Of a DNA stretch of 63,219 nucleotides, positions 1-63,219 are shown in pieces. The notes under the pieces are model-generated. The model made no database searches and was not told the DNA's origin. It saw nothing but the letters and a program-made list of their open reading frames with translations. The first letter of the stretch is position 1. Each line of letters opens with the position of its first letter. The position numbers and the translations under genes were made by a program. The stretch is from the NCBI GenBank assembly GCA_902786345.1, contig CADACB010000016.1:1-63219 (forward strand). Reading direction: 5' to 3'. Source of the stretch: an uncultured Ruminococcus sp. (GTDB lineage: Bacteria > Bacillota > Clostridia > Oscillospirales > Acutalibacteraceae).

Positions 1-144
1 GACGAGACAGAAGAAGAAAAACCGAAGTCACCTGTAATAGACTTTACAGACGAGACAGAAGAAGAAAAACCGAAGTCACCTGTAATAGACTTTACGGACG
101 AGACAGAAGAAGAAAAACCGAAGTCACCTGTAACAGACTTTACG
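1..144 (+). repeat. 48-bp coding tandem repeat, 3 copies (more may lie upstream)
   Basis: Units at 1-48, 49-96 and 97-144 are almost identical at nucleotide level and in frame; a decayed fourth copy begins at 145. The near-identity suggests recent expansion. Confidence 0.9.
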
Positions 145-1722
145 GATGAAACAGAAGAGGAAAAACAGGATGAAAAGTCGGATAACAGTTCCGATACAGA
201 TAAAAAAGAAGAAGTTTCAAATCAGATAGCCCCGTTCCAGAATCCGTGGATGCAGCAAATGCAAAATCAGCCGGGTCTGGATCAAATGAACCAGCAGATG
301 CCGTGGGGCTTCAACCCATGGATGCAGCAGATGCCTAATCAGCCGGGTCTGGATCAAATGAACCAGCAGATGCCGTGGGGCTTCAATCCGTGGATGCAGC
401 AGATGCCTAATCAGCCGGGTTCGGAACAGATGAACCAGCAGGTGCCGTGGGGCTTCAATCCGTGGATGCAGCAGATGCCTAATCAGCCGGGTTCGGAACA
501 GATGAACCAGCAGATGCCGTGGGGCTTCAATCCGTGGATGCAGCAGATGCCTAACCAGCCCGGAGCAAATCAGCAAATGCCTAACCAGCCCGGAGCAAAT
601 CAGCAAATGCCTAATCAGCCGGTACAAAATCCGACAGAAACAACGCATAAGGCTGAGACTATTGAGACAAAGCCCGAGATGAAAAGTGAGCCTGAGATCA
701 AGAATGAGCCTGAGAAGCCGGAAGTTGCAGCACAGCCCGAAGCAGCTGCTGCACCTCCTGTAACAGAGCCTGTTTCTTCCAAGCCTGAGTCTGCTGTACA
801 GTCTGAACCGAAACCTCAGCAGCCTGAGCAGCAGCCTGAGCAGCAGCCGACACCTGCAAGTGCAGGAGATCCTACAGATCTCAAGATAGATATTCCGGCA
901 AACGCGAGAGTGTTTACCTCAGCTGATGCGTCCCAGCAGAAGGGAAGCAGAGTAACAATACCTGAGGGATATCAGGTAATAGAGGATGCAGCGTTCTCGG
1001 GAAATCAGAGTATGGAATCCATTGAACTGCCGTCTACGCTTCTGAAAATTGGCGAGAGAGCGTTTGAAAATTGTGTTAAGCTCATGACGATCAATATTCC
1101 CGAAGGGGTTATTGATATAGGGCGAGGTGCTTTTACAGGATGTGTAAATCTTCCAAAAATAGAACTTCCGTCTACGATCGTAAGAATAAGGCAGAGCACA
1201 TTCAGCGGCTGTGAAAGACTCAGTGACTTTTCTATTCCTTCAAATGTACAGAGTCTTGGAAAGCACGCGTTCCTCAATTGCGAGGCATTGACCGAGATTA
1301 CTGTGCCGGATGGAGTTACCGAACTGCCGGAGAATGTATTCAGCGGATGCCGTTCACTTGTGAAGGTTACTGTTCCCGAATCTGTAAAGGATATAAGAAA
1401 GAGTGCATTCAGCTGGTGTGAAGCATTGACTACTGTGAATATTCCTGAGGCAGTTACTGATATTGGTGACGGTGCGTTTACGGGATGCGGTTCGCTTAAG
1501 ACCGTCAATATTCCGAAGAATCTTGAAACAATAGGCTATGGCTCCTTTAGTAAGTGTGGAACTCTTAAATCGCTTATTCTTCCTGACACTATAACGAATA
1601 TAGGTGAAAACGCATTTAATGGTTCAAACAGAACTCTTGTTGTACGCTGCTCACATAATAATAACTATATCAGACGTTATTGCAGAATGAACAGAGTAAA
1701 GTGCAAGGATATAGAAGACTAA
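1..1722 (+). CDS. BspA-type leucine-rich repeat protein (5' end outside window)
   Basis: The frame is open from base 1, so the N-terminus lies to the left. It has three parts. Bases 1-144 are three near-perfect 48-base repeats coding for an acidic 16-residue unit (DETEEEKPKSPVIDFT). Bases 250-540 are four 72-base repeats rich in Q, M, N, P and W (unit starts MQQMPNQPGLDQMNQQMPWG), followed by shorter PNQPGANQQM copies and a P/E/Q-rich linker. From about base 955 to the end there are about ten 23-residue LRR_5 repeats of the pattern 'I-P-x-x-V-x-x-I-G-x-x-A-F-x-x-C-x-x-L'. Such BspA-like proteins are usually surface or secreted proteins that bind host or microbial partners. No anchor is seen at the C-terminus, so any export signal must be in the missing part. 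Function is inferred from family only. Confidence 0.85.
   Translation, partial: DETEEEKPKSPVIDFTDETEEEKPKSPVIDFTDETEEEKPKSPVTDFTDETEEEKQDEKSDNSSDTDKKEEVSNQIAPFQNPWMQQMQNQPGLDQMNQQMPWGFNPWMQQMPNQPGLDQMNQQMPWGFNPWMQQMPNQPGSEQMNQQVPWGFNPWMQQMPNQPGSEQMNQQMPWGFNPWMQQMPNQPGANQQMPNQPGANQQMPNQPVQNPTETTHKAETIETKPEMKSEPEIKNEPEKPEVAAQPEAAAAPPVTEPVSSKPESAVQSEPKPQQPEQQPEQQPTPASAGDPTDLKIDIPANARVFTSADASQQKGSRVTIPEGYQVIEDAAFSGNQSMESIELPSTLLKIGERAFENCVKLMTINIPEGVIDIGRGAFTGCVNLPKIELPSTIVRIRQSTFSGCERLSDFSIPSNVQSLGKHAFLNCEALTEITVPDGVTELPENVFSGCRSLVKVTVPESVKDIRKSAFSWCEALTTVNIPEAVTDIGDGAFTGCGSLKTVNIPKNLETIGYGSFSKCGTLKSLILPDTITNIGENAFNGSNRTLVVRCSHNNNYIRRYCRMNRVKCKDIED
250..537 (+). repeat. 72-bp coding tandem repeat, 4 copies
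   Basis: Four consecutive 24-codon units start at 250, 322, 394 and 466. They differ only at a few codons (LD or SE after QPG; one M to V). A shortened 30-base unit, PNQPGANQQM, follows twice. Confidence 0.9.
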
Positions 1723-1740
1723 AGAAATATTAAAACTATT

Positions 1741-1772
1741 AAAGCGGCAGGAGCCTTTTTCCTGCCGCTTTT
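1741..1772 (+). terminator. Rho-independent terminator after LRR gene
   Basis: An 11-bp perfect stem, AAAGCGGCAGG with CCTGCCGCTTT, encloses the loop AGCCTTTTT and sits 18 bases after the stop codon. Confidence 0.85.
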
Positions 1773-1893
1773 GCAATTATTACGAGAATTAATATTACAG
1801 TATTTGTAACGAAAAATACAGGATCGAATGAATTGGCTTTCAGAAAAAGCTGAAGTAAAGTGATTTGTATGATGCATCGAAAGGGTGAATAAT

Positions 1894-2175
1894 ATGAGGT
1901 ATTTCAGCGATGAAAAACTAAAAGCAATGAGAGAACATATCAAGTCGGATTATAACAGCAAAGACAGTGCTGAATATCTGGCATATTTGACGAGAATAGA
2001 AATGCTTGATAAACAGAATGATCAATACGGTAATTGCAAAACCGAGCTTATGCAGGCAATATCGGAAATGTCAAGGCGGACTGAGCAATATGTTCATCGA
2101 GGTCAGGCTGATCCCAACGATGAGGATGCGGATGCTTTTGAATATGAAAATTATGATTTCAGGCAGCCTGATTGA
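1894..2175 (+). CDS. Small hypothetical protein
   Basis: A 93-residue, strongly charged, soluble protein of unknown function. The ATG at 1894 is preferred because an AAAGGG ribosome site lies 8 bases upstream; an in-frame GTG at 1885 overlaps that site and would add three residues. The sequence is mostly helix-forming (MRYFSDEKLKAMREHI) and ends in an acidic D/E/Y-rich tail. There is no signal peptide, membrane segment or recognisable motif. It stands alone between two terminators. I do not recognise the family. Confidence 0.6.
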   Translation: MRYFSDEKLKAMREHIKSDYNSKDSAEYLAYLTRIEMLDKQNDQYGNCKTELMQAISEMSRRTEQYVHRGQADPNDEDADAFEYENYDFRQPD

Positions 2176-2213
2176 ATTCAGAATTATACATAAACATACA
2201 GAAAATTTTTTGA

Positions 2214-2249
2214 GCGGGTGCGGCATAAGCTGTCGTGCCTGCGATTTTT
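2214..2249 (+). terminator. Probable terminator
   Basis: A 12-bp imperfect stem starting GCGGGTGCGGCA, with several G-T pairs, is followed by GATTTTT. It lies 39 bases after the small gene. Confidence 0.6.
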
Positions 2250-2266
2250 GTTATTTAACACTTTGA

Positions 2267-2290
2267 GTGAGTGTAAGCGAACGCGGTCGC
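2267..2290. repeat. Short dispersed repeat, copy 1
   Basis: This 24-base stretch matches the reverse complement of 15428-15451 at 19 of 24 positions, sharing GAACGC and GTCGC cores. Both copies lie in intergenic DNA just upstream of a promoter. Confidence 0.4.
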
Positions 2291-2303
2291 TGCTGAGTCG
2301 GTG

Positions 2304-2332
2304 TTGACAATTGAAAAAATGGGTAATATTAT
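2304..2332 (+). promoter_or_regulatory. Promoter of FHA-SEDS operon
   Basis: TTGACA (2304-2309), a 17-base spacer and TATTAT (2327-2332) form a near-consensus vegetative promoter. It leaves a 5' leader of about 170 bases before the start at 2506; I see no strong structure in the leader. Confidence 0.75.
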
Positions 2333-2505
2333 ATATAATAAAATTGATGTTATCGGTGAGGAAACTTTGCTTGTCAGGTTATACCCTGTTATGAACTTTT
2401 TAAATTTGCAGCAGCAAGTTTAGAGAACAGGAACATCCGGCTGATTCTGAGCTGATTCACAAAATATAAAGAAGCGGATGGCTTCGCTGCACAGAGGTTA
2501 TATTT

Positions 2506-4263
2506 ATGAATGAGATAATAGAAATGGTGACATTTATACTTAGACTAATGACACCGCTGACAGCATGTGTGATAATATTTATGTGTTTTTATTCTCTTAG
2601 ATACGGCAGACGGGAAGAACATGCACTTATTGCACTGGATGATGAAAACAGAAACATAAGATACCCTGTTTTATATTGGGAAAATTCGCTTGGGCGAGCA
2701 AGAGGATCGGATATTCGTATTTCAGATCCTACGGTATCAAGAGATCATGCAGTCCTTCTAAGAAGAGAGGGCGGATGGTTTGTTGCCGATACAGGCTCGA
2801 AGGCCGGTGTGTATGTTAACGGAGAGAGGACTACAGGCAGACATCCTGTTTATGTGGGCGATAAAATAACACTTGGTGCGTCTGTGCTTACCCTCAGACG
2901 TGCAGATGATCCTACTCAAGCATTACAAAGAAAGAAAATAAAGAAACAGAAAAAAGAAAGAATTGTTCCCGGAGGGGTGATACTTTCTTTACTTACGCTA
3001 TATTTTCTTATATTGGCTGTGGAAGGTATACTTAATATGCAGAGTCTGGAGATTGTGCCGCATACGGCAGGACTTATTGTGGCTATGTGGACCTTCTATT
3101 TTATTTCGGGTTCTGTATTCAGGCGGAAAACCTTTGAAATAGAAACACTTGCAATATTCCTTTCAGGCACAGGTATATTGCTTAATGCTACACACGACAC
3201 ACATCAGGCATTTGTACAGCTTATTGCAATGGTGCTCGGATTTGCTGTTTTCAGTTTTATGATATGGTTCATTGAGATCCCGGACAGGGTTATGAAATGG
3301 AGATTGATAATTTATATACTTACTATCGGTCTGCTTGCTATAACAATTATTCTTGGCAAAAGCCTCAATGGTGCTAAAAACTGGATAATAATAGGTCCTG
3401 TTTCGGTACAGCCCTCGGAGTTTGCTAAGGTTGCATATATATTTGTAGGTGCAGCAACACTTGATCAGCTCCAGACAAAGAAAAATCTGTTTGGATTTAT
3501 TCTTGTGACAGGTATGTGTATAGGACTATTGTTCTTTATGAGCGATTTTGGAACGGCACTTATTTTCTTTATTACCTTTCTGGTAATAGCTTTTATGAGG
3601 TCCGGAGATATTCGAACGGTGATTCTTGCAGTTGCGGCTGCTGTGCTTGGAGTTATGCTGATACTTTCTTTCAAGCCTTATATTGCAGAACGCTTTCAGG
3701 CTTGGGGACACGTATGGCAATATGCTGATTCTGCAGGCTATCAGCAGGTGAATTCATTTATCTATAGTGCAAGCGGAGGTATGTTTGGCGTTGGCTTATC
3801 AAAAGGTCATTTGCAATATGTTTTTGCCTCTGAAAGTGATCTTGTTTTCGGACTTGCAAGTGAGGAAATGGGACTTGTATGCGCGTTGCTTTTTGGGGTT
3901 GTGATAGGCGGCTTTATGATATATGCACGTGCCGTTGCCACAAGAAGCCGTTCAACATTCTATTCTATAGCGGCTTGTTCTGCCGGAGGACTGCTCGTTT
4001 TTCAGGCAATGCTTAATATATTCGGTGTTACAGATCTTTTGCCGCTGACCGGCGTTACACTGCCGTTTGTAAGCTACGGGGGAACAAGTATGATAGCGTG
4101 TTGGGGACTTCTTGCGTTTATAAAGGCAGCTGATGAGAGAACTTATTCCTCTAAGAAAAGAAGAAAGAAAAAATCTCCGTCAGCACCGGAGGTTTATAGA
4201 AGAAAGGCAGAAGCTGTGGAAGAATCAGAGAATGAATCAGAAGAAGAATTTGTTGAGATATAA
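2506..4263 (+). CDS. FHA domain-SEDS (FtsW/RodA/SpoVE) fusion protein
   Basis: SEDS proteins polymerise peptidoglycan glycan strands in the membrane with a partner class B penicillin-binding protein. This 585-residue protein has one N-terminal membrane segment (about 8-32), then a cytoplasmic FHA domain (about 55-130) with the usual GR, SRxH (SRDH, 78-81) and VNG signatures for binding phosphothreonine. About ten hydrophobic segments with SEDS motifs follow (for example VQPSEFAKVAYIF and LPLTGVTLPFVSYGG), then a lysine/acid-rich tail. Plain FtsW/RodA proteins are about 370-420 residues, so the FHA part is an added module. The penicillin-binding protein gene starts 35 bases downstream, as expected for a working pair. 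The FHA suggests control by a Ser/Thr kinase, which is inference. Confidence 0.9.
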   Translation: MNEIIEMVTFILRLMTPLTACVIIFMCFYSLRYGRREEHALIALDDENRNIRYPVLYWENSLGRARGSDIRISDPTVSRDHAVLLRREGGWFVADTGSKAGVYVNGERTTGRHPVYVGDKITLGASVLTLRRADDPTQALQRKKIKKQKKERIVPGGVILSLLTLYFLILAVEGILNMQSLEIVPHTAGLIVAMWTFYFISGSVFRRKTFEIETLAIFLSGTGILLNATHDTHQAFVQLIAMVLGFAVFSFMIWFIEIPDRVMKWRLIIYILTIGLLAITIILGKSLNGAKNWIIIGPVSVQPSEFAKVAYIFVGAATLDQLQTKKNLFGFILVTGMCIGLLFFMSDFGTALIFFITFLVIAFMRSGDIRTVILAVAAAVLGVMLILSFKPYIAERFQAWGHVWQYADSAGYQQVNSFIYSASGGMFGVGLSKGHLQYVFASESDLVFGLASEEMGLVCALLFGVVIGGFMIYARAVATRSRSTFYSIAACSAGGLLVFQAMLNIFGVTDLLPLTGVTLPFVSYGGTSMIACWGLLAFIKAADERTYSSKKRRKKKSPSAPEVYRRKAEAVEESENESEEEFVEI

Positions 4264-4298
4264 AACGGGTTTTATTACACACAGGGGATGATAAGGCT

Positions 4299-5684
4299 AT
4301 GAAAAATACAAGATCAAGATCTTTTATGGTTCTTATAATGACACTGGCTTTTTTTGCCGGATTAATTTATCATACTATAAATCTTGTGATACATTCGGCA
4401 GAGTGGGCGTCTTTTCCGACAAATGCACATTTGTCTGACAGTGACGGACTTGAATTTGCCGGTACAATATACGACTGCAATGGAGTTGTTCTTGCTGAAA
4501 GTATTGATAAAAAAAGAATATATAACAGCGATGAAGACATAAGAAAGGCCTGCGTTCATATTGTTGGCGATGATTCTACTAATATATCAACTGCGGTACA
4601 AACGCTGTATCGTCCGGAGCTTACAGATTACAATTTTATATATGGTCTTGGAGTGCCGGATGCATTGAAAAAAGGCAGAGATATTACTCTTACGATAAAC
4701 AGTGAGCTTCAAAAGGCGGCACTGGGTGCACTCGGTTCTAACAAGGGTGCAATATTCTTCTATAACTATAAAACAGGCGAGATAGTTTGTTCAGTAAGCA
4801 CGCCTGTTTATGATCCTGCAAATATACCGGAGGATATTGAGCAAAATGCTGAATATGATGGTGCGTATCTTGATCGAACGATTTCTTCATCATATGCTCC
4901 CGGTTCAACGTTCAAGCTTGTTACAACAGCGGCTGCCCTTACCGAATATCCAGATGCTGAAAGCATCACATATAATTGTAATGGGCACGAAGAAATAGGC
5001 GGCAAGGAGGTTACCTGCTATAAAACAAGCGGTGAGGTAGATCTGAAAAACGCACTTTCTGATTCCTGCAATATATATTTTGCGAATCTCGCACTTAAGC
5101 TTGGCAAGGATAAAATGACATATTATGCTGACAAGGCAGGCTTTAACAATTATATTCAGATTGACAGAGCCGAAAGTGTAAAAAGCGTATATGATGTAAG
5201 TCAGGCGTCTGATAATGACATTGCGTGGTCGGGCGTAGGGCAGTATACCGTTCTTGAGACTCCTGTAAATATGGCAATGATCTCTGCGGCAATTGCAAAC
5301 GGAGGTGTTCCGGTAAAGCCTTATTTCATAAAGAGTATGGAGGGTGCGTTCGGAACAGAAGGCACAAAGGGTAAGACGGAACTTGCAGAAAGTATGATGA
5401 GCAAGCCGGTTGCAGATAAGCTTACGGAATTGATGGACTATACGGCAGCAACAAGTTATGGCAAGGATTACATTTGTCCGTATCTTGATGTATGTGCCAA
5501 AACAGGTACTGCCGAGGTGGGTGCAGAGCTTGCACACGCGTGGGTAACTGGCTTTTGCAAGGACGAGGAGTGTCCACTTGCTTTTGCCGTTATAGTTGAA
5601 TATGGCGACTCGGGTTATAGTGTTGCGATCCCTGCGGCTTCAGCTGTTCTGAATAAGGCAGCACAAATATATAAGAATCAATAA
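4299..5684 (+). CDS. Class B penicillin-binding protein (peptidoglycan transpeptidase)
   Basis: This enzyme cross-links peptidoglycan outside the membrane. The 461-residue protein has one N-terminal membrane anchor (about 9-30) and a transpeptidase domain with all three serine-acyl motifs: STFK (SxxK) near residue 204, SDSCN (SxN) near 251 and KTGT near 400. It is short for class B, with only a small N-terminal region, similar to the PbpA proteins paired with SEDS genes in Clostridia and Actinobacteria. It sits directly behind the FHA-SEDS gene and probably shares its transcript, so the two should act as one glycan-polymerising and cross-linking unit. Whether it serves elongation, division or sporulation cannot be told from sequence. 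Confidence 0.9.
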   Translation: MKNTRSRSFMVLIMTLAFFAGLIYHTINLVIHSAEWASFPTNAHLSDSDGLEFAGTIYDCNGVVLAESIDKKRIYNSDEDIRKACVHIVGDDSTNISTAVQTLYRPELTDYNFIYGLGVPDALKKGRDITLTINSELQKAALGALGSNKGAIFFYNYKTGEIVCSVSTPVYDPANIPEDIEQNAEYDGAYLDRTISSSYAPGSTFKLVTTAAALTEYPDAESITYNCNGHEEIGGKEVTCYKTSGEVDLKNALSDSCNIYFANLALKLGKDKMTYYADKAGFNNYIQIDRAESVKSVYDVSQASDNDIAWSGVGQYTVLETPVNMAMISAAIANGGVPVKPYFIKSMEGAFGTEGTKGKTELAESMMSKPVADKLTELMDYTAATSYGKDYICPYLDVCAKTGTAEVGAELAHAWVTGFCKDEECPLAFAVIVEYGDSGYSVAIPAASAVLNKAAQIYKNQ

Positions 5685-5722
5685 AAAATAACTGTAAATC
5701 AATTATTTTTTCTTAAAAAGTG

Positions 5723-5751
5723 TTGTAATTAATGTGCAAATAAGATATAAT
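5723..5751 (+). promoter_or_regulatory. Promoter of EF-G-like gene
   Basis: TTGTAA (5723-5728), a 17-base spacer and TATAAT (5746-5751), about 80 bases before the start codon. Confidence 0.7.
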
Positions 5752-5832
5752 TAATTATATTGTGTATGAAATATTGTTGTTTATGCTTTATTAAAATACA
5801 TTAAATCTAAATTTAAGGAGGAAAATTAGTTG

Positions 5833-7890
5833 ATGAAACAGTACAGTGCAAAAAACATTTTTAATATTGCTCTTGCAGGTCATAGTGGTTCCGGTAAAAC
5901 CTCGCTGGCAGAAGCAATGCTTTATCTTGCCGGTGGTTCTGACCGTCTGGGAAAGGTAAGTGACGGAAATACAGTTTGTGATTTCGACCCTGAGGAAATA
6001 AAACGCAAGACCTCTGTTCAGGCGTGTGTTGCTCCTGTTGAATGGAAGGGCAAAAAAATTAATGTTATAGACGCTCCGGGTTTGTTTGATTTTGAGGGCG
6101 GCTTGTATGAGGCTGCAAGAGCTGCTGACACAATGCTGGTAACGGTATCAGGCAAGGATGGAGTTTGTGTAGGTACGGAAAAGGCTGTTAAGGCAGCAAA
6201 TAAAAGAGGTCTGACAAAAGTCTTTTTTGTAAACGGTTTGTGTGATGAAAGCGCAAGATTCTATCGTGTATTTGAAAATCTGAAGTCCTTCTTTGGTCCT
6301 TCAGTATGCCCTGTTGTAGTACCTTATATAGTGGACGGTCAGGCAGACTGTTATGTAAATCTTCTTGAATATAAAGCTTACAAATATATAAACGGAAAAA
6401 TCAACACTGTTCCGCTGCCGGATATGGGTGACAGGCTTGAGGGTCTGAGAACTGCCATATGTGAGGCTGTTGCGGAAACCAGCGACGAAATGTTTGAAAA
6501 GTATTTCTCGGGTGAGGAGTTTACTCCTGAGGAAATTATAGTAGGTGTAAGTAAGGGCGTAAAGGACGGTACAATAAGTCCGGTTTTCTGTGGTGATGCA
6601 CTTCTGACATATGGTATTGAACAGCTTCTTAACGGCCTTATATGGCTTGCTCCGTGTGCCGAGGACAAATCGGCTGAGTTTGCAGTTGATACTGAGGGCA
6701 ACCCGGTAGAGCTTAATGTAAAGGATGATGCAATGTCGGCAGCAATTGTGTTCAAAACAATTGCCGATCCGTTTGTAGGAAAGCTTTCATACTTTAAGGT
6801 TATTTCAGGTAAGGTTTCTCCTGATACTCCTCTTGTAAATATGAGAACAGGAAACTCTGAGCGTGTAACAAAGGTTATGACTATCAAGGGTAAAAAGCTT
6901 GATGATGCTGCATATATTGGCGCAGGCGATATTGGTGCTGTTGCAAAGCTCTCGGGTACAAATACAGGAGATACACTTTGCGCACCTGCAAGAAAGATCA
7001 TACTTGACGGTATAGATTATCCTGCACCGTCACTTACAATGGCAATTGCACCCAAGACAAAGGGCGACGAGGAAAAGGTTGCACAGGGTGTTATGAAGCT
7101 TTGTGAGGAAGATCCGACTATTAAGTTTGAGACTAACCACGAAACACATCAGATGATTATCAGTGGAATGGGAGAGCAGCATCTTGATGTTGTTTTATCG
7201 AAGCTCAAGTCCAAATTTGGTGTAGATGTTGTGCTTTCCAAGCCGAAGGTTGCATATCGTGAAACAATCAAGAAATCTGTGAAGGTACAGGGCAGATATA
7301 AGAAGCAGACCGGAGGTCACGGACAGTTTGGTGATGTATGGATTGAATTTTCCCCCTGTGACAGTGAAGATATGATTTTTGAAGAAAAGGTTGTGGGCGG
7401 TGCAGTTCCTAAGGGCTTTTTCCCTGCGGTTGAAAAGGGTCTGCGTGACAGCATTGCAAAAGGACCGCTTGCAGGCTATCCTGTTGTCGGCTTAAAGGCG
7501 ACTCTTTATGATGGATCATATCATCCGGTAGATTCGTCCGAAATGTCATTTAAAACAGCAGCATCGCTTGCCTATAAGGCAGGAATGCCTGACGCTTCAC
7601 CTGTGCTTCTTGAGCCGGTAGGACTTCTCAAGGCTACTGTACCGGATTCAAATATGGGTGATGTTATGGGCGAGGTTACCAAGCGCAGAGGACGTGTTCT
7701 TGGTATGAATCCGTCTGAGGAACGTATGCAGACGATTGAAGCTGAAGTTCCACAGGCTGAAATGAGCGATTTCTCAACCTTTATACGTCAGTCAACACAG
7801 GGCAGAGGATATTTTACCTTTGAATTTGTACGCTATGAAGAAGCACCCTCTAATGTTGCACAAAAGGTTATTGAAGATAATGCAAACTGA
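5833..7890 (+). CDS. EF-G-like translation factor GTPase (divergent paralogue)
   Basis: A 685-residue protein with the full EF-G domain order: GTPase, beta-barrel domain II, and domains III-V (RYKKQTGGHGQFGDVWIE is typical of domain IV). The GTPase motifs depart from true EF-G. The P-loop GHSGSGKTS (16-24) is intact, but the switch II motif reads DAPGLFD (80-86) rather than DTPGHVD, so the catalytic histidine is replaced by leucine. The NKxD guanine motif is replaced by NGLCD (134-138). It therefore belongs to the EF-G-like paralogue group rather than being the main FusA. AAGGAGG lies 11 bases before the ATG at 5833 and 8 before an adjacent TTG at 5830; either could start it. It is a single-gene transcript. 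Its role in translation is unproven. Confidence 0.88.
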   Translation: MKQYSAKNIFNIALAGHSGSGKTSLAEAMLYLAGGSDRLGKVSDGNTVCDFDPEEIKRKTSVQACVAPVEWKGKKINVIDAPGLFDFEGGLYEAARAADTMLVTVSGKDGVCVGTEKAVKAANKRGLTKVFFVNGLCDESARFYRVFENLKSFFGPSVCPVVVPYIVDGQADCYVNLLEYKAYKYINGKINTVPLPDMGDRLEGLRTAICEAVAETSDEMFEKYFSGEEFTPEEIIVGVSKGVKDGTISPVFCGDALLTYGIEQLLNGLIWLAPCAEDKSAEFAVDTEGNPVELNVKDDAMSAAIVFKTIADPFVGKLSYFKVISGKVSPDTPLVNMRTGNSERVTKVMTIKGKKLDDAAYIGAGDIGAVAKLSGTNTGDTLCAPARKIILDGIDYPAPSLTMAIAPKTKGDEEKVAQGVMKLCEEDPTIKFETNHETHQMIISGMGEQHLDVVLSKLKSKFGVDVVLSKPKVAYRETIKKSVKVQGRYKKQTGGHGQFGDVWIEFSPCDSEDMIFEEKVVGGAVPKGFFPAVEKGLRDSIAKGPLAGYPVVGLKATLYDGSYHPVDSSEMSFKTAASLAYKAGMPDASPVLLEPVGLLKATVPDSNMGDVMGEVTKRRGRVLGMNPSEERMQTIEAEVPQAEMSDFSTFIRQSTQGRGYFTFEFVRYEEAPSNVAQKVIEDNAN

Positions 7891-7935
7891 TACCGTTTCC
7901 TTTTAAAACAGTAGATAAAAATATAAACAAAATAA

Positions 7936-8094
7936 TTATATGATAACAAAATATTCCCAAAAGACGGATGCAGGGACAGCATTGTTGCCGAGGTCAATGG
8001 GAGATATTTGACGACCCAAGAAGCGGAACTGAGGGCGAACGCTGATTGGCTGTCGAAAGTTATGCGAAATGAAATGGAGCTGAAGCTCTTGTGA
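7936..8094 (+). pseudogene. Decayed coding fragment, dispersed family copy A
   Basis: In the gap after the EF-G-like gene a 53-codon stretch is open but has no start codon. It reads like real protein (TTQEAELRANADWLSKVMRN) and ends at TGA 8092. The part at about 8014-8086 matches the minus strand at 40838-40911 in DNA and protein (ANxDWLxxVxRN shared). Two decayed copies in separate intergenic gaps suggest remnants of a repeated gene or element. The family is not recognised. Confidence 0.45.
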
Positions 8095-8167
8095 GATGTC
8101 GGGGCAAAACCCTGATTATATCTATTGTTTAAAGTAATAACAGTATGACAGTAAAATATATGTAATA

Positions 8168-8209
8168 AAAAGCAGGTACGTTTCTGTAATAAAGAAACAT
8201 ACCTGCTTT
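8168..8209 (-). terminator. Terminator of ABC transporter operon
   Basis: Near-perfect stem AAAGCAGGTACGTTTCT with AGAAACATACCTGCTTT. On the minus strand it is followed by a T run, so it mainly ends the ABC operon; it may also stop leftward-facing traffic from the EF-G-like gene. Confidence 0.8.
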
Positions 8210-8252
8210 GAATTTCTTTGAAATGTTTTCTTCTAACAATGATATGTACAGT

Positions 8253-9074
8253 TCAGGATGTCTGTTGGCGACGGAAGACGATAAGACCTGTCGCTGAACA
8301 GATTATGAAATAGAATGCGGCAACAAGAAGGGGAATATAGGCTTCGCCGTTAAGACACATACTTTCGGTAGTAACAAAGGTTCTGAATAACCAAAGTCTT
8401 GAGATTCTTCCGAAATCGTGATTTGACATAGTTATGATGCCAAGTGCTGATTCAATAAGAATAGGAAATATGATTGATACCGCAATGGCGTGACCTGTTT
8501 TTTTCATTATCACAGAGATCATCATATAAAAGGAGGTTGCAGCCAGGAACAGGCAGAAATATGCAAGCAGAACCAAGAATATTTTTGTTTTGCCTGTGTC
8601 AGTAGTAAACCCGAACATAATAACGCTGGCGAGTGAGCCGCCGAATACATATGCAGCAACAACGGACAGCATTGATACTGCCGATACGATAAGCTTTGAA
8701 AAGTATACCTGAACTCTTGAAAAGCCTCTTGAAAGAGAATTTCTTATTGTTCCCATAGAATATTCCGATGCTGTAAACACACCGATAACAACCGCACCAA
8801 TATATAACACATTGGTGTCGCTCAGGCAAGCATTGGCATATTCAAACATATTTGGTTCGGGAAATTGTGCGAGTGCTTCCTCGAAGGTTTCTTTTTCTAC
8901 ACCCATCTGATCCATAAGTGCCTGTGTAGCTTGCAGACTTGAACCTATATTTATCCAGACAGTATAATAAAGTGCAGCCATAACTATTCCAAGTAAAAAA
9001 GCAAGTACAATACATACCCAGAATGTGCTGCTTTTCTTTTGCTTTATGAAATCGGATCTTAACAGATTACCCAT
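8253..9074 (-). CDS. ABC-2 type transporter permease
   Basis: A 273-residue membrane protein with six hydrophobic segments (first at about 19-41) and a large extracytoplasmic loop after the first one, the plan of ABC-2 permeases of the bacitracin/lantibiotic-immunity kind. The GGAGG ribosome site lies inside the end of the upstream ATPase gene, leaving only a few bases between them, so the two are translated together. Together they form an exporter or immunity-type transporter. The substrate cannot be deduced. Confidence 0.85.
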   Translation of the reverse strand: MGNLLRSDFIKQKKSSTFWVCIVLAFLLGIVMAALYYTVWINIGSSLQATQALMDQMGVEKETFEEALAQFPEPNMFEYANACLSDTNVLYIGAVVIGVFTASEYSMGTIRNSLSRGFSRVQVYFSKLIVSAVSMLSVVAAYVFGGSLASVIMFGFTTDTGKTKIFLVLLAYFCLFLAATSFYMMISVIMKKTGHAIAVSIIFPILIESALGIITMSNHDFGRISRLWLFRTFVTTESMCLNGEAYIPLLVAAFYFIICSATGLIVFRRQQTS

Positions 9075-9077
9075 ATA

Positions 9078-9968
9078 TCATTCCTCCATTCTTTTGATAA
9101 AGTAGTCTTCTGCACTGCTTTCGTCTGTGCTTATGCCCTTTATGGTTATTCCGGCATTAAACAGCTTATGAGTCAATTCACCAATATCGGATATCTCGGC
9201 TTTGATTATAATACTTCTGCTGCCCATTGACAGTTCATCCTCTTTGAACGAGCCTTTCAGTATTTCCAGTGTTTTTTGCGGATCAGATGTTTTGATGACA
9301 GTTCTTATGCCGCATTTTTGGGCAAGCTCCTCACAGGATATTTGTTCTATAAGCTTTCCTGATGATATAATTCCGTAGTTTGTTGCTATCTTTTCAAGTT
9401 CACCAAGAATATGACTGGAAATGAATATGGTTTTTCCCTGACTTTGAAGCGTCAGCAGCAACGATCTTATTTCAACGATACCCTTTGGGTCAAGTCCGTT
9501 AATAGGTTCGTCAAGTATGAGAAAATCAGGATTGCCAACAAGAGCCATTGCAATTCCAAGACGCTGCTTCATACCTAGTGAGAAATTGACAGCTTTCTTT
9601 TTTCCTGTATTGGCAAGACCGACTGTTTCCAATATTCCGTCAATAGATTTTTTGTCGGCTCCCAGCATGGTGCAGTAAAGGTTAAGGTTATCTTTTGCAC
9701 TCATATTTTTATATAATGCAGGTGATTCCACAAGACTGCCGACACGTTTTCTTGCGTTTTCGGCTGATTCTCCGTCAAAAAAACTGAAGCTGCCCGAAGT
9801 TACGCTTGTAAGCCCCAGAAGCATACGTATAAATGTAGTTTTTCCTGCACCGTTCTTTCCTACAAAGCCGTATATGTCACCTTGTTTTACGGTCAGAGAT
9901 ACGTTGTCTACTACTTTGGTATGCGAATATTCCTTTGTAAGTTCTTTCGTTTCAAGAATATAAGACAT
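9078..9968 (-). CDS. ABC transporter ATP-binding protein
   Basis: The 296-residue nucleotide-binding subunit for the adjacent permease. It shows Walker A GKNGAGKTT (about 37-45), Q-loop, signature NFSLGMKQR (about 130), Walker B FLILDEP with the catalytic glutamate, and the H-loop (SSH). The C-terminal 80 residues form the extension seen in the BcrA/lantibiotic-immunity ATPases. GGAGGAAT precedes the ATG at a good distance. First gene of a two-gene minus-strand operon ending at the terminator at 8168-8209. Confidence 0.92.
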   Translation of the reverse strand: MSYILETKELTKEYSHTKVVDNVSLTVKQGDIYGFVGKNGAGKTTFIRMLLGLTSVTSGSFSFFDGESAENARKRVGSLVESPALYKNMSAKDNLNLYCTMLGADKKSIDGILETVGLANTGKKKAVNFSLGMKQRLGIAMALVGNPDFLILDEPINGLDPKGIVEIRSLLLTLQSQGKTIFISSHILGELEKIATNYGIISSGKLIEQISCEELAQKCGIRTVIKTSDPQKTLEILKGSFKEDELSMGSRSIIIKAEISDIGELTHKLFNAGITIKGISTDESSAEDYFIKRMEE

Positions 9969-10038
9969 TATGATTCCTCCGTTCTATGAAAAAAGTATCG
10001 AATTATTATACTATAAGTATAAAATTACAAATAGTATA

Positions 10039-10350
10039 TCAACCGTCTCTTTCTTCTATTTCAATTATGATCCTTGATTTTTCAAGATACATAATTCTGA
10101 AGATTTCTCCGCGTACGGCAGCCTCATGCATTTTAACAAAATCATCGAGGCAGGCAGCCTTACCAAATATGTATCCGTCAGAAAGTTTGATCTTATAATT
10201 TACAGTCATCTGGTAATATCCGTCTTCAAGCTCAAAAATCGGGACAAACTCTGTGTTTATATATGCTCGTTTGTCTATATCTTCTTTCGCAATTGACTGA
10301 AGCCTGAGCGGAAATCCCTTTATTTTTCTTTTGGCAGTTTCTCTTGTCAT
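10039..10350 (-). CDS. Small conserved-looking protein of unknown function
   Basis: A 103-residue soluble protein starting MTRETAKRKIKGFPLRLQSI. The ATG at 10350 is chosen because GGTGA lies five bases upstream; an in-frame TTG at 10371 lacks a site. The alternating hydrophobic pattern suggests a small beta-rich fold, with an acidic end (IIIEIEERDG). It has no signal peptide or membrane segment and lies between the ABC operon and the AlkD-like gene, all on the minus strand. Family not recognised. Confidence 0.6.
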   Translation of the reverse strand: MTRETAKRKIKGFPLRLQSIAKEDIDKRAYINTEFVPIFELEDGYYQMTVNYKIKLSDGYIFGKAACLDDFVKMHEAAVRGEIFRIMYLEKSRIIIEIEERDG

Positions 10351-10405
10351 TTTTGTCACCGAATTATACAAATTGTATTTATTGATAAATATATTATAAT
10401 TTGTA

Positions 10406-11086
10406 TTATTTGATAATAAATTTTTTAAGCATAAGCTTATCTTCCTTTTTTACTCTGTATGAATCACATATTTTTCTTATCGTTCTGTTGTGTGTAGGAG
10501 TGTTAAAGGCAGCGTCTTTGATGTAAGGGAGTGTTTTCTCAGGGTATTTGATATAACACTCAGCAGCTGTCCATGCAACAGCCATAGAAGAATAATATGC
10601 ATTGGTATCTATAATTTTGAGTGCTTCAAGAGTTTTATCTATATATTCATCATTTATATATAGATCAAGCAGCATTACAGCTGCAAAGCGCTGTTCAAAT
10701 TCCTTATCTGAGTGTATGTATGGCTGCAGAAAATCCAATACGTTTGATTTGTCACTTTCAGGAAACTTAAGTGTACAGCAAAAGGAATCACAGACAGACC
10801 AGTTATCTATCAATGGAACAAAGCTTTTTATAAGCTTGAGCTTACTTTTGACGTCTGTCTTTATATAGCCTATTATCATTCCGCGAAGAAGTTTTTCCTC
10901 AAAGTAAATATCATCATCGCCGTTGAGAATATCTTCGCCGTTTTTGGACAATTTCTTTGCGTATTTTCTGAGAACAGGAATTCTTACACCCAGCATATTT
11001 CCTGCTCCGGGTACTAAGCTTCCGGAAAACTCGGCATATTTGTGTTCACAGCATTCTTCAAGTTTTTTTCTTATTTCGGGATTCAT
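10406..11086 (-). CDS. AlkD-like DNA alkylation repair protein
   Basis: 226 residues of helical repeats typical of the AlkD family, DNA glycosylases that remove bulky or cationic alkylated purines by a HEAT-repeat scaffold. Recognisable parts are the N-terminal GVRIPVLRKYAKKL, the central NWSVCDSFC, a W/D pattern that in AlkD lines the lesion site, and AVAWTAAECY. Length fits the family (about 220-240). Start at ATG 11086 with AGAGGTG five bases upstream; the preceding GTG is less likely. Probably its own transcription unit. No nearby SOS box was seen. Confidence 0.88.
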   Translation of the reverse strand: MNPEIRKKLEECCEHKYAEFSGSLVPGAGNMLGVRIPVLRKYAKKLSKNGEDILNGDDDIYFEEKLLRGMIIGYIKTDVKSKLKLIKSFVPLIDNWSVCDSFCCTLKFPESDKSNVLDFLQPYIHSDKEFEQRFAAVMLLDLYINDEYIDKTLEALKIIDTNAYYSSMAVAWTAAECYIKYPEKTLPYIKDAAFNTPTHNRTIRKICDSYRVKKEDKLMLKKFIIK

Positions 11087-11219
11087 CACTTCACCTCTAA
11101 TACAATAAGTATATTATATGTAAAATATACAAGTTGTAATGTTGTTGACTGTTTTGAGTTATATTGTATTTATTATTATACAAAAAGTATAATAATAAAT
11201 GATATTACTTATCGTATAT

Positions 11220-12737
11220 TTAAAAATCCGCTTCATTTCCATATGCTTTAATAATATTAATAATATCATTGCCGTAACGGTTTATCTTACTTTCTCCCAT
11301 ACCGTTGATTTTTGAAAGTCCGGAAGCTTTTACGGGTTTAATTGCGGAAAGTTCTCTTAGTGCAGTATCACTGAATACAGAGAAAACAGGTATTCCCAAA
11401 CGTGCAGCTGTGATTGCTCTGTATTTGCGAAGTCTGTTTAAAAGTGCTTCATCGGGTATCATAAGCGGATCGTCTGAAGCTGTGTGTTTATATGGGGAGT
11501 ATTCACTATAACTATCCTTAAGGCATATACTGCAATTATTACAGGGCGGAGAGTAGTATTCTCCGAAATAGGAAAGGATCCGCTTTCTCAGACATTCTTT
11601 TTGTGAGGTTGCATAAAATGTCATCAGCTTAAGTTTTTCAAGCTCGGTTTCTATGAATTTTTTATATTCATCAGGATCAGGGTGTTCTTTCTCCATACTT
11701 TTTTTAATGAGATACTTGTTGACATACGAATCCTTTCCGGCATAAAGCAATATACATTCCGAGGGCTCTCCGTCACGTCCGGCACGACCTGCCTGCTGAT
11801 AGTACTCCTCCAGATTCTGAGGCATATTATAGTGTACAACATACCTTACATTTGGCTTATCAATTCCCATCCCAAAGGCGTTTGTTGCAACAATTATTTT
11901 TACTCTGTCATATATAAAGTCCTCTTGGTTTTTTGCTCTGTCATAATCGGACATTCCGGCGTGATATGGAAGAGCTGAGTAACCGGCTTCGTTTAGTGCA
12001 AGAGACAGTTCGTCTACGTCTTTTCGCGTGTTGCAGTAGATGATGCCTGATTTATCGGAATTTTTTTCAACATATTTGATAAGAAATGAAATTTTTTCCT
12101 GAGGTCGGTATGCAGCAAAATAGAGATTTTCTCTGTCAAATCCGGTTGTTATTGTAAATGGATTTATAAGATTAAGCTGAGATTTAATATCATTTTTGAC
12201 TCTTTTGGTAGCGGTGGCTGTAAAGGCTGCAATAACAGGACGTTTAGGGAGCATACTAACAAACTCGGAAATACGTGTATAGCTGGGTCGGAAGTCGTGT
12301 CCCCACTGAGATATACAATGAGCTTCATCAACAGCAAGAATGGATATTTCTGTATTACAGGCGAATTCAAGAAAGCTTTCGGTTTCAAGCCTTTCGGGTG
12401 CAACATAGATGATCTTGTATATTCCTTTTCTGGCATTATTGGTTGCAAGCTTCATCTGATGGGGAGTGAGCGAGCTGTTAAGATAAGCAGCCCTTATGCC
12501 CATAGAAATGAGCGTGCGAACCTGATCCTGCATTAGTGATATAAGAGGCGACACAACCAGTGTTATACCGTTTGATGCAAGAGCAGGTATCTGATAGCAT
12601 ATAGATTTACCAGCTCCGGTAGGCATAACTGCTGAAATATCCCTTCCTGAAATAATGCTGCGGATAATGTCCTCCTGACCTCTGCGGAACGTATCATAAC
12701 CGTAATATTTTTTTAAAAGCTCATATATTTTTTCCAA
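11220..12737 (-). CDS. recQ: RecQ family ATP-dependent DNA helicase
   Basis: A 3'-5' helicase that unwinds forked and recombination intermediates. The 505-residue protein shows Walker A MPTGAGKS (about 39-46), DEAH with the RecQ aromatic-rich loop (DEAHCISQWGHDFRPSY), helicase motifs V-VI (ATNAFGMGIDKPNVR; QQAGRAGRDG), a zinc-binding region with four cysteines (ending CNNCSIC) and a C-terminal HRDC domain (about 430-500). It is somewhat shorter than E. coli RecQ (about 610) because the winged-helix region is reduced. TTG start at 12737 with AGGTGA seven bases upstream; no ATG is better placed. Confidence 0.93.
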   Translation of the reverse strand: MEKIYELLKKYYGYDTFRRGQEDIIRSIISGRDISAVMPTGAGKSICYQIPALASNGITLVVSPLISLMQDQVRTLISMGIRAAYLNSSLTPHQMKLATNNARKGIYKIIYVAPERLETESFLEFACNTEISILAVDEAHCISQWGHDFRPSYTRISEFVSMLPKRPVIAAFTATATKRVKNDIKSQLNLINPFTITTGFDRENLYFAAYRPQEKISFLIKYVEKNSDKSGIIYCNTRKDVDELSLALNEAGYSALPYHAGMSDYDRAKNQEDFIYDRVKIIVATNAFGMGIDKPNVRYVVHYNMPQNLEEYYQQAGRAGRDGEPSECILLYAGKDSYVNKYLIKKSMEKEHPDPDEYKKFIETELEKLKLMTFYATSQKECLRKRILSYFGEYYSPPCNNCSICLKDSYSEYSPYKHTASDDPLMIPDEALLNRLRKYRAITAARLGIPVFSVFSDTALRELSAIKPVKASGLSKINGMGESKINRYGNDIINIIKAYGNEADF

Positions 12738-12789
12738 TTACATATCACCTGTTTATGTCTGAGAATATATTTATGCGGTGCGGTCTGTG

Positions 12790-13101
12790 TTATATTGATT
12801 GAGTAATTCTGCAATAATCACCGGAATCTATCTTGTCACCAAAAACCGAGAGATCACCGCTTTTGGCAAGCTGCTCTTTTTGAGGTCGTGAAAGTGTTTT
12901 GATTCTGTATTCAAGCTTTGAAGCTGATGATCTGTCGGAGCACTGCCATAATGCAAGAATATCTTCCGGTTTATGAGATCTTGTATATCTGGCACCGCGT
13001 TTGCGGTCTGAGGTATGTTCTGAGATCCGACGGCTCATATCTGTTGTAATGCCTGTATATATGGTATTGCCTTTACACTTTAACATATAAACGTAGTACA
13101 T
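12790..13101 (-). CDS. GIY-YIG nuclease superfamily protein (UPF0213/YhbQ type)
   Basis: A 103-residue single-domain GIY-YIG protein. The motif appears as YYVYML at 2-7 and TIYTGIT at 13-19, with the conserved arginine in the following helix and a glutamate in YRIKTL region. Length matches the stand-alone UPF0213 group, which includes small proteins with DNA-cleaving or DNA-repair-linked activity. It lies ten bases after the DUF3783 gene in the same direction, so the two may be co-transcribed behind lepA. No strong ribosome site is visible. Confidence 0.85.
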   Translation of the reverse strand: MYYVYMLKCKGNTIYTGITTDMSRRISEHTSDRKRGARYTRSHKPEDILALWQCSDRSSASKLEYRIKTLSRPQKEQLAKSGDLSVFGDKIDSGDYCRITQSI

Positions 13102-13110
13102 ATCTTAAAG

Positions 13111-13488
13111 TTAACCCTTCGATTTTCTGCTCATCTCATCATGATCGGCTTTTACGGCTTTATAAAGCTGTGAGATACTCCAGTTGATATTTACAGGAGT
13201 AATTATTGCTTTTAGCGCTACTCTGCCTGCACCGCTGATACGAAGTGTCTGTATAAGTTCGTTTATGTCATCACGGTTAAATCCGCTCATAATAAGCAGC
13301 TCATCACTAAAGTGTTCATATGGGGCATTAATATTGTAATTATAGCCCTCTGTACCTATAAGATAACCTAACTGTTGTCCGCAGTCATTTTCTTTTATAA
13401 GCAATACTTTGGCATTAATTGCTTCAACAGCGGAGCTTACTTTTGTCAGTCTGTCTCCGCTGAAATTGAATAATAAGACCTTTTTCAT
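13111..13488 (-). CDS. DUF3783 domain protein
   Basis: A 125-residue protein beginning MKKVLLFNFSGDRLTKV. The ATG at 13488 has GGAGA at good spacing; longer in-frame forms lack a site. The last half (GFNRDDINELIQTLRISGAGRVALKAIITPVN) matches the DUF3783 pattern seen in many Clostridia, of unknown function. It lies directly downstream of lepA and upstream of the GIY-YIG gene, all minus strand. Confidence 0.75.
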   Translation of the reverse strand: MKKVLLFNFSGDRLTKVSSAVEAINAKVLLIKENDCGQQLGYLIGTEGYNYNINAPYEHFSDELLIMSGFNRDDINELIQTLRISGAGRVALKAIITPVNINWSISQLYKAVKADHDEMSRKSKG

Positions 13489-13519
13489 TGTAAGCTCTCC
13501 TTTTTGAAAATTATATATA

Positions 13520-15331
13520 TTATTCCGTATCAAGCTTAAGCACAGCCATAAACGCTTCCTGTGGTACTTCTACAGTACCGAGCTGACGCATACGCTTTTT
13601 GCCTTCTTTTTGTTTTTCAAGCAGCTTTTTCTTTCTTGTTATATCGCCGCCGTAGCACTTTGCAAGAACATCCTTTCGCATAGCCTTGACGGTTTCTCTT
13701 GCTATTATCTTGCCGCCTATGCATGCTTGTATAGGTACTTCAAACAGCTGGCGCGGTATTTTCTCCTTTAGCTTTTCAGCCATCTTTCGTGCTCTTGAAT
13801 ATGCTTTATCTGCGTGTATAATGAACGAAAGTGCATCAACAACATCGCCATTGAGCATAATATCAAGCTTTACAAGCTTGGATTCTTCATATCCGGCAAC
13901 CTCATAGTCAAATGAAGCATAGCCTCTTGTACGTGATTTGAGCGTATCAAAGAAGTCATATACAATTTCGGCGAGCGGAAGGATATAATGTATGTCAACC
14001 CTGTCGGAGTCTATATATTTCATATCTTTGAATATACCTCGTCTATCCTGACAAAGTTCCATAATATTTCCCACGTATTCTGACGGAGCATAGATATGGG
14101 CTTCTGTTACCGGTTCCTCTGCTTTTGCGATTAGTCCGGGATCGGGATAGTTTGTGGGGTTGTCTATCATTTCAACAGTACCGTCTGTTTTTGTTATTCT
14201 GAAAATAACGCTTGGTGCTGTGGTTATAAGGTCGAGATTATATTCACGTTCAAGACGTTCCTGTATTATTTCCATATGGAGCAGACCAAGAAAACCGCAT
14301 CGGAAGCCGAATCCGAGAGCAACGGATGTTTCGGGTTCAAATGAAAGAGCGGCGTCGTTAAGCTCCAGCTTTTCAAGTGCGTCACGAAGGTCGGGATATT
14401 TAGCACCGTCCGCAGGATATATACCGCAGAATACCATTGGCTGTACGGCACGATAACCCGGAAGAGGTTTATTTGCCGGCATTGAAGCTAAGGTTACGGT
14501 ATCACCTACTCTTGCATCGCTGACGGTTTTTATTGAAGCGGCAATATATCCTACTTCTCCGGCATAGAGAGCCTGAGCAGGCTCAAGGCTTGTTGCCCTC
14601 ATAAACCCGCATTCTACAACATTGAATTCCTTACCTGTTGCCATAAGCTTAATGGTATCGCCTACACTCACCATACCCTCTTTAACGCGGATATATATGA
14701 TCACGCCTTTATAGCTGTCGTAATATGAATCGAAAATAAGAGCCTGAAGCGGTTTGGTGTCGTCACCTGTTGGCGGCGGAACGAGTTTTACTATTTGCTC
14801 CATAACATCGTGTATATTAGTACCCATTTTTGCAGAGATACATGGAGCGTCATCTGCCGGCAGTCCGATAACGTCCTCTATTTCATTTTTTATTCTGTCG
14901 GGATCTGCGCTGGGAAGGTCTATTTTGTTTATAACAGGAACTATTTCCAGTCCTGCATCAAGTGCCAGATATGTATTTGCAAGAGTTTGTGCTTCTATAC
15001 CCTGAGAAGCGTCCACCACCAGCACAGCACCCTCACAAGCCGCAAGTGAGCGTGACACCTCATAGTTAAAGTCAACGTGTCCCGGGGTATCTATAAGATT
15101 GAAAATATATTCTTCTCCATTGTCAGCGTGATATACAAGAGTTACTGCGTGGGCTTTTATTGTTATTCCTCTTTCTCGCTCAAGCTCCATATTATCAAGT
15201 AGCTGATCTTCCATATCACGTATTGCCACAGACTGTGTTTGTTCAAGAATTCTGTCTGCGAGGGTAGATTTACCGTGATCAATATGTGCTATTATACTGA
15301 AATTTCTTATTTTGCTTTTATCAAAAGACAT
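13520..15331 (-). CDS. lepA: Elongation factor 4 (LepA)
   Basis: A ribosome-bound GTPase that helps in 30S biogenesis and back-translocation. The 603-residue protein has all G motifs ([22 protein letters not shown]) and the LepA-specific C-terminal domain with the basic tail ([20 protein letters not shown]). Length fits the family. The start [11 protein letters not shown] is set by AGGTGATAATA just upstream; a longer in-frame TTG form reaches 15409 but is not supported. The ATG can be placed to within a base or so. Confidence 0.97.
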
Positions 15332-15427
15332 TATTATCACCTGCTTCTTAATTACCCTAATTATACCACACTTATAATGTATTTGTAAATCTGATTTTAA
15401 AAGCGGCAAGCTGACGCACCCATGTTC

Positions 15428-15451
15428 GCGACTGCGTTCACTAACGCTTAC
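15428..15451. repeat. Short dispersed repeat, copy 2
   Basis: Reverse complement of the 2267-2290 copy (19 of 24 matches). It lies inside a 70-base intergenic segment bounded by GCACCC and GGGTGC that can pair. Confidence 0.4.
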
Positions 15452-15493
15452 TCTGTTTATCCAACGTGGATCGGGTGCAGCGGTAAAATTATG

Positions 15494-15522
15494 TTGAATT
15501 TATCGGGAAGATGTGTTATTAT
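15494..15522 (+). promoter_or_regulatory. Promoter of SCIFF operon
   Basis: TTGAAT (15494-15499), a 17-base spacer and TATTAT (15517-15522), about 80 bases before the SCIFF start. Confidence 0.7.
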
Positions 15523-15599
15523 AGACGTGTACCATATATAAATGCTGTGAAAAACAGGATTTGATTGTTTTTTCAGCTATCCGGAAAGGGTGATTTTTA

Positions 15600-15749
15600 A
15601 TGAAGGTAACAAAGCACATCAAAACTCTTAACAATGCTAATCTTAAGGAATCAGCAGTGAAGGGCGGATGCGGCGAGTGTCAGGCATCCTGCCAGTCGGC
15701 TTGCAAAACATCATGTACAGTTGCAAACCAGAAGTGTGAAAGAGAATAA
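15600..15749 (+). CDS. scfA: SCIFF ranthipeptide precursor
   Basis: A 49-residue peptide with six cysteines (24, 27, 31, 35, 39, 46) in its second half, the hallmark of 'six cysteines in forty-five' peptides found throughout Clostridia. The leader MKVTKHIKTLNNANLKESAV is followed by the GGCGECQASCQSACKTSC core. GGAAAGGGTGA provides the ribosome site. The dedicated radical SAM maturase follows at 15827. In this family the maturase installs sulfur-to-alpha/gamma-carbon thioether links between cysteines and nearby residues. The biological role of the product is not settled; signalling has been proposed. Confidence 0.95.
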   Translation: MKVTKHIKTLNNANLKESAVKGGCGECQASCQSACKTSCTVANQKCERE

Positions 15750-15773
15750 TTACACTCACATCAAAAATCACGT

Positions 15774-15800
15774 AAAGGGCGGATGTTTTGTCCGCCCTTT
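15774..15800 (+). terminator. Intercistronic hairpin (attenuator) between SCIFF and maturase
   Basis: A 10-bp GC-rich stem, AAAGGGCGGA with TCCGCCCTTT, lies 24 bases after the SCIFF stop and just before the maturase ribosome site. With only a short T run it probably ends some transcripts, giving much more precursor than enzyme. Confidence 0.75.
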
Positions 15801-15826
15801 ATGCTGTATCAGCAAGGAGAATCAAT

Positions 15827-17242
15827 ATGATACATAAATATAAGCTTAACGGATACAATATATGTCTTGATGTTCACAGCGGAGCAGTTCATGTGCTGGA
15901 TGATGCCGCTTATGATATACTTGACTATTGTGATGAAACTATGAGCGAGAAGCCTCCTGAGAAAATGTTTGAGGAGCTTAAGGATAAATATGATCGTGAA
16001 GAGCTTGAGGAAACATATGCGGCTTTGTTTGAGCTTTATCAGGAAGGACAGCTTTTTTCTCCTGATGATTATGAGCAATTTGCCGATATGATGACAAGAG
16101 CACCAATCAAGTCTATGTGTATTAATATATCACACGATTGTAATCTTCGCTGTGAATACTGTTTTGCTGCAAAAGGTGACTTCGGGCAGGGTCGATGTCT
16201 TATGCCGCTTGAAACGGCAAAAAAGGCTATTGACTTCATAATTGCCAATTCCGGAACAAGACATAACCTTGAGGTGGACTTTTTCGGCGGTGAACCGCTT
16301 ATGAATTTTGAGGTTGTTAAAAAGACGGTAGAATATGCAAGAAGTATTGAAAAGAAGTATAATAAAAATTTCCGTTTTACTATTACAACCAATGGACTGC
16401 TGCTTGATGATGATAAAATAGATTATATCAATAAGGAAATGCATAATGTTGTATTGTCGCTTGACGGCAGAAAAGAAATAAACGATAAGCTCAGAGTTAC
16501 TCCTAACGGTAAGGGCTGCTATGATATAATAGTGCCTAAATATCAGAAGCTTGTGGCAAAACGTGGCGACAAGGATTACTATATAAGAGGAACATTCACC
16601 ACTTTCAGCAAGGACTTTACGGCTGATGTTATGCATATGAAGGAGCTTGGCTTTGAGCAGCTTTCAATAGAGCCGGTCGTATCTGATCCAAAGCTTGATT
16701 ACTCCATAAAATATGATGATCTTCCGATGGTGTTCAAGGAATATGAAAAGCTTGCCAATACCTTGATAGAGATGAGAAAGAAAGGTGAGTATTTTAATTT
16801 CTTCCATTTTATGATAGACTTGAATCAAGGGCCTTGTGCTATCAAAAGACTGAGGGGCTGCGGATGCGGCAATGAATATGTTGCTGTAACACCTCAGGGT
16901 GATATTTACCCGTGTCATCAGTTTGTTGGTGAAGAAGACTATAAAATGGGCAACCTCAATGACGGAACATTTGATAATGAAATGAAGCTCAGATTTGCAA
17001 GGGCTAATGTATATTCAAAAGAAAACTGTAAGGACTGCTGGGCAAAATTCTATTGCAGCGGCGGCTGTAATGCAAATAACTATCAATATGAGGGCGATAT
17101 ACTTAAGTCTCACAAGGTTGGCTGTGAGCTTGAAAAGAAGCGTCTTGAATGTGCCATTATGATTAAGGCTGCACTTGCCGATTACGGCGTTGATGAGGGC
17201 AGCGATTGCGACAGCGGCGATTGCTTTGCTGAATGCTGCTGA
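15827..17242 (+). CDS. scfB: SCIFF radical SAM maturase
   Basis: A 471-residue iron-sulfur enzyme that forms thioether crosslinks in the SCIFF peptide. An N-terminal peptide-recognition region (about 1-95, rich in acidic helices) precedes the radical SAM core with CxxxCxxC at C105, C109 and C112 (CNLRCEYC), then GGEPL near residue 150. A C-terminal SPASM/twitch region carries further cysteines (GCGCGNEY, YPCHQF, NCKDCWAKFYCSGGC) for auxiliary clusters. It ends in a short cysteine-rich tail. ATG 15827 is chosen for AAGGAG seven bases upstream. Its position right after the SCIFF gene is the standard arrangement. Confidence 0.95.
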   Translation: MIHKYKLNGYNICLDVHSGAVHVLDDAAYDILDYCDETMSEKPPEKMFEELKDKYDREELEETYAALFELYQEGQLFSPDDYEQFADMMTRAPIKSMCINISHDCNLRCEYCFAAKGDFGQGRCLMPLETAKKAIDFIIANSGTRHNLEVDFFGGEPLMNFEVVKKTVEYARSIEKKYNKNFRFTITTNGLLLDDDKIDYINKEMHNVVLSLDGRKEINDKLRVTPNGKGCYDIIVPKYQKLVAKRGDKDYYIRGTFTTFSKDFTADVMHMKELGFEQLSIEPVVSDPKLDYSIKYDDLPMVFKEYEKLANTLIEMRKKGEYFNFFHFMIDLNQGPCAIKRLRGCGCGNEYVAVTPQGDIYPCHQFVGEEDYKMGNLNDGTFDNEMKLRFARANVYSKENCKDCWAKFYCSGGCNANNYQYEGDILKSHKVGCELEKKRLECAIMIKAALADYGVDEGSDCDSGDCFAECC

Positions 17243-17365
17243 AAAGTAGATAAAAGATATAATAGCGGTTGATGCGGAGCTTGATGTATTTGACGAATTT
17301 GCACAGGCAGTCAGGCTTACAGCACAAAGAAGTGATAATAAAGCTAATGAGATTCTTTTCTTCAT
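17243..17365 (-). pseudogene. Orphan lipoprotein signal-peptide remnant
   Basis: Reading leftward from ATG 17365 gives a textbook lipoprotein start, MKKRISLALLSLLCAVSLTA then C, followed by a serine-rich linker. After about 35 residues the frame becomes unlike a lipoprotein and runs antisense into the end of the maturase gene. It resembles the leader of the lipoproteins near 58.3 and 60.0 kb. Best read as the 5' stump of a lost lipoprotein gene. Confidence 0.5.
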
Positions 17366-17395
17366 TTTGTTCTCTTCTTGCATAAATTATTTTAT

Positions 17396-17415
17396 ATAGG
17401 CATAAAATAGCCTAT
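17396..17415. promoter_or_regulatory. Inverted repeat, possible operator of XRE gene
   Basis: ATAGGC and GCCTAT flank an 8-base AT spacer, about 30 bases upstream of TATAAT at 17447-17452 and 70 before the XRE gene. Position suits autoregulation; no second copy is seen. Confidence 0.35.
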
Positions 17416-17486
17416 GTGGTTTATTTTATCCTAACATAATTATCTATATAATGCGAGTAAAATTTAACTATATAGGTGATTTATTT

Positions 17487-17822
17487 ATGGATTATTATCA
17501 GATAGGGCAGAATATCCGTCGTTTCAGAAAGGCGCAGGGTCTTACTCAGGAGCAGTTGGCGGAGCTTGTGAATATTTCCGTTCCGCATATGAGCCATATA
17601 GAAACAGGCAGCACTAAGCTAAGCCTTCCTGTTCTGGTCGATCTGTCAAGGGCACTTAAAGTTGGTGCAGATGATCTGCTTAATGGTGTTAATTCAATAA
17701 ACCGTGAAAGAATGTATGGGGAGATTGCGGATATTCTTGAACAATGCAGCTATACTGAATTGAGTATAATGAAAGAAATTCTGCTCGGAACAAAAAATGC
17801 ACTGAAAAAATATATCAAATGA
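17487..17822 (+). CDS. XRE-family transcriptional regulator
   Basis: A 111-residue DNA-binding protein. Residues 5-62 form a Cro/CI helix-turn-helix (IGQNIRRFRKAQGLTQEQLA, then a recognition helix around VSVPHMSHIETGS). The C-terminal 45 residues are helical and may mediate dimer formation. Start at ATG 17487 with AGGTGA seven bases upstream; an earlier ATG at 17451 lies inside the likely -10 box. An inverted repeat upstream suggests self-control. Its targets are unknown, though it neighbours the SCIFF operon and a lipoprotein remnant. Confidence 0.85.
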   Translation: MDYYQIGQNIRRFRKAQGLTQEQLAELVNISVPHMSHIETGSTKLSLPVLVDLSRALKVGADDLLNGVNSINRERMYGEIADILEQCSYTELSIMKEILLGTKNALKKYIK

Positions 17823-17836
17823 TTAGCATAAAATCC

Positions 17837-17865
17837 TTGACATCAAAGAAAAAAGATGTTATAGT
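17837..17865 (+). promoter_or_regulatory. Promoter of infC-rpmI-rplT
   Basis: TTGACA (17837-17842), 17-base spacer, TATAGT (17860-17865). It is followed by a leader of about 170 bases. Confidence 0.8.
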
Positions 17866-17869
17866 ATAT

Positions 17870-18040
17870 CAGTAAAACAAAGTAAAGTCTAGGCTTTCAC
17901 CTGTATGGTATCGTCTGTTACGGGTCAATAGAGAAAATGAGTCCTTGAAAACAGGGCTCGTGTTTGCTGTTGATGTGCGGATGATCGGGTGATCGTTCGT
18001 GCTTTCTTTTTGTTTATATTCTTAGTGGAGGTGCTTTAAG
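17870..18040 (+). promoter_or_regulatory. Leader of infC operon, L20-type autoregulatory region
   Basis: The long leader ends with a stem, CGGATGATC with GATCGTTCG, followed by TGCTTTCTTTTTG, a terminator just before the infC ribosome site. In Firmicutes, ribosomal protein L20 binds such a leader to favour termination. Assignment rests on position and the terminator; full covariation was not checked. Confidence 0.55.
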
Positions 18041-18559
18041 ATTAGCAAGCAGGAACTACAGATCAATGAGGAAATTCGTGATAAGGAAATCAGAGTGATA
18101 GATTCTGATGGCGGACAGCTTGGAATAATGTCTGCTGCTCAGGCTCTTGATATGGCCGTGGCTAAGAACCTTGATCTTGTAAAGATCGCGCCGCAGGCAA
18201 CGCCGCCCGTATGTAAGATTATGGACTACGGCAAATATCGCTTTGAACAGGCAAAACGGGAAAAGGAAGCAAGAAAAAATCAGCATATTGTCGATATTAA
18301 AGAAATTCGTCTTTCACTTAATATTGATACGCACGATTTTAACACCAAGCTCAATCATACTCAGAAATTTATCAAGAGTGGCGATAAGGTCAAGGTGTCT
18401 ATACGTTTCAGAGGACGTGAGATGGGACATCCTGAGCTGGGAACCGAAATTATGAAAAAGTTTGCCGAAGCCTGTCAGGAATTTGCGAATGTTGAAAAGC
18501 CTGCAAAGCTTGAGGGACGAAGTATGATAATGTTCCTTGCACCAAAAATAAATAAATAA
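18041..18559 (+). CDS. infC: Translation initiation factor IF-3
   Basis: Binds the 30S subunit and proofreads start-codon choice. The start is taken as ATT at 18041: it gives the conserved N-terminus ([20 protein letters not shown]) and has GGAGGTG seven bases upstream. The first ATG, at 18095, would remove the conserved start and has no ribosome site. An AUU start is well known for infC and lets IF-3 repress its own translation. The 172-residue length is standard. The C-terminal domain includes [16 protein letters not shown]. First gene of infC-rpmI-rplT. Confidence 0.96.
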
Positions 18560-18588
18560 ATAAATCGAAAATCAAGGAGGATCTTAAT

Positions 18589-18786
18589 ATGCCAAAGATT
18601 AAGACACACAGCGGAGCAAAAAAGCGTTTTAAGCTTTCAAAGAACGGTAAGGTTATCCGTGCACACGCTAACAAATCACACATACTTAATAAAAAAACAA
18701 CAAAGCGTAAGAGAGGTCTGAGAAAGACTGTTGCTGCCGATAAAACAAATGTAGCAGCAATCAAGCAGCTTATTCCTTATAAATAA
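18589..18786 (+). CDS. rpmI: 50S ribosomal protein L35
   Basis: 65 residues, highly basic, starting [20 protein letters not shown], as in all L35 proteins. AAGGAGG upstream. Lies 29 bases after infC and before rplT, the universal order. Confidence 0.98.
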
Positions 18787-18834
18787 TAAGCTATGGAGAA
18801 CAATCTGAAATAAGTATTATCGGAGGTATATAAA

Positions 18835-19188
18835 ATGGCACGTGTAAAGGGTGCGTTGGCAACACGCAAAAGAAGAAAAAAGATATTAAAGCTGGCTAAG
18901 GGTTATTGGGGTGCAAAGAGTAAGCACTTTAAAATGGCTAAAGAAGCCGTAATGAAGAGCGGTAACTATGCGTATATCGGACGTAAGCAGAAGAAAAGAG
19001 ATTTCAGAAGACTCTGGATCACACGTATTTCATCAGGTTGTAAGGCTAACGGCATTAACTACTCTACATTTATGAACGGTCTTAAAAAGGCAGGCGTCAC
19101 TCTTAACAGAAAGATGCTCTCAGAGATAGCAATTGCCGATGCAGAAGCTTTCACAGCACTTGTTGAAAAGGCAAAGGCAGCTCTTTAA
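18835..19188 (+). CDS. rplT: 50S ribosomal protein L20
   Basis: 117 residues with the L20 signature ([37 protein letters not shown]). It assembles early on 23S rRNA and in this phylum represses its own operon through the leader. Good ribosome site (GGAGG). A hairpin follows at 19201-19230. Confidence 0.98.
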
Positions 19189-19200
19189 TTAAAGTAAGCA

Positions 19201-19230
19201 AATGCACTCAAGTGAAGGCTTGGGTGCATT
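19201..19230 (+). terminator. Terminator after rplT
   Basis: 12-bp stem AATGCACTCAAG with CTTGGGTGCATT; the following T-rich stretch is weak. Confidence 0.65.
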
Positions 19231-19277
19231 AATTTATATATAAAAGTGAAAAACACAATCTATGATGAGGGATAAAA

Positions 19278-19793
19278 ATGAGGAATATTATATTGATAGG
19301 AATGCCGGGCTGCGGAAAGAGTACAGTAGGAGTTGTGCTGGCAAAAATACTTGGCTACGGATTTCTCGATTCGGATTTGGTTATACAGGAAAGTGAAAAC
19401 AAATTGCTCAGTGAAATAATTGAAAAGAAAGGTACTGAAGGCTTCAATGAAGTAGAGAATCGGATAAACAGCTCGATAAATACCGACAAAACGGTGATAG
19501 CAACGGGCGGCAGTGTTATATATGGGAAAGAAGCAATGGAACATTATAAGAATATTGGAGTGATAGTGTATATAAAGCTCCCATATGATGAGATAGAGCG
19601 CAGACTGGGAGATCTTTCTCAAAGGGGAGTTTCCATAAGGAAAAATCAAAGTTTGAGAGAGTTGTATGATGAAAGAATACCGTTGTATGAAAAATATGCA
19701 GATATAATCGTGGATGAAACAGACCTGACAATTTCTCAAACAGCATTGTGCATAAACAAAAAATATAAAGAATATATTTCCGAAATGGCATAA
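19278..19793 (+). CDS. aroK: Shikimate kinase
   Basis: Phosphorylates shikimate at the 3-hydroxyl with ATP, step five of the shikimate route to aromatic amino acids. The 171-residue protein has the P-loop GMPGCGKST (8-16), the shikimate-binding DSD near 34, the ATGGS loop near 77 and the lid arginine (RRLGDLSQRG). Length is typical. GAGGG ribosome site before ATG 19278. It heads a run of closely packed plus-strand genes. Confidence 0.93.
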   Translation: MRNIILIGMPGCGKSTVGVVLAKILGYGFLDSDLVIQESENKLLSEIIEKKGTEGFNEVENRINSSINTDKTVIATGGSVIYGKEAMEHYKNIGVIVYIKLPYDEIERRLGDLSQRGVSIRKNQSLRELYDERIPLYEKYADIIVDETDLTISQTALCINKKYKEYISEMA

Positions 19794-19808
19794 CGGAGTT
19801 GGCATAAT

Positions 19809-20588
19809 ATGATTACAAGTAAGGACAATGAATTAATAAAGGAAGCTTCAAAGCTTATTTCAAGCTCTAAATATAGAAAAGAAAAAGGCTGCTTTGCGGC
19901 TGAGGGAGTAAGATTGTGTTGTGACGGTGCAATATCGGGGGCAAGGATAATTGTATTTCTGTATACTGACAGAGCAAAAAGGAAATATGAAAAAGAATTC
20001 ATTCTCATATCGGCCGCGTCAGAAAAAAGCTGTGAGATCAGCGAAAAACTTCTTATGAAAATTGCAGATACAGGTTCACCCCAAGGCTTCGTGTGTTTGT
20101 TTGAAATGCTTGACAAAAAAAGTCAATCGTATAAAATAGTAAGTCAGAGAAGATATGCGGCGCTTGAAAACATACAGGATCCCTCTAATCTTGGAACAAT
20201 ACTCAGAACAGCAGAGGCACTTGGAACAGACGGCATTATACTTTCGGATGACTGCTGTGATATATACTCCCCTAAGGTGGTCAGGGGCAGTATGGGAGCA
20301 GTTTTCAGATTACCAGTAATGATAGTTGAAAATTTTACGGAATATATAGCAAGGCTTACTTCACAGGGAATAATGACATATGCTTCAACACCGCATAAAG
20401 CAAAAAATATAAATGATATAGATTTCTCTGACGGAGGGGTTATGCTGATAGGAAATGAGGGGAACGGGTTAAGGTCTGAAACAATAGCTGTGTGCCGCGA
20501 AAGCGTAAGAATAGAAATGAAAGGAAGGGCTGAGTCGCTTAATGCGGCGGCTGCTGCTGCAATATTAATGTATAAGCTTCAGGGGTGA
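19809..20588 (+). CDS. TrmH/SpoU-family RNA 2'-O-methyltransferase
   Basis: Transfers methyl groups from SAM to ribose 2'-OH in tRNA or rRNA. The 259-residue protein has an N-terminal substrate-binding domain (about 1-95) and the knotted SPOUT domain with three motifs: NIQDPSNLGTILRTAEALG near 120, IGNEGNGL near 215 and SLNAAAAAAILMY near the end. The arginine and asparagine of the first motif are present. It resembles RlmB/TsnR-type enzymes; the target site is unknown. Lies 16 bases after aroK and overlaps the signals of dprA. Confidence 0.9.
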   Translation: MITSKDNELIKEASKLISSSKYRKEKGCFAAEGVRLCCDGAISGARIIVFLYTDRAKRKYEKEFILISAASEKSCEISEKLLMKIADTGSPQGFVCLFEMLDKKSQSYKIVSQRRYAALENIQDPSNLGTILRTAEALGTDGIILSDDCCDIYSPKVVRGSMGAVFRLPVMIVENFTEYIARLTSQGIMTYASTPHKAKNINDIDFSDGGVMLIGNEGNGLRSETIAVCRESVRIEMKGRAESLNAAAAAAILMYKLQG

Positions 20589-20594
20589 TGTTCG

Positions 20595-21968
20595 TTGAAA
20601 AAAGAAGACAAAATTATAAGATGGTTATGGATGCATGTCTGTCTGAAATACAGATGTGATCACGTAAAAAGAATAATTGCTGTTTTTGGAAATGCTTTGA
20701 GTATTTATGAAGCAGATGAATACAATATGAAAATAAGCGGAGTTTTAACGAAAGCTGAACTGAAGAATTTTTCTGATAAATCCTTGAACAAGGCAATTGA
20801 AATATATAGCAGATGTAAAGAACTTAGCTATGATATAATAACATTTGGAGATGAAAGGTATCCTGATGCGCTGAAAAAATTAGAGATGCCGCCGCTTGTT
20901 CTATTTGTAAAGGGTGATTATTCTGTTATAGGACAAGGCGGAGTCGCAATTGTAGGGGCAAGAGGTGTAACCCCGGAAGGCAGAAGAATGTCCTATGATT
21001 ATGGCTACGACCTGGCTAAAACGGGAAAGATTGTTGTGAGCGGCGGTGCACAGGGCGTTGATACACAAGCACATCTCGGAGCACTTCAGGCTGGAGGAAA
21101 AACCATCTGTGTGCTTGGAGGAGGGCTTAACCATAAGTATCTTTCAGCAAATTCCGGACTTCGTGAACGCATATCAAGAAACGGACTTCTTGTTTCGGAA
21201 TATCCCCCTGATTTTGAGCCGACAAGCTATACATTTCCGAAGAGGAACAGACTTATTGCTGCTTTTTCAGACTGTACTCTGATTATAGAAGCAGAAATGA
21301 GCAGCGGAGCACTTATAACTGCATATGAGGCAAGAGAACAGAGAAAGCCGGTTTTTGCTCTACCAGGCTGGTTGAACAGCGAAAATATCAGGGGAACAGA
21401 TATGCTCATCCAAAAGGGTGCTTATTCAATAGATAGTTATCGGGATATTCTGGATTGGTATGAAAATGCAGATGAGTGGGATTCGGACAGTCAGAAGCTT
21501 ACGAGCGAAATGATAGATGAGATAAGGACTACAGGAAAAGAAGAAGAGTATAAAAAGAACAAGGCTGAAAATAACAAAAATGATGATATAATATATTCTG
21601 AAAAGAAAAAAGAATCAGAAGAACATAAGAGCGGTTTCGATAATGCTCTTTCTTATGGTAAGGAGTATTATCGAAAGCATGAAAGTAATACGAATAAAAA
21701 ATGTAATGATAATAAAAAGCTGTTTAATGTTAACGAAAAAAACGATTCAAAATCCGAAAAGAAAGAAAAAACTGATAATTTTTTAAAAGATATGTTGACA
21801 GAAAACGCTTTATCGGTGTATGATACAATCTCAGAAACACCGATATATGCTGATGATATAAGGTCGGAAAGGAAGCTTGAAACAGGTGAGGTGCTTGCAG
21901 CACTCACAGAGCTTGAGCTTGCAGGCCTTATACAGTCGCTGCCAAATGGTAAATTTGTGAGAAATTGA
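20595..21968 (+). CDS. dprA: DNA processing protein DprA (Smf)
   Basis: Loads RecA on incoming single-stranded DNA during transformation. The 457-residue protein has an N-terminal SAM-like helical region, the Rossmann-type DprA domain (about 110-300; VAIVGARGVTPEGRRM, VSGGAQGVDTQAH, FPKRNRLIAAFSD), and a C-terminal winged helix (about 395-457). Between them lies a long low-complexity K/E/N/S-rich stretch (about 305-395) that most DprA proteins lack. TTG start at 20595 with AGGGGTGA six bases upstream. topA follows, the common dprA-topA order. Confidence 0.95.
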   Translation: MKKEDKIIRWLWMHVCLKYRCDHVKRIIAVFGNALSIYEADEYNMKISGVLTKAELKNFSDKSLNKAIEIYSRCKELSYDIITFGDERYPDALKKLEMPPLVLFVKGDYSVIGQGGVAIVGARGVTPEGRRMSYDYGYDLAKTGKIVVSGGAQGVDTQAHLGALQAGGKTICVLGGGLNHKYLSANSGLRERISRNGLLVSEYPPDFEPTSYTFPKRNRLIAAFSDCTLIIEAEMSSGALITAYEAREQRKPVFALPGWLNSENIRGTDMLIQKGAYSIDSYRDILDWYENADEWDSDSQKLTSEMIDEIRTTGKEEEYKKNKAENNKNDDIIYSEKKKESEEHKSGFDNALSYGKEYYRKHESNTNKKCNDNKKLFNVNEKNDSKSEKKEKTDNFLKDMLTENALSVYDTISETPIYADDIRSERKLETGEVLAALTELELAGLIQSLPNGKFVRN

Positions 21969-21987
21969 TTATTCGGGGGAGCGGTTT

Positions 21988-24126
21988 ATGTCAAAGCTTG
22001 TAATAGTTGAGTCGCCGGCAAAAGCGAAAACAATAAAAAAATATCTTGGAAACGGATATGAGGTAGTGGCTTCAATGGGGCATATAAGAGATTTGAACCC
22101 CAACCGGCTTAGTGTTGATATAAAGAAAAAATTTACACCTAAATATGAACTGATAAAAGGCAAGGAAAAGCTTGCTGATGATTTGGTGAAGCTTGCTAAA
22201 AAGAGTGACTATGTATATCTTGCAACTGACCCTGACCGTGAGGGGGAAGCAATTTCGTGGCATCTTGCATACCTTCTTGGGCTTGATCTTGATGACAGTA
22301 ACCGTGTTACATTTAATGAAATTACCAAGACCGGTGTGAAAAATGGTATGAGCAGTCCGAGAAAGATAGATATAGATCTTGTTAATGCACAGCAGGCAAG
22401 AAGAATTCTTGACAGACTTGTGGGATATAAGCTCAGTCCTTTTTTGTCACAGAAGATAAGAAAAGGACTTTCCGCCGGAAGAGTGCAGTCTGTTGCTGTG
22501 AGGATAATAGTTGACAGAGAAAAAAAAATAAGAGCCTTTAAGCCCGAGGAATATTGGAGCATTGATGCTAAATTTATTCCAAAGGGCAGCAGAAAGGCAT
22601 TTCCTGCATCCTTTTATGGAAATGAACAGGGAAAAATAAAAATAGAAACAGGTGAACAGGCTCAGAAGCTTCTGAACTCAATGAAGGATTGTCAGCCGTT
22701 TGTGGAAAAGCTGAGACACGGTACAAGAAAGCGTCAGCCTTCACCGCCGTTTATAACCTCTACATTACAGCAGGAGGCTTCAAGAAAGCTCGGTTTTCAG
22801 TCCAAGCGTACTATGAAGGTCGCACAGGAGTTGTACGAGGGTGTTGAAATTGAAGGAATGGGAGCGGTTGGTCTTATAACATATATGAGAACTGATTCGC
22901 TCAGACTTTCTGAGGATGCATTAAAAGCAGCCGAGCAATATATAAGATCAAAGTGGGGAGAGAAGTATCTCCCTTCATCAGGACATAGGCATTTTAAATC
23001 GCGTTCAAACGCTCAGGATGGTCACGAGGCAATAAGACCAACAACTGTTGAACTTGACCCGTTAAAGGTAAAAAATAGTCTTACAAACGACCAGTTCAAG
23101 CTTTATAAGCTAATATGGGAGCGTTTTATTGCCTGCCAGATGGCAGAGTGTATACAAAAAACAACACAGGCAGATATAAACGCGGCAGGATATATATTTA
23201 AGGCGTCAGGCTACAGAGTGGATTTTGACGGCTATACTGTGCTTTATGTAGAGGGCAGTGACAGCAAGGATGAGGAAAAAGAGTCAGAACTGCCGCCGCT
23301 TGAAAAGGGAATGCAGCTTCGCGTGAAGGATATGCTTCCGAATCAGCATTTCACACAGCCTCCTGCAAGATATACAGAGGCGTCTTTGATAAAAGCACTT
23401 GAAGAATATGGGATAGGCAGACCTTCAACATATGCGGCTACAATTTCCACAATAACGTCAAGAGGATATGTAAAAAGAGAAAACAAAACCCTGTTTCCAA
23501 CAGAGCTTGGAGAGGTTACAACCAAGCTTATGGAGGAACGTTTCCCGAAGATAGTAAATGTAAAGTTTACTGCGCAGATGGAGCAGGATCTTGATACAGT
23601 GGAAGAGGGCGAATATGGCTGGGTGGACCTGCTGACAAATTTTTATGGGGATTTTGACAAAACGCTCAAGCAGGCAAAGGAAGATATGAAAGGCGTAAAA
23701 ATAGAGCTTGAAGAGGATAAGACAGATCTTGTATGCGATAAATGCGGAAAGCCCATGGTTGTTAAATTCGGCAGGTACGGAAAATTTATTGCTTGTTCAG
23801 GTTATCCTGACTGTAAAAATATTGTAAAGATGGTAAATAAGATAGGTATTCCGTGTCCGAAGTGCGGCGGAGATGTCATAGTCAGGAAGACAAAGCGCGG
23901 ACGGGATTTTTATGGCTGTTCAAATTATCCGAAATGCGATTTTGTATCATGGTATCAGCCTACTCTTGAGAAGTGCCCTCAATGCGGTGAAATTCTTTAC
24001 AAGAAGAAGGGCAAACAGTCAAAGCTTTTCTGTGCTGCACAGGACTGCGGATATGAAAAAGATGATGACACCGAGGATGCATCAATTATTCAGGAGGCTG
24101 TTTCTGCATCATCTGCGCAAGCCTGA
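21988..24126 (+). CDS. topA: DNA topoisomerase I
   Basis: Relaxes negative supercoils by a type IA single-strand passage. 712 residues: TOPRIM domain at the N-terminus (KLVIVESPAKAKTIKKYLG; TDPDREGEAI), core with the catalytic tyrosine in GLITYMRTDSLRLS (near 298), and three C-terminal zinc ribbons, each with four cysteines (from CDKCGKPMVV, CPKCGGDVIV and CPQCGEILYK). Standard length for Firmicutes. Start supported by GGGGAG eight bases upstream. Followed by a strong hairpin. Confidence 0.98.
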   Translation: MSKLVIVESPAKAKTIKKYLGNGYEVVASMGHIRDLNPNRLSVDIKKKFTPKYELIKGKEKLADDLVKLAKKSDYVYLATDPDREGEAISWHLAYLLGLDLDDSNRVTFNEITKTGVKNGMSSPRKIDIDLVNAQQARRILDRLVGYKLSPFLSQKIRKGLSAGRVQSVAVRIIVDREKKIRAFKPEEYWSIDAKFIPKGSRKAFPASFYGNEQGKIKIETGEQAQKLLNSMKDCQPFVEKLRHGTRKRQPSPPFITSTLQQEASRKLGFQSKRTMKVAQELYEGVEIEGMGAVGLITYMRTDSLRLSEDALKAAEQYIRSKWGEKYLPSSGHRHFKSRSNAQDGHEAIRPTTVELDPLKVKNSLTNDQFKLYKLIWERFIACQMAECIQKTTQADINAAGYIFKASGYRVDFDGYTVLYVEGSDSKDEEKESELPPLEKGMQLRVKDMLPNQHFTQPPARYTEASLIKALEEYGIGRPSTYAATISTITSRGYVKRENKTLFPTELGEVTTKLMEERFPKIVNVKFTAQMEQDLDTVEEGEYGWVDLLTNFYGDFDKTLKQAKEDMKGVKIELEEDKTDLVCDKCGKPMVVKFGRYGKFIACSGYPDCKNIVKMVNKIGIPCPKCGGDVIVRKTKRGRDFYGCSNYPKCDFVSWYQPTLEKCPQCGEILYKKKGKQSKLFCAAQDCGYEKDDDTEDASIIQEAVSASSAQA

Positions 24127-24137
24127 TAGTATTATAC

Positions 24138-24177
24138 GGTAAGCTGACGCATCTGTGACAGAGTGCGTCAGCTTACC
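24138..24177 (+). terminator. Long hairpin terminator after topA
   Basis: A 14-bp perfect stem (GGTAAGCTGACGCA with TGCGTCAGCTTACC) whose loop itself forms TCTG/CAGA, followed by CTCTGTTTTCT. The AAGCTGACGCA part also occurs near 15407. Confidence 0.75.
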
Positions 24178-24210
24178 TCTGTTTTCTGGAATGAAGAAAT
24201 TTCAATATAC

Positions 24211-24239
24211 TTGATATAATTGTAATTGTATGATAAAAT
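24211..24239 (+). promoter_or_regulatory. Promoter of trmFO
   Basis: TTGATA (24211-24216), 17-base spacer, TAAAAT (24234-24239), 41 bases before the start codon. Confidence 0.65.
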
Positions 24240-24280
24240 AATAGTCAAAATGTAAATGGAAAATGATAGGAGGTGGGTAA

Positions 24281-25582
24281 ATGTATATCAATGTTATAGG
24301 TGCAGGTCTGGCGGGCTGTGAAGCGGCTTTTCAGATTGCTGAAAGAAATATAAGAGTCAGGCTTTATGAGATGAAACCTAAAAAAATGACGCCTGCACAT
24401 AAAAGTGAAAATTTCTGTGAGCTTATATGCTCAAATTCATTAAAAGCTGTAAGAATAGAAAGTGCAGCAGGTCTTCTAAAAGAAGAAATGCGAAGAATGG
24501 GCTCTCTTCTAATGCTGTGTGCGGATAACTGTGCAGTACCGGCAGGCGGTGCGTTGGCGGTGGACAGAAATAAGTTTTCCGCTATGGTAACAGAAAAAAT
24601 CAGATTACATCCGATGATAGAGATCATTGAGGCTGAAGTGGGTGAAATACCTGATGATGCTGTGACGGTTGTTGCTACAGGACCATTGACCAGTGATTTG
24701 CTGGCTGAAAAAATTGCCGGACTGTGTGGAGGCGGACTCTATTTCTTTGATGCAGCGGCTCCTATAGTTACAGCAGAAAGCATTGATATGAGCTATGCAT
24801 TTACCGCCTCAAGATATGATAAGGGTGAAGATGACGCATATATTAACTGTCCGATGAATAAAGAGGAATATGAAGCCTTTCACAGTGAACTTGTCAATGC
24901 CGAAAGAGCGCCCAGACACGATGTTGATGTGCAGAACCCTAAGGTTTATGAAGGCTGTATGCCTGTGGAGATTCTTGCCCAAAGGGGAATTGATACTCTG
25001 AGATTCGGCCCTATGAAGCCTGTAGGACTCAGAGATCCGAGAACCGGGCACAGACCGTGGGCTGTGCTTCAGCTGAGAACGGAAAACTGTGCGAAAACTT
25101 TGTATAACCTTGTGGGATTTCAGACAAACCTGAAATTTCCGGAGCAGAAGAGGGTATTCGGTATGATACCTGCTTTAAGGAATGCTGATTTTGTTAGATA
25201 TGGTGTTATGCACAGAAATACCTTTCTTGATTCTCCGAGAGTTCTTAACCGCGATTACTCACTTAAAATCAATAGAAATATCTTTTTTGCAGGACAGATG
25301 ACAGGCGTTGAGGGCTATATGGAATCGGCTTCTTCAGGACTTATTGCCGGAATAAATGCGGCAAGACGGATAAAAAATGAAGAAGCGTTGATTCTTCCAA
25401 GGGAAACAATGACGGGATCGCTTGCGGCATATATATCTGATGAGAGTGTAAAGGATTTTCAGCCGATGGGAGCGAATCTTGGAATATTGCCTGAGCTTGC
25501 CGAGCATATACGTGATAAGCGTTTGCGTGCTGCGGCATATGCTGACAGGGCACTGTCATATTTGTCGGAAATAAAGATATAA
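24281..25582 (+). CDS. trmFO: Folate- and FAD-dependent tRNA U54 methyltransferase
   Basis: Makes ribothymidine at position 54 of tRNA using methylenetetrahydrofolate. The 433-residue protein starts with the dinucleotide fold [20 protein letters not shown] and carries the TrmFO cysteine in [11 protein letters not shown], plus a second FAD contact region near the C-terminus ([20 protein letters not shown]). Length matches. AGGAGGT ribosome site. Own promoter. Confidence 0.97.
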
Positions 25583-25655
25583 ACAATATTTATCTTGGCT
25601 TAGCAGCAATTAAAGCAAACCTCCATATAATTAAAAGGATTGGTTGTGAAGACTT

Positions 25656-26678
25656 ATGAAGATACTTATAGATGCATTCGGAGGAGATAATGCACCTCTT
25701 GAAATTTTAAAAGGCAGCTTACTGTGTACAGAAAAATATGAGAACGCAGATCTTGCTCTTGTAGGAAACAAAGAGATAATAGAAAAAACAGCCGCTGAAA
25801 ATGACATTACACTTGACAGCTTTGAAATATTTGATGCTCCTGATGTTATAGATATGGAAGAGGATGCAGGTGAAATAATGAAGTCGAAGAAGAATTCCTC
25901 TATGGCGGTAGGGTTGAAGCTTCTTGCAGACGGTCAGGGGGATGCCTTTCTTTCTGCAGGCAACAGCGGTGCGCTTATAATGGGTTCAACGCTTATTGTT
26001 AAGCGTATAAAGGGTGTGAAAAGACCTGCGTTTGCTCCTGTAATGCCAACGTCGAAGGGACCTGTTCTTTTGATAGACAGCGGTGCAAATATAGAAGTAA
26101 GACCTGAGATGCTTCAGCAGTTCGGTATTATGGGATCAATATATATGGAAAATGTGCTGAATATAAAGAATCCAAGAGTAGCACTTGCCAATGTGGGAAC
26201 AGAGGACCATAAGGGCGGTGAGCTTCAGCACGAGGCATTCAGGCTGTTAAAGGAATCTGATATTAAATTTATAGGAAATATGGAAGCCCGTGATATACCT
26301 GCAGGGGCAGCAGATGTGATCGTGGCTGATGGCTTTACAGGTAATGTAATAATTAAAATGTATGAGGGAGTAGCAAAGGAACTTTTCGGTAAAATAAAAG
26401 GAATGTTTATGAAGAACTTGAAAACTAAGTTAGCTGCTTTACTTTTAAAGAAAGAGCTTCAGGAGCTGAAGGAATATTTTGATTATAACCAGTATGGTGC
26501 AGCACCGATTATGGGAGTGTCAAAGCCGGTTCTGAAAACTCACGGAAGTGCAAAGTCTGACGCTGTTGTAACAGCGGTAAAATCGGTTATTGATTGTGTT
26601 AATAATGATGTTACGGGAAAAATAGAAGAGAGTCTTATAAAACTTAAATCAAATCGGAGAGGGAATGATGGACAGTGA
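25656..26678 (+). CDS. plsX: Phosphate acyltransferase PlsX
   Basis: Converts acyl-ACP to acyl-phosphate at the start of phospholipid synthesis. 340 residues starting MKILIDAFGGDNAPLEILKG, with the SAGNSGALI, GANIEVRPE and VADGFTGNV motifs of the family. Its TGA overlaps the GTG start of rnc by four bases. The acpP gene that often lies between plsX and rnc is absent. Confidence 0.97.
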   Translation: MKILIDAFGGDNAPLEILKGSLLCTEKYENADLALVGNKEIIEKTAAENDITLDSFEIFDAPDVIDMEEDAGEIMKSKKNSSMAVGLKLLADGQGDAFLSAGNSGALIMGSTLIVKRIKGVKRPAFAPVMPTSKGPVLLIDSGANIEVRPEMLQQFGIMGSIYMENVLNIKNPRVALANVGTEDHKGGELQHEAFRLLKESDIKFIGNMEARDIPAGAADVIVADGFTGNVIIKMYEGVAKELFGKIKGMFMKNLKTKLAALLLKKELQELKEYFDYNQYGAAPIMGVSKPVLKTHGSAKSDAVVTAVKSVIDCVNNDVTGKIEESLIKLKSNRRGNDGQ

Positions 26679-27349
26679 AGGAGCTGGAAAAAAGAATAGG
26701 TTATAAATATAAAAACATATCCTATCTTGATAATGCATTGACACATTCCTCGTATGCCAATGAGGTAAAACACGGTACTAAAAGTAACGAACGACTTGAA
26801 TTTTTGGGCGATGCAGTGCTTAGCATTGTTGTGTCCGATTATATATACAGAAATTGTCCTAAGCTGCCAGAGGGAGAGCTTTCAAAGCTCAGAGCTTCGC
26901 TGGTGTGTGAAAAGACGCTCTGTCGTTTTTCAAAGGCACTTGGCATCGGAGAATATCTTAAGCTTAGCAGAGGAGAAAGAAATCTTCACGGACATGAAAG
27001 ACCTTCAATACTTGCAGATGCATTTGAGGCAATTATTGCTTCGATATATCTTGACGGAGGTCTTGAAGATGCAAGAAAATTTATATTGTCATATATTGAA
27101 GCGGAGATAAAAAACCCGCGGCCGAGAGCTTTCAAGGATTATAAAACAACACTTCAGGAGATAATACAGAAAAATCCGGAGGAACATCTCCAATATGTTC
27201 TTACAGGCGAGGAAGGTCCCGACCACGATAAGCACTTTTATGTAGAGGTGCATCTTAACAATAATGTAATAGGAAAGGGCGGCGGCAGAAGCAAGAAGGA
27301 AGCAGAACAGCAAGCCGCCAGAGAAGCTTTGGAGTTGATGGGATATTGA
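26675..27349 (+). CDS. rnc: Ribonuclease III
   Basis: Cleaves double-stranded RNA for rRNA and mRNA maturation. 224 residues: catalytic domain with the signature ERLEFLGDAVLSIVVSDY and the second acidic pair in DAFEAIIASIYLDGG, then a C-terminal dsRNA-binding domain (about 155-222, ending KEAEQQAAREAL). GTG start inside the end of plsX; GAGAGGGA lies upstream. Its stop overlaps the TTG of the next gene by four bases, so the three are translationally coupled. Confidence 0.97.
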   Translation: MKELEKRIGYKYKNISYLDNALTHSSYANEVKHGTKSNERLEFLGDAVLSIVVSDYIYRNCPKLPEGELSKLRASLVCEKTLCRFSKALGIGEYLKLSRGERNLHGHERPSILADAFEAIIASIYLDGGLEDARKFILSYIEAEIKNPRPRAFKDYKTTLQEIIQKNPEEHLQYVLTGEEGPDHDKHFYVEVHLNNNVIGKGGGRSKKEAEQQAAREALELMGY

Positions 27350-28347
27350 AGCATTCAAACGTAGCATTGTTTGTGCCGCATAATGGCTGCCCTCATGCGT
27401 GCAGCTTTTGTAATCAAAGAGAGATAACAGGACAGATCTATCAGCCGACATCTGAGGATGTTGTATGTGCTGTTGAAACTGCCAAAAAAACACTTGGTAC
27501 AGAAACCAGAAATGCTGAGATCGCTTTTTTTGGCGGAAGCTTTACGGCAATAGACAGAGAATATATGACTCAGCTGCTAACGGCAGCATCACCGTACATC
27601 AAGAGCGGAGAATTTGCAGGTATAAGAATATCTACAAGACCGGACGCAATTGACAGAGAGGTGCTTGAACTTCTTGGAAAATATGGAGTTACGTCAATTG
27701 AGCTTGGTGCTCAGAGTATGAGCGATGAAGTGCTGACGGCAAACCGCAGAGGACACAGTTCGTATGATGTAAGAAAAGCGTCAGAGCTAATCAGAGCTTA
27801 CGGATATTCTCTTGGTTTACAGATGATGACGGGAATGTATAAAAGTAATGATGAAACCGACCGATATACTGCAAAGCGTCTTGCAGATCTTAAGCCGGAT
27901 ACTATGAGGATATATCCGACAATTGTGCTCAGGGGAACAGAACTTTTTGATCTGTATCAAAGCGGTGAATATATACCCGAAAAACTTGATGATACTGTAG
28001 CGTTGTGTGCGGATCTGCTGGAATTTTTTGAAGACAGAAGCATAAGAGTTATAAGACTGGGACTTCACGACAGCGAAAGTCTGAAAGAGAATATGGCGGC
28101 AGGTGCATATCATCCTGCATTCAGAGAGCTTTGTGAAAGTGAGATAATATATAAAAGTGCTCTTCGGGCTTTAGAAAAAAGTAACATACAAAATGGAACT
28201 GTAGAGTTTTTTGTAAATCCAAGGTCTGTTTCACGTTTTATCGGACAGAAGAGAAAAAATCTTAAAAGACTTGATCAGTTGGGGATAACTGCGATTGTAA
28301 GACAAGATATGCGCCTTTCAAAATATGAAATTAATGCAATGCTGTAA
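27346..28347 (+). CDS. Radical SAM protein, Elp3-like family
   Basis: 333 residues with a near-N-terminal CxxxCxxC (CPHACSFC, about 15-22), a GGSFTAI stretch and the RPDAID and ELGAQSM motifs found in the radical SAM core of Elp3/TIGR01212-like proteins, often found beside rnc and smc in Clostridia. There is no acetyltransferase domain, so it is not full Elp3. TTG start overlaps the rnc stop (TTGA). The substrate is unknown; a tRNA or RNA target is a guess from relatives. Confidence 0.82.
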   Translation: MKHSNVALFVPHNGCPHACSFCNQREITGQIYQPTSEDVVCAVETAKKTLGTETRNAEIAFFGGSFTAIDREYMTQLLTAASPYIKSGEFAGIRISTRPDAIDREVLELLGKYGVTSIELGAQSMSDEVLTANRRGHSSYDVRKASELIRAYGYSLGLQMMTGMYKSNDETDRYTAKRLADLKPDTMRIYPTIVLRGTELFDLYQSGEYIPEKLDDTVALCADLLEFFEDRSIRVIRLGLHDSESLKENMAAGAYHPAFRELCESEIIYKSALRALEKSNIQNGTVEFFVNPRSVSRFIGQKRKNLKRLDQLGITAIVRQDMRLSKYEINAML

Positions 28348-28360
28348 TGGTGCAGAATTA

Positions 28361-28664
28361 AACAGGTTGCAGCGGCTCGCTGCTAAGAAACTGAACATAA
28401 CTGATTAGCTTAATGATAAGATGAAATTGTGAGCGTATGATGACTGCCGGGAAATAAACAGGGTGCAGCGGCTCGCTGCTAAGAAACTGAACATAACGGA
28501 TAAGCTTAATAATAGGATGAAATTGTGAGCGTATGATGACTGCCGGGAAATAAACAGGGTGCAGCGGCTCGCTGCTAAGAAACTGAACATAACGGATAAG
28601 CTTAATGATAAGATGAAATTGTGAGCGTATGATGACTGCCGGGAAATAAACAGGTTGCAGCGGC
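28361..28664. repeat. 96-bp tandem repeat, 3 full copies plus 16 bases
   Basis: Units start at 28361, 28457, 28553 and 28649 (partial), with only a handful of differences. Each unit carries the perfect hairpin GCAGCGGCTCGCTGC and an ATGAAATTGTGA mini-frame (MKL-stop) whose first eight bases equal the smc start region. All plus-strand frames are closed by stops. The array fills the gap between the radical SAM gene and smc, ending 12 bases before the smc start. Confidence 0.95.
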
Positions 28665-28676
28665 CGGGGGGATTGG

Positions 28677-31600
28677 ATGAAATTAAGGTCACTTGAAGTA
28701 CAGGGATTTAAAACGTTTCCGGATAAGACCAAACTGGATTTTACAGAAGGAATAACGGCTGTTGTTGGACCTAACGGAAGCGGAAAAAGCAATATAAGCG
28801 ATGCAATACGCTGGGTGCTTGGAGAACAGTCAGCTAAATCACTGAGATGCTCGAAAATGGAGGACGTTATTTTTAACGGAACTCAGCAGCGAAAAAAAAC
28901 AGGCTATGCACAGGTTACATTGTCTATAGATAATACAGACAGAAGTCTGCAGTTTGACGGAGACGAGGTGGCGGTTACAAGACGCTTCTACAGATCCGGA
29001 AATAGTGAATATCTTATCAACAATACGGCAGTAAGACTGCAGGATATACACGAGCTTTTTATGGATACAGGACTAGGTCGTGACGGCTATTCTATGATAG
29101 GTCAGGGTAAGATTGATTCCATAGTGTCTACTAAGGGCGAGGACAGACGAGAGATATTTGAGGAGGCAGCAGGTATTTCCCGTTTCAGATATAAAAAAGC
29201 AGAGGCCGAACGTCGTCTTGATAAAACAGAGGAAAATCTTGTCAGACTTCGTGACATTATGACTGAGCTTGAAGGCAGAGTTGAGCCGTTAAGACAGCAA
29301 TCCGAAAAGGCAAAGGCTTATCTCGCTTATTCTGAAGAAAAACGCGGACTTGAAATTGCATTGTGGCTAAAAACACTCGATAAGTCATCCGTTCAGATAC
29401 GTGAACAGGAGGATAAGCTATCGGTTGCCAAGGCACAGTATGAGGATACTGAGAAAACGCTTGAAAATATACAGACTGAAAGTGAAAATATTTATGTAAA
29501 ACAGAACAGCTTCAGTGCTCAGATAGAGACTATTAGGCAGAAAATTTCCGAATATGATGAACAGGCGGCTGAAAAGAAGTCACAGATTTCAGTTATGCAG
29601 AATGATATACTTCACAATGAACACAGCATCGAGCGTATTAACGGTGAGATTGCACAGATGCAGGAGTCCGGAATCTCTATTAACAGGGAAATAGAAGAAA
29701 AACAAAAGGAAATTGAGCAAAACCGCACTAAGCTTGCGGTTAGTCAAAGAGAACTGGAAAAGTATGAAAAAAGTCTCGGAGCTTTGAGATCTGATGAGAA
29801 TCGTTCGGGTGAAAGGCTTGATGAGATAAATGCTGACATTGCTGCACTGACTGTCAAGGCGTCTGATTCAAGAGTAAGATATATGACATCTGCTGCTTCG
29901 ATCGACGAACTTACAGACAGAACAGAGGTTATGGAAAATAATCTTAAGGCCCGCAGGTCACAGATAAATACGCTTAATAATATAATTTCAGATTACGATA
30001 ATATGCTTTCTGACTGTATAAAAAGGCTTGGTGTGCTAAACGCTGCCGTATCGGAAAAACAGAACGAAATGAAGGAAAAACAGGATCAGTGTGATAAGAT
30101 AAAGTCAGAATCTGATAAGCTTACACTTGACAGTGATCAGCTTTTCAGAAAAGCAAAAATACTTGAGGAGCTTGAGCGAAATCTTGAGGGCTTTGCACAC
30201 AGTGTCAAGATCGTTATGCGTGAAGCCCAGAGGGGCAATCTCAAGGGAATACACGGTCCGGTTTCGAGGGTGATAAGAACACCGTCTGAATACAGCACAG
30301 CAATAGAAATAGCTCTTGGTGCTGCAATGCAGAATATAGTAACTGCTGATGATAATGATGCAAAGGCGGCAATAAACTATCTTAAGCACCACGACGGCGG
30401 AAGGGCTACCTTTCTTCCAATGAGTACCATAAAGGGAAGAGAACTTAATGAAACAGGACTTGAGGGTTGTGAAGGCTTTATAGGCATAGCGTCTTCTCTG
30501 TGTTCGTGTGAGGATTGTTATAAGGGAATACTCTCAAATCTTCTTGGCAGAATAGTTGTTGCTCAGAATCTTGACTGCGCTGTAAAAATAGCCAAGAAAT
30601 ATTCATATAGATTCAGGATAGTAACACTTGACGGACAGGTTGTTAATGCAGGAGGTTCACTTACGGGTGGATCGCTTTCAAAAAATGCAGGTCTTCTGGG
30701 ACGTGCTGCCGAAATAGAAAAAATGCGTTCTCAGGCACAGAGCCTGTCTTCTTCTGCCAATCTGAAAAAGGCACAATGGCAGAAGGCAAGAGAGCTTATT
30801 GCTGACGATATGAAGAAGCTTGAAGCTGAAAAACAGGAAATTTCAGATGTTAATGAAGATAAAATCAAAATTGAGGCGGAACTTAAAAGCCGAAAGACAG
30901 AGCTGGATGCGGTTAAAAACTCGCTGAAGGATGCCGAAAATGAACGTCTGGCAGCAGTCAAAAAGCTTGAAGAGCTGACGGATACGATGAACGCCTCGCG
31001 CAGCGAATATGAAAAATATAGTGATGAGATACACAGAAATGAAGAGCTTGTTCAGGTTCTTTCAGGTTCAAGAAATGAATATGTACGCAAAAGAGAGGGA
31101 ATAACTGAAAAGTTGCAGGATGTAAGGATCACCGTTCTGACGCTTGAAAAGGATATTTCTGCGGCAGAGAGCGAGATATCAAATGCAAATCTCAGGATGA
31201 GCAGCTCGGATGAACGAATCGAAAGAAGCCGTATGGAAATTTCTGAGCTTGTAAGCAGAAATAAAGAGATAAAAGCCAAAACAGAAGAATTGGAAAGGCT
31301 TTGCACGGAGCTTTCAAAAAGCTCCTCTGATGCAGCGGCACAGATTGAAGCTCTTAACGATGAAAGAATGCAGCTTGAAAAGAGATCGGCTGAGTTAAGA
31401 CGCGAGGAAAGAGAAAGAACCTCTGAAAAGGAGCGTATAAACACCGAGCTTGCAAGACTTGAGGAACGCAGAGTAAATCTGCAAAAGCAATATGACGAGA
31501 TCACAAGTAAGCTGTGGGAGGAGTATGAGCTCACTAAGCGTGAAGCTGAGAATATCGCTATACGTATAGACGAGCCTTCAAAGGCTCAGCGCAGACTTGC

Positions 31601-32249
31601 TGAACTTAAGCAGAAAATACGTTCACTTGGAAGTGTTAATGTAGCTTCAATCGAGGAGTATAAGGAAGTAAGCGAAAGATATGAATTTCTTAAAATACAG
31701 ATAGGTGACGTAGAAAAATCAAAGTCGGAGCTTATCAAGCTTATAGGTGAGCTGACAAAGCAGATGAGGGAAATATTCATAGAGCGCTTTAATGAAATAA
31801 ACAAGCATTTTTCATCGACCTTCGTTGAACTGTTCGGAGGAGGCAAGGCATCTTTATCGCTTGCCGATCCTGAAAATGTACTTACAACAGGTATTGATAT
31901 ATCAGTACAACCGCCGGGAAAGATAGTATCTCACATTGAACTGCTGTCAGGCGGAGAAAAAGCACTGGTTGCAATTGCATTATATTTTGCTATAATGAAG
32001 GTAAGTCCTTCGCCGTTTTGTGTTATGGATGAGATCGAAGCTGCGCTTGACGATGTAAATGTATACCGTTTTGCAGCTTATCTCAGAAGAATGAACGATA
32101 AAACACAGTTTATCTGTATTACTCACAGACGAGGTACAATGGAAGAGGCGGATGTTCTCTATGGTGTAACTATGCAGGATCAGGGAATATCCAAGCTGCT
32201 TGAGCTTCGTGCAAGTGAGATAGAGCAAAAGCTGGGAATCAAGCAGTAG
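28677..32249 (+). CDS. smc: Chromosome condensation protein SMC
   Basis: The ATPase arm of the SMC-ScpAB condensin complex that compacts and separates chromosomes. 1190 residues: Walker A GPNGSGKSN (32-40), long coiled coils (about 170-500 and 680-1020), hinge (about 515-660, IHGPVSRVI...), signature LSGGEKALVA and Walker B FCVMDEIEAALDD near 1110-1140. Full length for the family. GGGGGG lies five bases before ATG 28677, at the end of the tandem repeat. scpA and scpB are at 44-45.5 kb. Confidence 0.98.
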   Translation: MKLRSLEVQGFKTFPDKTKLDFTEGITAVVGPNGSGKSNISDAIRWVLGEQSAKSLRCSKMEDVIFNGTQQRKKTGYAQVTLSIDNTDRSLQFDGDEVAVTRRFYRSGNSEYLINNTAVRLQDIHELFMDTGLGRDGYSMIGQGKIDSIVSTKGEDRREIFEEAAGISRFRYKKAEAERRLDKTEENLVRLRDIMTELEGRVEPLRQQSEKAKAYLAYSEEKRGLEIALWLKTLDKSSVQIREQEDKLSVAKAQYEDTEKTLENIQTESENIYVKQNSFSAQIETIRQKISEYDEQAAEKKSQISVMQNDILHNEHSIERINGEIAQMQESGISINREIEEKQKEIEQNRTKLAVSQRELEKYEKSLGALRSDENRSGERLDEINADIAALTVKASDSRVRYMTSAASIDELTDRTEVMENNLKARRSQINTLNNIISDYDNMLSDCIKRLGVLNAAVSEKQNEMKEKQDQCDKIKSESDKLTLDSDQLFRKAKILEELERNLEGFAHSVKIVMREAQRGNLKGIHGPVSRVIRTPSEYSTAIEIALGAAMQNIVTADDNDAKAAINYLKHHDGGRATFLPMSTIKGRELNETGLEGCEGFIGIASSLCSCEDCYKGILSNLLGRIVVAQNLDCAVKIAKKYSYRFRIVTLDGQVVNAGGSLTGGSLSKNAGLLGRAAEIEKMRSQAQSLSSSANLKKAQWQKARELIADDMKKLEAEKQEISDVNEDKIKIEAELKSRKTELDAVKNSLKDAENERLAAVKKLEELTDTMNASRSEYEKYSDEIHRNEELVQVLSGSRNEYVRKREGITEKLQDVRITVLTLEKDISAAESEISNANLRMSSSDERIERSRMEISELVSRNKEIKAKTEELERLCTELSKSSSDAAAQIEALNDERMQLEKRSAELRREERERTSEKERINTELARLEERRVNLQKQYDEITSKLWEEYELTKREAENIAIRIDEPSKAQRRLAELKQKIRSLGSVNVASIEEYKEVSERYEFLKIQIGDVEKSKSELIKLIGELTKQMREIFIERFNEINKHFSSTFVELFGGGKASLSLADPENVLTTGIDISVQPPGKIVSHIELLSGGEKALVAIALYFAIMKVSPSPFCVMDEIEAALDDVNVYRFAAYLRRMNDKTQFICITHRRGTMEEADVLYGVTMQDQGISKLLELRASEIEQKLGIKQ

Positions 32250-32271
32250 TGTATATTAAGGAGGGATTCCT

Positions 32272-33516
32272 ATGGGAATTTTTTCAAAAATAAAAGAGGG
32301 TCTTAGAAAAACAAGAGATGCTATAGTTGGCAGAATTGACGCAATGCTCAAATCGTTTACAAAAATAGACGAGGATCTTTTTGAGGAGCTTGAGGAACTG
32401 CTGGTTATGGGAGATGTTGGCATAGTAACTGCCGAAAAGATATGCGATGCGCTTAGACAGAGAGTCAAACAGGAGGGAATCACAGATCCGTCCAGAATAC
32501 ACGGACTTCTTGAGGATGTTATAACAGAAATGCTTAAGGGTGGACAGGAGCTTCACGTAAATACAAAGCCTTCTGTAATACTTGTGATTGGAGTTAATGG
32601 TGTAGGAAAGACTACTACCATAGGAAAAATGGCGGCAAACTTTGTCCGTCAGGGCAAACGTGTTACACTTGCGGCAGCTGATACGTTCCGTGCGGCGGCT
32701 ATCGACCAGCTTCAGATATGGGCAGAGCGTGCAGGAGCGGATATTATTAAACAGAATGAAGGATCTGATCCGGCAGCTGTAGTGTTTGATGCTATTGCTT
32801 CGGCAAAGGCAAGGGGCAGTGATATTATCATAGCGGATACAGCCGGCAGACTTCATAATAAGAAGAATCTTATGGCTGAGCTGGAAAAGATCAACAGGAT
32901 CATAGACCGTGAGCTTCCTGATGCAGATAAAGAGGTACTTCTTGTGCTTGATGCAACTACAGGTCAGAATGCAGTCAATCAGACTAAGGAATTCAAGAAT
33001 GCCGCAGGTATTACCGGTATTGTGCTGACAAAGCTTGACGGTACTGCAAAGGGCGGTGTTGTGCTTGCAATCAAGGAAGAGCTTGATGTACCGGTAAAAT
33101 ATATAGGTGTTGGTGAACAGATAGACGACCTTCAGCCGTTTGATCCTGAGGAGTTTGCAAGAGCTTTGTTTGGAAGTGAAGAACCTGAACCTGCTGAAGA
33201 AGATGATATACTTGAATCAGCAGAAGTTACTGAACCGTCAGCTGAGGAGGAATACAGACCTGCCACAGCTGATATATGGGCACAAATAGATGCCGAAGCT
33301 GAAGCAGAGAAAGAAAATCAGCAGGAGTTTGAAGAAGCCGGCCCTACAGCCGAGGAACTCGAACGGCAAAAGGAAGCAGAGCGGCTTGAAAAAGAAAAGC
33401 GGGCAGAAGAGCGCAAGAACAGGGCAAAATCCAAGTATAACTGGAGTACCGCGCCTGTTGAAGAAGCAGCTGACGATGATTGGTTTGAAAATTGGAAGAA
33501 GGGTGCGCCGCAGTAG
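32272..33516 (+). CDS. ftsY: Signal recognition particle receptor FtsY, with C-terminal charged extension
   Basis: Receives SRP-ribosome complexes at the membrane. The NG domain spans about 1-302: P-loop GVNGVGKTTT, DTFRAAAIDQLQ, DTAGRLHNKKNL, TKLDGTAKGG and the closing FDPEEFARALFG. The usual acidic region before the NG domain is missing; instead about 110 residues rich in E, A, P and K follow it, with a helical ERQKEAERLEKEKRAEERK stretch and a WFENW motif near the end. 414 residues. AAGGAGGGAT ribosome site 22 bases after smc, the common smc-ftsY order. Confidence 0.96.
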   Translation: MGIFSKIKEGLRKTRDAIVGRIDAMLKSFTKIDEDLFEELEELLVMGDVGIVTAEKICDALRQRVKQEGITDPSRIHGLLEDVITEMLKGGQELHVNTKPSVILVIGVNGVGKTTTIGKMAANFVRQGKRVTLAAADTFRAAAIDQLQIWAERAGADIIKQNEGSDPAAVVFDAIASAKARGSDIIIADTAGRLHNKKNLMAELEKINRIIDRELPDADKEVLLVLDATTGQNAVNQTKEFKNAAGITGIVLTKLDGTAKGGVVLAIKEELDVPVKYIGVGEQIDDLQPFDPEEFARALFGSEEPEPAEEDDILESAEVTEPSAEEEYRPATADIWAQIDAEAEAEKENQQEFEEAGPTAEELERQKEAERLEKEKRAEERKNRAKSKYNWSTAPVEEAADDDWFENWKKGAPQ

Positions 33517-33549
33517 CATACTTTGGCAGTTGCTGCCGGGAGGATGAAT

Positions 33550-34149
33550 ATGATTTTTGTAATAGCATCAAATAACAAGAAAAAGGTAGCGGAGCTTGAG
33601 AGAATATTGCAGCCGCTGGGAATATATGCAAAAACTGCCGAACAGCTTGGAAAAGAGCTGGATGAGGTAGAAGAAACAGGTAAAACATTTGAAGAGAATG
33701 CAGAGCTTAAGGCAAGGGCTGCATGTGAAAAAACAGGCTATCCTGCTATAGCGGATGATTCCGGACTGGTTGTTAATGCACTAGGCGGCAAGCCCGGAGT
33801 ATATTCGGCAAGATATGCAGGAGAAAATGCCACAGATGATGATAAAATCAACAAGCTGCTTGTAGAAATGCGTGACTGCGGCAGTGATGACAGAAGTGCA
33901 TATTTTGAATGTGTTATATGCTGCTGTTTTCCTGATGGTGAGTCGTTATTCGTTAGCGGAAGGTGTGAGGGTACGATAGGATATGCCCCAAGAGGAAATA
34001 ATGGATTTGGTTATGATCCAATATTTTTTATAGAGGGTAATAAGACCTTTGCGGAAATAAGCGATCATCAAAAGGATCTTATCAGTCATAGAGGTAAAGC
34101 ACTTAAGGAACTGGCCTTGGTTCTGAAAAATAAATATAATATTAAATAA
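33550..34149 (+). CDS. rdgB: XTP/dITP diphosphatase (RdgB/HAM1)
   Basis: Removes non-canonical purine triphosphates such as dITP and XTP. 199 residues beginning MIFVIASNNKKKVAELERIL, with the SNxxK nucleotide-binding start, ADDSGLVVNALGG and the C-terminal FAEISDHQKDLISHRGKAL. ATG 33550 follows GGGAGG by six bases; two earlier in-frame starts lack proper spacing. Part of the ftsY-rdgB-yhbY-nadD row. Confidence 0.96.
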   Translation: MIFVIASNNKKKVAELERILQPLGIYAKTAEQLGKELDEVEETGKTFEENAELKARAACEKTGYPAIADDSGLVVNALGGKPGVYSARYAGENATDDDKINKLLVEMRDCGSDDRSAYFECVICCCFPDGESLFVSGRCEGTIGYAPRGNNGFGYDPIFFIEGNKTFAEISDHQKDLISHRGKALKELALVLKNKYNIK

Positions 34150-34168
34150 ATTCTGAAAGGAAAATGAT

Positions 34169-34480
34169 ATGCTGACAAGTAAACAAAGGGCTTTTTTGCG
34201 TTCACTTGCTATGAATGAGGATACGATACTTATGGTTGGCAAGGGCGGTATGAGCGATCAGATCACCAAACAGGCAGATGATGCACTTACTGCAAGAGAG
34301 CTTATAAAAGGAAAGGTGCTCGAGACGGCGGGAGTTACTCCGCGTGAGATTGCGGAAACAATCGCACTTGAAACAAACAGTGAGGTAGTTCATGTTATAG
34401 GCTCAAAATTTGTACTGTTCAGGCGTAACTCTGATGAGCCGAAAATAGAATTGCCAAGAGATAAAAAGAAAAAAAGATAA
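34169..34480 (+). CDS. yhbY: YhbY-type CRM-domain RNA-binding protein
   Basis: 103 residues with the CRM fold signature (LTSKQRAFLRSLA, then GKGGMSD at the loop that holds GxxG). Such proteins bind pre-50S ribosome particles. Ends in a lysine-rich tail. AAAGGA ribosome site. Directly precedes nadD, a common order in Firmicutes. Confidence 0.93.
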   Translation: MLTSKQRAFLRSLAMNEDTILMVGKGGMSDQITKQADDALTARELIKGKVLETAGVTPREIAETIALETNSEVVHVIGSKFVLFRRNSDEPKIELPRDKKKKR

Positions 34481-34502
34481 TTTTTTTTAAGGGGTGTGGG
34501 CT

Positions 34503-35105
34503 GTGCGTATAGGAATATTCGGCGGCAGCTTCGATCCTGTTCATAACGGACACATACAGCTTGTGCAGGCATTTATTAATGAGCTGTCACTTGACAGAGC
34601 ATTGATAGTGCCTGCATTTGTTTCACCGTTCAAGCAGGGAAATAAGCCGGCAATGCCTTTTCACAGACTGGAAATGTGCAAGCTTGCATTTAAAAGTATA
34701 AGCAGAACGCAAATATGTGATATTGAGCTGAAACGTAAAGGAGCAAGCTATACTTATATGATGCTTGAAGAGTTGAAAAAAAAATATAAAAAAGACAACC
34801 TGTTTCTTATAACGGGTGCAGACAGCTTTTTGAGTATTCATACGTGGAAAAATCCGGACAGTATTTTTAAAAATGCTGTAATATGCGGCGTTCCAAGAGC
34901 TGATGATGATATAGATGTGTTAAAGAAGCAGGCTGAATATTTGCATACACTTGGAGCAGAAACTGAGATACTTGATGTTAATGTGATGACGGTTTCTTCT
35001 ACTCAGATAAGAAGGCTGTCTGCAGAAGGGAAAAGCATAAAAGGTCTTGTGTCTGAAGAAGTAGAAAATTATATCCTGCAAAATAAGCTGTACCAAAAAG
35101 GCTGA
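34503..35105 (+). CDS. nadD: Nicotinate-nucleotide adenylyltransferase
   Basis: Adenylates nicotinate mononucleotide in NAD synthesis. 200 residues starting RIGIFGGSFDPVHNGH (the GxFxPxHxGH nucleotidyltransferase motif) and ending with the ISSTxIR-type motif VSSTQIRRLSAEG. GTG 34503 is favoured: AAGGGGTG lies six bases upstream, and an earlier GTG at 34494 overlaps that site. yqeK and rsfS, which usually follow nadD, are instead at 39.7-40.7 kb on the other strand. Confidence 0.96.
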   Translation: MRIGIFGGSFDPVHNGHIQLVQAFINELSLDRALIVPAFVSPFKQGNKPAMPFHRLEMCKLAFKSISRTQICDIELKRKGASYTYMMLEELKKKYKKDNLFLITGADSFLSIHTWKNPDSIFKNAVICGVPRADDDIDVLKKQAEYLHTLGAETEILDVNVMTVSSTQIRRLSAEGKSIKGLVSEEVENYILQNKLYQKG

Positions 35106-35128
35106 TATTGACAGAAAGGTGTGGTATG

Positions 35129-36472
35129 ATGACTGAATCAAAAATAAAGCTTTCTGATCATTTTACATATAGTAAGCTTATCAGATTTACTTTACCCACT
35201 ATTGTTATGATGATATTCACGTCTGTATATGGTGTGGTTGACGGTATATTTGTGTCCAATATTGTTGGTGACGAAGCGTTTGCGGCAATAAATCTGATAA
35301 TGCCGGTGCTGATGATACCGGGTACAGTTGGCTTTATGTTAGGAACGGGCGGAAGTGCAATAGTTGCAAAAACTCTGGGAGAGGGCGACCAACGAAAAGC
35401 AGAAAAATATTTTTCTATGTTTGTATATCTTGAAATCATTCTTGGTATATTACTTTCCGTAATAGGGATTATTACTATAGAACCGATAACATATATGCTT
35501 GGCGCTGATCAGACGCTTGCACCATATTGCATAACATACGGCAGAATAATTTTGCTGGGACTGACCTTTTTTATACTTCAAAACAGCTTTCAGAGCTTTA
35601 TGGTAACTGCCAATAAGCCTGTTATGGGCTTGTTTGTAACATTAGCTGCCGGGTTTTCAAATATTCTGTTGGATTTTATTTTTGTTTATGTATTAAATAT
35701 GGAAGTAACAGGTGCGGCACTGGCAACAATTATAAGTCAGCTTGTGGGTGCTATGGTACCTCTGGTTTATTTTATGAAAAAAAATAAGAGCCTTTTAAGG
35801 CTCGTAAAAACAGGTTTTAAATTTAAACCGATACTTAAGGCGTGTACAAATGGATCTTCTGAAATGATAACGAATCTGTCGTTTTCGCTTGTTAATATGC
35901 TTTATAATATACAGCTTCTAAAATATGCAGGCAAGGACGGCGTTACATCATACGGGATAATTATGTATGTTGGATTTATTTTTGTTGGAATATATCTTGG
36001 CTACTCTATCGGAACAGCGCCTGTTATTGGCTACCATTATGGTGCACAGAATAACGATGAGTTAAAAAGTATTCTTCGCAAAAGCTTTAAGCTGCTTGCA
36101 GCGGCAGCGTTTATTCTGACACTGCTTGCGGAGTTAAGCTCAAAATATCTTGCAGGTATATTTGTAAGCTACAATGATGAGCTTATGACGATAACTTCAA
36201 GGGCAATAAGAATATATTCTCTTTCGTATCTGATCGGCTGGATAAATATATTCGCATCATCATTCTTTACGGCACTTAATGACGGATTATCATCGGGGCT
36301 TATATCTTTTTTGAGGACCTTGATTTTTCAGGTAGCAATGATATTTCTTCTGCCGGTGTGGTTCGGGCTTGACGGAATATGGGCAGCTATTATTGCAGCT
36401 GAGATACTTTCTCTTGCGGTGAGTTTGTTTCTTATTTTTAAGAACAGCAAAAAATATGGTTATAGTGAGTGA
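35129..36472 (+). CDS. MATE-family multidrug/cation antiporter
   Basis: About 447 residues with twelve hydrophobic segments in two similar halves, as in MATE exporters of the DinF/NorM superfamily that expel drugs in exchange for Na+ or H+. Typical N-terminal pattern: LIRFTLPTIVMMIFTSVYGVVDGIFVSN. The start is ATG 35129 or the adjoining ATG 35126; AAAGGTG spacing favours 35129. Substrate unknown. Its stop meets the next gene, a CPBP protease. Confidence 0.92.
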   Translation: MTESKIKLSDHFTYSKLIRFTLPTIVMMIFTSVYGVVDGIFVSNIVGDEAFAAINLIMPVLMIPGTVGFMLGTGGSAIVAKTLGEGDQRKAEKYFSMFVYLEIILGILLSVIGIITIEPITYMLGADQTLAPYCITYGRIILLGLTFFILQNSFQSFMVTANKPVMGLFVTLAAGFSNILLDFIFVYVLNMEVTGAALATIISQLVGAMVPLVYFMKKNKSLLRLVKTGFKFKPILKACTNGSSEMITNLSFSLVNMLYNIQLLKYAGKDGVTSYGIIMYVGFIFVGIYLGYSIGTAPVIGYHYGAQNNDELKSILRKSFKLLAAAAFILTLLAELSSKYLAGIFVSYNDELMTITSRAIRIYSLSYLIGWINIFASSFFTALNDGLSSGLISFLRTLIFQVAMIFLLPVWFGLDGIWAAIIAAEILSLAVSLFLIFKNSKKYGYSE

Positions 36473-36477
36473 GGATT

Positions 36478-37158
36478 ATGATTAAAAATAAAAAGCTGAT
36501 ATTTGCATTAGTGATTTTCAGTATATTATTTTATGCTTCGTGGGCTGTTGTTGAATTGATTTTGAAAAATGCTTTTGCGTCCTTTTTTAAGGATGAAGTT
36601 GTTATGGCTTTGATAAGGGACACACTTATAAAAAATCTACTTTGGACGCTTCCTGCACTTTTACTGATAAAGCATTTTGAAAAGGATATGTATGTTGGGC
36701 TAAAAGAAATGAGAAGCTTTAAACGCTCTGATATAACAACGCTGCTGTTGCTGCTTGTTTTTCTTACAGTCTATGTTCTTTTGGGAGTATTTATAAGAAA
36801 ACGCAGTTTGCCAATCAATGAAAACTTTGGAACTGATGATATTATAGTAGTTTTGTTTGTCGGAATCACTGAGGAGCTTGTGTTCAGAGGTTGGCTATTA
36901 AATTCAATGCTTAAAAACCCGGACACAGATATGAAAAAATATATTGCACTTGGAATAAATGCAGTAATGTTTCTCATTATTCATTTTCCGATATGGATAA
37001 GCAACGGCAGCTTTGTTACAAATTTTACAAGTGTCAGCTTTCTTTCCATACTTCTGCTCAGTGCCGTTTTCGGTATGAGCTTTATACGCACAAAAAACAT
37101 TTTTGTACCTATAATTTTACACTCGTTTTATGACCTGCTTGTATTTATGTTTGTATAA
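36478..37158 (+). CDS. CPBP intramembrane metalloprotease (CAAX-protease-like)
   Basis: About 226 residues with six to seven membrane segments. The conserved motifs are EELVFRGW (EExxxR, near 140), HFPIW with a first histidine near 170 and HSFYDLLV with the second histidine and aspartate near the end. These glutamyl proteases act within the membrane and in bacteria are linked to bacteriocin immunity or processing. Start uncertain between GTG 36469, which overlaps the MATE stop, and ATG 36478. Probably co-transcribed with the MATE gene and ended by the hairpin at 37193. Confidence 0.88.
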   Translation: MIKNKKLIFALVIFSILFYASWAVVELILKNAFASFFKDEVVMALIRDTLIKNLLWTLPALLLIKHFEKDMYVGLKEMRSFKRSDITTLLLLLVFLTVYVLLGVFIRKRSLPINENFGTDDIIVVLFVGITEELVFRGWLLNSMLKNPDTDMKKYIALGINAVMFLIIHFPIWISNGSFVTNFTSVSFLSILLLSAVFGMSFIRTKNIFVPIILHSFYDLLVFMFV

Positions 37159-37192
37159 TCATTGCTATCTATTCGTACCTTCAGAAGTATAT

Positions 37193-37242
37193 AAAGGGCT
37201 GTGAAGAAAAGACGTTTATTGCGTTTTTCTTCACAGCCCTTT
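37193..37242. terminator. Bidirectional terminator between convergent genes
   Basis: Stem of about 20 bp starting AAAGGGCTGTGAAGAAAA and closing TTTTCTTCACAGCCCTTT, with A and T tracts at its ends. Serves the CPBP gene (+) and leuS (-). Confidence 0.9.
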
Positions 37243-37262
37243 AGTTTATATAGAATTATAAA

Positions 37263-39671
37263 TTATTTTGCAACAATATTAATCAGCTTGCCCTTAACGT
37301 AAATTTCCTTGATAATATTCTTGCCTTCAATAAATGCCTGAACCTTCTCGCTTGTCTTTGCAAGGGCTATTGCACCATTTTGATCAATGTCAACAGGTAT
37401 CATAAGTTTATCTCTTACCTTGCCGTTTACCTGAACAGCAATCTCAACTGTGTCATCCTTGCATTTGCTTTCATCATATTCGGGCCATTTTGCAATTGAT
37501 ACAAAGCCTTCACCGAGTTTTGCTTCACTCCATACCTCTTCTGCTGCGTGAGGTGCAAAGGGGCTTGTAAGGATGGTGAATATTTTCAATTCTTCCTTAG
37601 TGACAGAACCTGTTGCATAGATGTCATTTATCAGAGACATAAGTGAGGCTATGGCGGTGTTGAACTTCAATGTTTCTACATCCTCGCCAACCTTCTTTAT
37701 TGTTTTGTGGAAAGCTCCTTCAAGCTCGGGACGAATACTTTCGCCCTTTAACATAGATGTCATCGAGCAAAAACGCTCAACAAATCTACGGCAGCCCTTA
37801 ATACTGCTTGAATTCCAGGGAGCAGCATTTTCAAAATCACCTATGAACATTTCAAAAAGACGCATTGTGTCCGCACCATAGGTATTTACGATGTCATCCG
37901 GGTTTACAACATTTCCTCTTGATTTGCTCATTTTTTCGCCGTTTTCACCGAGTATCATACCGTGGCTGGTGCGTTTAGCATAAGGCTCGGGTGTAGGTAC
38001 AACTTTTATATCATAGAGGAACTTGTGCCAGAAGCGGCTGTAGAGAAGGTGAAGTGTGGTGTGCTCCATACCGCCGTTATACCAGTCTACAGGCGACCAG
38101 TATTTCAGTGCTTCTTCGCTTGCAAGAGCGTTTTTATTGTGGGGATCCATATATCTGAGGAAATACCACGAAGAGCCTGCCCACTGAGGCATAGTATCTG
38201 TTTCACGTTTTGCATCGCCGCCGCACTTCGGACACTTGGTATTTACCCAATCAGTCATTTTTGCAAGCGGTGATTCGCCGTTATCAGTCGGTTCATAGGA
38301 TTCTACATCAGGCAGTTCAAGCGGAAGTTCACTTTCGGGAAGAGCTACAGTTCCGCAGCACGGACAATGTACGATCGGTATTGGCTCACCCCAGTAACGC
38401 TGGCGTGAGAACACCCAGTCACGAAGCTTGAAGTTGACTTTAGAATGTCCTTTTCCTGTTTTTTCAAGTTCTTCAATTATTTTCTTTTTTGCATCGTCCA
38501 CTGAAAGACCGTTGAGGTAATCAGAGTTGATGAGAATGCCTGTTGCACAGTCAGTGAATGCTTCTTCCTGTACATTTTCACCGCCCTGTACAACTTCAAT
38601 TATGGGAAGGTTAAACTTCTTTGCGAAGTCGTGATCTCGGGTGTCGTGTGCAGGAACTGCCATAATAGCACCTGTACCATAAGAGACGAGAACATAATCA
38701 GAAATGAATATCGGGATCTGTTTGCCGTTGACGGGATTGATTGCTTCAACGCCATTAATGCGTACGCCTGTTTTATCCTTAGCTACCTCGGTACGTTCAA
38801 AGTCTGATTTTCTTGCAGCAGCCTCCTGATATGCTCTGATCTCATCCATATTGGTGATTACATCAGAAAGCTTGTCGATGATCGGGTGCTCAGGAGAAAT
38901 TACCATATATGTAGCACCAAAGAGGGTATCCGGTCTTGTGGTATAAACTGTGAGAGTATCACCTGTGGTTGTTGTAAAATCAACCTCTGCACCGGTCGAT
39001 CTTCCTATCCAGTTTTTCTGCTGTGCCTTTACTCTGTCGGGATAGTCAACAAGATCAAGATCGTTTATAAGTCTGTCGGCATAAGCTGTGATTTTAAGCA
39101 TCCACTGTGACTTTACCTTTCTGACAACATCGCTTCCGCAGCGTTCGCAAACACCGTTTACAACCTCTTCGTTTGCAAGAACACATTTACAGGATGTACA
39201 CCAGTTAACTGCCATTTCCTTTTTATAAGCAAGATTATTTTTGAAAAGCTGTAGAAATATCCACTGTGTCCATTTATAATATTCCGGATCGGTAGTATTG
39301 ATCTCTCTGCTCCAGTCGAAGGATATGCCAAGAGATTGCAGCTGGCTTTTAAAGCGTGATATATTTTTTGCTGTAACATCTTTAGGATGAACGTGATTTT
39401 TTATGGCATAATTTTCAGTAGGAAGACCAAATGCATCCCAGCCGATAGGATAGAGTACGTTATAACCCTGTTGTCTGCGTTTTCTTGCTATAATGTCGAG
39501 TGCTGTATAGGAACGCGGATGACCAACGTGAAGGCCCTGTCCTGAGGGATATGGGAATTCGATAAGTGTATAGAACTTGGGCTTGCTGCTTTTGGCTTCC
39601 GCATGGAATATACCTGCGTCCTCCCATTTTTTCTGCCATTTGGATTCAATAGACTTATGATCGTATTTCAA
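37263..39671 (-). CDS. leuS: Leucyl-tRNA synthetase
   Basis: Charges tRNA-Leu. 802 residues with the class I HIGH-type motif ([16 protein letters not shown]), the CP1 editing domain with its zinc-binding cysteines, and KMSKS ([10 protein letters not shown]). TTG start at 39671 gives the conserved N-terminus [16 protein letters not shown]; an AAAGGAG site lies eight bases upstream. The in-frame ATG further upstream adds 23 residues unlike the family and overlaps rsfS. Last gene of yqeK-rsfS-leuS. Confidence 0.97.
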
Positions 39672-39693
39672 CTTAATTCTCTCCTTTATCTTC

Positions 39694-40083
39694 TTATTGC
39701 TTTCTGTCAGGGAAAAGCTCTGAAAGCTCCATATTTTCAATATCTGAAATATCTATTTCTTCTCCGTCCTCCCAGAGTCTTTCGAGGCTATAGTATTCAC
39801 GCGCCTCTTCTGAGAATACGTGTACGACAACATCTACATAGTCAAGCAATATCCACGAATCTGAGCGATAGCCTTCAATGTGGCTGACACTTATTCCATT
39901 GTTGTCAAGCCTGTATTCAACATTATCTGCGAGTGATTTTACGTGGGTGTTGGATGAACCGGCGGCAATTACAAAATAATCTGCAATTGATGAAATATCC
40001 CGTATTTTAATAAGCTTTATATCAAGCCCTTTTCTTTCGCAAAGAGCCTTTGCTGCAAGTCGTGCACTTTCAAGTGATGTCAT
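39694..40083 (-). CDS. rsfS: Ribosomal silencing factor RsfS
   Basis: Binds L14 on the 50S subunit and blocks subunit joining in starvation. 129 residues of the DUF143/Iojap family ([45 protein letters not shown]). GGAGG upstream of the ATG. Follows yqeK by 17 bases; ends 22 bases before leuS. Confidence 0.95.
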
Positions 40084-40100
40084 ATTCCTTCCTCCTGTTG

Positions 40101-40682
40101 TTATTTTGATTTATGTTTTGCCTTTTGAGCAGCCATATCATTATATCCTGCAAAGGTATCAGGTGCAATAGTAAGCTTTCTTTGAGCAAGGTCGGAAATA
40201 GTGAACGCCATACCCTCAAGCACAGCCTCGTCCAGATCCTTGTCAGCAGCCTTACGCATTTTGTCAACTCCGTCATAGTCACGATCGGCAGAGGTAAAGT
40301 CTGCGATAAATATTACCTTATCGAGCAATGTCATCTCTGCTCTTCCTGTAGTATGATAACGGATAGCATCAATTATTTCTTTATCGTTGATGCCAAGTTC
40401 AACCTGAATATAGGCACTTCCGGATATTGCGTGCCACAGCTTAGGTGATGAACGTTCCAGCTCGGAAAGCTGTAAGCCTGCTTTTTGAATCAGCATCATT
40501 TGCTCATCGGCATCGGTTTCCTTTGTGGCATCGTGAAGTATACCTGCGATCTCAGCTTTCTTAATGTCTGCGCCATATTTTTTTGCAAGTCTTACGGCTT
40601 CCTTAGCAACGTTTTTTGAATGCTTGAATCGGGCGAACTTCATTCTTTTACTGATAATTTCCTCATAATCCTTTACTGTCAT
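40101..40682 (-). CDS. yqeK: YqeK-type HD hydrolase (symmetrical Ap4A hydrolase)
   Basis: 193 residues with the HD-domain metal motif: H near 21 (RFKHSKNV), HD in GILHDATKE near 49-50 and a later histidine and aspartate (IRYHTTGR; FIADFTSADRD). Members cleave diadenosine tetraphosphate to ADP. ATG 40682 is chosen since GGAG lies nine bases upstream. First gene of the operon with rsfS and leuS, behind the promoter at 40721-40749. Confidence 0.9.
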   Translation of the reverse strand: MTVKDYEEIISKRMKFARFKHSKNVAKEAVRLAKKYGADIKKAEIAGILHDATKETDADEQMMLIQKAGLQLSELERSSPKLWHAISGSAYIQVELGINDKEIIDAIRYHTTGRAEMTLLDKVIFIADFTSADRDYDGVDKMRKAADKDLDEAVLEGMAFTISDLAQRKLTIAPDTFAGYNDMAAQKAKHKSK

Positions 40683-40720
40683 TTTCATCAGCTCCAAAAT
40701 GCATATATCAATACCAATAC

Positions 40721-40749
40721 ATTATAACAAATTTCATTGTCTTGTTCAA
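40721..40749 (-). promoter_or_regulatory. Promoter of yqeK-rsfS-leuS
   Basis: On the minus strand, TTGAAC (40744-40749), 17-base spacer and TATAAT (40721-40726). Confidence 0.75.
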
Positions 40750-40837
40750 GCAGTTGAGAGATTTTTTATTCAGATAATACTGTTACCATTCTGAAAAACA
40801 GATATATCATGGCTTTGTTCTGAAACACACCAAGGAG

Positions 40838-40911
40838 GCTTCAACTGCATTTATTTCGTATAACTTCTGCCAGCCAATCAGTGTTTGCATTCAGCTTTGC
40901 CTTTTGGGGCA
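40838..40911 (-). pseudogene. Decayed coding fragment, dispersed family copy B
   Basis: Minus-strand counterpart of the 8014-8086 fragment: about 52 of 72 bases match, and the frame reads PQKAKLNANTDWLAEVIRNK before a stop. It sits in a 220-base intergenic stretch between the yqeK promoter and the terminator at 40969, with no ribosome site or start. Confidence 0.45.
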
Positions 40912-40968
40912 GCAGTTACGCAGTTCATGCACACATTTTGTATACTGTTTATCGACTAACAGCACAAA

Positions 40969-41001
40969 AAAGCCGATGAAGTTCAAAACGTCATCGGCTT
41001 T
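40969..41001 (-). terminator. Terminator of scpA-to-rluB operon
   Basis: 11-bp perfect stem AAAGCCGATGA with TCATCGGCTTT; on the minus strand it is followed by six T. Lies 68 bases after the pseudouridine synthase gene. Confidence 0.9.
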
Positions 41002-41068
41002 CATCATATATTGAAAATAATATTAGCTGAAGGAGTGCTTCAATAAGATATATGAAAAACAAAGGTTC

Positions 41069-41872
41069 TCACTTTTTAACACTGTTTTTCTTGTTTTTCG
41101 ATCTTGCAAAGCTCTCATCGTGTTCAATTTTTGCAGCAAGCTTTTTGTGATAGCTTCTTATCATACGCATCTCATCAGGTTTAAGCTCACGCCATTTTCC
41201 GGGCTGTAGCATACCAAGCTTTACAGGACCTATTGCGGTTCTTTTAAGCCTTGCTACTTCAAGTCCGACAGCCTCGCACATTCTTCGTATCTGTCTGTTT
41301 CTGCCTTCTTCAAGAATAATTTCAAGGACAGTTCTGTCTTGTTCGCTTTTTATAACGTGTACAGCGGCAGGCATAGATTTTCTGCCGTCAATAACAACGC
41401 CTGTGGTAATGGCTGTGAGTTGTTCCTCAGTTATACGCGGTCTTACGGTTACACGATATGTTTTGGCAAAGTGAGTTGACGGGTGGCTTATCATATTGGC
41501 AAAATCACCATCGTTTGTCATAAACAGTAAGCCTTCTGATTCTCTGTCAAGTCTGCCTACGGGAAACAATCTTGCAGGTATTTCGTCTACAAGTTCCGCA
41601 ACACATTTTCTGCCGCCTTCGTCATTCATTGTTGTTATAAAACCTCTTGGTTTGTGAAGCATTATATAATATTTTTTGGCATCTCGTCTTACTGTTATGT
41701 CACGTCCTGCAACATTAATTTTGTCCTTTACAGGGTCTGCTTTGTCGCCAAGCTTTATTTTCTTTCCGTTTACGGTAACTGCACCTCTCGCAATAAGCTC
41801 TTCTGCCTTTCGTCTTGACGCAATTCCTGCATCGGCTATTATTTTTTGTACTCTTATTTTTTCGTTTTCCAT
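41069..41872 (-). CDS. rluB: RsuA/RluB-family 16S/23S rRNA pseudouridine synthase
   Basis: Isomerises a specific uridine in rRNA. 267 residues: S4 RNA-binding domain (IRVQKIIADAGIASRRKAEELI, about 5-65) and the catalytic domain with the active-site aspartate in GRLDRESEGLL and the RQIRRMCEAVG motif. A lysine-rich tail follows. ATG 41872 with AAGGA upstream; an earlier TTG is too close to that site. Whether it is RluB (23S) or RsuA (16S) cannot be set firmly. Last gene of the long minus-strand operon. Confidence 0.9.
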   Translation of the reverse strand: MENEKIRVQKIIADAGIASRRKAEELIARGAVTVNGKKIKLGDKADPVKDKINVAGRDITVRRDAKKYYIMLHKPRGFITTMNDEGGRKCVAELVDEIPARLFPVGRLDRESEGLLFMTNDGDFANMISHPSTHFAKTYRVTVRPRITEEQLTAITTGVVIDGRKSMPAAVHVIKSEQDRTVLEIILEEGRNRQIRRMCEAVGLEVARLKRTAIGPVKLGMLQPGKWRELKPDEMRMIRSYHKKLAAKIEHDESFARSKNKKNSVKK

Positions 41873-41910
41873 ATTGTACAATTCCTTTTCTGTTTTATAC
41901 CGGTTTGATT

Positions 41911-43014
41911 TTAATCGGCCTGCTCGTCATAAGCACATCCCTCAGCTGTAAGCAGCTCAGCGGTAAGAACGGTTCTGCGGTTGTTGATAAAAACGCGAAG
42001 TTCTCCAACTGACGAATTATCTTTAACGGGTGCATAGACGAAATGTGGCATATAGATTTTTATTTCAGGGCTGTCATTTTCTTCTTTTTTAACCGGAGCA
42101 TATATATCTTTTTTCGGATGAACTTTTACAGTATCTGTATCTGAACCGACAACAGGTAATTCAAAGTTGTCATCCTTACTAACCAGCTTGCGTGTTTCAT
42201 ATTTTGAAAATCCATAGTCAAAGAGGGCCTTGTGATCTGCCCAGTCATTGCCGTCGTTCAGTGTGACAGCGATAAGCCGCACCCCGTTGCGCTGTGCACA
42301 TGAGGTCAGAGTTCTTCCTGCCTTTTTTGTATATCCTGTTTTTATACCTATACATCCCTCATAGGCTGAGAGAAGTCTGTTATGATTAACGCAAAGCTGT
42401 GTTTTATCCTCGGGATATACATAGCTTACCTTTATACTTTTCTGTGATACGATATTTTTAAACTGTTCGTTATCCATTGCATAACAGCAAAGTACAGCCA
42501 TATCACGTGCGCTTGAATAATGCTGTTCATCATCAAGTCCTGACGGAGTGACAAAATGACTGTTGTTCATTCCAAGCTGACCGGCTTTTTCGTTCATAAG
42601 TGAGGAAAAATTCTCCTTACTGCCTGCAATTGAAATGGCTATGGCATTTGCAGCGTCGTTACCTGATACAGCCATCATACCCTTTACAAGCTCAGACAGC
42701 TTTAATATTTCTCCTTTCTGAAGATACATACTTGAGCCTTCTGCGGACATTTCGTCCGTGAAATGGACTGTTTTGTCATTTGCCGCTGCATATTCAAGAG
42801 CTATTACGGCAGTCATTATCTTTGTTATGCTTGCTATTGCACTTTGCCTGTCTGCATTTTTTTCGTAAATAATTTCACCGCTGTCTGCACACATCAAAAC
42901 AGCACATTCTGCACTCACACTGATCTGCTCTGCATATACATGTGGGTTATAGGGAATAAAGACAGCAACCATCACTGCACTCAGGATAAGTGCCAATACA
43001 CGTTTATAAAACAA
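41911..43014 (-). CDS. D-alanyl-D-alanine carboxypeptidase (PBP5/DacF family)
   Basis: Trims the terminal D-Ala from peptidoglycan stems. About 367 residues: signal peptide (RVLALILSAVMVAVFIP), S11 serine-peptidase domain with SITK (SxxK), SGN (VSGNDAANAI) and KTG (IKTGYTKKAG), then a C-terminal beta domain. TTG 43014 fits AGGTGA just upstream; a GTG at 43053 would extend it but has no clear site. Within a row that includes gerW, which together with this family suggests a spore-cortex link in some Clostridia (inference). Confidence 0.9.
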   Translation of the reverse strand: MFYKRVLALILSAVMVAVFIPYNPHVYAEQISVSAECAVLMCADSGEIIYEKNADRQSAIASITKIMTAVIALEYAAANDKTVHFTDEMSAEGSSMYLQKGEILKLSELVKGMMAVSGNDAANAIAISIAGSKENFSSLMNEKAGQLGMNNSHFVTPSGLDDEQHYSSARDMAVLCCYAMDNEQFKNIVSQKSIKVSYVYPEDKTQLCVNHNRLLSAYEGCIGIKTGYTKKAGRTLTSCAQRNGVRLIAVTLNDGNDWADHKALFDYGFSKYETRKLVSKDDNFELPVVGSDTDTVKVHPKKDIYAPVKKEENDSPEIKIYMPHFVYAPVKDNSSVGELRVFINNRRTVLTAELLTAEGCAYDEQAD

Positions 43015-43089
43015 AAAATCACCTGCCCGGAACTGATATATAATTATATGCACCTTGCAGGTGATTATTTCATTTTTATTGAGTTTATA

Positions 43090-43545
43090 TTATACTACAG
43101 GATCGCTTGCTGCCTCTTCTGATGTTTCGGCAAGCTCTTTGTCCTCTTCTTTGTTTTCTTTGTTGTCTTTGTTTTTATCCTTTTTGAATATACCAAGAAT
43201 TTTATCAATAATTTCGGGAACCATACCAACGGCTCTGTCCTGAGAATCCTTGAAGTTTGTCACGTTAAGAAGCTTAACGTCATCGTTTGTTATGGCGATG
43301 AAGGCTATCGGAGTTATAGTAACACCGGCACCCGATCCGCCGCCAAAAAGATTTTTGTTTTCAGCCTTTTTAGGGTTGAATTCAGAGCCGCCGGAAGCAA
43401 AGCCATACATAACCTTGGAAACGGGAATAACTGTTGTTCCGTTAGGTGCAGTTATTGGTGTACCGATAACTGTATTGACATCAACCATCTGTCTGATTTT
43501 TTCAAGAGTAGTATCCATAAGACCTTCTATTGGACGATCACTCAC
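43090..43545 (-). CDS. gerW: GerW/YtfJ family sporulation protein
   Basis: 151 residues with the family core (GTPITAPNGTTVIPVSKVMYGFASGG; GGGSGAGVTITPIAFIAI), and an acidic/lysine-rich tail. B. subtilis YtfJ is a spore protein needed for proper germination with alanine. GTG start with an AAGGCGG site. Lies between DUF2953 and the carboxypeptidase gene, as in many spore formers; its presence suggests spore capability or ancestry. Confidence 0.93.
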   Translation of the reverse strand: MSDRPIEGLMDTTLEKIRQMVDVNTVIGTPITAPNGTTVIPVSKVMYGFASGGSEFNPKKAENKNLFGGGSGAGVTITPIAFIAITNDDVKLLNVTNFKDSQDRAVGMVPEIIDKILGIFKKDKNKDNKENKEEDKELAETSEEAASDPVV

Positions 43546-43629
43546 TTAAAACACCGCCTTTATAATTTTTAATTTTATCATACTAAACCGTTATGCTCAT
43601 ATTATGATACATAAACAAGTATAATATAA

Positions 43630-44259
43630 TTATCGGGATTTTGCAATAGCTTTTATCGTTGCAAAAAGTGCTTTTAAAGCCGCACTCAATATAAAAAAGG
43701 GAACGATCCTTGCTTTCAGGACGAAATGTATTTTTGTTTCGGTTTCGGTAAAACAGGGATATACATTTTCTTTGTGTCTGCATTTTTTAACGTGGTTTTC
43801 TATTATTGCAATTGCAGGGAAAATTGCCGAGCAGGCGTTGCCGTAGGTAATTGCTGTCTGTGCAGCGTCATCTGTGGCTACCTGCAGGTTGAGCTGCATC
43901 TTCGATATAACAGTATGTTCGGTGATTTTATTTACGGCTTCAAGCGCAATTTTTGCAAGAGCCTTTATCAGCTCAATCAGTCCGCTTAAGCCGTGTGAAT
44001 GGACGAGATCTGATATGGGATTTTTCTTCTTTTCGGTTTCTTCGGATTTATCTGTTTTTCCGGCCTTCTTTTTTTCTTTTTTCTTTTTCTCAGGTTTTAT
44101 TTTTTGTGGTTTTGGGGGAAGTATTCTGAAAAGCGGAAACAGATAGCCGATTTTAAGTCTGAGCTCATTATCGTATTCAAGCTTGATGCTGATTGGGCAA
44201 AATATAAGAAAATCTATTATTAAAAGTATAACAGCCAATATTATCAGGAAAATCGTCAT
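43630..44259 (-). CDS. DUF2953 membrane-anchored protein
   Basis: 209 residues: one N-terminal membrane segment (2-22), a short beta stretch, a lysine-rich hinge (KPQKIKPEKKKKEKKKAGK), then a domain typical of DUF2953 (LQVATDDAAQTAITYGNACS). Function unknown. Placed between scpB and gerW, the usual neighbourhood in Clostridia. One base separates it from scpB. Confidence 0.88.
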   Translation of the reverse strand: MTIFLIILAVILLIIDFLIFCPISIKLEYDNELRLKIGYLFPLFRILPPKPQKIKPEKKKKEKKKAGKTDKSEETEKKKNPISDLVHSHGLSGLIELIKALAKIALEAVNKITEHTVISKMQLNLQVATDDAAQTAITYGNACSAIFPAIAIIENHVKKCRHKENVYPCFTETETKIHFVLKARIVPFFILSAALKALFATIKAIAKSR

Positions 44260-44260
44260 A

Positions 44261-44836
44261 TCATGTCACCTGCTGTGCAGCTTTATTTTCTTTGCTTTGG
44301 TCTTCTTTATTTTCTTCGCCTTCATCATTTTCAGGTATAGGAGGAAGTTCTTTAAGAGAGGATATATTGAAGCATCTCAGAAAATGTTCTGTTGTACCAT
44401 ATACAAGAGGTCTGCCGGGAAGCTCCAGCCTGCCTTTTTCCTCGATGAGTTGTCTTGATACAAGGCTTGAAATAACACCCGAACAGTCAACCCCCCTTAT
44501 TTGTTCTACAAATGCTTTGGTAACAGGCTGATTATATGCGATTACAGCGAGGACCTCGGATGCAGCCTGAGAAAGAGGAGTATTCCTTTTTAAATCCATA
44601 ACGGTTCGTATGGGCTCGGCATAATCTTTGACCGTGCACATCTGATAACTTTTGTTAAGCCTTACAATTCGTATTCCTTTTTCGGCTTCGTTGTATTCAC
44701 GCATAAGCTCTTCACATATGCTTTCTGCCTCGTCTGTTTTAAGCTCAAGCGCCTGGGCGATTCTGTCTGTATCAACAGGTGTTCCGCAGGCAAATATTAT
44801 TGCCTCAACAGCAGCCTTTAGTTTTTGTCTTTCCAA
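44261..44836 (-). CDS. scpB: Segregation and condensation protein B
   Basis: 191 residues with two winged-helix domains (VEAIIFACGTPVDTDRIAQAL; TPLSQAASEVLAVIAYNQPVTK; GRPLVYGTTEHFLRCF). ScpB dimers bind the ScpA centre and SMC. An acidic, lysine-rich tail of about 25 residues follows. The start overlaps the end of scpA by 19 bases, so translation is coupled. Confidence 0.96.
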   Translation of the reverse strand: MERQKLKAAVEAIIFACGTPVDTDRIAQALELKTDEAESICEELMREYNEAEKGIRIVRLNKSYQMCTVKDYAEPIRTVMDLKRNTPLSQAASEVLAVIAYNQPVTKAFVEQIRGVDCSGVISSLVSRQLIEEKGRLELPGRPLVYGTTEHFLRCFNISSLKELPPIPENDEGEENKEDQSKENKAAQQVT

Positions 44837-45546
44837 TGCTTTCCGCCTCCGCTTATAAGTTTAAGCTCCTGCTTGTCGCCCTCTCCTTCTATCCTTACTC
44901 GCTTACCTTTTATAAGCTCTAAAATTGCCAGAAAGGTAGCCACAAGCTCGCTTTTATCAGTGGAATCATTAAATATGGTATTGTATCTTTTGGTCTTGCC
45001 GCCCCAGAGTTTTTTCATTACGCTTATTATCTTAGAACTGACGGAAACTATTCTTCGCTTGACAATGCCTGAAAAAGCATCCTCGGGAGGCGGAAGCTTG
45101 GCTTTTCCTCTTCCTGCTGCGGTGAGATATGCGCCGACAAGGTAAGATGCGTTATGATTTCTTTTATATTTCATATCTGCCTTTATTTTTGAAGGTCCTC
45201 TGCAAAAGCTGTCAAAGCTTATGTTGTCCGCAAGCATACGTGCGACACGTTTGCATTTCTGATATTCAATGAGCTGTCCTGAAAGTTCCTTACGCATTTC
45301 TTCGGCATCCTCATATTTCGGCAGGAGCATTGCCGATTTTATCTGTACAAGCCTTGAAGCCATTGCCAGAAACTCTCCTGCTATATCAAGATCCTGCTGC
45401 TGCATAAGGTTAATATGCTCCATATATTGTTCAAGCAGCTCGGCAATCTGAATATCATATATATTAAGCTTGTTTTTTTCGATAAGATGCAGAAGAAGGT
45501 CAAGAGGTCCTTCAAATACATCAAGTTTATATGATATTTTCTCCAC
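44818..45546 (-). CDS. scpA: Segregation and condensation protein A
   Basis: The kleisin that bridges SMC heads. 242 residues beginning with the family signature YKLDVFEGPLDLLLHLIEKN, a middle linker, and the C-terminal winged helix (LVATFLAILELIKGKRVRI). Overlaps scpB. Completes the SMC-ScpA-ScpB set encoded in this window. Confidence 0.97.
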   Translation of the reverse strand: MEKISYKLDVFEGPLDLLLHLIEKNKLNIYDIQIAELLEQYMEHINLMQQQDLDIAGEFLAMASRLVQIKSAMLLPKYEDAEEMRKELSGQLIEYQKCKRVARMLADNISFDSFCRGPSKIKADMKYKRNHNASYLVGAYLTAAGRGKAKLPPPEDAFSGIVKRRIVSVSSKIISVMKKLWGGKTKRYNTIFNDSTDKSELVATFLAILELIKGKRVRIEGEGDKQELKLISGGGKHWKDKN

Positions 45547-45561
45547 TTGAAATACTCCTAA

Positions 45562-46287
45562 TTACCACGCCCATGAAAATGGCAGAGATGTAAGCCAATT
45601 TATGCCGCCATAGAACCAGTTTTGCAGCGGAAACAGGATTTTACTCATTCCGCCCATCATTATCAGAATGAAGAGTGCAAGTGAAAAATACATCTGATAC
45701 TGATATAATTTATAAATTGTTCTGTCAGACAGAAATGCCATCAATATTTTTGATCCGTCAAGCGGCGGAATAGGTATAAGATTGAATACCGCCAGCGAAA
45801 TGTTGATAAATATCAGAAATTGGAAAAACATCAGTACGTACTCAATAAATGCCATATTATTTGATATTAAAACCGATGAACCAATAACAATAGCGGAATC
45901 TGAAGCTACAAGTATTGTTATGATACCGTTGTAGCACAGACCAAACACAACAGCGGCAAGGAAGTTTGAAACAGGACCTGCTAATGCTGTGATCGCCATA
46001 CCGGTCTTAGGGTTTTTGAAATTGCGTGCGTTAACAGGCACAGGCTTTGCCCAGCCAAAGCCTACAAGCAGCATCAGTAATGCGCCCATGTAGTCGATAT
46101 GTGCTATGGGATTAAGTGTAAGCCGTCCTTGGTTTTTGGCGGTATTGTCACCCAGCTTGTAGGCTACAAATCCGTGTGCACATTCGTGCAGCGGATTTAC
46201 AAGGAATATAACTATCAATACAGATATTATATAAATTATTACGGATATTATATCGAAATTTTGTGATCTGATCAGACTTAACAGCAT
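45562..46287 (-). CDS. Site-2 protease family (M50) membrane metalloprotease
   Basis: 241 residues with about six membrane segments. HECAH (the HExxH zinc motif) lies in the second segment and NLIPIPPLDG (the NxxPxPxLDG motif) near residue 180. Short M50B relatives without a PDZ domain (YwhC/Rip-like) are common next to scpA in Firmicutes. ATG 46287 has AAGGAAGG upstream; a longer in-frame form has no site. First gene of the row leading to rluB. Substrate unknown. Confidence 0.92.
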   Translation of the reverse strand: MLLSLIRSQNFDIISVIIYIISVLIVIFLVNPLHECAHGFVAYKLGDNTAKNQGRLTLNPIAHIDYMGALLMLLVGFGWAKPVPVNARNFKNPKTGMAITALAGPVSNFLAAVVFGLCYNGIITILVASDSAIVIGSSVLISNNMAFIEYVLMFFQFLIFINISLAVFNLIPIPPLDGSKILMAFLSDRTIYKLYQYQMYFSLALFILIMMGGMSKILFPLQNWFYGGINWLTSLPFSWAW

Positions 46288-46329
46288 CGAAATCCTTCCT
46301 TTCCTGTCGATCTGTAAAATAACCAAAAA

Positions 46330-46355
46330 GCGGAACCCTGCTATGCAGAATTCCG
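46330..46355 (-). terminator. Terminator after efp operon
   Basis: On the minus strand GCGGAATTCTGC pairs with GCAGGGTTCCGC, then CTTTTTGG. It lies just after the zinc-ribbon gene. Confidence 0.75.
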
Positions 46356-46374
46356 CATCGTTATGTTAAGGAGA

Positions 46375-46815
46375 TTATTTCTCGTCAGAGCTTTCATCAT
46401 TATCGTCAAGCTCATCCTCATCATAGTCGAATTCAAGATTTTCACCGCAATTCGGACAGCTTATGCCGCCGTCATTCAGGGAGTCCTCATTAAGACCGAT
46501 AGTTGTTCCGCATGTAGGACAAGTCACTTCATAGGCTGTATCGTCACTTGTGCCGCAATAGCCGCAGCTGCAGCTTTCATCGTCGTCTTCATAATCGTCA
46601 TAGAGAAGATCTTCTACTCCCGAGAGATCCTCGTCAAGTGCGTCTACCTGATCGCAGACATCATCATAGCACTGTTCAAGCTGAGAAATTTCTTCTGCCA
46701 TTTCGTTGACAAGTTCTACAAGTGCTTTAAAAACCTTGGTTTGTTTGTCCTGCGGATCAAGCTCCAGACCTTCAACAAGCCCTTTAACGTAAGCTGCTCT
46801 CTGAGTAATATTCAT
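46375..46815 (-). CDS. CD1247-type zinc-ribbon protein
   Basis: 146 residues. The first 60 form the helical N-terminal domain found in a group of clostridial proteins (NITQRAAYVKGLVEGLELDP). An acidic middle follows, then cysteine pairs (CSCGYCG, CPTCGTTIG, CPNCGENLEF) that can form one zinc ribbon, then a very acidic tail. No function is known. It lies 33 bases after efp and before the terminator, so it shares efp's transcript; a role linked to translation is only a guess. Confidence 0.8.
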   Translation of the reverse strand: MNITQRAAYVKGLVEGLELDPQDKQTKVFKALVELVNEMAEEISQLEQCYDDVCDQVDALDEDLSGVEDLLYDDYEDDDESCSCGYCGTSDDTAYEVTCPTCGTTIGLNEDSLNDGGISCPNCGENLEFDYDEDELDDNDESSDEK

Positions 46816-46848
46816 TTATTCGCCCTCCATGCATAAATTAACAAAAGC

Positions 46849-47406
46849 TTATGCTCTTGCCATATATTCGCCTGTTCTTGTATCAATCTGGATCTGGTCG
46901 CCTTCGTTGATAAAGAGCGGTACCTTTATCTCAGCGCCTGTTTCAAGAGTTGCAGGTTTTGTAACGTTTGTAGCTGTATCGCCCTTGAAGCCCGGATCTG
47001 TCTGTGTTACGGTGAGGACTACGAATGTGGGAGGTTCAACACCGAAAACATTGCCTTTGTACGAAAGTATTTTACATTCCATATTTTCTTTTACGAACTT
47101 AAAGTTATCACCAAGAACATCCTTGCTGATCGGGATCTGCTCATATGTTTCGTTATCCATAAAGTAATAAAGGTTATCATCGTTGTAAAGATACTCCATA
47201 TCCTTTCTCTCGATGAAAGCTGTAGGATATTTGTCGTTAGGGTTGAAGGTTTTTTCAACAACCGCACCTGTAATTACGTTCTTAATCTTTGTACGTACAA
47301 ATGCAGCGCCTTTTCCGGGCTTAACGTGCTGAAACTCGATTATAGTAACAACCTGTCCGTCCATGTCAAAGGTGACGCCGTTTCTGAAATCGCCTGCTGT
47401 AATCAT
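46849..47406 (-). CDS. efp: Elongation factor P
   Basis: Rescues ribosomes stalled on proline runs. 185 residues, three beta-barrel domains, beginning [17 protein letters not shown]. The modified-residue loop reads KPGKGAAF, with lysine 32 at the tip, so beta-lysylation or 5-aminopentanol-type modification is possible. AGGAGG ribosome site. Confidence 0.98.
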
Positions 47407-47495
47407 AAAAAGTCCTCCTGTTTCGGAAAAAATTATTTTATTATACTTCTGAATAAAACTGTACTAATTAACAAACAGCCCTATACACTTCCAAT

Positions 47496-47524
47496 ATTAT
47501 ACTATACCCTAAAAAAAATTGCAA
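47496..47524 (-). promoter_or_regulatory. Promoter of efp
   Basis: Minus strand: TTGCAA (47519-47524), 17-base spacer, TATAAT (47496-47501). Confidence 0.7.
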
Positions 47525-48001
47525 CATTTTTCAAGGAATTGATTCAGCAAATTGCCGGGCAAACTAATTTACCTGACTGATTTGTTGTAATTTAAAGGAT
47601 CAGACAAAAGGCATATGCAATTTTATAATCGTTACATAGAACCAAAAGAACACTTTGTGAAGTTGTGTATTAAAATTGCAGCATTACCGCTTTTTCTGAA
47701 TCGAAATTTTATAACAGAGACATATGAAAAAACGGGTGTCATATTTTAATATAAGATATAATAAATCAAATTATGAAAAGGATAATGAAATTGTATGGAA
47801 AAAATATAAAAATCAGCGAGGCAAAAATCTGATATTGTTGAATTTCATTAAATGTTTGGAAATTCTGAAATGACAGACTATATATCCAAAAAATTGCGAC
47901 TATTGTCACTTTAATCAGCAGACATATTGGAACGTGAATAAATATGAATGATAAAATATTTTACTGAAGAATAATATGATCATACTTTCCGGATAATAAT
48001 T
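47525..48001. other. AT-rich intergenic gap
   Basis: About 480 bases between efp's promoter and the end of the cardiolipin synthase gene. I see no convincing gene, RNA or strong terminator. Confidence 0.6.
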
Positions 48002-49585
48002 TTATAAAAGCGGGGCAAACAGTTTCATTATGCCGCCGCGTATTTTATATGAAAGTTTTTCATTTTTTATAGTTTCATATGTAACCTCACGGCACTTTGA
48101 GAGAGTGTCCTGAAAATCTTCTTCAATTTTTTCAATACAGTCCACCCCATACATGTAAGTGGCACATTCAAAATGATGATACAAGCTGCGGTAATCAAGG
48201 TTTATCGTTCCGATTACGGCTTTTATGTTATCACTGACAAACACCTTTGCGTGAACAAAACCGGGAGTATATTCATAAATTTTTATACCTGCTTCTATAA
48301 GATACTTGTAATGAAGTTTTGCAAGAGAATATGCCGATTTCTTATCAGGTATTCCCGGAAGGATAAGCTTAACATCTATCCCTCTTAGTGCGGCAAATTT
48401 TAGTGCTGATTCCAATTCATTGTCAAGAATAAGATAAGGCGTCATAATATGTACGTAATTACGGGCACGATATAGAATATCTATATAAACATTCTCACCT
48501 GCCTTATAGTCATCAAGCGGACTGTCAGCATACGGCATAACATATCCTTTCGACGGTACAGAATATGAGCAGCTCAGAAATTTCTCCCATTGTGTTTTCT
48601 CTTCTGTCAGGTTCCACATCTGCAAAAACATTAGTGTAAAGCTTTCAACAGCTTCTCCCTTAAGCATAACTGCTGTGTCTTTCCAATGTCCGAAACGTTT
48701 AATGTAATTTATATACTCGTCTGCAAGATTAACTCCGCCGTTAAATGCTGTTTTACCGTCGATAACAAGAATCTTTCTATGGTCGCGATAGTTGTAATGA
48801 GTTGAAATGAACGGCTGTAATTTTGAAAACGACTTGCATTTAATGCCAAGTTTCGCCATACGCTTTGGATAGTCGGACGTAAGAGTTGACATCTCACACA
48901 TGCCGTCATACATAACCCGTACATCTACTCCTTGTGCCGCTTTATCTGCAAGTATCTTTAAAATACTTCCCCACATATGACCTTCGTCAATTATGAAATA
49001 TTCCATAAATATGAATTTCTCTGCCTTTTTCAATTCTTCAAGCATTGCCTTGAATTTTTCCTCGCCAAAAGGGAAATATGTCACCTCTGTATTTTTATAG
49101 ACAGGAAAATTACCGCTGAGGTTTAGATAACGGCAAAGCTCATTTGTTCCTGAAGCCGTAACATCAGGAGCGTTTATAACATCTTCATCCTGACTTATTT
49201 TATTTCTGCTTTCTTCATTAAGTTCATTAAGGCGTGCTTCCATTTTCCTGTGTCCTATTCTTTTTTCGGTGATCCACAGCATAACAGATACCTGAACAGG
49301 AAACATAAACATAAGCAGCAGCCACGTAAGCTTTGCTGTGGAATCCATATCATTTTTGAAGAGATGAAAAAACATTATAAGTATAAACAACAGCATTATT
49401 ACCGCAGCCCATTCAAAGCTTTCGTCAAGCAGATCTGAAATATATATAAAGGCTGTTATCTGTATTATAAACAATAGTAGTATTATTCCAAAACGGCTGA
49501 AAACGATCCTCAATAAGCCTTTTCTTCTTTTTTTGATCAGTCTTATAACCTTTGTCTTTTCTTCGTCCTTTTTTTCTTTTTTCAT
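48002..49585 (-). CDS. cls: Cardiolipin synthase
   Basis: Joins two phosphatidylglycerols into cardiolipin at the membrane. 527 residues: two or three N-terminal membrane segments and two phospholipase D domains, each with an HKD motif (HRKILVID near 275; HAKVFVSD near 450). A basic N-terminal tail (MKKEKKDEEKTKVIRLIKKR) is unusual. Good AGGAGG ribosome site. Lies 33 bases after the YdcF-like gene. Confidence 0.94.
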   Translation of the reverse strand: MKKEKKDEEKTKVIRLIKKRRKGLLRIVFSRFGIILLLFIIQITAFIYISDLLDESFEWAAVIMLLFILIMFFHLFKNDMDSTAKLTWLLLMFMFPVQVSVMLWITEKRIGHRKMEARLNELNEESRNKISQDEDVINAPDVTASGTNELCRYLNLSGNFPVYKNTEVTYFPFGEEKFKAMLEELKKAEKFIFMEYFIIDEGHMWGSILKILADKAAQGVDVRVMYDGMCEMSTLTSDYPKRMAKLGIKCKSFSKLQPFISTHYNYRDHRKILVIDGKTAFNGGVNLADEYINYIKRFGHWKDTAVMLKGEAVESFTLMFLQMWNLTEEKTQWEKFLSCSYSVPSKGYVMPYADSPLDDYKAGENVYIDILYRARNYVHIMTPYLILDNELESALKFAALRGIDVKLILPGIPDKKSAYSLAKLHYKYLIEAGIKIYEYTPGFVHAKVFVSDNIKAVIGTINLDYRSLYHHFECATYMYGVDCIEKIEEDFQDTLSKCREVTYETIKNEKLSYKIRGGIMKLFAPLL

Positions 49586-49618
49586 AGCTTGCCTCCTGAA
49601 TAAAAATATTACAGACCA

Positions 49619-51085
49619 TCAGATGAATATAAAGAAGAGAACTGTTAATACTATGAACATCAAATGTCTTGATTTCTGATCATATAGCATTCCCACACAT
49701 TCCCTTAAAAAGGCATTTGGAAAAAAGTACCATTTTGTTTTTGCGGATATACCCATAGCTCTGAAACCATTCCTTGTTGATAATATGTATCCCCTGAAAA
49801 TATGATAATTAGTTGTGGCAAAAGCTATATTTTTGTTTTCGGGACTGTCTGTGTCATTTTTTATGACTTCATATGAATACTTAAAATTCTGATATGTGTT
49901 TACACTCTTATTTTCACTTAGTATCCGCTCCTCAGGAACACCCTGTTCAATAAGATAACGCTTAATTGCCTCGCCTTCCGAGATTACCTCATCCTCGCCT
50001 TGTCCGCCAGAGGGGACGAACATTGCGTGTTTTCCTGTTTTTTCATATTGTTCCTTTTCAAAATTAAGAGCACTGTTTGCTCTGCCCTTAAGAAGCGGCG
50101 TAAGACTTCCGTCATCTCTTATTGCACATCCAAGAATAATTATATAGTCTTTATCATACGGCGGTTTATACCTGCTTGCAAGATAAGCGCATAAGCTGGT
50201 TGAAATTATCATACATTCAAAATAACAAAGTATATATACTAATATCGTATGAATATTATAAGTAAGATTTGTCAATACTGAATTTTTTGTTATGTAAAAA
50301 AATAATTCAGCAGTATTGAATGAAAATAATGTTCCTAAAAACCATAGTATGCTTGCTGCTATTCCTAAAGCATTTACATAACGAAAGCCTTCGTGTCTGA
50401 TAAGAGAAATATTGCTGACAGAAACAGAAATTGCCATAATCAGCATTAAAGGTATCATACTCAAAAGAAAATAAATGCCCGACTCGTGAACCAGATATGC
50501 AAAATCAGAAAAACTGTTAACAACATTATTCAGCATCTTATATACGATAAATGCAAACAATATTGAACAGAACAATGTCAAGCCTCCATAAGCTACCATA
50601 GTATATGAAAATTCTGCTTCTCTTTTACAATCAATGAACGAATAACACATAAAAACTATCAATAGTACAAGTATAGATAATATTTCTACAAATACAGCTC
50701 TGTATCCGGTAAAATTCAAGTTTCCCGTTGTTGTTTCAATTATAACACCCTGTGTAGTCACATATAATGATATGTGACTTGTAACAGCATAAGATTCATC
50801 AACGGCTTCATTTTCAGGATATACTAAAACTTCACAATTTACAGCCCCCTTACCCTTGGAACTTACAGAAACAACAACTTCTCTGTTTTCGATTTTTATG
50901 TCATTAACAGAAATTATACCATCTTTATTACACTTCAATTGAATATTATCCGGTGTTTTCGCGTCTGTATAATAGTGTGTATGAATATCATATTTATTTC
51001 CAACGGATAAAACTAATGTCGCCGTAACGATAACCGTCAGAACAATTATTATATTCAGAATAAAAAACCTTTTATTAATTTTCAT
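49619..51085 (-). CDS. YdcF/SanA-like DUF218 membrane protein
   Basis: 488 residues. One N-terminal membrane anchor, an extracytoplasmic beta-rich region (about 25-125), then some six membrane segments, and a DUF218 domain at about 320-460 (DYIIILGCAIRDDGSLTPLL; FVPSGGQGEDEVISEGEAI; SVNTYQNF; TTNYHIFRGY), ending with another hydrophobic helix. DUF218 proteins are linked to envelope integrity. ATG 51085 with GGAGG upstream. Operon with cls suggests a membrane-lipid or wall role. Confidence 0.85.
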   Translation of the reverse strand: MKINKRFFILNIIIVLTVIVTATLVLSVGNKYDIHTHYYTDAKTPDNIQLKCNKDGIISVNDIKIENREVVVSVSSKGKGAVNCEVLVYPENEAVDESYAVTSHISLYVTTQGVIIETTTGNLNFTGYRAVFVEILSILVLLIVFMCYSFIDCKREAEFSYTMVAYGGLTLFCSILFAFIVYKMLNNVVNSFSDFAYLVHESGIYFLLSMIPLMLIMAISVSVSNISLIRHEGFRYVNALGIAASILWFLGTLFSFNTAELFFYITKNSVLTNLTYNIHTILVYILCYFECMIISTSLCAYLASRYKPPYDKDYIIILGCAIRDDGSLTPLLKGRANSALNFEKEQYEKTGKHAMFVPSGGQGEDEVISEGEAIKRYLIEQGVPEERILSENKSVNTYQNFKYSYEVIKNDTDSPENKNIAFATTNYHIFRGYILSTRNGFRAMGISAKTKWYFFPNAFLRECVGMLYDQKSRHLMFIVLTVLFFIFI

Positions 51086-51133
51086 ATATTCCTCCGATAG
51101 TATAAACAACAAATTTATATTTAGTTATATTTT

Positions 51134-51162
51134 ATTATATCATCAGAAGTTATTTTTGTCAT
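51134..51162 (-). promoter_or_regulatory. Promoter of YdcF-like/cls operon
   Basis: Minus strand: ATGACA (51157-51162), 17-base spacer, TATAAT (51134-51139). Confidence 0.65.
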
Positions 51163-51690
51163 TACTAAACCGAAAGTTCACAAGGAATTCAATTATGGTT
51201 GGACGGTTATATTTGGAAAAAGGTTTTTTCAAAATATCCACTTCCTAAAACTGCTGAATATTTTCCGGGTTTGTAGTTTTCAACTCACAAAACAATTTCC
51301 GAAAAGATGAGTTAAAAGATGAGTTATATAATTTTAACTGTCGAATTTTAAAAATTGATTTTCGTGGACAATTCATTACAATAAACAAATTTCATTCGGT
51401 CAATCATAACATAAAAACTTCTCGTTATAACAAAAGGTTCTCCTCCGGACTCCTTACCAAAATACTTGCGATTGTATAACAAATAAAATCTGTAAAGTGA
51501 CTAAGTTTTATGTATAAAGAATTAATGACGTATAAAATTTTTACTATACAACACTTATTGGTAACCTATACTGTACAATCACACCAAAATGGTATTAATT
51601 TTCTTTATACAGTGTTTTGTAATGATTATAACTTATAGTATAATTATTACTTATAGTATAGATATAGTTTTTTTTTTTTAAAATTAACGC
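51163..51690. other. AT-rich intergenic gap
   Basis: About 530 bases with no gene I can support. It contains a direct repeat of ACTTATAGTATA near 51630-51660 just ahead of the tRNA promoter. Confidence 0.6.
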
Positions 51691-51719
51691 TTGACATAAT
51701 TCTTCATATAAGATATAAT
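51691..51719 (+). promoter_or_regulatory. tRNA promoter
   Basis: Consensus TTGACA (51691-51696), 17 bases, TATAAT (51714-51719). Confidence 0.85.
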
Positions 51720-51752
51720 GATAAAGCTGATTGTTAAGTCAGCATTATTTAT

Positions 51753-51829
51753 GGCGGCATAGCTCAGCTGGCTAGAGCATTCGGTTCATACCCGGAGTGT
51801 CGTAGGTTCAAGTCCCACTGCCGCTACCA
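51753..51829 (+). tRNA. tRNA-Met (CAT), elongator
   Basis: A 77-base cloverleaf with 7-bp acceptor, anticodon loop TTCATAC and encoded CCA. It lacks the initiator's unpaired 1-72 end and three G-C anticodon-stem pairs. A modified Ile-CAT tRNA is not excluded, but the loop sequence favours elongator Met. The T stem has one A-C mismatch. Confidence 0.9.
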
Positions 51830-51833
51830 AAAT

Positions 51834-51859
51834 GCAATATCGGCTTTTGCCGATATTGC
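51834..51859. other. Perfect hairpin between two tRNA genes
   Basis: 11-bp stem GCAATATCGGC with GCCGATATTGC and a TTTT loop, starting five bases after tRNA-Met. No T run follows on either strand, so it may guide processing or partly terminate. Confidence 0.6.
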
Positions 51860-51924
51860 AAAAAATAATAAAAATAATGAGAAATCAGGCTTTATTTAAG
51901 CTTATTATCTTGTTGTTTTCATCC

Positions 51925-51996
51925 GGCCCGGTGGTCAAGCGGCTAAGACACCGCCCTTTCACGGCGGTAACACGGGTTCGATTCCCGTCCGGGTCA
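51925..51996 (+). tRNA. tRNA-Glu (TTC)
   Basis: 72-base cloverleaf with anticodon loop CTTTCAC, T loop TTCGATT and discriminator A; CCA is not encoded. Probably co-transcribed with tRNA-Met. Confidence 0.95.
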
Positions 51997-51997
51997 T

Positions 51998-52025
51998 ACC
52001 TCGTACTTTTAGTACGAGGTTTTTC
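51998..52025 (+). terminator. tRNA terminator
   Basis: ACCTCGTAC pairs with GTACGAGGT, followed by five T. Confidence 0.9.
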
Positions 52026-52057
52026 TTTATTTACAAAAATTATTGTTTATTGAAAAG

Positions 52058-52089
52058 CAATCGGCACATATTCTGCTGATTGTTTTTTT
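52058..52089 (+). terminator. Second, tandem terminator
   Basis: CAATCGGCA pairs with TGCTGATTG, followed by seven T. Confidence 0.75.
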
Positions 52090-52278
52090 GTATGCTTATT
52101 ATGAAATATTTATTTTGATCCGAACAATGCCATACACCCCGTCTTGACTGATTCTAAAATATGTAACTTCCGGCTTATCATACTGATTTATTGAACCAAT
52201 GTGTTTTGTTAAATAAACCCACAATAAAATTATTGTACCGGAATTTATTCTGCAAAATCATACAAAAACTAAAAAATC

Positions 52279-52328
52279 AAAAAAGCTGTCCGGCTCATAA
52301 TTTTTCATGAGCCACGGACAGCTTTTTT
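52279..52328. terminator. Bidirectional terminator after small lipoprotein gene
   Basis: Long stem: AAAAAAGCTGTCCG with CGGACAGCTTTTTT, and inner GCTCAT with ATGAGC. A/T tracts on both sides. Confidence 0.9.
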
Positions 52329-52357
52329 AAATTAACATATTAACTGACAATGAGTAA

Positions 52358-52783
52358 TTATTGCTTTATAAGATGATAGCTTGAATATTTTTCTTTAAGA
52401 TCCAGTTTTGTATCATCAAGAGTATATTCATAAACCTTTTGATCAGACCATTGTTCAATGTTGACAGTGACGGTTTTTGCTGTCTTATCGAGCGTATATG
52501 TTCCTTTGCCCTCAAAGCCTGTTGTGATACCTTTGAGTGAACAGCTGCCGCTGCCGTCAAAAGTCCATTCCCAATCACCATTAATTTCATCAGTCTGTTT
52601 CCATGAACCTGCAAGTATATCTTTCTCTGCTTCACTGGCAGCCGAAATTACTGTTGATGTCTGAGCGGAAGTGTTACTATTATTGGATGTGCTGCCATTG
52701 TCAGACTTGCCGCACGCTGTTATAAACGAAGCCGCAATTAAAGTTGTCAGCACAATTGATGCAAAAGATATTATTCTTTTCAA
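52358..52783 (-). CDS. Small secreted lipoprotein
   Basis: 141 residues with a lipoprotein signal (MKRIISFASIVLTTLIAASF then ITAC), a serine/asparagine-rich linker and a 75-residue beta-rich domain with the pattern GSWKQTDE...WTFDGSGSCSL...GTYTLD...YEYTLDD, resembling small lipocalin-like/DUF5640 domains. It should be tethered outside the membrane. TTG 52783 is the likely start since AAGGAG lies eight bases upstream; a GTG three codons earlier is too close. Ligand or partner unknown. It lies just downstream of the amylase gene, 34 bases away, in the same direction. Confidence 0.8.
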   Translation of the reverse strand: MKRIISFASIVLTTLIAASFITACGKSDNGSTSNNSNTSAQTSTVISAASEAEKDILAGSWKQTDEINGDWEWTFDGSGSCSLKGITTGFEGKGTYTLDKTAKTVTVNIEQWSDQKVYEYTLDDTKLDLKEKYSSYHLIKQ

Positions 52784-52817
52784 GCAAATCACTCCTTATT
52801 AATTATAGAGCCTGTTA

Positions 52818-55196
52818 TCAGTCCTCTCGTTTTTTCCTGCCCAGTATAAATGCTACAGAAGCTGCTGCTGCCGCTGTTATAATAAATGCTGCAACAGGTG
52901 TGCTGTCTGAGGTATTTACCTGGTTGCTCTGCTGAGAAGTACCCGAGCCATTATTATTTGTCTGAGAAGCGTCAGGCATTACAATAGTCTGGCTGTCTTG
53001 CTTGTCGGATGAATCATCATTGCCGGTGTCAGTGCTTGTATCTTTGGCTGTGTCCTTACTTGTGTCCTTGCTTGTGTTGTCGCTTGTATCATTACTTGTG
53101 TCCTTGCTTGTGTCATCACTGGTATCATTGCTTGTGTCCTTGCTTGTGTCGTCGCTTGTGTCCTTACTTGTGTCCTTGCTGGTATCATCACTTGTATCAG
53201 TATCAACAACCGGCTCGGGCTCTGTGCTTCCGGGAAGATCTAGCCATGTTGTGCCATCATACAGCTTTTTGTCTGAATAAGCCATTGTCAGACCATCCTG
53301 CATTGCGCCGGGAATCTGGTCGCCGCTGCCGTTATTGAAGATAACCATTATATGATTACAGCTTGCAAACTGCTCCGGAAGCTCATATGAATAGTAGTTA
53401 TTGCCGCAATCCTGCATTTTAACACCCGGCCAGCTGCCGTTTGTAATAGTTTCAGCACCGCTTTCGTCATAAACATATACATTCACAGTTGTCCAGCCTG
53501 TTTTTGTGTTATCAAGTACAACTCCGCCGCCGTTAAGCTGAGGATATTCTCTGCTGAGTTTCTTATTGTATTTATAGGTTGAGCTTATCTTATCACCGTC
53601 AGCATTTGTACCATAGAGCGTCAGTGTGACTGTTGTATCGGGATCAGCCTGTGAACCTATTGTAATAACATCGCCGTCTGAGAAAGTACCGTCAAGGAGT
53701 GCTCCGTTTTCTCCAAGAAGCTCAACTGTATATGATGTATCTGTTACATCAACAGCGTGAAGAGTTACATCTATTGAGTCTGTAAAATCTGTATCTGTAT
53801 CAGGCTCTGCGTAAACCTTGCTGACAAAATCGGAATCATAAATAACTGCAATACCGCTTTCACCAACTTTGCCTGTTATTGTTGTTTCTGTAACAACAAA
53901 GGTATTGCCTGTTACCTCATCCTTATATGTTCCGGGAACTGCATATTTGCCGCCGTTTTCTACACTTACCTCGCCGCTGCCTTCACCGCATACGATCACA
54001 GCGCCGCCGTTTTGACGTGTGATAACTGCGCAGTTATCAGAAACGGTATAGTTATCTGCCTTGCCGACCATTGCATTGTGGAAGTGGTTAACTGCTGCAA
54101 TTTCAGGGCTTGTAAAGTGCATACTGCCCTTAACGCCTATTCTTATGCTGTCTCTGGCTTTTGCAAAGGGACGTGAAAGATAGAGTGCTGAGGCGTCGCT
54201 TCTTGCTGCTGCAACAGCATAAGCACGGTCAACTATATTCTGTTCCACATTGTTAGAGCCGGCGCCTTCTTTATTAGAATAAGTATCGTGACTTTCGCCC
54301 CAATATACAAGCTTATCTGATGCTACGCCTTTTTCGGACCAGTTACCTGTTTTATCGGGTGCTTTTCCTCTTGCGAATGAAGACAGCATAGAATCACAGT
54401 AAGAACTGTCTGTTACAGACATAAAATCTGTATATTCCTTCATAAGATCATTGCCGCCGTTGTCTGTAGGACCTTTAAGAATCTCGCCGTAATTATAAAG
54501 TCCGGAGTTTGTAACAGCTGGCCAGAAGCCGCAGTCTTCACTGGGAAGTGCTATATGCTTTGCGGCATCCCAACGAATACCGTCAACACCCAGTTCTTTA
54601 AGATCATTAACATATCCTGCAACCACCTGTTGAACATATTCGTTTTCTGAATTGATGTCTGTCATTCCAATATCACCGTGAGTTACCTGATGACGATTGC
54701 TATAGCTTTTTACGGCGCCTTCATTGTGCCAGTATTCATCAGCCTGAAGATCAGACTGGATATTATCGTGATTGCCTGCAAGATGATTTGCAACAACGTC
54801 CACAATTACCTTTATACCGTATTCATCAGCAGCCTCACAAAGTGCCTTAAGCTGATCGGGCGTTCCGAGATCATTTTCTCCTGCGGTGAATGAAACCGGC
54901 TGATAAAGCCAGTACCATGCGCCTGTACCCTCACTTGGTTGTGCAGGTGAGGTTTGTATAGAAGTAAAACCTGCTTTTGCTATGTTTTCAAGCTCTGCCT
55001 GAATATCAGTATACTTCCAGTCAAAGCAATGAAGAATTGTTCCGTCCTGTATATTTTCTACAAGACCATATTTTTCCTGTGATGAGTTGTTGGTTGCAGA
55101 TACAACTGCTCCCATTCCGGCAAAAGCTGTTACCGCAAGCGCTGCTGTCAAAGACAGACACAGAGCCTTTTTGCGAACAGACTTTTTCTTCTCCAT
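52818..55196 (-). CDS. Cell-surface alpha-amylase (GH13) with starch-binding module
   Basis: Hydrolyses alpha-1,4-glucan bonds of starch outside the cell. 792 residues: signal peptide (1-35), GH13 barrel (about 40-460) with DVVANH (133-138), nucleophile D210 in GIRWDAAKH, acid/base E238 in YGEIL and D304 in ESHD, as in B. subtilis AmyE. A beta domain follows, then a CBM26-like module (about 545-655; WTTVNVYVYDESG, NGSWPGVKM). Next is a 70-residue D/T/S/K repeat linker (DTSKDTSDDTSKDTSNDTSD) and a membrane-spanning end with RKKRED. The anchor lacks a clear LPxTG but has VNTSDSTP where a sortase motif would be, so membrane retention is likely. Confidence 0.93.
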   Translation of the reverse strand: MEKKKSVRKKALCLSLTAALAVTAFAGMGAVVSATNNSSQEKYGLVENIQDGTILHCFDWKYTDIQAELENIAKAGFTSIQTSPAQPSEGTGAWYWLYQPVSFTAGENDLGTPDQLKALCEAADEYGIKVIVDVVANHLAGNHDNIQSDLQADEYWHNEGAVKSYSNRHQVTHGDIGMTDINSENEYVQQVVAGYVNDLKELGVDGIRWDAAKHIALPSEDCGFWPAVTNSGLYNYGEILKGPTDNGGNDLMKEYTDFMSVTDSSYCDSMLSSFARGKAPDKTGNWSEKGVASDKLVYWGESHDTYSNKEGAGSNNVEQNIVDRAYAVAAARSDASALYLSRPFAKARDSIRIGVKGSMHFTSPEIAAVNHFHNAMVGKADNYTVSDNCAVITRQNGGAVIVCGEGSGEVSVENGGKYAVPGTYKDEVTGNTFVVTETTITGKVGESGIAVIYDSDFVSKVYAEPDTDTDFTDSIDVTLHAVDVTDTSYTVELLGENGALLDGTFSDGDVITIGSQADPDTTVTLTLYGTNADGDKISSTYKYNKKLSREYPQLNGGGVVLDNTKTGWTTVNVYVYDESGAETITNGSWPGVKMQDCGNNYYSYELPEQFASCNHIMVIFNNGSGDQIPGAMQDGLTMAYSDKKLYDGTTWLDLPGSTEPEPVVDTDTSDDTSKDTSKDTSDDTSKDTSNDTSDDTSKDTSNDTSDNTSKDTSKDTAKDTSTDTGNDDSSDKQDSQTIVMPDASQTNNNGSGTSQQSNQVNTSDSTPVAAFIITAAAAASVAFILGRKKRED
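53010..53200 (-). repeat. Low-complexity linker repeat in amylase
   Basis: About twenty imperfect 12-base units encode (D-T-S-K/D/N). Such linkers separate enzyme from anchor and are prone to length change. Confidence 0.85.
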
Positions 55197-55234
55197 TTTA
55201 AATCACACTCCAAAAAAATAATTTACGTTTTTGT

Positions 55235-55265
55235 CCGGCATCCTGTTGTCATAACAGGATGCCGG
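55235..55265 (-). promoter_or_regulatory. 5'-terminal stem-loop of amylase mRNA
   Basis: A 13-bp perfect stem, CCGGCATCCTGTT with AACAGGATGCCGG, starts within a few bases of the predicted transcription start and ends about 40 bases before the start codon. Its position suits mRNA stabilisation or control. Confidence 0.6.
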
Positions 55266-55277
55266 ATATACATTTTT

Positions 55278-55306
55278 ATTCTACCATTTTTATCAGCATT
55301 TTGCAA
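55278..55306 (-). promoter_or_regulatory. Promoter of amylase gene
   Basis: Minus strand: TTGCAA (55301-55306), 17-base spacer, TAGAAT (55278-55283). Confidence 0.65.
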
Positions 55307-55601
55307 AGAATTTTTAATCTGCTTATTTATACGTAAAGTGCAAAACAATATAATGTTCACAAAAAAATCAAATAAGCCGGATATAAATAACAAATTCAAG
55401 CGGAACAATTTATTTATTTTTACTGATTATTTTTTTGTTTTTATAATTACTTATATATTTTTAATCTTTTTTTGTTGTTTTTCACAATTTTATAGATCGT
55501 GTTATTTCAAAAATAAGTCAGCCGAAAATGACAACTCCTTATACTTAACATAGCTGTTTGTCACGCACCTATGTCAGTACAGATACCATTTCGCTGTTGT
55601 T
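55307..55601. other. AT-rich intergenic gap
   Basis: About 295 bases between the amylase promoter and the dockerin gene's end. ACATAG and CTATGT near 55551 and 55569 could form a weak hairpin; no gene seen. Confidence 0.5.
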
Positions 55602-57086
55602 TTATAATGAAAGGCTATATTTTTGAATCTGATATACATCAAGAATATCAAGTCTTCCGTCACCATTGAAATCTGCTGCTGTTTTTTCTAACGACTCAAA
55701 TCCCTTATTACTTTGCAAATAATCTGCCAGCGCTCTCAAATCAAGAGTATTGATATTTCCTTCTCCGGTAAGATCACCTTTTACACAGGTATAATATATA
55801 AATTTCTGATTGCCATAATAAACTTCTATCGTCCAGCCTGTTCCTATTTTTCCGCTTCCGGCAGGTTTACCGCTATGGTTAGTTATAACAAGTCTTCCTT
55901 CTCCATAAGATAAATTTTTCTTGAGCTTGGAAACAGTTGTACCGCAAGGCACATTGATAATATCTTTATATATCTCATAGCAAGTGCTTTTTAAGCCCTT
56001 GCCCGAAGCATTGTAACTGTTATTAAGAATCTCGACATTATAATTTACTATAGCACTATTACTCTGCTGTAAATCCTGTAGGTTCTCATTCGAGCTATAG
56101 TTTGATTTCTTTTCTTCGCTTTTTTGACTTTTATCATTGTTATTGATCGAATCATCATTCTTTTGTACGGATTTCACTTTCTTTTCATCTACAGATGAAT
56201 CATATGTAAAATTATCAGGCGTTAAAACATCAACTCCACTGTCAGATACAACGGCAATATAGGACTTACTCGCATAAACATCATAAGCGTTTTTACTGAG
56301 ATCATATTTTCCGATTTCTTTTCCGTCAAAATTCATCATATAAACCCTATTGTCAGACAAACAGACAATTCCGCTGTCTGTAGTACACACAGCAGATGAC
56401 GCCAAAGACAATATTTTTTTAAATCCCTCAGCAGAACTAAACGTATAAATACATCCGTTTCTGTCAGAATAATAACCGCTGTTTGACTTAAGAGGATAAG
56501 CCGGTACATCGCATTTTATAAAGCTGCCGTCTTCAGCATTATATATTCCGTCAGATAACGCTGCATATGGTGTGCCGCTTTCAATGTCAGTAAAAAGATA
56601 ATTGATTTTTCCGGGAGTCTTTATCGCATCAACTTCATAATCAGCAGTCAAGAATCTTCTTATAACATTGTCAGCACCCGTTTCTGCAAGATATATATTC
56701 AGATCATTAGTCATAGCTATACAATTATCTTTAAGCTTAACATTTTCAATGTAATAAACGTTATTTCTTCCGTCATCAAATTTAAACAAGGTAAGTGTTT
56801 CATTTTTATTTTCTACTGCTACAGAGACATTGCCGGATGTTAAAATAAAATCCGTTCTGAAATTATTCAGATAATTTTCTCTTGCATCTGCTTTTCCATT
56901 ATAGCTTGTGATTATACAGCAGTCGCCCTGATTTTCAAATTTATAGAATCTACCATCAGCTGTCGGCACAATAGATATTTTTAAAGATTCACCTATACCA
57001 ATTATACTGACCGAGAAGGAAGTAAAGAGTGTCAAGGCTATTATTAACAAATAAGCTATCTTTAAAATGTTTTTTGTTGATCTCAT
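55602..57086 (-). CDS. Exported protein with C-terminal type I dockerin
   Basis: 494 residues. An N-terminal signal or anchor (about 9-32) is followed by about 270 residues of beta-rich repeats (tyrosine- and glycine-containing, possibly a propeller, e.g. TDSGIVCLSDNRVYMMNFDG), a charged N/S/K linker (about 295-345), an unknown beta domain (SYNASGKGLKSTCYEIYK...), and a dockerin at about 435-494 with two calcium-binding repeats (GDLTGEGNINTLDLRALADY; ADFNGDGRLDILDVYQIQKY). Dockerins plug into cohesins of cellulosome- or amylosome-like complexes. No catalytic domain is recognised; it may be a binding or sensing component. No cohesin gene is in this window. Confidence 0.8.
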   Translation of the reverse strand: MRSTKNILKIAYLLIIALTLFTSFSVSIIGIGESLKISIVPTADGRFYKFENQGDCCIITSYNGKADARENYLNNFRTDFILTSGNVSVAVENKNETLTLFKFDDGRNNVYYIENVKLKDNCIAMTNDLNIYLAETGADNVIRRFLTADYEVDAIKTPGKINYLFTDIESGTPYAALSDGIYNAEDGSFIKCDVPAYPLKSNSGYYSDRNGCIYTFSSAEGFKKILSLASSAVCTTDSGIVCLSDNRVYMMNFDGKEIGKYDLSKNAYDVYASKSYIAVVSDSGVDVLTPDNFTYDSSVDEKKVKSVQKNDDSINNNDKSQKSEEKKSNYSSNENLQDLQQSNSAIVNYNVEILNNSYNASGKGLKSTCYEIYKDIINVPCGTTVSKLKKNLSYGEGRLVITNHSGKPAGSGKIGTGWTIEVYYGNQKFIYYTCVKGDLTGEGNINTLDLRALADYLQSNKGFESLEKTAADFNGDGRLDILDVYQIQKYSLSL

Positions 57087-57137
57087 ATTTATATCAACCA
57101 GTCTTTCTCAAAAAAATATTCTGTCAAATTATGTAAT

Positions 57138-57166
57138 ATTATACTATATTTATCAGAATTTGTCAG
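57138..57166 (-). promoter_or_regulatory. Promoter of dockerin-protein gene
   Basis: Minus strand: CTGACA (57161-57166), 17-base spacer, TATAAT (57138-57143). Confidence 0.65.
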
Positions 57167-57385
57167 CAAATGACATAAATTCTCACAAATAATATTCATA
57201 ATTATGCTTCCTGACGAATATAATATTATATATGATATATATATTTTTTGTTTAATCACTCATCATAAAATCATCCATTTTAAACTTGCTTCTTTATGAT
57301 TAAAAAATATCTTGTTGACAAAGCTAATTCTGACATTACATCATATGTGCACAAATATTTCACAAAAATATTTTTGGATTAATGC

Positions 57386-57414
57386 TTGACATTTTCTCTC
57401 TTTGGTGCTACAAT
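57386..57414 (+). promoter_or_regulatory. Promoter of initiator tRNA
   Basis: TTGACA (57386-57391), 17-base spacer, TACAAT (57409-57414). The 220 bases before it (from 57167) are AT-rich with nothing else seen. Confidence 0.85.
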
Positions 57415-57440
57415 ATATAAGCACGTTACGTGTGACATAT

Positions 57441-57517
<77 letters not shown>

Positions 57518-57526
57518 TCTTTGTTT

Positions 57527-57561
57527 AAAGGTAAAAAGTTTAGGCTTTTTACCTTTTTTTA
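57527..57561 (+). terminator. Terminator after tRNA-fMet
   Basis: AAAGGTAAAAAG pairs with CTTTTTACCTTT and a T run follows. Confidence 0.8.
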
Positions 57562-57606
57562 CCTTTAAGTAATATCATAGTGATTCTATGGTATTACTTA
57601 AAGGTA
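57560..57606. repeat. 21-bp inverted repeat (long hairpin)
   Basis: Left arm 57560-57580 and right arm 57586-57606 match at 20 of 21 positions (the odd pair is G-T) around a 5-base loop TGATT. It directly abuts the tRNA terminator. Confidence 0.85.
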
Positions 57607-57933
57607 GTCATACTGATGACACAGAGGGGAAACCTTTAGCTTGTATTTTTGAAAAGTCAATATCATTTTTGAAGATGGCTGTTTTTGATGAGAAAACGGT
57701 CTTTTTTATTGTAAAAATGATGACATAGGTCATTGTTTTTTGCGGATATGAGGTAAAAAGAAATGCATGAACAAAAGTTATGTTCTTAATGTATCAGTTT
57801 GGTACGCGCTGTGTACTTTATGCAGTGAGTCATAATGAACAAATGATTCAAGGATATGTTCCGCAGTAATGCACCCTTGTCTGTTCCCTAGCAATATTCA
57901 GATAAAAAGTCAGAATCACCTCAGCCGAAAAAA

Positions 57934-57949
57934 GATGAACCGGTTCATC
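57934..57949. promoter_or_regulatory. Perfect 16-bp palindrome, possible operator
   Basis: GATGAACCGGTTCATC, self-complementary, about 210 bases upstream of the likely promoter of the decarboxylase-dehydratase gene. Confidence 0.35.
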
Positions 57950-57982
57950 GTTTTCGATAGTAAATCAGGAACCATTTTTCTC

Positions 57983-58008
57983 AAAAAGGGGAACTGGTTC
58001 CCCTTTTT
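57983..58008. terminator. GC-rich hairpin with A/T flanks
   Basis: 12-bp stem AAAAAGGGGAAC with GTTCCCCTTTTT around TG; could terminate in either direction. Confidence 0.6.
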
Positions 58009-58143
58009 ATAAGTGATTATTTTGTAATCGAATAATGAAAAATAAACCATCAAATATGCAAGTATATGATCTAAACATTCAGATAAAAACTTTTAAAAAT
58101 TTTCTGATTTTTCCTATATACTATAAATTTGTTGCACCTTGTA

Positions 58144-58152
58144 TGTTATAAT
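58144..58152 (+). promoter_or_regulatory. Extended -10 promoter of the fusion lipoprotein gene
   Basis: TGTTATAAT provides the TGn extended -10 with perfect TATAAT (58147-58152). No good -35 lies at 17 bases, which fits an extended -10 type. Confidence 0.5.
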
Positions 58153-58168
58153 TGATGTTGAAATCAGA

Positions 58169-58222
58169 ATATAGCTTGGTAAAAACCAAAACAGCTTATT
58201 TCCTGCTCCGGGCAAGCTATAT
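58169..58222 (+). promoter_or_regulatory. Leader inverted repeat upstream of fusion lipoprotein
   Basis: ATATAGCTTG (58169-58178) and CAAGCTATAT (58213-58222) pair perfectly across 34 bases that include TGGT/ACCA. It lies within the 5' leader, ending 42 bases before the start codon. No T run follows, so it is not a plain terminator. Confidence 0.5.
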
Positions 58223-58264
58223 CGGATTTCAGATAATAATAGAATCAACGAGGAGAATCAAACA

Positions 58265-59986
58265 ATGTCAAAAAAAGCAACAAGATGGATAGCTGTTTTG
58301 CTTGCATCAATGCTGTTATCGCTTACCGCATGCAACGGACAGAATGTACAAAGTTCTCAGACTGCCGATAACACAGCAGATACAAGCACAGCCGCAGTAT
58401 CACAGGACAAGGAAACTATTTATCAGGTGGCGCTTTTGCAGTCCCTGACGCAGGGCTACTATGACGGTATCATTAAAGTCAGTGAGTTGAAGGAGCATGG
58501 CAACACCGGAATAGGAACCTTTGAGGGAGTAAACGGCGAGATGATCGTCATTGACGGCAAGGTCTATCAGGCACTAAGCGACGGCTCCGTAAAGGAGGCT
58601 GCTGATGATGAAACTGTCCCCTTCTCCAATGTCACATTCTTTGAAAGTGATGTTGCCGCCGATATGACAGACATCAGCGATATGGCATCCTTCAAGTCTG
58701 CACTTGACAAGACGGTCAATGAAAAAGGTAGGAATATGTTCTATATGGTCAAGGTTAGCGGAACATTTGAAAAAATGTATGTCCGCAGCGAGCTGAAGCA
58801 GGAGAAGCCCTACAAATCACTTGATAAGGCTCTTGAAACAGACCAGAGAGAATTCAGCTATGAAAACATCGCCGGAACTGTCGTAGGCTTGTACTGCCCG
58901 GATTATATGGGAGGACTGAATGCGGTAGGATGGCATTTCCATTTCATTTCTGATGACAGGACAAAGGGCGGACATATTCTGGAGCTTAGTTTCAAAAATG
59001 CAAAGGCTGAGTTGGATATTACACCAAGCTTTGATATGAAGCTTTCTGATAATACTGATTTCCAGAACATGGAGCTTGCGAAAAATGTTGATGACGCTAT
59101 CAAAAAGGTTGAAACCGAAACAAAGACGAATGACAGTAAAACAGACAGCAGCACTGCTCTGAAAATAGCAGACGATGCTGTTGTTAGCTATCTCGGTCCC
59201 GCGGGAACATATACCGAAGAGGCTGCAAAACATTTCTTCAAGGACACGAATAGCTTTATTCCTAAAAAGACCGTGGATGAGGCTATTGAGGAGGTCAAAA
59301 GCGGTCAGGCGGATTATGCAGTTATTCCGCAGGAAAATACGATTGGCGGTGCGGTAACAAATTATGTAGATGCGTTGATCAGAGAGACAGATATTTATGT
59401 TGTCGGCGAGGTTATTATTCCCATCAACCAGACGCTTATGGGCATTGAAGGCACATCACTGAGCGATATAAAGACCGTTTGCTCCCATGCACAGGGTCTT
59501 GCACAAAGTAAGACATGGCGCTCGGAAAATCTTCCCGATGCCGCCGAAAAGGAAATGGACAGCACGGCCGCGGCGGCAAGCTTTGTAGCAGAAAGTAAAG
59601 ATAAAACAATAGCGGCAGTAGCAGCACCCGGAGCCGCACCGCTTTATGGATTGACAGTGCTTGCCGAAAATGTACAGATCAGTGACGCCAACAAAACCAG
59701 ATTCTATGTTCTTTCCAAAACAAGGAATGAAAGCGGAAAGCGTACTGTGTTTATCGCAAACTGCGAAGCGAGTGAGATCGATGATATTATCGTTGATGCT
59801 CATAGTGCAGGCTTTGAAACGATTACGCTCCATGATCGTCCCGATGGTACAAAGCTCGGGTCATACAATTACTTGCTTGAGACGGAAGCAGAAAATATCA
59901 GCAATGATATGATTGCAAAAATAACCGCTCACAGTGGTGTAAGATTTGCAGGATGTTTTGATATGTCCGAAAAAACGAATAATTAA
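58265..59986 (+). CDS. Exported lipoprotein: acetolactate decarboxylase-prephenate dehydratase fusion
   Basis: 573 residues. A lipoprotein signal ends at LTAC (C23), followed by a low-complexity linker. Residues about 50-265 match alpha-acetolactate decarboxylase (acetolactate to acetoin): GTFEGVNGEM, R174, and zinc ligands H224, H226 and H237 in WHFHFISDDRTKGGH with the family's HxH-10-H spacing. After a charged linker, residues about 306-485 match prephenate dehydratase (prephenate to phenylpyruvate): YLGPAGTYTEEAA, PQENTIGGAV and the catalytic TRF at 478-480. Residues 493-565 form an ACT domain, but the usual ESRP phenylalanine-binding motif reads HDRP, so feedback control may differ. Both enzymes are normally cytoplasmic; here they would be outside the membrane. 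GAGGAG ribosome site. Bases are richer in GC than the housekeeping part. Confidence 0.85.
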   Translation: MSKKATRWIAVLLASMLLSLTACNGQNVQSSQTADNTADTSTAAVSQDKETIYQVALLQSLTQGYYDGIIKVSELKEHGNTGIGTFEGVNGEMIVIDGKVYQALSDGSVKEAADDETVPFSNVTFFESDVAADMTDISDMASFKSALDKTVNEKGRNMFYMVKVSGTFEKMYVRSELKQEKPYKSLDKALETDQREFSYENIAGTVVGLYCPDYMGGLNAVGWHFHFISDDRTKGGHILELSFKNAKAELDITPSFDMKLSDNTDFQNMELAKNVDDAIKKVETETKTNDSKTDSSTALKIADDAVVSYLGPAGTYTEEAAKHFFKDTNSFIPKKTVDEAIEEVKSGQADYAVIPQENTIGGAVTNYVDALIRETDIYVVGEVIIPINQTLMGIEGTSLSDIKTVCSHAQGLAQSKTWRSENLPDAAEKEMDSTAAAASFVAESKDKTIAAVAAPGAAPLYGLTVLAENVQISDANKTRFYVLSKTRNESGKRTVFIANCEASEIDDIIVDAHSAGFETITLHDRPDGTKLGSYNYLLETEAENISNDMIAKITAHSGVRFAGCFDMSEKTNN

Positions 59987-60017
59987 ATTGAGTTATTTAT
60001 CAGAGGAGGCAAACAAA

Positions 60018-60632
60018 ATGAAAAAAAGAATTGTCGCAATTATTGCGGCAGCAGTTATGATGCTTTCCGCCGCAGCGTGCAGCACAACAAACGGACAGAG
60101 CAGTACAGCAAGCGAGGCATCTGTTGCTTCAACAGCGTCTGAAAGCAGCAAGGAAACCCAAAGCAGCGACCAGCAGGCTTCACAGCCTGAAAAAGCTACT
60201 TTGATCGAAAATTGGAATGAAGATTCCCCTGCTATGAAGTCGATCATGACATTCGTTGAAGAAGTAACGGACGAGAAGTCCGATAAGTTTGTTCCTGCCG
60301 AAAAGAGAATAGCTGTGTTTGATTCTGACGGTACCTTGTACGGCGAGCTTTTCCCGACATACGTCGATCAGTGCCTGATGATTCATCGTCTGGTTCACGA
60401 TGATACCTACGAGGGCAACGCCGAGGACGCTGCTTACTGCAAAGCACTGGAGGAATACCTTATCAATGGCGGTGAAAAACCGAAGGCTCCCCGTTCATCA
60501 GGTGACATTATCGCAGATGCTTTCAAGGGCGTGACTGTTGAAGAGTACCGTGCGTATGTACGAAAACGGCAGAGCGTAAAAAATACTGAAAGACTATGCC
60601 GACAAAAAGATACAAGTCCTTTGTGCCTGTGA
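60018..60632 (+). pseudogene. Truncated HAD-family phosphatase lipoprotein
   Basis: ATG 60018 (GAGGAGG ten bases upstream) opens a lipoprotein signal (MKKRIVAIIAAAVMMLSAAAC), a serine-rich linker and the first half of a HAD phosphatase, with motif I AVFDSDGTLYGE near residue 98 and a cap region up to EYRAYVRK (about 185). The frame then continues 20 residues in unrelated sequence (RQSVKNTERL) and stops. HAD motifs II-IV are missing, so it should be inactive. The break coincides with the start of the helicase fragment at about 60570. It lies 31 bases after the fusion lipoprotein and was probably co-transcribed. Confidence 0.8.
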
Positions 60633-61092
60633 CTTGCTCAATGAGGGCTGGGACAGTCCTATAACAGAAGTCTTGTTTATGGCAAGACCTACAATGTCAA
60701 AGACAATCTATATGCAGCAGTTGGGCAGAGTAATGAGAACACATCAAGGCAAAGATTTTCTGATGGTATTTGACTTCGTGGATAATGCAAATATGTTCAA
60801 CTGTCCGTATTCACTTCACCGTATGCTTAACTTGGCAGAATATTTACCGGGCGGTCTGGTGCTTGGAACAAAACACGGTATTGCTTGGGACAATGATATG
60901 TTCCGCAAAGGCGAAAAGCCTGCTGTATTGGTCGAATATCCTATTCACGCATTGGATTATGAGGTAGTCGATATTTTTAATTGGCAGGACAGAGCTAATC
61001 AAATGTATTCTGAAATGGAGCTTACCCGCCGTGTTTCTGCATAAGAGGAAACCATCAGCAGTTACATAAAAGAGGGAAAGATTGTTCCTGAT
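60580..61092 (+). pseudogene. Fragment of DEAD/type III restriction-like helicase
   Basis: From the junction near 60577 the frame reads like the end of a superfamily 2 helicase: LCACDLLNEGWDSPITEVLF (motif V region) and MQQLGRVMRTHQGKD (motif VI with QxxGRxxR). There is no start and no N-terminal half. After residue about 155 a TAA (61042-61044) interrupts, yet the same frame goes on EETISSYIKEGKIVPD, as intact relatives do, pointing to a point mutation. Beyond 61092 similarity is lost. It is a non-functional remnant, possibly from a restriction or defence locus. Confidence 0.8.
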
Positions 61093-61318
61093 GCTGTTCA
61101 TGCTTTTTTCGCATTTTGCGATCGGCTGATAAATATAACCAATCACCGATGCTACTCGCCTTTTAGACGGGTGCCATTCGGACTTTTTGTGGAGGTCATG
61201 ATCCCTCGCTGAAAGCCCGAGGAGCTAAAGCTCCTGCGGTGAGGCTCCATCAATGCAGCCGATGTTAAGCGAGCTTACATCGGGCTTTGCTCCGACTTAA
61301 ATCAAAGGAGATGTAAAA
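61093..61318 (+). other. Structured intergenic segment before S41 gene
   Basis: Contains hairpins AGGAGCT/AGCTCCT (61222-61237) and CCGATGT..AAG/CTTACATCGG (61259-61284). No gene. It may be leader RNA of the following gene or remnant DNA. Confidence 0.4.
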
Positions 61319-63067
61319 ATGAATTTTTTCGGCTCGCTCAGTCATATGTTTGCTTCGTCAAACAAGGTTCATTGGGTATGGTGTGCAGTTATACTGCTTG
61401 CTATGCTGATACTTGCAGTGCTTCATCACCGCTGGAAAGACGATTCAGGGAAGCTTCGCATTTGGCGGCTGCTCTGTCTTGTTCCGCTGATAATATGCGG
61501 TGTTCACGCTTGCGTATATGTTGTCGGCGCATTTGATTATTTAGGCGATTTCATGGGAATTTATATCATCATGTATATAATCGGCGCTCTTGCGCTTATA
61601 CCCATGCTGTTTGCAAAGCGCAGGATAGGCTACAGGATAACCGCAGTGCTGACGGGGATACTATCATGTCTTTGCGGCCTGTATTTCTGCGCGTACTCGC
61701 CTGATTGTTTTAATCACTCGCGTGAAAGCTATACCGGGTCATTCCACTCTCTTGTTCAGGATATGGACAAGTATTACGTACTGAAAGAGTGGAAGGAAAT
61801 TGATTTTCCGGCACTTGAAGCAAAGTATATGCCGATGGTCGAGGAAGCTGAGAATGAACAGGATCCCGTAAAATTTTGTAATGCTGTAAAAATGTTCTGC
61901 AACGAAATGCACGATGGTCATGTCAATGTAGGCATCAGGTTTGATTACAGCGAATACAGTGCCGAGCCGCTGATAGACGATCACGATTACGGACTTGCGC
62001 TGATATACGATCACGGTCTTTCAATGATACAGCTCGACAATAATGACATCATAGCTGTATGCACTTCGGCAGAAGTGAATGCTGTCGGTATCGAGGACGG
62101 AACGGTCATCACAAAATGGAACGGCAAGCCGATCTTAAAGGCTATCAAAGAGGATGTCAGCGACATTGGATTTTCCGTAAGATCCAATGAAGACCGCATT
62201 GCGGCTTTGACGCTTTCGTGCTGCGGCGGAAAGACTGTTGAGGTATCTTTTATAGACAAGTCGGGAAAGGAGCAGACTGTCACTCTCGAAAAGCTTGAAA
62301 AGTCTCCCACATTTCGTGAAGCCCGTATTGCCTTTTCTCATTTTCTCAAAGAAGAAGAGGACATCAATTACAGCACCAGAATGCTTGATGACAAGTGCGG
62401 TTATCTGAGACTTAATGCCGAGGGCACGGAAAATAGTCTTCAGGATACTCTCGGTTACCTGACTGGCGACCACAAGTGGGCAAAGGAGATGTTCCGCGAA
62501 AAGCTGCGCGATCTGAAGTCGCATGGTATGGAGTATCTGGTCATTGATCTGAGAAACAACATGGGCGGTTATGACGTTATCGGATATGCGCTGTGCGACC
62601 TGCTGACCGACAAGGAATGGTACTGTCAGGGGCTTGGAGTACGAAAAGACGGAAAGTATGTCAGCCAGTGCGATCAGTATATTCACGGTGACGGGGAATT
62701 TGCTGATCTGAAGGTCATAGCGCTCACTAATTACAATTGTGTAAGTGCCGGCGACGGTACATCGCTGCTTCTTTCAAAGCTGCCGAATGTCACCCTTGCA
62801 GGTATTACCGACCCCAGCGGCTGCGATCAGGAAATGGGCGGAGTAAGTATTCTCTCCGGTGGTCTGGCCTTTGTAGTCTATCCTGTCGGGCTTGTTCTGA
62901 ATGAGGACAGTGAGCCTAATGTAGACACTGCCGCTGACCGTATCAGCCGTAACCCTGTTGAAGTGCGTATTCCCCTGGATCATGACGCTGCGATGAGGAT
63001 ATTCCGCGACAAGGAGGATTATGAGCTGGATTGGGCTATGAAATATATTGAAGATAGTGCAGAATGA
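61319..63067 (+). CDS. Membrane S41-family (C-terminal processing-like) peptidase
   Basis: 582 residues. The first 130 hold four membrane segments (about 17-38, 47-70, 78-97, 104-125), then an extracytoplasmic part with a tail-protease helper region, a PDZ-like stretch (VNAVGIEDGTVITKWNGKPI, about 255-280) and the S41 core (about 340-545): LVIDLRNNMGGYDV, and VSAGDGTSLLL with the likely nucleophile serine. The lysine or glutamate partner is not obvious, so activity is uncertain. AAAGGAG ribosome site. Codon use matches the fusion lipoprotein upstream. The substrate is unknown; such proteins trim membrane or secreted proteins. Confidence 0.85.
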   Translation: MNFFGSLSHMFASSNKVHWVWCAVILLAMLILAVLHHRWKDDSGKLRIWRLLCLVPLIICGVHACVYVVGAFDYLGDFMGIYIIMYIIGALALIPMLFAKRRIGYRITAVLTGILSCLCGLYFCAYSPDCFNHSRESYTGSFHSLVQDMDKYYVLKEWKEIDFPALEAKYMPMVEEAENEQDPVKFCNAVKMFCNEMHDGHVNVGIRFDYSEYSAEPLIDDHDYGLALIYDHGLSMIQLDNNDIIAVCTSAEVNAVGIEDGTVITKWNGKPILKAIKEDVSDIGFSVRSNEDRIAALTLSCCGGKTVEVSFIDKSGKEQTVTLEKLEKSPTFREARIAFSHFLKEEEDINYSTRMLDDKCGYLRLNAEGTENSLQDTLGYLTGDHKWAKEMFREKLRDLKSHGMEYLVIDLRNNMGGYDVIGYALCDLLTDKEWYCQGLGVRKDGKYVSQCDQYIHGDGEFADLKVIALTNYNCVSAGDGTSLLLSKLPNVTLAGITDPSGCDQEMGGVSILSGGLAFVVYPVGLVLNEDSEPNVDTAADRISRNPVEVRIPLDHDAAMRIFRDKEDYELDWAMKYIEDSAE

Positions 63068-63126
63068 ATACTGTTTTTATACGTTTTTGTGATTACAGCT
63101 ATTCATCTTATCACGGCAATGACTTA

Positions 63127-63219
63127 AGGCAACACCGCATAATTGCGAAGTCATTGAAAATATGATATAATAAAAACATGAACAGACAGATGACACTGGC
63201 AGAAATGAATGATGAGTTT
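63127..63219 (+). mobile_element. Left end of an insertion sequence (cut by window edge)
   Basis: GGCAACACCGCATAATTGCG, beginning at about 63128, resembles IS5-type ends. Flanking AATGACTT/AAGTCATT (63118-63125 and 63148-63155) form an inverted pair. A TATAAT at about 63166 precedes the transposase start. Confidence 0.5.
63178..63219 (+). CDS. Transposase N-terminus (partial)
   Basis: Fourteen codons, MNRQMTLAEMNDEF, run off the window. This opening is typical of IS5-family/IS1182-like transposases. Only the first residues are visible, so the family is tentative. Confidence 0.5.
   Translation, partial: MNRQMTLAEMNDEF

Follow-up and report, generated by a model that had tools for sequence, protein, structure and literature searches.

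A putative exported lipoprotein that joins acetolactate decarboxylase to prephenate dehydratase in an uncultured Ruminococcus

Why would a bacterium place acetolactate decarboxylase (ALDC) and prephenate dehydratase (PDT), two enzymes of unrelated pathways, in a single polypeptide behind a lipoprotein signal? The question is raised by contig CADACB010000016.1 of an uncultured Ruminococcus sp. (assembly GCA_902786345.1), of which a stretch of 63,219 nucleotides, here called the window, was analyzed. A preliminary description of this DNA had reported one 573-residue frame with a lipoprotein signal, the HxH-x10-H site of ALDC and a PDT with its TRF motif, and profile scores, alignments and motifs confirm it. 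The frame and the adjoining features are as follows.

58251..58255, plus strand: AGGAG, a likely ribosome binding site read from the sequence.
58265..59986, plus strand: ALDC-PDT open reading frame, ATG start, 573 amino acids in a single frame.
58265..58333, plus strand: predicted lipoprotein signal peptide, residues 1–23 (MSKKATRWIAVLLASMLLSLTAC), with lipobox LTAC and Cys23, from the sequence and a custom lipobox pattern.
58334..58411, plus strand: tether rich in Ser, Thr and Gln, residues 24–49, from the sequence (selection is lax over residues 1–50).
58418..59080, plus strand: ALDC domain PF03306, residues 52–272 (259 bits in the genome search).
58934..58975, plus strand: zinc site H224-x-H226-x10-H237, aligned with 4bt2 chain positions 194, 196 and 207.
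59123..59179, plus strand: interdomain linker, residues 287–305 (dN/dS 0.41–0.55 for residues 287–303).
59183..59722, plus strand: PDT catalytic domain PF00800, residues 307–486.
59696..59704, plus strand: TRF motif, residues 478–480.
59729..59977, plus strand: ACT-like domain, residues 489–571, with motif HDRP, from alignment to 4lub, which a lone exported relative matches too.
60018..60632, plus strand: HADb, a shortened gene for a HAD-type phosphatase lipoprotein, 94% identical to HADb of locus L009; by DNA comparison its match to relatives stops near 60565.

Upstream of the fusion, positions 52818–57086 encode a CBM26 alpha-amylase and a dockerin-bearing protein. An inverted repeat at ∼58160–58233, partly kept in relatives, was considered as a leader RNA. 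This reading was dropped because the repeat is found just once in the genome, reached no Rfam gathering score and is only slightly better folded than shuffled sequences (z −1.47).

The ALDC half scored 256.1 bits with PF03306 (Pfam cut-off 25) and 222.6 bits with TIGR01252, over the equivalog cut-off of 180.65. Its closest solved structure was 4bt2 (160.6 bits), which we take to be the ALDC of Brevibacillus brevis, an exoenzyme. Positions 65, 145, 194, 196, 207 and 253 of 4bt2, presumably the catalytic and zinc residues (the zinc histidines, Glu65, Arg145 and Glu253), aligned with E92, R174, H224, H226, H237 and E283 of the fusion, and all six were invariant in a 14-row alignment. By family, this half is predicted to convert acetolactate to acetoin and CO2.

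The PDT half scored 187.6 bits with PF00800 (Pfam cut-off 25.2) and 189 bits with NF008865, under the equivalog cut-off of 219; the closest solved structure was 4lub (112 bits). It retains QENT, SHxQGxxQ and TRF. The motifs EN[ST], SHxQ...Q and TRF, assumed here to be the core motifs of PDT, were present in 12 of 12 exported PDT rows, and also in L112, L169 and L178. A PDT of this family would convert prephenate to phenylpyruvate, water and CO2. The ACT domain named in the preliminary description is present in diverged form: it had no Pfam match in a search that returned four matches up to E 1 for the protein, and the matches to 4lub and NF008865 extend across the ACT region as far as residue 544. 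Its motif is HDRP instead of ESRP, which we take to be the usual Phe-binding motif of PDT ACT domains. HDRP was found in 15 exported PDT rows (the same 12 of 12, and L112, L169 and L178) vs. none of 14 cytosolic PDT rows. The cytosolic rows differ among themselves at this motif (ESRP, RSRP, ESHA, ESRA and KSRA), so that HDRP does not exclude membership of the PDT family. The changed motif suggests, weakly since cytosolic relatives also vary here, that the PDT half may not be under phenylalanine control.

A search for the same two-domain architecture, as the preliminary description had proposed, found 573-residue ALDC-PDT frames at three more loci in two other genomes: L007 and L008 (MAG UBA1244) and L009 (RUG11404), with 96, 91 and 91% identity to the window, respectively. 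The two copies in UBA1244 have diverged, and this MAG may be a mixed bin; the tally, with the window, is therefore three genomes and four loci; DNA divergence among the fused loci reached ∼12%. The RUG genomes are presumably rumen genomes, and records of the relatives (goat omasum, sheep reticulum and red deer) point to a rumen setting. When the window was compared with L009 (88% DNA identity, dS ∼0.62 in the enzymes), dN/dS was 0.043 for ALDC, 0.044 for the PDT core and 0.10 for the ACT region, vs. 0.41 for the linker and 0.63 for the signal and tether. Over five informative pairs the enzyme dN/dS was 0.028–0.128; L008 and L009 are too similar for such a ratio (1.04 for ALDC, from one synonymous and four other changes). 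Purifying selection is strong on both enzymes and lax on the linker. Taken with the bit scores and the full-length frame at the other loci, these ratios exclude chance.

It is therefore extremely improbable that the fusion is an artefact, whether through misassembly of a chimera or because a cytoplasmic protein happens to have a signal-like N-terminus, although a suspicious join lies a little downstream, near 60565. The identical frame architecture at the other loci and the low enzyme dN/dS (0.03–0.13) rule out an assembly chimera, and lone relatives bear signals. The preliminary description had asked whether the domains are separate genes in relatives and fused only by assembly error: most relatives do have them apart or with other partners, yet the fused frame did not arise by misassembly. 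HADb adjoins the fusion downstream in the window and at L007, L008 and L009, and a full-length HADb relative matches PF12710 (Pfam). Within 60018–61044 of the window, the HADb match to relatives ends near 60565 and is followed by a short frame (60634–61044) with a weak RadD-like helicase match; the break is either a genuine rearrangement or an assembly join.

Signals and motifs were then compared across relatives in 12 exported PDT rows (without L026 and L112), 25 own-family exported ALDC rows, five Selenomonadales ALDCs and, as cytosolic PDT rows, 14 of the 18 loci L005 and L034–L050; the start of L060 was set by hand. By sequence the fusion protein has the traits of a lipoprotein (a charged n-region, a hydrophobic stretch and a lipobox ending in Cys). 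The lipobox pattern, a custom one and not SignalP, was present in 11 of 12 exported PDT rows, and the twelfth, a pyrophosphatase-PDT, has a hydrophobic N-terminal stretch. It was also present in two additional exported PDTs with whole N-termini, in all 25 own-family exported ALDC rows and in three further ALDC rows, one of them the L072 gene already among the earlier rows. None of the five Selenomonadales ALDCs, which resemble proteins with ordinary signal peptides, carried the pattern, nor did any of the 14 cytosolic PDTs or the five cytosolic-type ALDCs. The fusion protein is thus probably exported and catalytically active, as far as signal, motifs and active-site residues can predict. The preliminary description had regarded both activities as known cytoplasmic steps. 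As worded, this goes too far: relatives and Selenomonadales have signal-bearing ALDCs, and an exported dehydratase (PheC) and exported chorismate mutase-dehydratase fusions have been published (PMC10520331, in its available text).

How widely are these exported parts distributed? Within the genus, 28 of 64 genomes matched the fusion at E 1e-40 or better. ALDC-PDT was found in three of the 28 (own genome, G300 and G328). ALDC joined to a phosphatase, HADa, was found in 14, with some of the frames interrupted by contig ends. A lone PDT lipoprotein was present in three (G301, G314 and G340), and PDT joined to a membrane-anchored DHH/DHHA2 pyrophosphatase (Pfam) in one (G313). Three genomes had a lone or cut exported ALDC (G318, G323 and G330), one (G341) had a lone ALDC and a lone PDT, both whole and on separate contigs, and three (G306, G339 and G353) had only a remnant or cytosolic-type ALDC. 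G328 and G354, the latter with ALDC-HADa, encode a lone exported ALDC in addition to the fusion.

In a family draw of 300 genomes, 187 matched at E 1e-20, mainly via cytosolic PDTs; among the matches listed, full-length ALDC-PDT was found in the own genome only, and exported PDTs in G079, G036 (N-terminus cut), G158, G091 (two copies) and G228. Two wider draws, of 394 order-level and 398 phylum-level genomes, yielded at E 1e-50 no match with ALDC-PDT other than the own genome. A class-wide spread of exported PDT was rejected, since the own genome alone reached E 1e-60 in a draw of 391 genomes, although own-family members were few in that draw. None of 173 matching plasmid records covered 80% of the query, and spread of the whole fusion by plasmids was rejected on this ground. 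Plasmids pSRC1 and pSRC2 of Selenomonas ruminantium TAM6421, a member of a different class, encode signal-bearing ALDCs, and on pSRC2 the ALDC lies ∼3.6 kb from a signal-bearing HAD protein 43% identical to HADa.

Several single loci were noted for their arrangement of these parts. L014 (1059–2666) encodes a lipoprotein uniting a VanY-type carboxypeptidase with ALDC, and L061 (1498–3495) a membrane-anchored Mn-type pyrophosphatase (DHH, DHHA2) and an exported PDT in one protein. An MTA/SAH nucleosidase (L100, 9083–9898) and a cysteine-desulfurase-like protein (L081, 9375–10811), both as lipoproteins, are encoded near exported ALDC and PDT genes. A signal-bearing ALDC at L122 (1081–2235) has a long N-terminal extension that, by eye, resembles the copper amine oxidase N domain. 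At L179 of G091 (6544–9807), a protein of 1087 aa is encoded 68 bases upstream of the second exported PDT; it has HADb as its C-terminal domain and a stretch that by eye resembles a dockerin.

In the ALDC tree, whose root was weak (77/54) and in which L033 was poorly cut, the four fused rows formed one clade (97/94) among ALDC-HADa rows. In the PDT tree, a 100/100 branch separated the exported PDTs from ten cytosolic PDTs, and the fused rows formed a clade of their own (97/99), nested among lone PDTs and the pyrophosphatase-PDT. A recent duplication of the organism's own cytosolic PDT was rejected, because the exported PDTs form a separate clade. G314 encodes, in order, the end of HADa, a PDT lipoprotein and an HADb lipoprotein, spaced 62 and 15 bases apart; in the window ALDC-PDT is followed by HADb after 31 bases. 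From these orders we infer that an ancestral ALDC-HADa lipoprotein may have lost HADa in-frame as ALDC became joined to the neighbouring exported PDT gene. The simplest course would also have taken an in-frame loss of the PDT signal, with HADb remaining as the next gene.

The separate history of the exported PDT clade, the altered ACT motif and the NF008865 score under the cut-off would also fit a protein in which both folds were kept for other substrates, e.g., other beta-keto-alpha-hydroxy acids or cyclohexadienyl compounds. We consider this unlikely, as the core catalytic motifs are retained and the ALDC half is over the TIGR01252 equivalog cut-off. For the predicted substrates, acetolactate and prephenate, the genome itself was informative. 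Contig C5 encodes a separate cytosolic chorismate mutase-PDT (377-aa frame), and two acetolactate synthases scored over the cut-off; the exported copies are thus not needed for synthesis. The sole chorismate mutase (PF01817) match in the genome is the domain within that cytosolic PDT frame, so that an exported chorismate mutase was rejected for this genome and prephenate would have to arrive ready made. The second exported ALDC of the genome, at L002 (contig C31, 1272–2493), is frame-broken and followed by a short cytosolic-type ALDC frame; for this reason the organism may have no intact ALDC other than the fusion. Searches of the own genome for an exported pyrophosphatase gave no DHHA2 match, and for an exported nucleosidase three PF01048 genes, all without a lipobox.

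Whether the protein is a surface lipoprotein that holds both enzymes outside the membrane, with metabolites from leakage or lysis as substrates, is by our estimate evenly balanced. In this arrangement, one lipid anchor would display two independent enzymes on the outside of the membrane. Overflow, or the lysis of gut microbes, would release acetolactate and prephenate from a cytoplasm, and outside the cell these would be converted to acetoin and phenylpyruvate, which could be taken up or shared. One signal would serve both tethered enzymes, and the two reactions would need no linkage. No pathway link between the ALDC and PDT reactions was found, and the reactions are not obligately paired, since some genomes have one exported part alone, e.g., G340 (98% complete), with an exported PDT and no exported ALDC. 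Counting ALDC-HADa fusions, HAD genes of this type were present at 24 of 42 exported-enzyme loci vs. none of 37 control stretches. Scavenging is the role that we favour, tentatively and at a little less than an even chance, because the exported phosphatases, like the pyrophosphatase and the MTA/SAH nucleosidase of single relatives, also act on normally intracellular metabolites.

The main rival is a sensor of lysis or of neighbours, in which the exported enzymes would make or remove a ligand whose extracellular receptor signals to partner switching (SpoIIE-type phosphatase, HATPase and STAS proteins). SpoIIE-like, HATPase or STAS genes were found in 9 of 32 exported-enzyme loci vs. 1 of 37 control stretches (Fisher 0.004; 0.009 without L075, chosen after its STAS gene was known) and, in a recount with 42 distinct own-family loci and the same controls, in 13 of 42 vs. 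1 of 37 (Fisher 0.0009), but these p-values are optimistic, because some of these loci had suggested the idea and the pooled set served to build the profiles, and stretch lengths differ between loci and controls. STAS genes were also present in 3 of 18 exported-ALDC loci outside the family (two Selenomonas plasmids and one further genome), and signalling has been proposed by the authors of the published exported fusions (PMC10520331, available text). However, the link from ligand to receptor is conjectural, and the 63-kb window has no SpoIIE-like, HATPase or STAS gene; we consider a sensor unlikely. At L031 (2217–3701), a SpoIIE-like phosphatase with HATPase is encoded directly upstream of a cytosolic-type ALDC.

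Both reactions are decarboxylations. By using up a proton in each, a surface enzyme might buffer its surroundings and confer acid tolerance, and pH control has been proposed for an archaeal ALDC (PMC4836417, available text). An enzyme outside the membrane, however, would change the pH of the cell only slightly and would probably meet little substrate there, and exported phosphatases and a pyrophosphatase do not fit; acid tolerance is thus very unlikely.

Beyond the scavenging favoured here, a broader and speculative reading, which we think improbable, is that Ruminococcaceae and Selenomonadales of the gut share an extracellular metabolite-processing system, in which modules are swapped behind one membrane anchor and the spilled metabolites of lysed cells are handled and reported via SpoIIE/STAS partner switching. 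Both groups would contribute exported ALDC and HAD phosphatases, and Ruminococcaceae also exported PDT; single relatives would add the pyrophosphatase, the methylthioadenosine nucleosidase and the cysteine-desulfurase-like protein. ALDC-PDT would be one product of this system.

Cellulolytic ruminococci need phenylacetate and phenylpropionate, and extracellular phenylpyruvate may bear on these needs. The reason for exporting biosynthetic enzymes of this kind can be tested outside Proteobacteria, as the named strain S. ruminantium TAM6421 has a signal-bearing ALDC and a signal-bearing HADa relative, both encoded on a plasmid.

The preliminary description knew of no similar system, and no ALDC-PDT protein was found in the literature searched, which included few subscription papers. 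Among partial likenesses, 4bt2 has the six active-site positions in common with the fusion and is without a PDT domain. 4lub, a monofunctional-type PDT, is the best solved match for a lone exported PDT as well; its ACT domain has ESRP, and it has no ALDC. ALDC-HADa, VanY-ALDC and pyrophosphatase-PDT have the same exported parts with another partner domain. Exported fusions of chorismate mutase and cyclohexadienyl dehydratase (CMCDT and CDTCM) were published in 2023, and the available text of that paper calls the export of amino-acid biosynthesis enzymes an enigma and reports that the exported PheC of Pseudomonas aeruginosa is not feedback regulated (PMC10520331). Like PheC, the PDT half would be an exported dehydratase, with missing feedback control a guess from the ACT motif; unlike PheC, it is of another dehydratase type and has ALDC attached.

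ALDC-PDT resembles CMCDT and CDTCM, as described in the same text, in being a rare, apparently exported two-enzyme fusion with a prephenate-to-phenylpyruvate step, in a genome that also keeps a cytosolic PDT, and in the enigma of its purpose. In contrast, CMCDT and CDTCM are Proteobacterial and join a PheC-type dehydratase to its pathway neighbour, chorismate mutase, whereas ALDC-PDT is a predicted Bacillota lipoprotein whose PDT is of the PF00800 type, keeps an ACT remnant and is fused to an enzyme from an unrelated pathway; neither a chorismate mutase domain nor the PheC-type solute-binding family was among its four Pfam matches up to E 1. ALDC-PDT is a Bacillota counterpart of the published puzzle of exported-enzyme fusions, with a different enzyme pair, a partner that can be exchanged and a phosphatase that recurs as its neighbour.
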